This document shows, one piece after another, positions 1 to 32,686 of a stretch of 32,686 nucleotides of DNA; the first letter of the stretch is position 1, and every line of letters starts with the position of its first letter. The position numbers and the translations under genes were made by a program. This stretch comes from Flavobacteriales bacterium (lineage in GTDB: Bacteria > Bacteroidota > Bacteroidia > JACJYZ01), in NCBI GenBank assembly GCA_020435415.1, contig JAGQZQ010000033.1:1-32686 (forward strand), written 5' to 3'. The notes below the pieces were generated by a model. That model was not told the DNA's origin, did not search any database, and worked only from the letters and a program-made list of their open reading frames with translations.

Positions 1-1
1 C

Positions 2-373
2 ATCGAGTGGGTTCAGCCCGCGACCGAATCCACCGGAGTTCTGGGCGGAGAAACGATGACCGTGGATCTTCCCGGAGACAACTTTTACCAGTTTGTAGCC
101 AGCCGGCTTACAGAGGATCCGGATGTGGACCGCACCGCCGGCCAGCTGGATTTTATCATTGATGTCGCCGGAGAAGATCTGAATACCTACATGGCGGTGA
201 ACCGTCCGTCAACCGGGATCATCCAGGAAAGGCCGGAGTATTCCAATATCGAAAACGGTTTCGGGATATTCTCCTGCCGGTATTCACAAAGCGTTTTGGG
301 GAAAGACATGACCCTTACTTCCCTGGACTCCTTAAGAGAAGGACGCTTTACCAAGCACCTGGGATTTCTTTGA
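2..373 (+). CDS. C-terminal part of an unidentified protein (5' end outside window)
   Basis: The reading frame is open from base 2 through a TGA at 371-373, giving 123 residues of a gene that begins before the window. An internal ATG lies at 56, but in-frame coding continues upstream of it, so I do not treat it as the start. The visible part has no membrane segment. Its end carries the segment YSNIENGFGIFSCRYSQS followed by a Leu/Thr-rich tail. 'NIENGxGIF'-type endings recall Bacteroidota surface lipoproteins of the DUF4249 kind, but that link is from memory and weak. It could equally be another uncharacterised periplasmic or surface protein. I assign no function. Confidence 0.6.
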   Translation: MEWVQPATESTGVLGGETMTVDLPGDNFYQFVASRLTEDPDVDRTAGQLDFIIDVAGEDLNTYMAVNRPSTGIIQERPEYSNIENGFGIFSCRYSQSVLGKDMTLTSLDSLREGRFTKHLGFL

Positions 374-517
374 TTTTATGACGATTTGGCAGAGGTTGTC
401 AGTCGGGGAGAAAGTCATTTCCACCTGTTTCTGTCAATATTGCCCATATCCGTCTGTGGTATAGTGATTGTGTAAGCAAGACCAAACGCATTTATTCATT
501 ATTCAATTAGCAAAGCA

Positions 518-2437
518 ATGGGAAAAATAATAGGAATCGACCTGGGAACCACCAACTCATGCGTGGCCGTGATGGAAGGCAATGAGCCCGTGGTAATCCC
601 TAACAGTGAAGGTAAACGCACGACCCCTTCCATCGTAGCATTTCTGGACAAGGGTGAAAGGAAGGTAGGAGATCCGGCGAAGCGTCAGGCCATCACCAAT
701 CCCGAGCGTACGATCTATTCTATCAAACGTTTTATGGGAAACAACTTTGGTGAAGTAACCAATGAAGCATCCCGCGTTCCCTATAAAGTTGAAAAAGGAG
801 ATAACAATACCCCGCGTGTGCGCATTGACGACCGTCTGTATACCCCTCAGGAAATTTCAGCCATGGTTCTTCAGAAGATGAAGAAAACCGCGGAAGACTA
901 CCTGGGAACCGAAGTGACGGAAGCCGTGATCACCGTACCTGCATACTTTAACGATGCACAGCGTCAGGCCACCAAGGAAGCCGGTGAAGTTGCCGGACTG
1001 ACCGTAAAACGGATCATCAACGAGCCTACTGCCGCGGCACTGGCATACGGACTGGATAAAAAGACAGAAGACCTTAAGATCGCCGTATTTGACCTGGGTG
1101 GAGGTACATTCGATATTTCCGTTCTCGAACTGGGCGACGGTGTATTTGAAGTAAAATCTACCAATGGTGACACCCACCTCGGTGGTGACGACTTTGATGA
1201 TGTGATTATCAACTGGCTCGCCGATGAATTCCAGAAAGACGAAGGCCTTGATCTCAGAAAAGATCCGATGGCCCTGCAACGTCTGAAGGAAGCTGCGGAG
1301 AAAGCCAAGATCGAGCTTTCCAGCTCTACATCAACAGAGATCAATCTGCCATACATCATGCCGGTAGACGGTATTCCCAAACACCTGGTGCGTAACCTCA
1401 GCAGGTCACAGTTTGAACAACTTGCTGATAAGCTGATCCAGCGTACCCTTGAGCCATGTAAGGCAGCAATGAAAGATGCGGGCATGTCACCCAACGAGGT
1501 GGACGAAGTGATCCTCGTCGGAGGTTCCACCCGTATCCCTGCGATTCAGGAAGTGGTTGAGAAATTCTTTGGAAAGAAACCTTCCAAAGGCGTGAACCCT
1601 GATGAAGTGGTGGCCATCGGTGCCGCTATCCAGGGTGGTGTACTTACCGGAGAAGTGAAAGATGTACTGCTGCTGGACGTAACACCCCTCTCCCTTGGTA
1701 TCGAAACCATGGGTGGAGTGATGACCAAACTGATCGAGTCGAATACGACCATCCCGACGAAAAAATCGGAAACGTTCTCAACGGCTTCGGACAATCAGCC
1801 GTCGGTAGAGATCCATGTGTTGCAGGGTGAGCGCCCCATGGCCGGGGATAACCGGACCATCGGAAGGTTCCACCTCGACGGTATTCCACCGGCACCACGT
1901 GGTGTTCCTCAGGTAGAAGTGACCTTTGACATCGATGCCAACGGTATCCTGAATGTTTCTGCGAAAGACAAAGCCACCGGCAAATCACAGCAGATTCGTA
2001 TCGAAGCGTCTTCCGGTTTGTCAGACCAGGAGATCGAGAAGATGAAGAAGGAAGCCGAGGCCAATGCAGAAAACGATAAGCAGAAGAAAGAAGAAGTGGA
2101 CAAGCTCAACACCGCTGACCAGCTGATCTTCCAAACCGAGAAACAGTTGAAGGAATTCGGAGATAAGCTTTCTGCCGATAAGAAAGATCCGATCGAGAAG
2201 GCACTTCAGGAGTTGAAGGCTGCCTACGAGAAGAAGGAGCTTGCTCCGATCGAAGCCGCAATGGAAAAGCTGAACGAGGTCTGGAAGGCTGCATCCGAAG
2301 AGATGTACAAGGCCAGCCAGGAGCAGCAAGGCGGATCATCCGATCAGGCTCAAGGCCAGCCCAACGCTTCTCAGGGTGGCGACGGTGAAGTCACCGACGT
2401 TGACTTTGAAGAGGTGAAGGACGAAAACGGTCGCTAA
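518..2437 (+). CDS. dnaK: Molecular chaperone DnaK (Hsp70)
   Basis: This 639-residue protein is a full-length Hsp70, the ATP-driven chaperone that binds exposed hydrophobic segments with DnaJ and GrpE in the cytoplasm. The N-terminal ATPase domain opens with [16 protein letters not shown] (phosphate 1). The second phosphate loop [16 protein letters not shown] lies near residues 190-205 and the adenosine motif [14 protein letters not shown] near residue 330. The substrate-binding domain follows the [18 protein letters not shown] linker, then comes a Lys/Glu-rich helical lid. The tail ends with [16 protein letters not shown], close to the canonical EEVKD-type DnaJ-interacting end. No dnaJ, grpE or hrcA is adjacent, and I see no CIRCE element upstream. 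The gene stands alone with its own terminator. Length and motifs are ordinary for the family. Confidence 0.98.
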
Positions 2438-2458
2438 TTTTACAAACCAACATCAGGG

Positions 2459-2488
2459 AAAACCCCGGGAAATTTCCCGGGGTTTTTT
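2459..2488 (+). terminator. Rho-independent terminator of dnaK
   Basis: Positions 2459-2486 are a perfect 28-base inverted repeat (AAAACCCCGGGAAA and its complement), followed by more T residues to 2488. It begins 22 bases after the dnaK stop codon. The A-run on the left and T-run on the right would also allow some function in the opposite direction. Confidence 0.92.
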
Positions 2489-2503
2489 ATTTTCGGTGCC
2501 GCT

Positions 2504-3358
2504 ATGCATTCCAATCTGGTCCGGCTTCACCTGGTGGTGGTGATCTTTGCGTTTACCGCGATACTCGGTAAGCTGATCAGCGCTGAACTTCCCACATCGC
2601 TTCTTGTCTTCTACCGCATGGTCATCGCTTGCGCCGGTTTATATGTCTATGTACGGATCCGGCGCAGAAACCTCGCAGTAAGCCGACGCATAGCCATGGG
2701 TTACCTTGGAGTGGGCGGACTGGTGGCCTTGCACTGGATCTTCTTTTTTCATGCGATCAAAGTGTCCAATGTGTCTGTGACGTTGGGGTGTTTTGCGTCT
2801 GCGGCTTTCTTTACCAGTCTGCTCGAACCCCTCATCACTAGAGGTAGGTACTCCAGATTGAATATCATTCTGAGCGTTGTGGCCATGTCGGGTTTGTATA
2901 TGATCTTTCGTTTCGAGCTGACCTATGTGGAGGGCATGGTCCTGTCGTTATTGTCCGCCCTGCTGGCCGGTTTGTTCACCGTGATCAATAAAAAGATGGT
3001 AAGCCATGGTCAGCCCCTGGTGATGAGTTTCTATGAGATGCTGGGGGGTGCGGTTGTGTTAGGGTTGTACAACCTGTATACCGGTTCCTGGATGGTTCCT
3101 GCGGGAACGGACCTCATTTACCTGCTTATCCTGGGACTGGTATGTACCTCGGTGGCTTTTGTGATGTCCATAGACGTGATGAAAACGCTCAGCGCCTTTC
3201 AGGTTTCCATGACGGTGAACCTGGAGCCGGTCTATGGTATTCTGCTGGCCGTAATGATCTTCGGCGATTCTGAGTGGATGTCACCGGGTTTTTATGCCGG
3301 TGCTGCCATTGTGCTGTTGGCGGTACTGGTGCATCCGTGGCTGGAGAAGTTGGGTTGA
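2504..3358 (+). CDS. EamA/DMT-superfamily transporter
   Basis: This 284-residue, highly hydrophobic protein has about ten predicted membrane segments in two similar halves, the usual size and form of EamA-domain drug/metabolite transporters in the inner membrane. The first half has a family-typical stretch (LPTSLLVFYRMVIACAGL). The end of the second half (VSMTVNLEPVYGILLAVMIFGD) carries the 'LEPV' signature of the fold. The substrate cannot be told from sequence; relatives export amino acids, nucleosides or other metabolites. It starts just after the dnaK terminator and has no visible Shine-Dalgarno sequence, as expected in this phylum. The stop codon is also the first base triplet of an 8-bp tandem repeat array. 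Confidence 0.9.
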   Translation: MHSNLVRLHLVVVIFAFTAILGKLISAELPTSLLVFYRMVIACAGLYVYVRIRRRNLAVSRRIAMGYLGVGGLVALHWIFFFHAIKVSNVSVTLGCFASAAFFTSLLEPLITRGRYSRLNIILSVVAMSGLYMIFRFELTYVEGMVLSLLSALLAGLFTVINKKMVSHGQPLVMSFYEMLGGAVVLGLYNLYTGSWMVPAGTDLIYLLILGLVCTSVAFVMSIDVMKTLSAFQVSMTVNLEPVYGILLAVMIFGDSEWMSPGFYAGAAIVLLAVLVHPWLEKLG

Positions 3359-3418
3359 TGTGGTGATGTATGATGTGATGATGTGGTGATGTGATGATGT
3401 GGTGATGTGGTGATGTGG
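3356..3418. repeat. Eight tandem copies of an 8-bp unit TGATGTGR
   Basis: Reading from the EamA stop codon, the sequence is eight consecutive copies of TGATGTGG/TGATGTGA, with one copy (the second) a base short. The array starts exactly at the TGA of the transporter, so the first unit contains the stop. It has no coding potential of its own and looks like a simple-sequence (slippage) tract. Confidence 0.9.
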
Positions 3419-3420
3419 TG

Positions 3421-3512
3421 ACCTGCCCGCCGACGCTTGGCCATGACGGGGCAGGCTGGTTTGGTGATTGATGAACTGCCCGCCGACGCCTGGGGTGCAG
3501 ATGGCAGGCTGG
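3421..3512. repeat. Two copies of a GC-rich hairpin repeat (CTGCCCGCCGACGC...GGCAGGCTGG)
   Basis: Copy A at 3421-3459 and copy B at 3476-3512 both begin CTGCCCGCCGACGC and end GGCAGGCTGG, with a variable middle. The ends of each are inverted (CCTGCCC with GGGCAGG in copy A), so each can fold as a hairpin. A diverged third copy lies at 24221-24259. This form is typical of short interspersed palindromic repeats in intergenic DNA; I see no coding content. Confidence 0.8.
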
Positions 3513-3542
3513 TTGGTTGGTTAGGCGAAGGTTCCCGAATCG

Positions 3543-3570
3543 CTATGCTCTCGGGACAAGTTGTGCCTTC
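3543..3570. repeat. Short inverted repeat (CCCGA...TCGGG)
   Basis: A small inverted repeat, TCCCGA with a 12-base spacer and TCGGGA, lies between the hairpin repeats and the REP-like motif. It appears to be another piece of the same intergenic repeat patch. It lacks a T-run and is unlikely to be a terminator. Confidence 0.5.
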
Positions 3571-3628
3571 GTCTGTCTATCTCGTAGCTTTAAGCTACAT
3601 TCTTTCCTTCCCCTAAGAACTTTAAGTA

Positions 3629-3660
3629 TTGTCATTCCGAGCGAAGCGAGGAATCTCACA
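3629..3660. repeat. REP-like motif GTCATTCCGAGCGAAGCGAG
   Basis: The sequence GTCATTCCGAGCGAAGCGAG followed by GAATCTCA matches a short palindromic motif (core CGAGCGAAGCGAG) that I recognise as common between genes in many unrelated bacterial genomes, including Bacteroidota. It probably has no gene function of its own. With the neighbouring repeats it makes 3356-3720 a repeat-rich, gene-free patch. Confidence 0.7.
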
Positions 3661-3743
3661 AATGTCCGAATCAGCCAAAGTAGGATTTCGCCGGTAAGTG
3701 GTCCGCGGGTCAATTACTAATAAATAGTTGATTTTCGAGTAAT

Positions 3744-3776
3744 AAAAAAGACGACCTGTTTGGTCGTCTTTTTTTT
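3744..3776. terminator. Bidirectional rho-independent terminator
   Basis: A 13-bp perfect stem (AAAAAAGACGACC with GGTCGTCTTTTTT) encloses a 5-base loop and is followed by further T residues. The A-run on one side and T-run on the other let it work on both strands. It would stop transcripts leaving the EamA/repeat region on the + strand and, more importantly, the long - strand run ending at 3843. Confidence 0.9.
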
Positions 3777-3842
3777 GGTCATTGGGCAGGCATGCCATGT
3801 GGTTGCGGCGTGCCGGCTTGTGCGGGGTAGGGTTCCCCGGGA

Positions 3843-4214
3843 TTATGGTTTGGATGATTTTTCTTCAGGCATGACCTCACCACCACTGGGTTCGGCTTGT
3901 TCGATCTTCTTGGCGGCATTCTTTCTTGCTTTGCCTAAAGAACTCTTTTTCTTTTTGGGGTCTGCTTCAGGAGTCGGCTTGGCCTCTGCTTCAGCTTTTT
4001 GCTCTGTTTGCTTGGCTTCAGCTTTGGGCTGGTTGCTCTCTTTGCCCTGGATGCTGCTGGGGGTTCCTTCTTCCCGGATAATCAGGTCGCCGTTTTTATC
4101 CTTATCCGTAGGGGTTGTCTTATCCGGTTGGGGCGTAGCGTCGGTTTGTGCCCATGCGGTTGTTCCGCCGAAGGCGAAAAGCATAAGGGCTAGTGTAAGG
4201 GCTTTGCTGTTCAT
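3843..4214 (-). CDS. Small secreted Lys/Glu-rich protein of unknown function
   Basis: The gene encodes 123 residues from the ATG at 4214. The frame is open upstream to 4340, but that would overlap the preceding gene by 65 bases, and the residues from 4214 form a clear Sec signal peptide (MNSKALTLALMLFAFGGTTA, cleavage after AWAQ). The mature part is low-complexity: Thr/Pro/Asp/Lys, then repeated Lys-Ala-Glu segments, then a basic KKKKSSLGKARKNAAKK stretch and an acidic Pro-rich end. No known domain is visible. It is probably periplasmic or surface-associated. It is the last gene of the - strand run, 61 bases after the large SPOR-like/barrel gene and just ahead of a terminator, so it may be co-transcribed with that envelope set. 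Confidence 0.75.
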   Translation of the reverse strand: MNSKALTLALMLFAFGGTTAWAQTDATPQPDKTTPTDKDKNGDLIIREEGTPSSIQGKESNQPKAEAKQTEQKAEAEAKPTPEADPKKKKSSLGKARKNAAKKIEQAEPSGGEVMPEEKSSKP

Positions 4215-4275
4215 TGTTTTTTGGTTTTTGTCAAGGTAAGACAAAAATGATACCAAAAAATAACAGCACGTGTGG

Positions 4276-6555
4276 TTATTCTTCCGAAAGGAGGGAGGCG
4301 GCCTCATCCAGCGTGATGGTTTCTCCTTCGTGGAGGGCAACCATCTCCGGTTGTTTTACCCCTGCGTTGGTGGCATCTGAAAGAAATGCCTTGGCCTGGT
4401 TGTAAGTATCGAACTCTTCTGAATGGTAGCGAACGAACTCTTCGTCGCCGGTCTCATCTTTTACAGCACCTTCCAGTGAAAGTACGGCGGTCAGATCATC
4501 CACCGGGATATCGCCACGGAATTCTGCCAGGACCACCATGAACTTCACATAATCGTCCGACATTTCCGCAAGGGAGGGGTCTGATTCAAATGGGTTTTCT
4601 GTCGGAACGGCCATGGACTGGTCGGCGCTGTCGGTGGTCATTTCAGGTGGCGCAACCTCTTCCATTGTATCATCTGAAGATTGCTGTTCACCGTTGTCAT
4701 TTTCAGGGGCGGCCTGTTCATTGTCCTGGTGGTTTTCCTGATCCTGATGATCTTCTTCTTCCTGTTTGGGTGCATTGTTACCATCGGATGGCAGCACGGG
4801 ATCATTTGCAGGGGTGGTTTTCTCCTCTTTACCCGCAGCCTCTTCCGCAGCCAGGGCCTGGGTGATGTTGATTCGCTTTCCGTCCTTGTAGGCCACGACA
4901 AAGGCTCCTTCAAACCCTTTCACCAGCATATTGATCTTATGATCGACTGCCTCTTTGTACTGGTAGAATGTTCCGGACATGTATTTATACATTCCGTTTT
5001 CGGTTTTCAGACTGTTCAGGTCTTTGATGCCATGGAAGGTTTCTTCCGGAACCACCTTGCTGAAGGCACCCAGCTGAACCCGGTACAGCACCTTGTCAAA
5101 GGACATGGTTTTCTCATCTTCCGTTTGTTCACCCTGCAGTCTGGTCACCACTTCTTCGTCGATGTCAACACCGCGGAGGAATTCAGGAACCCACTGTACG
5201 ACTTCCGTACCAGATATGCCGGAGTTTTCCAGCACCTGTCTTCTGACTTCCGCTTCTTCAGCCGTGCGGAAAGACCCAACGGTGATGACCGTTTGTCCTT
5301 TGTCGTTCTTTTCCGTACGCAGATCCTCGAGGTTGAGGAAGGCGTCCATCATATCGGCGGGAATCCCTTCATCAAAGGTTCCTACAAGAATCCGGTATTC
5401 TGCTTCTTCCTGTATGTGTTGTCGTGAATCAAAACCGAAGTCCCCGGTGCTGTCGATGTACTCCATGTAAATATCCAGGATGACTTTGGGTGTCATGAGT
5501 TTCCCCCTGGTATCAACCAGGGTATCCTGCAATGTGGCGGGCTCTTCATCACGGAAGTTGGGGATGCCGTCATTGTCGTCATCCATAGGGCATCCGTGCA
5601 GATCAACCGGTTGTCCTTCGGGTGTTTCCGGACACAGATCATCCACATCCTTTACACCATCCATATCTTCATCTGTTTCTCCGAGTACAAAAAAGTCGAC
5701 GCCCTGGAAGTGCAGGTCATCTTCGGTTGGACTCAGGTTCAACAGATAGCTTGCACCGAAGTAGGTAAACATAAACTTGTCGTTACCGCCGCGGCCTTTT
5801 CTGCCACCTTCACCTTCTTCTGTGATGTTGTCGATAAAGTCGGTAAGGGTATAGTGAAAGTTGGTACCTACTTTAAAACTGATCTCCGGAGTAATGTTCA
5901 TGCTCACACCACCTCCAACAGGGATCACAAAGGATGTCAGGGGATAATTACCAAAGCCATCCAGGTTGGTATTCTGCAAGTTGGTTTCGTAGACATAGTC
6001 TCTTTGAAGGACAATGGAGCTACCGGCATTCGGATCAGACTCGGCCATATTCCGGATGGATCCGTCGTCCCAGTAATAGTAAGGTTCATTATTTGCGTCA
6101 AACAGATCCCCTTTTGGTTTGAAATACATGTAGGATATACCCAGGTTCACATAAGGCGTGAGCACGCGTTGTGAAGGAAGGAATGTACTGAAATCATAGA
6201 ATGCCTGAAAGCCTCCGGAGTAGATCGGGGTTTGAAAATTCAGGTTACGTTCGAGGCTTTTTTCGCTGGCTTCCACTTTACCGGCAAGGAAAAAGAAGCC
6301 GACATGGAAGGCAGGTTTAATTTCTTGTCTGATCTCCAGTTGAAATCCGGGTTTGGTTTTATATGGTTCATTCAGCTGGTCGTAGCCAACATCACCATAA
6401 AAGCGCATCATACCGGCTTCCAGCGTGAATTCGGGTTTGATAGGGAAGGGGAGGCCTTTGGCCGTATCCTGGGCGAAGGCTGTACCGCATGCGGTTGCAA
6501 TCAGTAAAAAACAAACGCCAAATCTCAAAAACCCGTTCTTAATCATAGGATTCAT
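4276..6555 (-). CDS. Outer-membrane barrel protein with TSP3 repeats and three SPOR-like modules
   Basis: This is a 759-residue envelope protein. Residues 1-29 are a Sec signal peptide ending in TAFAQ. Roughly 30-280 resemble an outer-membrane beta-barrel (alternating strands, aromatic-rich). Around 293-340 are Asp-rich calcium loops of thrombospondin type 3 form (DEDMDGVKDVDDLCP, DDDNDGIPNFRDEEP). SPOR-like modules follow near 384-455 (YRILVGTF...) and 490-565 (YRVQLGAFSK...). An acidic Gln/Asn/Glu linker comes next, and a third related module (MVVLAEFRGDIP...) occupies 668-759. SPOR domains bind denuded septal peptidoglycan, so the protein may tie the outer membrane to the wall; that role is inferred. 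The barrel is a paralogue of the one at 8021-9415: both share FYGDVG, RNLNFQ/E and a YYYW-DG-IRN segment. There is no OmpA domain. Confidence 0.82.
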   Translation of the reverse strand: MNPMIKNGFLRFGVCFLLIATACGTAFAQDTAKGLPFPIKPEFTLEAGMMRFYGDVGYDQLNEPYKTKPGFQLEIRQEIKPAFHVGFFFLAGKVEASEKSLERNLNFQTPIYSGGFQAFYDFSTFLPSQRVLTPYVNLGISYMYFKPKGDLFDANNEPYYYWDDGSIRNMAESDPNAGSSIVLQRDYVYETNLQNTNLDGFGNYPLTSFVIPVGGGVSMNITPEISFKVGTNFHYTLTDFIDNITEEGEGGRKGRGGNDKFMFTYFGASYLLNLSPTEDDLHFQGVDFFVLGETDEDMDGVKDVDDLCPETPEGQPVDLHGCPMDDDNDGIPNFRDEEPATLQDTLVDTRGKLMTPKVILDIYMEYIDSTGDFGFDSRQHIQEEAEYRILVGTFDEGIPADMMDAFLNLEDLRTEKNDKGQTVITVGSFRTAEEAEVRRQVLENSGISGTEVVQWVPEFLRGVDIDEEVVTRLQGEQTEDEKTMSFDKVLYRVQLGAFSKVVPEETFHGIKDLNSLKTENGMYKYMSGTFYQYKEAVDHKINMLVKGFEGAFVVAYKDGKRINITQALAAEEAAGKEEKTTPANDPVLPSDGNNAPKQEEEDHQDQENHQDNEQAAPENDNGEQQSSDDTMEEVAPPEMTTDSADQSMAVPTENPFESDPSLAEMSDDYVKFMVVLAEFRGDIPVDDLTAVLSLEGAVKDETGDEEFVRYHSEEFDTYNQAKAFLSDATNAGVKQPEMVALHEGETITLDEAASLLSEE

Positions 6556-6640
6556 TATCTAATCGTTGGCCGTTTATACGGGCAACATCCAATTTGGTTA
6601 TAGGGAACGGGGAACCTATGAAACGCGCATGGTACAGTGC

Positions 6641-8017
6641 TTACCTGAACCATTTTTGCTGGGTGATCATCAGGGCCTCCTGCACGGTGATCCGCTTTTG
6701 CCCGTTATAGGCTGTTACAAAAGGATTCTTTACGTTATTCTGGGTACGGATCACCTCCCTTTTATCCCGTGCATCTTTATATACAGACAGCTTACCAACG
6801 GTGTATTTGTTCCATCCCTGGTGTTGTTCAGGGACCACGGTTTCTGTGATCTTTTTCCTGGTGTTGAAATATCCCAGATCAACGGTACTGTTTTGTAGTG
6901 CCATGATCTGCACCCTGTAAAACACACCGGTTTGCGGTGGTGGTATATTAGTCACACCGCCAGATGCCACATCCTGTTTCGGAGGATCCACTTTCTTTTC
7001 CGGTGGTGTGGGAGGGGTGACCGGCGGAGTGGTTATTTTCTCACCGGTAAGCGGATCTTCCTTTACTTCCGGCTCATCGGTCTTTACTTCATCCGGTGCA
7101 TCGTTTGTTCCACCCTGGTCCATGGCCAGTACATCGCCTTCTTTCAGGGTGAACGGATCGATCACATATTTCTTGGAAGCTTCATTCTCCTGGAAAGTAA
7201 AAGCGCCTTCGATGTGGTCACCGGGTTTGATGGTTGCAGGGGCTTTCACTTTGTATGAAATGGTGAAAATCTGATCTTCGGGAAGATTCATCCATAAGAA
7301 TTTCACGTCCTCACCGACAAAAGAAAAAATAGCGCCCTGGGTTTCGATTCCGGAGGCGCTATATCCTTTAGGCAGTGTTTCCTGTATCTTGGCGAAGCCG
7401 GTGACATTGTCTTTGTTTATCTTGATGGATACCGTGAATTCCTGGCCACCGGTAATCTGCTCGGGGAATACTGTTCTTACCGCGGATACCATGGCAGGAG
7501 TCGTCGTAGCAGGTGGTGCTTCGGCCGTTTCGTCAGCAGGTTTGTCCGTGCTGACCGTAGGAGCGTCCGGGCTGCTATTTATCACGTTCAGTTTTTTCAC
7601 GGGAATGGAAGCCATTTTACGTTCGTTATTCACCACATAAGAAAAGCGTCCACCCATGAACACTTCACCGGAAGGAACATTGTCTGCAACTTTCACCTCA
7701 TAAGATATCTTCATGGCGGCATCCGGTGGCAGTGACATCCAGATAAATTTGACGGAACGGTCTTTAAAAGAGAAGGTGGCGTTGGCTGTATTGACCTGTG
7801 TGGCGGTAAAGCCTTCCGGCAGGTCCTGTTGCAGCTTTGCCAGTCCGGCCAGTTCTCCTTTGACAATGGTGATATCCACTGTGAATGTTTCACCGGCTTT
7901 GACGGTGGCCGGGAAGTTTTGCGTGATGGTCACATCGTTCACCATGATGGAAAGCCATTGGAACAGGCTAACAAGTAAAAGGTGAATGGCAATCAGCAGT
8001 GTTTTTATCATAGCCAC
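6641..8017 (-). CDS. Envelope protein with two tandem repeat domains and a C-terminal SPOR-like module
   Basis: The product has 458 residues. The N-terminus (MAMIKTLLIAIHLLLVSLFQ) is a membrane or signal segment; starting at the second Met (8011) is equally possible. Two homologous domains of about 80-90 residues follow. The first runs from VTITQNFPATVKAGETFTV to ISYEVKV and the second from VFPEQITGGQEFTVSIKI to ISYKVKA. Both contain a LPEG/LPKG turn, an F-F core and a KFIWM/KFLWM-LP motif, which suggests an immunoglobulin-like or DUF11-like beta fold. A Pro/Asp/Glu-rich linker leads to a C-terminal SPOR-like module (FYRVQIMALQNS..., ending in AYNGQKRITVQEAL) that resembles those in the neighbouring 4276-6555 protein. 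It starts 3 bases after the 8021-9415 gene, so the two are almost certainly one transcript. I cannot name its function. Confidence 0.8.
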   Translation of the reverse strand: MAMIKTLLIAIHLLLVSLFQWLSIMVNDVTITQNFPATVKAGETFTVDITIVKGELAGLAKLQQDLPEGFTATQVNTANATFSFKDRSVKFIWMSLPPDAAMKISYEVKVADNVPSGEVFMGGRFSYVVNNERKMASIPVKKLNVINSSPDAPTVSTDKPADETAEAPPATTTPAMVSAVRTVFPEQITGGQEFTVSIKINKDNVTGFAKIQETLPKGYSASGIETQGAIFSFVGEDVKFLWMNLPEDQIFTISYKVKAPATIKPGDHIEGAFTFQENEASKKYVIDPFTLKEGDVLAMDQGGTNDAPDEVKTDEPEVKEDPLTGEKITTPPVTPPTPPEKKVDPPKQDVASGGVTNIPPPQTGVFYRVQIMALQNSTVDLGYFNTRKKITETVVPEQHQGWNKYTVGKLSVYKDARDKREVIRTQNNVKNPFVTAYNGQKRITVQEALMITQQKWFR

Positions 8018-8020
8018 AGA

Positions 8021-9415
8021 TTATTGTTCAAAGAAATAGTCGATCAAACGGTAAAGGCCTTCGATGTCGAACGAACCGACACCCTCAAAGAATTCATCGA
8101 TCACAGCGGTGATCTCTTCCGACGAGATAAACCCGTCATTGTTTTTATCTCCTGCCCTCAGGCCTTCAGGAATATTGGATGATCCGCTGGTGCCCGTTCT
8201 GTTCTTTTCAGACATCTTTTCGTAGATGGCATCCAGGGTGGAGCGGTCCATGGCCAGGGTGTCGCCGCGATTGGCGCGTTCCTGGAGCATTTCATCGGTG
8301 ATGACCATACCTTCCGCATTCACCCTCGATCCGGGTCGCGAGTTGGGTTCCTGGTCTCTGTAGTCGGGTACACCGTCCTTATCAGAATCAACGGGACAAC
8401 CTTTGCTGTCGGATTTAACGCCGATGGGTGCGTCGGGACAATCATCTTTCAGATCAGATATGCCATCGCCGTCACTATCTGTTGCATCGATAGAAGCAAA
8501 GTCAAATGTTTTGTATTCTTCCTTATCCTTCTTCCGCTGGTCTCTGCCGGGGTCACCACCTCCAAATCCATAGTGAAGGGCTACATTGGAATAGAGGTAA
8601 CGGTCGTTGTCGAAGAACCCACCGTTGTCATCGAAGTCATCGACATTATCTGAAAAGATAAAATTGTAGGAGGCGCCTATGCGGGCATCGAACCGGTCAC
8701 CCAGTTTCAGTTTCAGTCCGAATTGAAGCGGAAGGGTTACTGAACCGTGGCTGTATTCGCTGCCGGTGCTGTCCAGGCTTGTTTCATAGGTATAATCCCG
8801 CAAAATTTCTGTTCCGGCGGGATTGCTTTCATCGGCGTTACGGATGGTACCGTCAGACCAGTAGTAGTACTTCTGATTGTTGGCGTTAAGCAGATCTCCC
8901 TTCGGATTAAAGAACATATAGCCGATGCTGGCACCCAGGTATGGTGTGAACTTGGCGCCTCTATCCATGATCACATCATTATCGAAGTGAAGGGTGAAGC
9001 CCAGGTCTACCTGAAATAAACTTGATTCGAAGTTCAGGTTACGGGTGAGAGATCTTTCCTGCTTGGAAATCTTGCCTGTGTGAATGCCCAGGTCCAGGCC
9101 GATCAGGTTTCCCAATCGTCTTTCGGCGGTGAGGTTGACACCTTTTCTGAAATGGCTGAAAGAGCTTCGGATGGTATTGTTCTCAACCTTACCGACATCA
9201 CCGTAAAAGGAGTAAAGGCCAACGCCAAAACCCACAGACCAAAGTCGCAGAATGTCATTTGACGGTGGCCGGATCTCCTGTGCTTTCTCCTCAGCCTTGG
9301 CTTCCTTTTTATTCTGCGTCGGCGACTCTTCACCGCCATCCTGAGCCTTCACTCCAGCAGAGAGTAACAAGGCCGCCGAAAAAGATAGGGTGTAAAGTTT
9401 GTGCTTTGAGATCAT
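8021..9415 (-). CDS. Outer-membrane barrel protein with TSP3 repeats and EF-hand-like end
   Basis: The gene encodes 464 residues from the ATG at 9415. The frame extends to 9451, but a Sec signal peptide (MISKHKLYTLSFSAALLLSA, then GVKAQ) begins at 9415, so I chose that start. A beta-barrel-like region follows (near 60-300), paralogous to that of the 4276-6555 protein. TSP3-type calcium loops come next (DSDGDGISDLKDDCPDAPIG and DSDKDGVPDYRDQEPN). The C-terminus has an EF-hand-like loop (DKNNDGFISSEE) and the end DYFFEQ. It lacks the SPOR-like modules of its paralogue, so the duplicated barrel seems to have gained different tails. It heads the envelope set and probably sits in the outer membrane; calcium binding is inferred from the Asp loops. 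Confidence 0.82.
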   Translation of the reverse strand: MISKHKLYTLSFSAALLLSAGVKAQDGGEESPTQNKKEAKAEEKAQEIRPPSNDILRLWSVGFGVGLYSFYGDVGKVENNTIRSSFSHFRKGVNLTAERRLGNLIGLDLGIHTGKISKQERSLTRNLNFESSLFQVDLGFTLHFDNDVIMDRGAKFTPYLGASIGYMFFNPKGDLLNANNQKYYYWSDGTIRNADESNPAGTEILRDYTYETSLDSTGSEYSHGSVTLPLQFGLKLKLGDRFDARIGASYNFIFSDNVDDFDDNGGFFDNDRYLYSNVALHYGFGGGDPGRDQRKKDKEEYKTFDFASIDATDSDGDGISDLKDDCPDAPIGVKSDSKGCPVDSDKDGVPDYRDQEPNSRPGSRVNAEGMVITDEMLQERANRGDTLAMDRSTLDAIYEKMSEKNRTGTSGSSNIPEGLRAGDKNNDGFISSEEITAVIDEFFEGVGSFDIEGLYRLIDYFFEQ

Positions 9416-9486
9416 ACGGAGCGCTTTACATTCATGCGTTTTGTGTGGCAACCGGGAAGACCAGTTTCTCCCCGCACGCTAATTCA

Positions 9487-9494
9487 CAAAACTA
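9487..9494 (-). promoter_or_regulatory. Possible -7 element for the envelope gene set
   Basis: On the - strand this reads TAGTTTTG, matching the Bacteroidota -7 consensus TAnnTTTG, about 72 bases before the start at 9415. I see no clear TTG at the -33 position, so this is only a candidate. The rest of 9416-9702 holds no gene that I can support. Confidence 0.35.
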
Positions 9495-9702
9495 TCTGAA
9501 TATCACTCCGGAACGATGCAGTGGCTTTCTATTTTTTAAACAAAATACTGTTAATAACGGTAAGACGGATACGCTGAATCACCGGACAAACTCCGGCTTA
9601 GTCCCTTTGAATGGAGACTCAACTGAGATTCAGTTCTATCACAGAATATCTTAATAACGAACACCAATTGATTGCCATGGAATCACCGGTGAAGCCGAAA
9701 AA

Positions 9703-10404
9703 TCAGAAGTTGGGTTTCAGCAGGTATTTGCTGTAGAATGAGGTGATCTCCTTCGTGGCTTCTTCTGCGGTATCTACCAGTTTGAAGAGGTTGAGGTCTT
9801 CCGGACTGATGTTCTTCTCCTCCAGCAGGGTGTTTCTGATCCATTGATCCAGACCTGTCCAGTATTTTTTGCCAACGAGTACGATAGGGAATTTTCCGAT
9901 CTTCTTGGTCTGGATCAGGGTAAGGGCCTCGAACAATTCATCCAGCGTTCCAAAGCCACCGGGAAGTACAATGAATCCTTGTGAATATTTCACGAACATC
10001 ACTTTTCGAACAAAGAAGTAATCGAAATTCAGCAGCTTGTCTTTGTCGATAAATTCGTTTGCTTCCTGTTCGAAAGGCAGGTCAATATTCAGTCCTACGG
10101 ATTTTCCTTTTCCCTTGGCGGCGCCTTTGTTGGCAGCTTCCATGATGCCAGGACCTCCTCCGGAAATGATCCCGTATCCTTCCTGAGTCAATTTGAAAGC
10201 GATGTCTTCCGCGAGTTGATAGGCCGGGTGTTCGGGAAGGGTACGTGCCGAACCGAAGATGGTCACACACGGACCGATCTGAGTCATCTTTTCAAAACCT
10301 TCTACGAATTCTGCCATGATCTTGAATATCTGCCAGGAATCCGCAATTTTAACTTCATGCCAATCCTTATCGGTAAAAGCTTTGATGATCTTTTCTTCAC
10401 TCAT
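9703..10404 (-). CDS. LOG-family protein (TIGR00730; possible cytokinin-nucleotide phosphoribohydrolase)
   Basis: This is a 233-residue Rossmann-fold cytoplasmic protein. It carries both family signatures: SGGGPGIMEAANKGA at 81-95 and PGGFGTLDE at 148-156, the nucleotide-binding and catalytic motif of LOG proteins. Characterised relatives release free bases from cytokinin or other nucleoside 5'-monophosphates; older annotations call them 'lysine decarboxylase-like', which is misleading. It has an N-terminal extension of about 40 residues before the core, as in the longer subgroup. It lies 44 bases downstream of uvrA on the same strand. The actual substrate in this organism is unknown. Confidence 0.9.
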   Translation of the reverse strand: MSEEKIIKAFTDKDWHEVKIADSWQIFKIMAEFVEGFEKMTQIGPCVTIFGSARTLPEHPAYQLAEDIAFKLTQEGYGIISGGGPGIMEAANKGAAKGKGKSVGLNIDLPFEQEANEFIDKDKLLNFDYFFVRKVMFVKYSQGFIVLPGGFGTLDELFEALTLIQTKKIGKFPIVLVGKKYWTGLDQWIRNTLLEEKNISPEDLNLFKLVDTAEEATKEITSFYSKYLLKPNF

Positions 10405-10448
10405 AACTTGGAATCTTAATTGGTTAATTTGCCCGTTGCGGGAATTCT

Positions 10449-13268
10449 TTAACGTACCAGGCGGGCATTTAGTTCTACCTGAAGGTATTTACCTGTCGGG
10501 CTTTTGGGGTGCGTCACGATTTCCTCCGGGCTTCCTTCGCAAATGATCACGCCGCCTTCATGTCCGCCTTCCGGTCCGAGATCAATGATATGGTCCGCGG
10601 TTTTGATGACATCCATGTTGTGCTCAATGATCACGATGGTGTTGCCTTTTTCCAATAATTTGTTCAACACCTGAAGCAGTATTTTGATGTCTTCAAAGTG
10701 CAGACCGGTGGTGGGTTCATCCAGGACGTAGAGTGTTTTTCCCGTATCCTTTCTGGATAATTCCGTAGCCAGTTTAATGCGTTGTGCTTCTCCGCCTGAA
10801 AGTGTGGTGGAGGGTTGACCGAGACGGATGTATCCCAATCCAACATCCTGAATGGTTTGTATTTTCTGGGTGATGGCCGGTATGCTTGAAAAGAATTCCA
10901 GTGCGTGCTCCACCGTCATTTCAAGAACGTCATTGATGTTTTTACCCTTGTAGCGAACCTCCAGGGTTTCTTTGTTATACCGCTTGCCCTGGCATTTTTC
11001 GCACAGCACGTAAACATCGGGTAGCAGGTTCATTTCGATGGTGGAAACGCCTGCGCCCATACAGTGTTCGCAACGTCCGCCCTTTACATTGAAAGAGAAT
11101 CTGCCCGCCTTATAACCCCGGATCTGCGCTTCCGGTAACATGGTGAACAGGTTCCGGATCTCCGTAAATACACCCGTATAGGTGACCGGGTTGGAGCGTG
11201 GCGTACGCCCGATAGGTGACTGATCTACCTCAATCACTTTGTCGATAAACTCCAGCCCATCTATCTTTTCATAGGGTAATACGTCCTGCGGTGTGCGGTA
11301 AAAGTGATGATGAAGGGCAGGGTATAAGGTCTGATTGATAAGCGATGATTTGCCGCTGCCCGAAACACCGGTAACGCATACCAGCATTCCGAGGGGAAGG
11401 TGCAGGTCCACATTTTTAAGGTTGTGTCCGGTAGCACCCTTGAGACTCAATACATGGCCATTTCCTTTCCTGCGAGTGTGAGGGATCTCAATGGCTTTGG
11501 TGCCGTTCAGGTAGCCTGCCGTAAGTGAACCGGCATGCATCAGTTCTTCGGGAGTGCCCTGAGCCACGACCTTACCTCCATGTTCACCTGCCATGGGTCC
11601 GATATCAACCACATGGTCTGCAGCCAGGATCATTTCCTTGTCGTGCTCCACCACCAAAATGGAGTTATCCAGATCCCGAAGTTCCTTGAGGGACCTGATG
11701 AGTTTTTCATTGTCCCGTTGATGCAGACCAATGCTCGGTTCATCCAGGATATAAAGTACACCGGTCAGTTGTGCCCCGATTTGTGTGGCCAGTCGTATAC
11801 GTTGTGCTTCACCTCCGGACAGACTTCTTGCGCTCCGGTTGAGCGAGAGGTAGCCCAGTCCGAGGTCACGCAAATAGGAAATTCTTTTGTTGATCTCGAT
11901 GAGGACCTCTTTTGCAATGGCTTGTTGCTTCGGAGTAAGTCGGCTTTCAACTTCCTGTGCCCATGCAGACAGGTCTGTCATGTTCATGGTTGCCACATCT
12001 GAGATGTTCTTATTGTCGATCAGAAAGTGGCGTGATTCTTTTTTCAATCTGCTGCCTTCGCATACCGGGCAGGTGACCTTGCTCATAAAAGACCGTGCCC
12101 ATTTACGCATGGCTTCTGTGGTCGCATCCACAAATTGTTGATCAATAAACGAAGCGATGCCATCGAATTTAAGCAGGTAGGTTCTTCCCGATGAGGCACC
12201 TTCTTCTACCTCAAACGCTTTGTCCGAACCGTATAGAATAATATCCAGCGCCTCTTTCCTGATGCTGTGGATGGGTGTTTCAAGGGTGAACCCGTATTCC
12301 TTGCCGATGGCCGTCAGCTGTCTCAGTATCCAATCCTGCTTTTTCTCCTTTAAGGGAAGGAGGCCACCGTTTTTCAGTCCCAGGTTTTTATTGCCGAGTA
12401 TCTTTTCCGGGTCTGCCTGGTAGAGTTCGCCAAGGCCGTTACATTCCGGGCATGCACCATAAGGTGAGTTGAATGAAAAGGTATTGGGGGCAGGTTCATC
12501 GTAGGAGATGCCGGTATCGGGGCACATCAGGTGGTGGCTGAAATGCCTCAGCTCATCTTCCGACTTGATCATGAGACTGCCCTTGCCGTGGCGGAAGGCG
12601 GATTTGATCGCTTCTTTGCAACGCGAGGCGGTCTTTTGAGACACACTGAATTGATCCATGATCATTTCAATGTCGTGTGTTTTGTACCGGTCAACGGACA
12701 TTCTCGGCTTAAGGTCGCGGACCTCTCCGTCGATCATGATGCGCAGATAGCCTTGTTTCCGTACCTGTTCAAACAGCTCCCTGTAGTGACCTTTCCTTCC
12801 TTTCACCACCGGTGCAAGCACGGTAATTTCCTTTCCCTTGAACTGTTCCATGATCACATCAAAAATCTGATCATGGGTATAGCGTACCATTTTTTTTCCC
12901 GAGGTGTAGGAATAGGCTTCACCTGCCCGGGCAAAAAGCAGTCGTAGGAAATCGTAGATCTCAGTTACCGTTCCCACTGTGGAGCGCGGGTTTCTGGAAA
13001 TCGTTTTCTGTTCAATGGAGATCACCGGGCTGAGGCCGTGGATATGATCCACATCGGGTCTTTCGAGATTCCCCAGAAACTGCCGGGCATAGGCCGACAA
13101 TGTTTCAATGTAACGTCGTTGGCCTTCCGCATAAATGGTGTCAAAGGCCAGGGACGATTTACCGCTTCCGCTCAAACCTGTGATCACAACAAGCCGGTGG
13201 CGCGGAATAACCACGTCCATATTTTTCAGATTGTGCACACGTGCACCGAGTACCTCCAGGCTTTCCAT
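10449..13268 (-). CDS. uvrA: Excinuclease ABC subunit A
   Basis: This 939-residue protein is the usual length for UvrA, the damage-sensing ATPase dimer that loads UvrB in nucleotide excision repair. It has two ABC ATPase cores. Walker A motifs are GLSGSGKSS at 31-39 and GVSGSGKSS near 630, each with a later LSGGEAQRI signature (near 490 and 820) and an ILDEPS/VLDEPT Walker B. Zinc-binding Cys pairs are visible: [19 protein letters not shown], and the large finger CEHCMGAG...[10 protein letters not shown] in the second half. The UvrB-interaction region (around residues 120-240) is present. It begins one base after the transglycosylase stop codon, so it is probably co-transcribed with it. No truncation or missing motif is seen. 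Confidence 0.98.
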
Positions 13269-13269
13269 C

Positions 13270-14265
13270 TTAAATTGAATCTCTGTATGTGGTGGTGAAG
13301 AACGGACGGTTTGCCTGAATCTTTGCAGGGAGGCTGATAGTGTAGGTCTTCCTTTTAGGATTGGCCATACTGCTTTTTTTCAGCCAGGGGTTCAGCAGTT
13401 TCAGTGTTTTATACTTGATGTGATGGGCCAATGCAAAGTCGACCAGGTTGTTGATGGTTGTGTCTACCGTGATTTTCTCTGTTTTGATCGGAGGATAGAA
13501 GTCGCTTGGGCGTATCATAAATCCGTATTTCTCCGGATCGGTATAGAGTTCTCTCATGGCAAGCATACGGAATACATAACGGGAGGTCTCCTCGTTCAGG
13601 TACAGGTCGTAGTAGTTATTATTCTTCTGAAGATCCACCTGGTTCTGAATACCCTGCATTCCCCGGTTATAGGATGCGGCGGCCATGGTCCACGAGCCAA
13701 ACTTGTTACGTGCCTCTTTCAGGTATCTGCATGCGGCGTGGGTGGCCATTTCCAGGTTGTAGCGTTCGTCCACTTCGGAGCTCACCTCCATGCCATAATC
13801 CGGCGCTGTTTGTTCCAGGAACTGCCAGAAGCCTGCTGCCCCGAGTGGTGAAACAGCGGGTCTGAAGCCGCTTTCGATAAGTGCGAGGTACTTGAAGTCA
13901 TCCGGTACGCCTTCTTCTTTCAGAATGGGCTCGATCACGGGAAAATACCGATGGGCCAGTTTGATGCTGAGGAGGGTATTGGACTGCCAGTAGGTATTAA
14001 CAATGATCTCACGGTCCAGTCTTTCATGGATATCAATGTCATTCACCGGTACTTCCTCGCCGGCGAATTTCAGATCTTCGGGCAGCTGGGGTGGGAAAAT
14101 ACGATAAGTGTCGTGGAACGCTTCACGGAAAACTTTTGATTCCTTTGTTTCATCAAAAGAAAATACGAAAAGCTTTACCGCAAAAAAAGAGAGTACCAAT
14201 ACAATGGGTAAGCCCAGCCACTTAGTCTTTTTCCACATCTTTACTTTTCTCATGCCGGGGTTCAT
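13270..14265 (-). CDS. Membrane-anchored lytic transglycosylase (SLT domain)
   Basis: The frame opens at 14313, but that start would lie deep inside the preceding gene. I favour 14265 ([13 protein letters not shown]), which has an AG-rich stretch just ahead; 14253 and 14238 are also possible. A single N-terminal hydrophobic segment ([18 protein letters not shown]) anchors it, with the rest in the periplasm. The SLT core has the catalytic Glu in ALIESGFRP, followed by [11 protein letters not shown] and [12 protein letters not shown], the normal motifs of family 1 (Slt/MltD-type) transglycosylases, which cut peptidoglycan strands to anhydromuropeptides. The C-terminal part ([34 protein letters not shown]) resembles a LysM-like end, but I cannot confirm it. 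It overlaps the upstream WecA-type gene. Confidence 0.88.
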
Positions 14266-15322
14266 GTGTTCTTCTCGTGATTGTGAGTAAGGTAACAAAG
14301 GTTCCGACAACAAAGGTGGTCAGCAATGCACCGCATATACCATTCCAAGCCATCCTGCCAGAAACCAGGAGAACCACCAAAATTAGTGATATCGTTGAAA
14401 TAGACCAAAACAATACAGCTACATGATGATCCTTAAGTCCAAGATATACGAGATGGTGCGTGGTATGATCCCGGCCTCCGATAAAAGGCGAGCGCCTTTT
14501 GGACAGCCGGTTAATGAATACAATGGTGGTATCCGATACCGGCAGCAGGAAGGCCATTAAAGTCATGATCAGGCGTTGCCCCGGAAGTCCGGCTTCCAGA
14601 TTGTGATTCCATAAAAAGACGATTCCGATCGCGGCCAGAAAGATACCCAGGAACTGACTGCCGGTATCGCCCATATACATCTTGGAAGGATTCCAGTTAT
14701 AATAAAGGAAGCCTAATAAAGCGGATAATACACCAAGCAACCACATCAGGTGGAGGTGTTGTATTTGTCCGGTGACAACCATGATGGACAAGGCCAGGGT
14801 GACCACGGAAATGGCCACGGTGGTGGTGATGGCATCCATGTTATCCAACATGTTGATGGAGTTCATCATTCCTACCACCCAGAATACGGTAAGTAAGTGG
14901 TTTGGCATTTCCTGTGAAAACCATTGAATGGTGATGCCTGATGAGGTAAGCAACACGCCGCAAACGATCTGCACTCCGAACTTTAACCACGGCCGGGTGT
15001 TGTAAGCATCGTCTGCCAGGCCCATAAGAAATGCAAGCGTTGTGGCCGACAGGATGCCGAGGAACTGACCGTCATGGATCAAATTTTCCTTGTTAAAGAA
15101 GATGGCATAACAAGCGGTGGATAGCAGGAAGATGATGAAAAAGGCGATGCCGCCGAACGCTGGTTTGGACTGGCTGCCCCAACGAATGATGGTTTCCTCG
15201 GTGTTGCGGATGCCCAGCGTTTTGGAAAAGCGAAGGAATAATCCGTTGATCAGTACCGAAAAAAGCAGGCAGAAAAAAAAGAAAACAACATATATGGTTA
15301 CCGGTGGAGCGTCAGAAGGCAT
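14222..15322 (-). CDS. WecA/MraY-type undecaprenyl-phosphate sugar-1-phosphate transferase
   Basis: The gene encodes 366 residues from the ATG at 15322. The frame extends to 15412 but would then overlap rfbC, and the residues before MPSDAPPVTIYVVFFF look non-coding. It is a polytopic inner-membrane enzyme with about 10-11 segments. It carries the family catalytic motifs: the paired Asp in LMGLADDAYNTRPW, NSINMLDNMDAITT, KMYMGDTGSQFLG and the His-rich cytoplasmic loop GGRDHTTHHLVYLG. That loop is of WecA/TagO type rather than MraY type, so the enzyme probably transfers a HexNAc-1-phosphate to undecaprenyl phosphate to start a cell-surface polysaccharide. It lies 11 bases after rfbC and overlaps the transglycosylase gene. 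The exact sugar is not determinable. Confidence 0.92.
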   Translation of the reverse strand: MPSDAPPVTIYVVFFFFCLLFSVLINGLFLRFSKTLGIRNTEETIIRWGSQSKPAFGGIAFFIIFLLSTACYAIFFNKENLIHDGQFLGILSATTLAFLMGLADDAYNTRPWLKFGVQIVCGVLLTSSGITIQWFSQEMPNHLLTVFWVVGMMNSINMLDNMDAITTTVAISVVTLALSIMVVTGQIQHLHLMWLLGVLSALLGFLYYNWNPSKMYMGDTGSQFLGIFLAAIGIVFLWNHNLEAGLPGQRLIMTLMAFLLPVSDTTIVFINRLSKRRSPFIGGRDHTTHHLVYLGLKDHHVAVLFWSISTISLILVVLLVSGRMAWNGICGALLTTFVVGTFVTLLTITRRTHEPRHEKSKDVEKD

Positions 15323-15333
15323 GGCCAGGTATG

Positions 15334-15879
15334 TTAGAACGGGCTTTTGTAATCGGCAAGTCTTATGCCCAGGGTATCCTTGGCAGAGAGTATAGGGGCA
15401 TCGGTTCCCCATTCGATGGCCAGATCAGGGTCATTCCAGCAAATTGTTCGTTCCGAGTCCTTGTTATAATTATTACTGCACTTGTATTGAAAAATGGTAT
15501 CCGGTTCGAGGGTGATAAAGGCATGTCCAAACCCTGCAGGGATCAGGAAAAACCGGCTGTCGTCACCGGATAACTCGACCTTCACATATTGTCCGAATGT
15601 GCGTGATCTGACGCGAAGATCTACGGCAATATCCATGACACGTCCTTTCAAAACACTTACCAGCTTTGCCTGTGCATAGGGTGGTTCCTGTAGATGAATG
15701 CCGCGTAGCGTACCCACATCCTTTGACAGAGAGAGGTTGTCCTGCACAAATTCTTCTGTTATTCCGTGGCTTACAAACCGGTCCCTGTTGTAGGTTTCCA
15801 TAAAGTAGCCGCGTTCATCACCGAATTTCTGCGCCTCAATGATCATGGCACCTTCCAATGAAGTTGGGGTAATGTTCAT
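15334..15879 (-). CDS. rfbC: dTDP-4-dehydrorhamnose 3,5-epimerase
   Basis: This 181-residue protein matches RmlC/RfbC in length and motifs. It epimerises dTDP-4-keto-6-deoxyglucose at C3 and C5, the third step of dTDP-L-rhamnose synthesis. The catalytic His lies in TLRGIHLQEPPYAQAKLV. The cupin core continues through VMDIAVDLRVRSRTFGQYV and IPAGFGHAFITLEP, and the family end CWNDPDLAIEWG...LSAKD is present. The GHAF segment replaces the more common AHGF. The start overlaps the end of the wzc-type gene by four bases (ATGA), so the two are translationally coupled. The other rhamnose genes (rmlA, rmlB, rmlD) are not in this window. Some relatives act on other dTDP-keto sugars, which remains possible here. 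Confidence 0.93.
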   Translation of the reverse strand: MNITPTSLEGAMIIEAQKFGDERGYFMETYNRDRFVSHGITEEFVQDNLSLSKDVGTLRGIHLQEPPYAQAKLVSVLKGRVMDIAVDLRVRSRTFGQYVKVELSGDDSRFFLIPAGFGHAFITLEPDTIFQYKCSNNYNKDSERTICWNDPDLAIEWGTDAPILSAKDTLGIRLADYKSPF

Positions 15880-18290
15880 CTTGCTTTGCGTCTCTTTTTG
15901 GAGAAAAGTCTTTTTACTATGCTGTTTTTCCGTGATGAGTCATCGTCGTAATAACCATAGCCATAACCGTACCCATAACCGTATTCCGACCCGTAACCGT
16001 AACCGTATCCATATCCGTGTTGGGTGATGTTGACCCCATTCAGAATGACTGATAGCTTCTTGATGTTGTTCTCAGACATCAACTTATTCACATTTTTAAG
16101 GAATGTTCTTTTGGAGAAATTCGCTTTCAGAATATAGATAGGATAGTCGGCCTTTTGGATGTTTGTCAGACCATCAGTTACAATCCCAACGGGCGGGTTG
16201 TCAATAAGGATGATATCGTACTTTTTCTTCAACTCATTTACCACCTCGTCCATCCGTGGGTCCATGATCAACTCGGAAGGGTTGGGAGGAATAGGGCCTG
16301 CCGTAATGAAGTGCAAGTTGGGTAATGCGCTTGTACGGATACAATTGTCCACTGTATCTTTCCCGATCAGCAGGGTGCTCATGCCCTGGTCGTTGACAGA
16401 AGAAAATCCGAGATGGATCTTGGGTTTCCTGAGATCCAGGTCAAGAACGATTACCTTTTTGCCGGCGTATGCGAGGATACCACCCAGGTTGATGGTGATG
16501 AAGGTCTTACCTTCACCGGAGATGGTGGAGGTAACCGCAATGGACTTCGGGCCCGGTTCATTGGAAATGTATTGCAGATTGGTACGTATGGACCGGAAGG
16601 ATTCGGAAATGAGCGACTTTGGCTTTTTATCTACAATCAATTGCGATACCGGTATTTTTTCTTTGTGTTTGGGTACAATTCCAAGAATGGCGGCACGGGT
16701 GTATTTCGATACTTCATTCAGGGAAGTAATCTCATTGTAGGTGACATAGTCTGTGATAATAATACCGATACCGATGAGAAGGCTCAAACCGATGGCTGCA
16801 AAAATGATCAGCGGGCGATTCGGAGAGATGGGGCTGCCCGGAACAACCGCCTCGGCCAGAATGATATTTTTTGAGACATAGCCGGCTTTGGAAATCTGGT
16901 ACTCCGCTTTCTTTTCCAGCAGCAGGGTATAGAATTTTTCGTCGGTGCTATATTGCCGTTCCAGCTGTTCCAGCTCAATTTCCTTTGTCGGACTTTTGTT
17001 AAACACGGCTTCTATCTCGTCTATCTTTGCTTCAAGGCTGGATTTTTTTCCTTCCAGTTTACCTTTGATGGCAATGATGCTTTTGATCAGCAGCCCTTTT
17101 TGAATCTCAATCTGGTATTCCAATGCTTTGATGCCCGGGTTGATCTCATTCACAGAGTAAAGCGCTTCCTCCCGGCTTACGAGCATGTTGTTCAGCCGGC
17201 TGATCATCTGGGAGATTGTTCCGCCAAAAGAAGTTCCGGCAAGCAAAGGCAGAAGGTCGTGTACGCTTTTATTGCTGTTGGTATCCCTGATGACCGATTC
17301 AAGTTCCTGGACAATGCTTAATTCCAGTTCCGTGCTCACCTTCTCATCCTCAAGTTTATCAAGGCGCTCCATGTACTTGGTTGAAAGTTCTTCCAGGGTC
17401 CTGATCTTGTTCTCATTCTTGAATGATCTCAGAATCTTCGCCATGCTTTGAAGCCGGGTATAAACCGTGTCAATCTGCTGTTCGATGAACTCAAGAATAT
17501 TGGTTGCGCTGCGGGCGGTGCTTTCCAGATCATACCTGGTAAACTTCTGCGCTATGGCGTTGGCGATGGCAGCGGTCTTTTTCCGGTTGTAATCCGTCAC
17601 GGAAATGTTGATCGTATTGGCAGCTTCACTCTGCAGGTTGATGTTGATCTTGTCTGCATACTTGGCCGACAGGTGGTCTGCATTGTTGATGACGATGAAG
17701 TATTCATTTCCGGAAAGTACATTGTCCAGCTGTTCCTCGTCTTTGATCGTTGCCTTGATCCGGCCGAAACCCACCTTATTCCATTCCCCAGTACTGATCT
17801 CTTCCGTTCGTGTTGTGTCGTGAAGATTATACAACAGGGACAGGTAGCCTTCGTGTTCTGAGCGATGAATGTAAATGGACGTGTTGTAGATATTTTCATT
17901 CTCTACTTCCACTGAGATGGCGACAGAAGCGTTGCCATACTGGTCCGCCACCGTTACATCCCCCTTGGTAAAATGTTCAACTTTCAGGTCCAGGTCTTTC
18001 AGTACGGATTGCAGGAAGATTTCGGAACGCAACAGTTCTACTTCTTCAGCCACGTTGTCTAATTCCCGGATACTTTCAACGTTCAGAACCCGGCTGGCTT
18101 CATTGGTCTTCTTTACCTGAACCACCGTCGAAGCTTGAAAAAGCTCCCGCTTAAAATGAAGGTAGGCATAACTGGCGCTTAGGAAAGCAATCAGCAGAAG
18201 GATCAGCCAGACCAGTCTTCTTTTTGTGATAAACAAAAAGAGACCCAGATCAAACTCTTCGTTGAACGTAGGGATTCTGATTTCACCCAT
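15876..18290 (-). CDS. Wzc-type polysaccharide co-polymerase / BY-kinase with Gly-Tyr tail
   Basis: The 804-residue protein has the layout of fused bacterial tyrosine kinases that control capsule or exopolysaccharide chain length. It has an N-terminal Wzz domain with a membrane segment near 29-48 (LVWLILLLIAFLSASYAYLH), a long periplasmic coiled-coil region, and a second membrane segment near 505-527. The cytoplasmic ATPase carries Walker A SGEGKT (near 600), Walker A' VLDLDLRKPK and Walker B IILIDNPPVG. The C-terminal tail contains a run of Gly-Tyr pairs (15948-16016; 11 tyrosines in 23 residues), then DDDSSRKN and a basic end. Such Tyr clusters are autophosphorylated in E. coli Wzc. It follows the Wza-type gene by 3 bases and overlaps rfbC by 4, so it belongs to one export and polymerisation operon. 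Confidence 0.93.
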   Translation of the reverse strand: MGEIRIPTFNEEFDLGLFLFITKRRLVWLILLLIAFLSASYAYLHFKRELFQASTVVQVKKTNEASRVLNVESIRELDNVAEEVELLRSEIFLQSVLKDLDLKVEHFTKGDVTVADQYGNASVAISVEVENENIYNTSIYIHRSEHEGYLSLLYNLHDTTRTEEISTGEWNKVGFGRIKATIKDEEQLDNVLSGNEYFIVINNADHLSAKYADKININLQSEAANTINISVTDYNRKKTAAIANAIAQKFTRYDLESTARSATNILEFIEQQIDTVYTRLQSMAKILRSFKNENKIRTLEELSTKYMERLDKLEDEKVSTELELSIVQELESVIRDTNSNKSVHDLLPLLAGTSFGGTISQMISRLNNMLVSREEALYSVNEINPGIKALEYQIEIQKGLLIKSIIAIKGKLEGKKSSLEAKIDEIEAVFNKSPTKEIELEQLERQYSTDEKFYTLLLEKKAEYQISKAGYVSKNIILAEAVVPGSPISPNRPLIIFAAIGLSLLIGIGIIITDYVTYNEITSLNEVSKYTRAAILGIVPKHKEKIPVSQLIVDKKPKSLISESFRSIRTNLQYISNEPGPKSIAVTSTISGEGKTFITINLGGILAYAGKKVIVLDLDLRKPKIHLGFSSVNDQGMSTLLIGKDTVDNCIRTSALPNLHFITAGPIPPNPSELIMDPRMDEVVNELKKKYDIILIDNPPVGIVTDGLTNIQKADYPIYILKANFSKRTFLKNVNKLMSENNIKKLSVILNGVNITQHGYGYGYGYGSEYGYGYGYGYGYYDDDSSRKNSIVKRLFSKKRRKAR
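15948..16016. repeat. In-gene 6-bp repeat encoding (Gly-Tyr)n in the Wzc-type tail
   Basis: On the coding (-) strand the unit is GGNTAY. Four Gly-Tyr pairs are followed by Gly-Ser-Glu-Tyr, then five more pairs and an extra Tyr. Third positions vary (GGT/GGA/GGG/GGC, TAT/TAC), so the array is not a fresh slippage product, although it can still expand or contract in 6-bp steps without breaking the frame. Confidence 0.9.
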
Positions 18291-18293
18291 GCG

Positions 18294-19049
18294 TTATTGT
18301 TTAAATACGCTATATATGAATACAGAGCTTGTGATCAATCCGACAATCGGGGATATTTCGCTTAGAAGGGTTTGACTTAGTCGCAATGTGGGTTGCACGT
18401 AAATGATATCATTTGCCTGCAGGATAACGCCACCTTCGGCTGTGCCGTCAATGGTGGATAAGTCTATCAGGAATACCTGGGGGTCATGCGGTTTCCCACG
18501 GATCAGTTTGATGCGTTTGGCCTTGCCGCGTGAACTGATGCCGCCTGCCAATGCCAGTGCTTCCAGAAGTGTGGTGTTCTCGTTTTCAAGTCTGATGACC
18601 TTGGCATTGCTGCCGCTGCCGGGGAAGACGGTGACCCGGCGGTTGTTGATCTTTAGTACGATGAATGGTTTGTTGTAATACGTGGCATATGTTTCTTCGA
18701 GGAACTTTTCTGCTTCACGGATGGTCATACCCGCAAGGTGGGTTCGTCCGAGGATGGGCAGCTTCACATTTCCGTCGAACTCGACCAGGTAATCATACCC
18801 GTTCCTTCTTTCGTATTGAGCGTTATTGTTGGACGCAGACGCAATGTCAATCAGTTTGAAACCGTCATTGGCATAAATCCTGAAATCCAGAATGTCATTG
18901 GGGGCGATCTTGTATTCCACACCAACCGTATCCATCGGCAGTTCATCAAACTGATAACCCGGAGGGGTCCGAAGCATGTGGCTGGGGTTTAACATGTTGC
19001 ATGACGACAATACCAGGAGGGCTAAACCTATGATGCAAGTATTTCTCAT
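18294..19049 (-). CDS. Wza-type polysaccharide export lipoprotein (Poly_export/SLBB)
   Basis: The product has 251 residues. The N-terminus is a lipoprotein signal (IGLALLVLSSCNM, lipobox with Cys at 16). A Poly_export domain follows (VEYKIAPNDILDFRIYANDG..., FDGNVKLPILGRTHLAGMTI-REAEKFLEE). An SLBB domain comes next (VFPGSGSNAKVIRLENENTT-LLEALALAGG...KRIKLIRG, ending in LQANDIIYVQPT). A hydrophobic C-terminal stretch (SPIVGLITSSVFIYSVF) could be the outer-membrane helix, as in Wza. It is the export pore partner of the Wzc-type protein, whose gene starts 3 bases downstream. Its order beside wzc and a glycosyltransferase is typical of Wzx/Wzy-type loci, although no flippase or polymerase is in the window. 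Confidence 0.92.
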   Translation of the reverse strand: MRNTCIIGLALLVLSSCNMLNPSHMLRTPPGYQFDELPMDTVGVEYKIAPNDILDFRIYANDGFKLIDIASASNNNAQYERRNGYDYLVEFDGNVKLPILGRTHLAGMTIREAEKFLEETYATYYNKPFIVLKINNRRVTVFPGSGSNAKVIRLENENTTLLEALALAGGISSRGKAKRIKLIRGKPHDPQVFLIDLSTIDGTAEGGVILQANDIIYVQPTLRLSQTLLSEISPIVGLITSSVFIYSVFKQ

Positions 19050-19076
19050 TCAGGATGGTGCATTTACATGAACATA

Positions 19077-19084
19077 CAAAAGTA
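19077..19084 (-). promoter_or_regulatory. Possible -7 element for the wza-wzc-rfbC operon
   Basis: On the - strand this reads TACTTTTG (TAnnTTTG), 28 bases ahead of the wza-type start, within the short gap after the glycosyltransferase gene. No good -33 TTG is seen, so it is a candidate only. Confidence 0.35.
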
Positions 19085-20287
19085 TCAAAATTCTGATGAC
19101 GTACTCAGTAATTCAATATAGAGGTCATGGATGTCCTTTGCCAAACGTGCTCTGCCAAACCGTTCCAGCACAAAATCCCTACCCGCCGAACCAAATTCCC
19201 GCCGCTTGTCAGCATCAGACACCAGATCTGAGACGTATTCTACAAAGGGCGCTGACTCTTCGCGGGGAGAGATAAAGCCTGAAACGCCATCTCTGACTAC
19301 ATTGGTTACGCCCCCTGCATCCGTGCTGACAACAGGGTTGCCGGCAGCTTGTGCTTCTATCAAACTCACCGGCGTCCCTTCGTTCAGGGAAGTAAGGACC
19401 ACCAGGTCCAGTCCGGCATTGGCCCATGCCACATTTTTTATCCAGGAGGTAAAGAGCAGGTTATGGTCGGGGGTGATTTCTGTGTTCATGCCATTCGTTT
19501 GAAAACCCAGTTCACGTGCCTGAACGGAAAGGTCTTCACGCAATGCCCCATCTCCGATGATCAGAAATTTAACCTTTCCGGGGTAGCGCATGTTGACTTG
19601 CTGCATGGCCCGGAGAAACAGGGCATGATCCTTCACCGGTACAAGTCTCCCTATAATCCCTATGGCGATCTGATCGCTTTCAATGTGATATCGTTTCCTG
19701 AAATCATCTCTGTAACCCGGTTCTGTGTCTGAGAATTTTGCCAGATCCAGTCCCAGTGGCACCACACGCATTTTTTCTGCAGGGCAGATTTTGTGTTGGG
19801 TAGAAAGTTCTTCTTTCTGTACTTCGCTGATGGCGATGATGGCCTGACTTCTGGCAGCCAGGTATCGTTCGATCTGTTTAAAGATTCCCGTCTTAACCGG
19901 ATTGAAATAGGAATGGAATACATGTCCGTGAAAAGTGTGTACGATGACCGGAACATTTTCCCTGATTGCGGCCAGTCTGCCAAGCAGGCCCGCTTTTGAT
20001 GCGTGTGTATGGACGATATGCGGGCGATATTCTCGTATGATCTTGCGGATCTGGCGGTATGCTTTCCAATCCTCCAGCAACCGGATGTCCCGTTGCATCG
20101 CAGGAATGATAAGAGGCTCTATGCCTGCTTCCCGTGCGATGAACTCGGAACTTTCTTCATCGTCATTTTTTACTCCGCCGATCAGTTTTGTTTCAAACGG
20201 GTCGGTCAGGTCCTTTGTCAAATGCACGGCATTAAACGTGGGGCCTCCCAGATTGAATCGGTTAATGATGCGGAGAATGCGGTACAT
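19085..20287 (-). CDS. Family 4 (GT-B) glycosyltransferase
   Basis: This 400-residue cytoplasmic or membrane-associated enzyme probably adds a sugar to a lipid-linked polysaccharide repeat. The N-terminal GT-B domain starts IINRFNLGGPTFNAVHL and contains HTHASKAGLLGRLAA and HTFHGHVFHSYF. The C-terminal nucleotide-sugar domain has GIIGRLVPVKDHALFLRAM and the EX7E-type site LNEGTPVSLIEAQAAGNPVV-STDAGG. These are the marks of GT4 retaining transferases. Donor and acceptor cannot be told from sequence. It lies 35 bases upstream of the wza-type gene on the same strand, and its context argues for a role in exopolysaccharide or O-antigen assembly. A run of TAGTAG-like direct repeats sits upstream of its start (20288-20330). 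Confidence 0.92.
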   Translation of the reverse strand: MYRILRIINRFNLGGPTFNAVHLTKDLTDPFETKLIGGVKNDDEESSEFIAREAGIEPLIIPAMQRDIRLLEDWKAYRQIRKIIREYRPHIVHTHASKAGLLGRLAAIRENVPVIVHTFHGHVFHSYFNPVKTGIFKQIERYLAARSQAIIAISEVQKEELSTQHKICPAEKMRVVPLGLDLAKFSDTEPGYRDDFRKRYHIESDQIAIGIIGRLVPVKDHALFLRAMQQVNMRYPGKVKFLIIGDGALREDLSVQARELGFQTNGMNTEITPDHNLLFTSWIKNVAWANAGLDLVVLTSLNEGTPVSLIEAQAAGNPVVSTDAGGVTNVVRDGVSGFISPREESAPFVEYVSDLVSDADKRREFGSAGRDFVLERFGRARLAKDIHDLYIELLSTSSEF

Positions 20288-20356
20288 TATAATAGTAAGT
20301 AGTAGTTAGTAGATAGTCATTAGTAAATGGACATTCGAAATGATTCCCCTGCATTC

Positions 20357-22231
20357 TTAATTAAACGTTTTTTCCCACCAATGTTGAAACACCAGCAGTC
20401 CCCAGATCCTGGCGGGGGCATCTCCGGCATGGTGGGTGGACCGGGATTGGTTCAATAAGTGGGTGACTTCTTCGTATTGGAAAATACCTTGTGCTTGCAG
20501 GAAGTCGTGGCTCAGCACCCTGTCCACATCTTCTTTCAGGGAAGTGTTCAACCATTGCCGGATTGGAACTTCAAAACCCTTTTTCGGGCGATCAAATATC
20601 TCCGCAGGCAAGAGGTCTGCGAAGGCTGTTCCAAGAATCCACTTTTGTCTTTCTTTGCGATATTTAAGATGGAATGGCAATTCCCGCGCGATTTTGACCA
20701 CATGATGATCGAGGAAGGGAACACGCACTTCCAGTCCGCAAGCCATGGACATGCGGTCCGTTTTGGTAAGCATATCATTGGGGAGGACGGTGCGCATATC
20801 GGCCAGCAGGATGTCTTCCAGATCGGAGCTGCGGCCATCTATGCCAAGTGTGATCCCGGATATTCTTTCTGAAACCATGTTGGTTGATTTCAGCAGGCAC
20901 AGTTTATCGGTCATATCCCCGCTGGTGAACCCACACCACCTCCAATAGCGTTCTTTTGGGGAAAGTTGAAGACCTTCGAGGTACTTGAGCCATTTTCTGT
21001 TCAGGTCGCCGATGCGGGAAGTTCTGTCATGAGGGAGTCGTCTGCTCAGGTTATCCAGGATTGGCAGGGCCGGTCTGGGCCAACGGTTATGTCTCGCAAG
21101 CCATTCGGCCTTGTGTTTGCGATAGCCTCCAAGCATCTCATCGCTGCCATCACCGGAAAGCGCCACCGTAACGCGGGTGCGAACAAATCGGGAGAGGACG
21201 TGTACGGCAATGGCGGACGAGTCGGCGAACGGATCATCCATAGTTGTAAGCAGGTGACGTGCACTATCCTGCAGATCATCTTCTTGGATGTGAAAGGTGG
21301 TGTGGTCGCTGCCGATATGTTTGGCGGTGAGTTCCGCCTCCCGGCTCTCGTCAATTTCCGGATGATCCTTAAACCCAATGGTAAATGTTTGCAGGTTTTT
21401 TGTCTCTTTTGCCGCGAGGGCGCTGATAATGGCAGAGTCCATGCCTCCGCTCAGGAATGCACCCAAAGGGACATCGGAGACCAATCTTGATCTGACGGAA
21501 GCCTCCATGGCCTCTCTGAACCGCTTGATCTGATCCTGGCCATCGTAAACGTTTGCTTCCGGAATGGTGTACCAGCAACGGGTTTGCCACTGGCCTTTTT
21601 TGAGTATACCACTATGCCCTGGTGGTAATTGTTCCAATCCTTTGATCATGGAGAAAGCGCCCGGTATATAGTTCAGGTGCAGATAAAGGTGCAGCGAGTC
21701 TGTGTCAATTGTCCTGGGAACCGGATATGCCAGGATGGCTTTGGCCTCGGAGGCGAAACAAAAGAAGTCCGGTGAGGAAAAAATGTAAAGCGGTTTGATG
21801 CCCATCCGGTCCCTGGCCAGGAAAAGGGTGTGGTCATGTTTGTCGAATATGGCCAGGGCAAAGAAGCCATTCACCTTTTCAACGAAGGCTTCGCCATATT
21901 CGATGTAGAGATTCAGAATGACTTCCGTATCGGAATCGGTTCTGAATGCATGGCCTTTGGCTGTGAGTTCTTCGCGAAGGGATTTGAAGTTGTAGCACTC
22001 GCCATTATAAACGATGACGTAACGGTCTTGCGTATCGGTCATCGGTTGATGCGCTCCAGCAGTGGGGTCCAGTACCGAAAGTCGGCAATGTCCCAATGCC
22101 GCAACATCCAGGTTGCAAACCTCCTGGTGGTCCGGGCCTCTGTGATTCAGCCTGTCAGTTGCCTGCCGGCAGTGAGCAAGCGCGGATCTTCCGTTGGCGG
22201 TGGTGGCTACGATGCCAGTGATACCACACAT
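20357..22231 (-). CDS. asnB: Glutamine-hydrolysing asparagine synthase (AsnB-type amidotransferase)
   Basis: The 624-residue protein has the two-domain layout of AsnB. The N-terminal glutaminase starts MCGITGIV, so Cys2 is the nucleophile after Met removal, with the RLNHRGPD and YNGECYN substrate-binding motifs. The synthetase domain has the ATP pyrophosphatase loop PLGAFLSGGMDSA near residue 260 and ALSGDGSDEMLGGY further on. The reaction is aspartate + glutamine + ATP to asparagine. Exopolysaccharide loci often encode AsnB-like proteins that amidate sugar acids instead, and the adjacent glycosyltransferase makes that a real alternative here. It begins 18 bases after lpd and ends about 70 bases before the glycosyltransferase. 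Confidence 0.93.
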   Translation of the reverse strand: MCGITGIVATTANGRSALAHCRQATDRLNHRGPDHQEVCNLDVAALGHCRLSVLDPTAGAHQPMTDTQDRYVIVYNGECYNFKSLREELTAKGHAFRTDSDTEVILNLYIEYGEAFVEKVNGFFALAIFDKHDHTLFLARDRMGIKPLYIFSSPDFFCFASEAKAILAYPVPRTIDTDSLHLYLHLNYIPGAFSMIKGLEQLPPGHSGILKKGQWQTRCWYTIPEANVYDGQDQIKRFREAMEASVRSRLVSDVPLGAFLSGGMDSAIISALAAKETKNLQTFTIGFKDHPEIDESREAELTAKHIGSDHTTFHIQEDDLQDSARHLLTTMDDPFADSSAIAVHVLSRFVRTRVTVALSGDGSDEMLGGYRKHKAEWLARHNRWPRPALPILDNLSRRLPHDRTSRIGDLNRKWLKYLEGLQLSPKERYWRWCGFTSGDMTDKLCLLKSTNMVSERISGITLGIDGRSSDLEDILLADMRTVLPNDMLTKTDRMSMACGLEVRVPFLDHHVVKIARELPFHLKYRKERQKWILGTAFADLLPAEIFDRPKKGFEVPIRQWLNTSLKEDVDRVLSHDFLQAQGIFQYEEVTHLLNQSRSTHHAGDAPARIWGLLVFQHWWEKTFN

Positions 22232-22249
22232 GGAAGGCCGTCTGTTTGT

Positions 22250-23638
22250 TTACAGATGAATGACCTCGTCGTACGCTGCGGCCACAGCTTCCATCACGGC
22301 TTCAGACATGGTGGGGTGGGGGTGAACCGCCTTGATGATCTCATGTCCGGTCGCTTCAAGTTTGCGGGCTGTAACCACTTCGGCGATCATTTCCGTCACG
22401 TTTGCACCAACCATGTGAGCACCCAGCCATTCGCCGTACTTGGCGTCAAAGATCACCTTAACAAAACCATCTTTGTTGCCGCCAGCACTGGCTTTACCTG
22501 ATGCGGAATACGGGAACTTCCCAACCTTGATATCGAATCCTGCTTCTTTCGCTGCTTTCTCTGTATAGCCTACGGATGCTACCTCAGGTTGACAGTATGT
22601 GCATCCCGGAATATTATTGTAATCGATCGGTTCAACATGATGTCCGGCGATCTTTTCCACACAAAGAATTCCTTCTGCGGAGGCTACGTGCGCCAACGCC
22701 TGGCCTCCTACGCAATCACCAATGGCATAGATGCCGGGGATGTTGGTTTGATAATAATCATTCACCAGGATCTTGCCTTTATCGGTGGCTATGCCGGTTT
22801 CTTCCAGTCCCAGGTTTTCCAGATTTGCTGAGATTCCAACTGCAGAAAGGACGATGTCGCAATCCATTTTTTCTTCTCCCTTTTTTGTCTTGATCACCAC
22901 TTTGCATCCGGTGCCTTTGGTGTCGACGGATTCAACGGAAGAATCGGTCATGACATTCATGCCCATTTTTTTGAAAGAGCGTGCCACCTGTTTTGATACT
23001 TCTTCATCTTCAAGAGGGAGGATGTTTGGCAGGTATTCCACCAATGTCACTTCTGTGCCCATAGCCTGATAGAAATAGGCGAACTCAGAACCTATCGCAC
23101 CGGAACCCACAACGATCATGGATTTCGGTTGCTTGGGAAGATTCATGGCCTCACGGTATCCGATGACCTTTTTGCCATCCTGTTTAAGGTTCGGGAGTTC
23201 ACGTGAGCGGGCGCCAACAGCAATAATGATATGGTTGGCAGAATATTCCGTGACCTTGCCTTCGGCGTCCTTAACAGCAACTTTCTTTCCGGGCTTAAGT
23301 TGACCGGTGCCCTGAATATGATCTATCTTATTTTTCTTAAAGAGAAACTGGATGCCTTTGCTCATACCATCGGCTACGCCGCGGCTACGCTTTACCACCG
23401 CACCGAAATCAGCATCGGCACCCTTTACGTTGATACCGTAGTCGGCTGCGTGGTTGATATATTCAAATACCTGGGCACTTTTGAGGAGTGCCTTGGTCGG
23501 GATGCATCCCCAGTTCAGGCAAATACCGCCCAGTTCGGATCGTTCAACCACACCTACTTTCATGCCCAGTTGGGACGCACGGATGGCCGCTACATATCCT
23601 CCCGGGCCACTTCCGATTACTATCATATCATAATTCAT
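22250..23638 (-). CDS. lpdA: Dihydrolipoyl dehydrogenase (E3)
   Basis: This 462-residue FAD-dependent disulfide oxidoreductase regenerates lipoamide for the 2-oxo-acid dehydrogenase complexes. It has the N-terminal FAD loop VIGSGPGGYVAAIRA, the redox-active pair GGICLNWGCIPTKAL (CxxxxC) and the NAD-binding loop VVGSGAIGSEFAYF. The second FAD motif is GIYAIGDCVGG. The C-terminal dimer end carries the catalytic His-Glu (AVHPHPTMSEAV). Length and all motifs are intact. The E1 and E2 partners are not nearby, so this is a detached E3 gene, as is common in Bacteroidota. It sits 43 bases after ridA and is followed closely by asnB. Confidence 0.97.
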   Translation of the reverse strand: MNYDMIVIGSGPGGYVAAIRASQLGMKVGVVERSELGGICLNWGCIPTKALLKSAQVFEYINHAADYGINVKGADADFGAVVKRSRGVADGMSKGIQFLFKKNKIDHIQGTGQLKPGKKVAVKDAEGKVTEYSANHIIIAVGARSRELPNLKQDGKKVIGYREAMNLPKQPKSMIVVGSGAIGSEFAYFYQAMGTEVTLVEYLPNILPLEDEEVSKQVARSFKKMGMNVMTDSSVESVDTKGTGCKVVIKTKKGEEKMDCDIVLSAVGISANLENLGLEETGIATDKGKILVNDYYQTNIPGIYAIGDCVGGQALAHVASAEGILCVEKIAGHHVEPIDYNNIPGCTYCQPEVASVGYTEKAAKEAGFDIKVGKFPYSASGKASAGGNKDGFVKVIFDAKYGEWLGAHMVGANVTEMIAEVVTARKLEATGHEIIKAVHPHPTMSEAVMEAVAAAYDEVIHL

Positions 23639-23681
23639 CGCACTAATATTTTATAAGATTCATATTCTATCGTTTGACGAT

Positions 23682-24059
23682 TTAAACCGCCGCAATGACC
23701 GATATTTCAACATTCACTCCCTTGGGTAACCCTGCAACAGCAACTGTTTCTCTGGCGGGAAAGTCGGACGTGAAATAAGAGCCATAAATTTCATTCACCT
23801 GTGCAAATAACCCCATATCCGACAAAAAGATGCTGGTCTTTATCACATGATCAAAGGTCAGTCCAGCCTCAGAAAGAATTGCTTTCAGGTTTTCCATCAC
23901 GCGTTTGGTCTCATCGTTCACATTGCCTGTTTCCAGTTTCCCGGTTTCAGGGTTCAATGCAATCTGTCCGGATATAAAAACCATGTTTCCTGTACGGATT
24001 GCCTGGTTGTAAGGGCCTATCGGGGCCGGCGCGTGTTTGGTATTGATCACTTGTTTCAT
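23682..24059 (-). CDS. ridA: RidA-family enamine/imine deaminase
   Basis: The gene encodes 125 residues from the ATG at 24059; the frame extends to 24131, but residues before MKQVINTKHAPAPIGPYNQA do not belong to the family. RidA hydrolyses reactive 2-aminoacrylate and related enamines released by PLP enzymes. Family motifs are APIGPYNQAI, VFISGQIALNPETGKL, the substrate-binding Arg region ETVAVAGLPKGVNVEISVIA and a normal length. It is the first gene of the long - strand run and lies next to lpd. The functional link between the two is unclear, and they may simply share a transcript. Confidence 0.94.
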   Translation of the reverse strand: MKQVINTKHAPAPIGPYNQAIRTGNMVFISGQIALNPETGKLETGNVNDETKRVMENLKAILSEAGLTFDHVIKTSIFLSDMGLFAQVNEIYGSYFTSDFPARETVAVAGLPKGVNVEISVIAAV

Positions 24060-24100
24060 GGGGTAGAAATTGTGGAAAGGGGATGATCCCTTTCGGCTGC

Positions 24101-24108
24101 CAAATATA
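24101..24108 (-). promoter_or_regulatory. Possible -7 element for ridA
   Basis: On the - strand this reads TATATTTG, a full match to TAnnTTTG, about 42 bases before the ridA start. No convincing -33 element accompanies it. Confidence 0.4.
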
Positions 24109-24220
24109 GCATTTGTATATGAAAAGTGCATGGATAATCAGCAACTGCATACAGCAACTGTATACAGGGGAGAGGAGAAGCTTCATAAGCTGAACCGGTT
24201 AGCCCCGGTATCAGTGTGAA

Positions 24221-24259
24221 CCTGCCTGCCAACACCCGGCCTGTGTGACGGCAGGTAGG
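24221..24259. repeat. Diverged copy of the GCCTGCC hairpin repeat
   Basis: The sequence begins CCTGCCTGCC and ends GGCAGGTAGG with a variable centre, the same plan as the two copies at 3421-3512. The ends CCTGCC and GGCAGG are inverted, so it can form a hairpin. Confidence 0.65.
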
Positions 24260-24384
24260 CATAAAGCAACAGAGAGAACGGAACGTTAAGAAATGACCCG
24301 GTGAGTCATTTTAGCAACGAGCCGGCTTGCAAGGCCAGGTCCAATTTGGGGCAAGGAGGCACACAACAAGGATAAAAGCAACAA

Positions 24385-24408
24385 GAGCATACATACGAGC
24401 ATACATAC
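24385..24408. repeat. Tandem pair of a 12-bp unit GAGCATACATAC
   Basis: Two perfect head-to-tail copies occupy 24385-24396 and 24397-24408 within the gene-free region. No function is evident. Confidence 0.85.
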
Positions 24409-25256
24409 GGTAAGCCAAATGAGTAAAATGGTTAATGACTGTTTTACAGAGAGGGGCATTACATTCCGGATGGAGTGATATGGATATTTTTTCGTGTTAA
24501 TCAGGTATGGTAGGAGCGGCTGAATGTGGTTCTGCCTCTCATATCAATCGATACAGGTTTTTATCGGGTCTGAGGAGAGGCCGCGTGAATGGCTTCTGCA
24601 AAAGCAGGTTTGAGATTCTTTCCCTGGTGGTGGTTTGAATTTATAGTCCGATAATTTCCGGAGCTACATTCCCGATTAGGGAATAATTAAGTGTCAATAC
24701 CTAATATCCTGGAAAGGAGATTCACCTGTAAAGGATCAATCACAATATTTTGGTAAAGCTCAAATTACCTGTAAATATAGGCGACCCAAGAAATCAATAA
24801 CCTCCTTCTTTCGACTATTGCCAAAAAAAATGTTGCATTTTAAAAACGTTAATTCTAATATTACATCGTGAAAATTTGGTATGATTAATCAAGTATGGAT
24901 TTCTCCGGGTTTGAATCTTCGATCCGCGGAGGTATGTGATATTTGCGTAAGGATTTTTTGTGTAGAAGATCAGGCTCCCACTCCTTTCAGAAGGAGTTAA
25001 AGTTTGCCGGGAAGCGAGAGAATACGGATGGCATCCTCTTTTTAATCATTCATGTTTTAGGTTTAATACAGAATTGTTACCGGAATGGTAGCCTTATGTG
25101 GTTACGCCATTTCAAAATACCGACACAGGAATAATGAATATATCATACAATAAGAAGACAGTAATGATGGCGGTGGAGGCAGCTGCATTTGTGACAGGGT
25201 CATCGTTGTTTCCTTATTCATTGGAAAGTCCTATGGTTCCTGCATCATCCTTTTTA

Positions 25257-25301
25257 TATGATCTCAATCATATTTCGCTATTTAATTTACACCGAATTTT
25301 G
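25257..25301 (+). promoter_or_regulatory. FNR/CRP-type palindrome plus -7 element ahead of the oxidase-like gene
   Basis: TATGAT-CTCA-ATCATA (25257-25272) is a perfect 6-bp inverted repeat whose core TGAT-N4-ATCA equals the inner part of the FNR consensus TTGAT-N4-ATCAA. Thirty bases after the 14-bp core (ending at 25271), GAATTTTG (25294-25301) matches TAnnTTTG at five of six fixed positions. That puts the palindrome centre near -41 to -43 from the likely start of transcription, the class II activator position. The same spacing recurs at 26641-26684. The gene starts at 25321, giving a leader of only about 13-16 bases. Confidence 0.7.
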
Positions 25302-25320
25302 AAAGGCTGAAAATCGAATT

Positions 25321-26622
25321 ATGGGAATGACGGAGCAAGGTACTACTGCCCCCTCTTCAATTAGATCTGGACCGGAAGATAGATTACTCCGGAAGTGGCT
25401 GAGAACTGCGCTTTATTTTTTTCTTGCCGCATCCATTCTGGGAGTTTTGATGCGATTTATGTTCGTGACGGAGGTGCCTTTTTTGAAATACAAGCATATT
25501 CTTCACTCTCACTCGCATACGGCCATGCTTGGCTGGATTTTTATGCTTTTAACCGCAGGGATGATATACTGCCTGCCAGGTTTACTGCCACTTAAAAACT
25601 ACCGGCTTATTTATGTACTGAACATAATTGCTGTTGCAGGAATGCTTGTGTCTTTTTTATGGCAGGGTTACGGAGCGATCAGTATCCTGTTTTCCACTCT
25701 CCATATTATTACCATGTACATTTTTGCTTTCATGTTCTTAAAAGCTATTATAAAACGAAGTCCTTCCGAAAGTAAAGTGTTTTTCAAATGGGGAGTGATA
25801 TGGATGGTGGTTTCCAGTCTGGGTATTTGGTCATTAGGAGTAACAAGCAGCCTGCTCGGCAAGCTTCACCCTTTGTTCTATGCAAGCGTACAGTTTTTCC
25901 TGCACTTCCAGTTCAACGGCTGGTTTACCTATACAACCATTGGTCTTTTAATACACTACCTGAATCGTTCAGGCAAGCAGGTTAAAATTCCCGGATATGT
26001 TTTCGTTCTGATCCAGCTATCGCTCCTGCTCACATATACCCTAAGTATTACCTGGAGCAATCCGCTCGAAATATTATTCCACCTGAATGCATTAGGCGTG
26101 ATCCTGCAGCTGATTGGTTATGGCCTGGTATTGAAGGATATTTTCAAAGTGTTGTTCTCCGGAAAAAAACCGTGGAGCACCTGGTCCGACCGTCTCATCC
26201 TGGCAGGTCTTTTCAGTCTGTTATTTAAGATCCTGATACAGGCTTTGGTAGTTTGGCCTTCGGTTGCGGTTATTTCCTATACTATCAGGAATTATGTCAT
26301 TGCATTCATTCACTTGATCATGCTGGGTTCCATTACCTTTAGTATTTGCGGCATCCTTTTAAAGGAGCAGGTACTTCCATTGAATCGTACGGCAAAAACC
26401 GGCTGGATCTTGTTGCTGGCCGGATTTCTGTTAACGGAATTCACCCTGTTCGGACAAGGAACCATGTTCTGGATGGGACAAGGCTTTATTCCCGGATATT
26501 ATCTCATACTGCTGGTCTTTACACTCCTCATACCTCTGAGTATCATTTTCATTCTTCGCGGGTTCCGAACATCCGGCAAAAAAGCCTGGCCATTAAATTT
26601 CTTGAACAACTTTTTGGTATGA
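25321..26622 (+). CDS. Polytopic membrane protein, heme-copper-oxidase/NnrS-like
   Basis: The 433-residue protein has about 12 membrane segments and no signal peptide. Histidines fall at helix-like positions: HILHSHSHTAMLGW (H59, H62, H64, H66), KLHPLF (H183), FFLHFQFNGWF (H195) and IAFIHLIMLGS near residue 335. The HxHxH...GW pattern in the second segment recalls the low-spin heme helix of subunit I in heme-copper oxidases and NO reductases, and the heme/copper protein NnrS. The full HPEVY-type and HxH copper-site motifs of true oxidases are not obvious. I recall similar proteins beside nos and nor genes in Bacteroidota, unnamed. A start at 25327 (MTEQ) is possible. Its promoter is built like that of the nosZ operon, so a role in nitric-oxide or nitrous-oxide metabolism or sensing is likely, but inferred. 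Confidence 0.75.
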   Translation: MGMTEQGTTAPSSIRSGPEDRLLRKWLRTALYFFLAASILGVLMRFMFVTEVPFLKYKHILHSHSHTAMLGWIFMLLTAGMIYCLPGLLPLKNYRLIYVLNIIAVAGMLVSFLWQGYGAISILFSTLHIITMYIFAFMFLKAIIKRSPSESKVFFKWGVIWMVVSSLGIWSLGVTSSLLGKLHPLFYASVQFFLHFQFNGWFTYTTIGLLIHYLNRSGKQVKIPGYVFVLIQLSLLLTYTLSITWSNPLEILFHLNALGVILQLIGYGLVLKDIFKVLFSGKKPWSTWSDRLILAGLFSLLFKILIQALVVWPSVAVISYTIRNYVIAFIHLIMLGSITFSICGILLKEQVLPLNRTAKTGWILLLAGFLLTEFTLFGQGTMFWMGQGFIPGYYLILLVFTLLIPLSIIFILRGFRTSGKKAWPLNFLNNFLV

Positions 26623-26640
26623 CTAACTTCAGCTAAATAT

Positions 26641-26684
26641 TTGATTGAAATCATAATAAAGAACTTCAACGACTTATATTTTTG
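26641..26684 (+). promoter_or_regulatory. FNR box plus -7 element ahead of the cytochrome c-nosZ operon
   Basis: TTGAT-TGAA-ATCAT (26641-26654) matches the FNR consensus TTGAT-N4-ATCAA at nine of ten fixed positions. Thirty bases after its end, TATTTTTG (26677-26684) is a full TAnnTTTG -7 element. The box centre therefore lies near -41 to -43, typical of class II activation. A low-oxygen or NO-responsive Crp/Fnr regulator is the natural candidate; no such regulator is encoded in this window. The first gene starts at 26705. Confidence 0.8.
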
Positions 26685-26704
26685 AACCATTAAACTATTA
26701 AGCA

Positions 26705-27235
26705 ATGAGAAAGATCAAAACATTCGCACTACTCTCGCTCACTTACTTATTTATCTGGTCTTGCGGGGGAGGAGGAGAAGGAAGTAAATCTGACCCGAAC
26801 CGTAAAAGCACGACGGGTACTTCGGAAGAAACTACAGAAGCAAAAGAAGTACCTAAAGCAGGCAATCCGAAAGGCATCGGAGAGATCAAAGAAGTCAAAC
26901 TGACGGACCCATTAGATGAAAATATGATAGCCAGCGGAAAGGCCATTTATGAAATGAAATGTTCTGCATGTCACAAACTGACCGACCAAAAGGTTGTTGG
27001 ACCGGGGTGGGCAGGTGTTACCAACAGACGAAGGCCAGAGTGGATCATGAACATGATCACTAATGTGGATGTTATGCTGGATAAAGATCCACAGGCACAA
27101 AAACTGCTCGAAGAGTGTTTGACCAGAATGCCAAATCAGGGAGTATCAACCGGAGATGCCAGGAACGTCCTTGAATACATGCGCAAAAATGATCTTGAAC
27201 AAACCAACAGTAAAGACCAGGCCGTAAAAGGTTAA
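26705..27235 (+). CDS. Mono-heme cytochrome c lipoprotein, probable electron donor to NosZ
   Basis: The product has 176 residues. The N-terminus is a lipoprotein signal peptide (FALLSLTYLFIWSC, Cys20 with Ile-Trp-Ser before it) followed by GGGGEGSK and a Ser/Thr/Glu-rich linker of about 50 residues. The class I cytochrome c domain begins near residue 75 with IASGKAIYEMKCSACHKLTD (heme motif CSACH). It contains VGPGWAGVTNRR and an axial Met in TRMPNQGVST, and ends with an EYMRKN helix. It would be tethered to the membrane facing the periplasm. NosZ follows after 12 bases in the same operon, so delivery of electrons to CuA is the likely role. It is the first gene after the FNR box. The split lipid anchor/flexible tether/heme layout fits a shuttle. 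Confidence 0.92.
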   Translation: MRKIKTFALLSLTYLFIWSCGGGGEGSKSDPNRKSTTGTSEETTEAKEVPKAGNPKGIGEIKEVKLTDPLDENMIASGKAIYEMKCSACHKLTDQKVVGPGWAGVTNRRRPEWIMNMITNVDVMLDKDPQAQKLLEECLTRMPNQGVSTGDARNVLEYMRKNDLEQTNSKDQAVKG

Positions 27236-27247
27236 ATCCGTAAAATT

Positions 27248-29236
27248 ATGAAAAAGAGAAGTTACATTCAATATTTATCGGTTCCGTTCGCTGTACTTGC
27301 AACACTTGCATCTTGCCAAAATAAGGATGTTAAAACAGTCGTGGAGGGTAATGTTACTGACCAGGTTTATGTAGCACCAGGCGAATATGATGAGTTTTAC
27401 GCCTTTTTATCGGGAGGTTTTAGTGGACAGATCACTGCTTATGGCCTTCCTTCAGGAAGATTATTAAAAGAGATTCCGGTATTTTCAGTTTATCCTGAAA
27501 ATGGCTATGGATACAGCGAAGAAACCAAAGCTATGTTCAATACCTCTTATGGTGTAATTCCCTGGGATGATTCTCACCATATAGAACTTTCTCAAACCGA
27601 CGGGGAGTTCGACGGCAGATGGTTATTTGTAAATGGCAATAATACCCCCCGCATTGCCCGCATTGACCTAACTACCTTTGAAACTGTGGAAATACTGGAA
27701 ATTCCGGATGTTGCAGGATTGCATTGCGCTCCGTTTGTAACTGAAAATTCGGAATACCTTGTTTCAGGTACACGCTTCAGTTTACCTATTCCTCAGAAGG
27801 ATGTTCCCATCAGTTCCTACAAAGAAAACTTTACCGGACTTATCAATTATGTATCCGTTGATGCCAAGACAGGTGAAATGGACCTGGCTTTCCAGATATC
27901 CATGCCCGGTTTTAACTACGATCTGGCAAGGAATGGAAAGGGGAAATCTCATGGCTGGAGTTTCCTTACAACGTATAACTCAGAACAGGCGCACACCTTA
28001 TTGGAAGTGAATGCTTCCCAAAAAGACAAAGACCTGATGGCCATCATCAACTGGAAAAAGGCTGAAGAGTATCTTAAGCAGGGGAAATTCACCGAACGGA
28101 CTACTTCGTACTTCCATAATTTAATCGATGAAAAAACCGGCATTGCAGCATCACAAGAAATGAAAACCACCAGGATCATCGATCCTAAGGAATGCCCCGG
28201 TATGGTCTATTTCATTCCCGTTCCCAAATCACCGCACGGTTGTGATGTCGACCCATCCGGCGAATACATTGTCGGAAACGGTAAACTTTCTGCTGACATG
28301 AGCATTTATTCATTCGATAAATTAATGGCTGCCATAGAATCGAATGATTTCGCAGGAGACATTGACGGCATTCCTGTGATCAATTATGAATCCGGCTTGC
28401 ACGGTATACTTACCAAGCCTGGACTTGGCCCTCTTCACACGGAATTCGACGGCAAGGGATTTGCCTATACTACCTTTTTCATTTCTTCTGAAGTTGTAAA
28501 ATGGAATGTGGAAAAACTGGAAGTGGTAGACAGGCAATCAACTTTCTACTCACCTGGCCACCTTGTTATTCCCGGTGGAGAAACAAAAAAACCATTTGGC
28601 AAATACCTGGTGGCAATGAATAAGATCACCAAAGACCGTTATCTTCCGACAGGTCCGGAACTGGCACACAGCGCCCAGCTTTTTGACATCTCCGGAGATA
28701 AAATGAAATTGTTGCTGGATTTCCCAACCAAGGGAGAACCTCATTACGCACAAGCCATACCGGCCTCCAAAATACAACCGAACTGCAAGAAATTCTATAA
28801 AATAGAAGAGAACAAGCATCCTTATGTAGCCAAAGGTGAAGGACAGGCAAAGGTGGAAAGAAAAGGAAACGAGGTCCATGTGTATATGACGGCCATACGA
28901 TCTCACCTGGCCCCTGATAACATTGAAGGTGTGAAAGTAGGGGACAAGGTTTATTTTCATGTGACCAACCTCGAACAAGACTGGGATGTTCCTCACGGTT
29001 TTGCCATGCAAGGGGCTGCTACCGCTGAAATACTAATCATGCCTGGGCAAACACGTACCCTTCTTTGGGAGCCCGGATCAGTTGGTATTTATGCATATTA
29101 CTGCACCGACTTCTGCTCTGCTCTGCATCAGGAAATGTCTGGTTATATGCGTGTGTCTGCCCAGGATTCGAATGTGCCGCTTAGGTGGTCGCTTGGCGAG
29201 AATATTGAAGACAAGGTAGAAATTCCTGAAAGTTAA
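27248..29236 (+). CDS. nosZ: Nitrous-oxide reductase, clade II (Sec-type)
   Basis: This 662-residue protein reduces N2O to N2 in the periplasm. The signal peptide has no twin arginine and ends in ATLASCQNK, a lipobox with Cys23, so this is a Sec-exported, probably lipid-anchored clade II enzyme. All CuZ ligand regions are visible in the beta-propeller: DDSHHIELSQTDG (H110, H111), AGLHCAPF, SPHGCDVDPSG, GPLHTEF, SPGHLVIPGG and GEPHYAQA. The C-terminal cupredoxin domain has the CuA site CTDFCSALHQEM (C619, C623, H627, M630) and an upstream His in DVPHGFAM. Nothing essential is missing, so it should be active once copper-loaded. It lies between its cytochrome c donor and the accessory genes. A hairpin sits after its stop codon. 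Confidence 0.98.
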   Translation: MKKRSYIQYLSVPFAVLATLASCQNKDVKTVVEGNVTDQVYVAPGEYDEFYAFLSGGFSGQITAYGLPSGRLLKEIPVFSVYPENGYGYSEETKAMFNTSYGVIPWDDSHHIELSQTDGEFDGRWLFVNGNNTPRIARIDLTTFETVEILEIPDVAGLHCAPFVTENSEYLVSGTRFSLPIPQKDVPISSYKENFTGLINYVSVDAKTGEMDLAFQISMPGFNYDLARNGKGKSHGWSFLTTYNSEQAHTLLEVNASQKDKDLMAIINWKKAEEYLKQGKFTERTTSYFHNLIDEKTGIAASQEMKTTRIIDPKECPGMVYFIPVPKSPHGCDVDPSGEYIVGNGKLSADMSIYSFDKLMAAIESNDFAGDIDGIPVINYESGLHGILTKPGLGPLHTEFDGKGFAYTTFFISSEVVKWNVEKLEVVDRQSTFYSPGHLVIPGGETKKPFGKYLVAMNKITKDRYLPTGPELAHSAQLFDISGDKMKLLLDFPTKGEPHYAQAIPASKIQPNCKKFYKIEENKHPYVAKGEGQAKVERKGNEVHVYMTAIRSHLAPDNIEGVKVGDKVYFHVTNLEQDWDVPHGFAMQGAATAEILIMPGQTRTLLWEPGSVGIYAYYCTDFCSALHQEMSGYMRVSAQDSNVPLRWSLGENIEDKVEIPES

Positions 29237-29262
29237 CTTTAATTTACCGTCCTCAGGTCCGT

Positions 29263-29291
29263 GGTACAGGCTTATGATCTAAGCCTGTACC
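29263..29291 (+). promoter_or_regulatory. Perfect 12-bp hairpin in the nosZ 3' intergenic space
   Basis: GGTACAGGCTTA and its exact complement enclose the loop TGATC. It starts 27 bases after the nosZ stop codon. No T-run follows, and the next gene begins 20 bases later, so it does not look like a terminator. It may instead stabilise the nosZ mRNA end or limit expression of the downstream genes. Confidence 0.75.
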
Positions 29292-29300
29292 TTTCCAACT

Positions 29301-29306
29301 AGGAGG
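29301..29306 (+). promoter_or_regulatory. Perfect Shine-Dalgarno AGGAGG
   Basis: AGGAGG lies 5 bases ahead of the ATG at 29312 and fixes that start. It stands out because the other starts in this window lack a Shine-Dalgarno sequence, as is usual in Bacteroidota. Confidence 0.8.
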
Positions 29307-29311
29307 AAATT

Positions 29312-29905
29312 ATGAAGAGTATCAAACAGTTGCCGAGAATTCTTATGTTCATTGCGATCATAAGCTTGTGTGGTGTATTCCTCTTCCCCTTATGGAAAAT
29401 TACACTGGATGCTGCCCAGTTCCCGGGAGGACTGGAGCTTAATATCTGGATCAACAGGTTTTCAGGTGGTGAAGAAGGAGAATACATTATTCAAAATATC
29501 AACATCCTCAATCATTACATCGGCATGCAGTTTATAGAGCCGGACTCCATTCCGGAACTTATTTACTTTCCCTATGTGATCTTTGGTATGCTACTGCTCG
29601 GGATCATCTCCATATTGATCAACCGCCAATGGGGATATGTAAGCTGGACAACCTTGTTGTGCATTCTGAGCGGACTGGGAGTCTACGATTTCTATTTATG
29701 GATGTATGATTACGGACATAACCTGGATCCGAATGCCCCAATCAAAGTGTCTGGCATGACCTATATGCCTCCGTTGTTCGGAGAAAAAGACCTGCTGAAT
29801 TTTTATGTCGCCTCCTACCCTGCAACGGGAACTTTTTTTCTCTGTGGAACCATAATGCTGGCTTTTCTGGCCTTCTATTTTTCAAAGAAAACACAGAACC
29901 AATGA
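29312..29905 (+). CDS. Conserved membrane protein of nos clusters, function unknown
   Basis: The 197-residue protein has an N-terminal membrane segment (ILMFIAIISLCGVFLFPLW), a periplasmic stretch, two central membrane segments (near 90-110 and 112-130), a second loop (YDYGHNLDPNAPIKVSGMTY) and a last segment near 170-190. Segments such as FPLWKITLDAAQFPGGLELN and NINILNHYIGMQ recall a family I have met next to nosL/nosD in other phyla, without an assigned function. The His and Met residues in the loops (NHYIGM, YGHN, GMTYMPP) could bind copper, but that is a guess. It has the only perfect Shine-Dalgarno here and overlaps nosL by 4 bases (ATGA). Its last segment shares an 11-residue identical stretch with the NosL signal peptide. 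Confidence 0.85.
   Translation: MKSIKQLPRILMFIAIISLCGVFLFPLWKITLDAAQFPGGLELNIWINRFSGGEEGEYIIQNINILNHYIGMQFIEPDSIPELIYFPYVIFGMLLLGIISILINRQWGYVSWTTLLCILSGLGVYDFYLWMYDYGHNLDPNAPIKVSGMTYMPPLFGEKDLLNFYVASYPATGTFFLCGTIMLAFLAFYFSKKTQNQ
29831..29863 (+). repeat. Direct repeat, copy 1 (within the membrane protein gene)
   Basis: This 33-base stretch encodes TFFLCGTIMLA (residues 174-184). It matches copy 2 at 29920-29952 at 29 of 33 positions, in the same codon phase. All four differences are at third codon positions and silent. Confidence 0.9.
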
Positions 29906-30327
29906 ACCGAATGGCCTTGACTTTTTTTCTCTGTGGCACGATTATGCTTGCTTGTACCACCAGACCGGAACAGATCAATTACGGAAAGGATCAATGTGCT
30001 TTTTGTAAGATGACCATCGCTGAACTAAAGTTTGGTGCCGAACTGGTAACGGATAAAGGAAGGATTTTTAAATATGATGCTATTGAATGCCTGTTGCGCC
30101 ATATTCATGATGACGCACTTTCGTATCAAAACCTTCTTGTGGTTGGCTATGATACTCCCAAGCAACTTCACCCGATTGATTCTCTGATCTTTGTTAACTC
30201 ACCGAACTACAAAAGCCCAATGGGTGCCAACTTAGCGGCGTTTTTCCATAAGAATGCACTGCCGGAAAGCGAACGTTCCAAAGTATTGGAGTGGACAGAT
30301 CTCATGAATAAGTTCAAAACCGATTAG
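29902..30327 (+). CDS. nosL: NosL, copper-binding lipoprotein for NosZ maturation
   Basis: This 141-residue protein matches NosL, the outer-leaflet copper chaperone that delivers Cu(I) for the CuZ and CuA sites. The signal peptide ends in CGTIMLAC (Cys18), so it is lipid-anchored. The copper motif is DQCAFCKMTI (CxxCxM), followed by KFGAELVTDKGRIFKYDAIECLLRH as in the family. The later part (DSLIFVNSPNYKSPMGANLAAF) carries the typical 'SPMG' region. It overlaps the upstream membrane protein gene by four bases, and nosD starts 9 bases after its stop. The hydrophobic core of its signal peptide (residues 7-17) is a near-copy of the last membrane segment of the preceding protein. Confidence 0.95.
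   Translation: MNRMALTFFLCGTIMLACTTRPEQINYGKDQCAFCKMTIAELKFGAELVTDKGRIFKYDAIECLLRHIHDDALSYQNLLVVGYDTPKQLHPIDSLIFVNSPNYKSPMGANLAAFFHKNALPESERSKVLEWTDLMNKFKTD
29920..29952 (+). repeat. Direct repeat, copy 2 (NosL signal peptide)
   Basis: This is the second copy of the 33-base repeat, 89 bases after copy 1, encoding TFFLCGTIMLA at NosL residues 7-17. The four differences from copy 1 are all silent third-position changes. Confidence 0.9.
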
Positions 30328-30336
30328 GACACCTGC

Positions 30337-31596
30337 ATGACCGGTTCTAAATTAAGTCTGTGCCTTCTGCCTTTTCTTTTTTTGTTTTCCCCGCATGTGC
30401 AGGGTAACCGGCTGACCGTTGAAAAAAACGGCAAATTTTCTTCTATTGCTTCTGCCATTACCGTTGCAATGCCAAACGATACGGTAATTGTACAACCTGG
30501 TCGCTATAAAGAGCATTCCCTGGTCATCGATAAACCACTGACCATTACAGGATCAAAACAACCTGTTATAGATGCGGAAGAACAAGCAGAGGATATCTTT
30601 ATCATAGCTGCCAACGAAGTTCACATCTCCGGCTTTGTCCTGGAAAATACGGGAGTCAGTTATCTGAAGGAGGTTGCAGCGATAAGGGTAAAACAAGCCA
30701 AATCAGGCAGCATTGGTGAAAATACCATTCGCAACTGCTTTTTTGGGATCTATCTTGAATACACCTCCCATTTCCTTGTAAAGAATAATGAAATCAGTGG
30801 AACGATCATCAATGAAGCTTCTGCGGGAAATGCCATTCATGTGTGGAAAGGAAAGAAGATCAACATAACCGGCAACCGGGTAACCGGACACAGGGACGGT
30901 ATATATTTTGAATTCGTAGACAGCAGCCTGATCTCCCATAACAAAAGCCAGGGGAACATCCGCTATGGCCTGCATTTTATGTTTTCCAATAACGATGAGT
31001 ATCTGTTAAATGAGTTCCGGGAAAATGGTGCGGGAGTGGCTGTAATGTTCTCAAAAAAGATCAAAATGAAACAGAACCTCTTCTCAGATAACTGGGGAGG
31101 AGCTTCCTACGGACTGTTATTAAAAGAGATCAGTGACGGCGATATTATCGACAATCGTTTTTACAGAAATACTGTTGGGATCATGGCCGAAGGAGCTAAC
31201 AGACTCAGGGTGGAAAACAATGATTTCATCCTCAACGGAACCGCTCTTGATATAAAAGGAAATACGCTGGATTCAAAGATCGAAAGAAATAATTTTATCG
31301 CCAATACCTTTGAAGTGATCACCAATTCCCGATACAACACCAATACTTATAAAAATAATTACTGGAGCAATTACAATGGATATGATCTTAACAGGGACGG
31401 CACAGGCGATGTAGCCTACCGGCCGGTCAATGTGTATGCAAAAGTGACAAAAGAGATCCCTGCTGCAACGATCATGTTGCACAGTTTTATCATCCAACTG
31501 TTGGATGTTACGGAACGATTGTTTCCTACTGTGATACCGGCGGAATTAGTCGATCATGAACCTAAGATGACGCCCTGGAAGGATGATAAAAATTGA
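30337..31596 (+). CDS. nosD: NosD, periplasmic right-handed beta-helix maturation factor
   Basis: The 419-residue protein starts with a Sec signal peptide (KLSLCLLPFLFLFSPHVQG). It continues as a parallel beta-helix built from repeated Asn-rich coils (IGENTIRNCFFGIYLEYTS, FLVKNNEISG, INITGNRVTGHRDGIYFEF, RYGLHFMFSNND, RVENNDFILN). It ends with a conserved NYWSNYNGYDLNRDGTGDVAYRP segment, which is typical of NosD. NosD works with the NosFY transporter to pass a sulfur species, and receives copper from NosL, for CuZ assembly. The last 14 bases overlap nosF, so translation is coupled. Length is normal for the family. Confidence 0.95.
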   Translation: MTGSKLSLCLLPFLFLFSPHVQGNRLTVEKNGKFSSIASAITVAMPNDTVIVQPGRYKEHSLVIDKPLTITGSKQPVIDAEEQAEDIFIIAANEVHISGFVLENTGVSYLKEVAAIRVKQAKSGSIGENTIRNCFFGIYLEYTSHFLVKNNEISGTIINEASAGNAIHVWKGKKINITGNRVTGHRDGIYFEFVDSSLISHNKSQGNIRYGLHFMFSNNDEYLLNEFRENGAGVAVMFSKKIKMKQNLFSDNWGGASYGLLLKEISDGDIIDNRFYRNTVGIMAEGANRLRVENNDFILNGTALDIKGNTLDSKIERNNFIANTFEVITNSRYNTNTYKNNYWSNYNGYDLNRDGTGDVAYRPVNVYAKVTKEIPAATIMLHSFIIQLLDVTERLFPTVIPAELVDHEPKMTPWKDDKN

Positions 31597-32311
31597 AAAT
31601 ATTACCAAATCCTATAGAAAACAGGTGGTATTGGATGCAGTTGATCTGCAGCTTCAACAGGGATCGTGTATTGCACTGATCGGCCCCAATGGGTCGGGAA
31701 AGACAACCCTTATTAAATCCATTCTTGGTTTGGTTTATCCGGATAATGGATCCATCCGGATCAATAATATGGATATCAATAGCGATGCTTCCTATCGCAA
31801 ATCCATTGGTTATATGCCACAAATAAGTAGGCTGCCTGAAAACATGAAAGTCAGACAATTGTTCAGGATGATAACATTGGTCCGGGAAGACATAAAACCT
31901 CAACAGTACGACAAAGAACTTTATCAGTTATTCGAGATCGAGAAGATGGAGCATAAAACCTTAGGCAGCTTGTCGGGAGGTATGCGACAAAAGGTGAGTG
32001 CAGCCCTGGCATTCCTCTTTAATCCTCCTGTTCTTATCCTGGACGAACCTACTGCAGCCCTCGACCCGGCAGCAAATGAATATTTCCGGCAAAAAATATA
32101 CAAGGCAAAAAATGACAATAAGCTCATACTGATCACCTCACATATTCTGAGCGATCTTGAAGGGCTTGTAAATCAAGTCGTTTTTATGATGGACGGCAAA
32201 ATTCGCTTTCATCAGCCCATTGTTGAAATATCGGAAGAAACAGGAGAATCTCAATTGAATAAAATGATCGTGAGTAAACTTCAAGAAAACGGCCTTACAT
32301 GGGAAAGTTAA
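31583..32311 (+). CDS. nosF: NosF, ABC transporter ATPase
   Basis: This 242-residue ATPase powers the NosFY transporter on the cytoplasmic face. It has Walker A GPNGSGKT at 34-41, the Q-loop in IGYMPQISRLPENM, the signature LSGGMRQK at 130-137, Walker B VLILDEPTAALDP from 150 and a switch His in ITSHILSDLEGL. It overlaps nosD at its start and nosY at its end (13 bases). Sequence alone does not separate it from other ABC-2 type ATPases; the nosD-nosF-nosY order makes the call. Confidence 0.95.
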   Translation: MIKIENITKSYRKQVVLDAVDLQLQQGSCIALIGPNGSGKTTLIKSILGLVYPDNGSIRINNMDINSDASYRKSIGYMPQISRLPENMKVRQLFRMITLVREDIKPQQYDKELYQLFEIEKMEHKTLGSLSGGMRQKVSAALAFLFNPPVLILDEPTAALDPAANEYFRQKIYKAKNDNKLILITSHILSDLEGLVNQVVFMMDGKIRFHQPIVEISEETGESQLNKMIVSKLQENGLTWES

Positions 32312-32686
32312 TTCGCTATCTGTTATCAGACCTGCTGAGAAACCGCATCATTATCGCCAGCTTTCTTCTTTTTTCGCTTACTGGTTGGGGTCTCTTCCTC
32401 CTGGAAAGCAACCCCGAAAAGATCATCATTATTATGCTCCAACTCACTCTGCTCGCATTGCCGTTGCTTACCATGGTATTCGGAAGTATTTATTATTACA
32501 ATTCGATGGATTTCATCGTATTGATCCTTTCACAGCCCATTCGCCGGACAACGGTGATCAGGAGCTTTTATATCAGCCTGACCGTTGCTTTTATGCTTTG
32601 CTACCTGCTGGGCATCGGATTGCCGCTTTTATCGTTTTATCCGGGATTGGCATCTGCTGTCCTCCTGCTATCAGGCCTGTTTCTTA
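32299..32686 (+). CDS. nosY: NosY, ABC-2 type permease (3' end outside window)
   Basis: The frame is open from the ATG at 32299 to the window end, giving 129 residues of the membrane subunit that pairs with NosF. Three hydrophobic segments are visible: IIIASFLLFSLTGWGLFL, IIIIMLQLTLLALPLLTMVF and SLTVAFMLCYLLGIGLPLL. The segment FIVLILSQPIRRTTVIRSFY between them is the coupling-helix region typical of NosY (LxSQPxxR). Its start overlaps nosF by 13 bases. The rest lies outside the window. Confidence 0.88.
   Translation, partial: MGKLIRYLLSDLLRNRIIIASFLLFSLTGWGLFLLESNPEKIIIIMLQLTLLALPLLTMVFGSIYYYNSMDFIVLILSQPIRRTTVIRSFYISLTVAFMLCYLLGIGLPLLSFYPGLASAVLLLSGLFL

Follow-up and report, generated by a model that had tools for sequence, protein, structure and literature searches.

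Predicted class II Crp/Fnr-type promoters over the TAnnTTTG element ahead of cox433 and the clade II nos operon of a Flavobacteriales bacterium

Two promoters of a Flavobacteriales bacterium, one upstream of the membrane protein gene cox433 and the other upstream of the cytochrome c-nosZ operon, carry a Crp/Fnr-type box at exactly the same distance from the Bacteroidota -7 element. Both lie in the window, the whole stretch of 32,686 nucleotides that was analysed, and their assignment as predicted class II promoters of the Crp/Fnr type is strongly supported. Read jointly, the evidence makes it very probable that these genes undergo class II activation by an FNR-like Crp/Fnr regulator placed over TAnnTTTG, with a second upstream site at the cytochrome c-nosZ promoter, as members of a low-oxygen regulon.

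The box of the cox433 promoter, TGATCTCAATCA (TGAT-CTCA-ATCA; 25259-25270, plus strand), is embedded in ATGAT..ATCAT (25258-25271) and extends to TATGAT..ATCATA. The box of the cytochrome c-nosZ promoter, TGATTGAAATCA (TGAT-TGAA-ATCA; 26642-26653, plus strand), is placed in the 82-base gap ahead of the cytochrome c gene. Both boxes are intergenic and match exactly the FNR box core TGAT-N4-ATCA, and both are followed by the arrangement ATCA-N27-TTTG, which is equivalent to 23 bases between the box and the 8-mer TAnnTTTG (gap 23). Counted from the end of the 14-mer, the final G of nnnnTTTG is reached after 30 bases in both promoters (G at 25301 and 26684), and the start codons, at 25321 and 26705, are found 20 and 21 bases past this G. 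These coordinates and distances had been put forward by a sequence-only reading of the window and are exact to the base. The same reading described the promoter geometry as identical, which holds for the spacing between box and TTTG, whereas the tandem layout presented below, which that reading had missed, fits only the cytochrome c-nosZ promoter. Its -7 element nnnnTTTG matches both promoters but hides a difference between them, the element being a perfect TAnnTTTG in the cytochrome c-nosZ promoter (TATTTTTG, 26677-26684, plus strand) and an imperfect one, with five of six positions, in the cox433 promoter (GAATTTTG, 25294-25301, plus strand). By inspection, neither promoter shows a -33 element where one would normally be expected. 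The region has no more sigma-70-type promoters and terminators than its shuffles, and an Rfam RNA search of the region gave no match.

The genes placed behind the second promoter are all on the plus strand. The first gene of the nos operon encodes a cytochrome c (26705-27235; PF00034, E 1.3e-8) and is followed by nosZ (27248-29236), which encodes a clade II, Sec-dependent nitrous-oxide reductase (TIGR04246, 907 bits, above cut-off). Further downstream are a nosL-like gene, nosD and the gene of a nosF-like ABC ATPase (29902-32311), of which NosL is below cut-off, NosD (TIGR04247) is above it and the ATPase matches ABC_tran. A gene of 197 amino acids between nosZ and nosL (29312-29905) is without any family match.

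The class II activators known from E. coli are centred at -41.5. In Flavobacterium psychrophilum, TAnnTTTG occupies positions -12 to -5 according to a start-site map (PMC9723704), so that the final G corresponds to -5, boxes at gap 23 are centred at exactly -41.5 and boxes at gap 45 at -63.5. By this calculation, with start-site positions borrowed from F. psychrophilum, another flavobacterium, both box centres of the window are predicted at -41.5 and transcription would start at about 25306 and about 26689.

The spacing recurs in whole genomes. The genome-wide work consists of pattern searches for a box followed by TAnnTTTG with a free gap; the other gaps serve as the null for the counts, and a reversed-pattern control was set aside as biased. 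In the genome of the organism itself, the exact box with TAnnTTTG at gaps of 18-48 gives 10 matches, 4 of them at gap 23. For 20 nos genomes, gap 23 collects 54 matches against 4.3 per other gap, and gap 45 collects 25. For 23 unselected class relatives, which are those among the matches listed and were not hand-picked, gap 23 has at least 28 matches, compared with 3.4 per gap. A scan of related nos loci, which the sequence-only reading had proposed as a check of the spacing, also peaks at this gap: in the 80 nosZ loci gathered across the Bacteroidota and a handful of neighbouring phyla, the gaps are bimodal, with 13 loci at gap 23, 8 at gap 45 and at most one elsewhere. Among the cytochrome c genes of nos (n=77), the gap-23 form precedes 17 and the gap-45 form 9, against 0.3 for other gaps, under a strict threshold passed by only 20 of the 77 nosZ-linked genes. 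The spacing from box to core element is base-exact, with its peak at gap 23 and a partner peak at gap 45. This enrichment strongly supports the earlier claim that one Crp/Fnr-type activator of class II would act over the Bacteroidota -7 element, a claim that is also backed by the dependence of the motif on Fnr-like genes and its adjacency to them. A gap-34 excess in the nosZ loci was considered separately and rejected, most of its matches clustering at one homologous position inside the nosZ coding sequence, with three exceptions in or near intergenic regions.

An accident would require two palindromes and two AT-rich octamers to share their spacing by chance. TGAT-N4-ATCA is by itself common, with 4 occurrences in the window against 1.08 expected. 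Only two of these are followed by TTTG at N27, and the other two (22749 and 28035) are inside coding sequence and without a -7 element at gap 23. In 100 shuffles of the window, a box with TTTG at N27 was found 0.01 times on average and two such pairs in none (0/100). Given the shuffle result and the peak at the same spacing in independent genomes, chance is rejected for the promoter set, for which it is considered extremely improbable. For the cox433 promoter alone, coincidence is a less far-fetched explanation, which is nevertheless improbable.

The boxes at gap 23 and gap 45 are related to each other by a fixed distance. In the gap-45 composites, which were chosen on one box, a second box (at least 6/8 matches) is found at -41.5, exactly 22 bp downstream, in 22 of 37; in a scan at every offset, no other offset exceeds 2. 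Reciprocally, a second box exactly 22 bp upstream is present in 12 of the 45 gap-23 composites, with at most 2 at other offsets. A tandem search, defined as two TGA-N6-TCA separated by any spacer of 2 to 30 and followed by N23-TAnnTTTG, found matches in 127 of 295 class relatives. Among the 150 tandem pairs listed, 121 are spaced by 22 bp from centre to centre, 13 by 23 and 5 by 33, and every remaining spacing is represented at most twice. The tandem counts include related genomes and are not independent events, but relatedness alone favours no single spacer. The genome-count, tandem-spacing and adjacency figures were computed from coordinates and sequences transcribed by hand from match listings. 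In the window, the cytochrome c-nosZ promoter fits the tandem form (26620-26684), which occurs once there and in 0/100 shuffles. Its degenerate upstream box, TGA-CTAACT-TCA (26620-26631, plus strand), is placed 22 bp upstream of the main box at the predicted position -63.5. The TGA at 26620 doubles as the stop codon of cox433, and given this overlap the upstream box could be a coincidence. In four loci (L079, L086, L095 and L100; about 4255-4390), a palindromic box pair is found between the nos cytochrome c gene and a divergent gene of the Rrf2 family; its gaps to the two sides are 23 and 45, so that the pair fits both directions.

The product of cox433 (25321-26622, plus strand) is a membrane protein of 433 amino acids with no curated family at 1e-3 and a COX1 profile match at E 0.058. 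Its predicted model (pLDDT 88) has a haem-copper oxidase subunit I fold and matches CcoN (TM 0.77) and NorB (TM 0.73) at 11-13% identity, and homologues are present in 32 of the 80 nosZ loci. The invariant histidines (H62, H64, H66, H195 and H331) look like fewer than an intact haem-copper/CuB site requires, and an accessory role in nos, related to NO or haem, is possible for the protein. The box upstream of cox433 was sought across relatives and is conserved in only a few of them, and no second box is found 22 bp upstream (1/8 matches). Of the two promoters, that of cox433 is the weaker case.

The genes that share the promoter form extend beyond nos. The exact gap-23 promoters of the own genome are the nosZ promoter of the window and a further three on contig C34. 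This contig is a nitrate-respiration island in which narGHJ is accompanied by the genes of two NarK transporters, by molybdenum cofactor genes and by two Crp/Fnr genes. With one mismatch allowed, cox433, narK2 and the second Crp gene (crp2) are added; with two, narK1 joins the set, as does a cytochrome c-like gene that immediately precedes narG. On C34, a minus-strand box adjoins the gene of the iron-sulphur repair protein RIC (TIGR03652), and the gene at position 1801 (L119 1801-3189), which encodes a tyrosine phenol-lyase (TIGR02618), has a perfect class II composite. On C15, a gene that resembles a universal stress protein also carries the composite, as judged by eye. The targets of the own genome comprise nos, both narK genes, modE/Moco genes, ric, tyrosine phenol-lyase and the second Crp gene. 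A gene of 623 amino acids on C34 (L119 7443-9314, minus strand) has no family match and is preceded by a weak composite (9335-9377, two mismatches), and a tryptophanase/phenol-lyase homologue of the relative L288 has the tandem form.

In relatives, ccoN of the cbb3 oxidase is found by eye downstream of about eleven of 30 tandem loci, with HMM confirmation for one of them (L298) and also for a single-box locus (L240). Other targets in relatives are hemN, hemA, truncated globin, universal stress proteins, Rrf2 regulators, cytochrome c and the tryptophanase/phenol-lyase homologue; for some, such as pyruvate phosphate dikinase and several unknowns, a link to anaerobic life is not obvious. Both the cbb3 oxidase and haem synthesis are induced in F. 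psychrophilum when oxygen is limiting (PMC9723704), which is in line with an oxygen signal. The designation of a nos regulon in the sequence-only reading was too narrow, since the targets also include nar, narK, molybdenum cofactor genes, ric, cbb3 oxidase, hemN and hemA; as predicted from its members, the promoter set is a low-oxygen and nitrate-respiration regulon rather than a nos regulon. That reading had also stated that frequent pairs of this kind upstream of unrelated genes would count against it. The pairs are frequent, but many of the identified genes are low-oxygen genes, and a minority is unexplained.

The own genome, searched for Crp/Fnr proteins as had been advised, contains five proteins with a cNMP domain, of which one, encoded on C34 (19797-20561), is FNR-like. 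This protein matches PF00027 and PF00325, both above cut-off, and misses the cut-off of the NCBIfam Fnr subfamily (98 vs 228 bits). It has C-x2-C-x9-C near the N-terminus and a further cysteine in SIICYIP, and these four residues (C13, C16, C26 and C116 in the 240-aa form) correspond to the four for a [4Fe-4S] cluster. The first and last of the cysteines align with CQDC and MVCEIP of the solved Aliivibrio fischeri FNR; the cysteine assignment is based on this alignment, the E. coli FNR sequence serving as a guide only. The four cysteines are common to most of 30 FNR-like orthologues listed. In another listing, a number of orthologues lack the third N-terminal cysteine and keep C-x2-C and the distal one; in these, the cluster may have a non-cysteine ligand.

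The recognition helix of the FNR-like protein reads E-x-x-I-R and not E-x-x-S-R. In FNR, the serine of the recognition helix is reported to read the outer base of the box, so that the isoleucine and the altered outer bases may go together. The outer bases are ATGAT..ATCAT in the cox433 box and TTGAT..ATCAT in the cytochrome c-nosZ box, neither of them the classical TTGAT..ATCAA, and among 44 non-redundant composites ATGAT..ATCAT occurs 15 times and TTGAT..ATCAA once. With an E-x-x-I-R helix and A/T outer bases instead of T/A, protein and box do not form a textbook FNR-box pair.

Few of these promoters are found where a Crp/Fnr match is lacking. Across 98 relatives, gap-23 promoters amount to 0.107 per Mb in genomes without a Crp/Fnr match vs 0.543 per Mb in genomes with the FNR-like protein (P 0.001), and there is 1 tandem promoter in the 20 genomes of the former group vs 79 in the 44 of the latter (P 1e-6). 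Genomes whose matches are all of the weaker kind, mostly CheY-Crp fusions, are intermediate, with 0.329 gap-23 promoters per Mb and 33 tandem promoters in 34 genomes, so that genome presence tells the FNR-like protein apart from the fusion regulators only in part. Composites are within 100 bp of an Fnr-like gene in 7 of 136 cases, against 0.014 expected, and in the own genome the crp2 promoter is about 46 bp past fnr on C34. In this genome and four others (G071, G036, G027 and G097), a composite promoter is placed directly behind an fnr or RR-crp gene and serves the next gene, which is crp2 in the own genome and universal stress protein-like in G071. The own CheY-cNMP-Crp fusions (L124 1055-4058 on C54 and L122 1090-3352 on C28) each adjoin a histidine kinase gene that seemingly contains a PAS domain. 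The most likely candidate for the regulator is the FNR-like protein of the nitrate island.

Other activators and modes of action have to be weighed against this candidate. Because the genomes with only weak matches also have promoters, more than one protein is a candidate regulator. At the same promoters, a CheY-cNMP-Crp fusion of the kind encoded on C54 and C28 could act as activator and would convey its signal via a two-component phosphorelay instead of a [4Fe-4S] FNR. Both fusions have FNR-like recognition helices (E-SV-IR and E-TL-VR), composites adjoin fusion-sized genes in two genomes (G028 and G097), and the intermediate gap-23 density was found in genomes whose weak matches are mostly fusions. 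However, tandem promoters are more numerous in genomes with the FNR-like protein (P 0.004), and the own FNR-like gene is amid its targets in the nitrate island, whereas the own fusion genes are elsewhere. The fusions are a serious rival to the FNR-like protein, and their role as the activator is possible, if on the unlikely side.

A protein centred at -41.5 could occlude the polymerase, and it is conceivable that the box is the operator of a Crp/Fnr-family repressor and that TAnnTTTG is active without an activator. Such a repressor would need neither the base-exact spacing nor the 22-bp tandem register; both are sharp in these promoters, and the lack of a -33 element in either promoter also speaks against this arrangement, which is regarded as highly improbable. 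A similarly remote alternative concerns the signal: an NO-responsive protein of the DNR/NnrR type, as for nos in Pseudomonas and Paracoccus, in place of an oxygen sensor. In pseudomonads, nos is under the control of DNR, whose recognition site is an FNR-like box (PMC1274295), and ric, an NO-damage gene, is within the regulon. On the other hand, the crp2 product (C34) and the Crp of C13, which are without FNR cysteines or receiver, lack the E-x-x-x-R pattern, and the cbb3, hemN and hemA targets of relatives fit an oxygen signal better, so that an NO sensor is considered very unlikely.

Activation by the FNR-like protein is the preferred reading. Computation gives the geometry, its recurrence, the target genes, the linkage to Fnr-like genes and the cysteines, from which the binding, activation, oxygen signal, transcription starts, cooperativity and regulator of the following mechanism are predicted. 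A dimer of the Crp/Fnr family would bind TGAT-N4-ATCA centred at -41.5, stand in for the -33 contact and recruit the RNA polymerase with the Bacteroidota primary sigma factor at TAnnTTTG (class II activation). The cytochrome c-nosZ promoter would offer a further, weaker site on the same helix face, 22 bp upstream, where a second dimer could bind beside the first and raise the occupancy. The FNR-like protein (C34 19797-20561) would be the activator that switches the genes on when oxygen runs out; it has the four [4Fe-4S] cysteines of FNR, and oxygen should therefore keep it inactive. The same promoter form would drive nitrate reduction, molybdenum cofactor supply and iron-sulphur repair after NO damage and, in relatives, also the cbb3 oxidase and haem synthesis.

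The scheme shares with the class II FNR/CRP promoters of E. coli the palindromic box at -41.5, which replaces the upstream promoter element, and the targets in anaerobic respiration. It differs from them in the core element (TATAAT -10 there, TAnnTTTG -7 here) and in the outer bases (T/A there, A/T here). With the FNR of E. coli and A. fischeri, the candidate regulator has in common the CRP fold, C-x2-C, a third N-terminal cysteine, the glutamate and arginine of the recognition helix and the distal cysteine in an SxxC-x-IP motif; the serine of E-x-x-S-R is replaced by isoleucine, and the spacing of the N-terminal cysteines is about x8-x10 vs x5. The control of nos by DNR, NnrR and FnrP in Proteobacteria likewise relies on an activator of the Crp/Fnr family and an FNR-like box upstream of nos (PMC1274295, PMC3541799), but in another phylum with another sigma specificity; here a clade II nosZ is part of one broad low-oxygen regulon. 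In Nitrosophilus labii, a member of the Campylobacterota, Crp/Fnr boxes (TTGA-N6-TCAA) are likewise predicted for a clade II nosZ, whose regulation is inferred to be negative; the passages considered describe no such fixed box-to-core geometry (PMC11539149). In the Bacteroidota, HcpR2 of Bacteroides is a regulator of the Crp/Fnr family tied to nitrogen oxides, but its box is GTAAC-N4-GTTAC and its regulon is hcp alone in most Bacteroides (PMC1274295). The Bacteroides coverage of that comparative study is limited to HcpR2, and a 2021 survey of CRP/FNR regulons in an anammox community reported no evidence that this family controls denitrification in the Flavobacteriales, Saprospiraceae and Ignavibacteria genomes that it covered (PMC8510549). 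A search of the literature outside subscription papers and predicted-regulon databases returned no FNR-type regulon of Bacteroidota with this promoter form, the novelty of which is provisional.

It can be held with modest confidence that the low-oxygen regulon extends across the class Bacteroidia and includes clade II N2O reduction, with dimers at -63.5 and -41.5 over TAnnTTTG and an FNR of the E-x-x-I-R type paired with ATGAT-N4-ATCAT. Many clade II N2O reducers belong to the Bacteroidota, and as a group these organisms are important natural sinks for this greenhouse gas. The base-exact promoter form provides a searchable signature of low-oxygen genes in any Bacteroidia genome, and would be a concrete case of a core promoter other than TATAAT on which class II and tandem activation operate.
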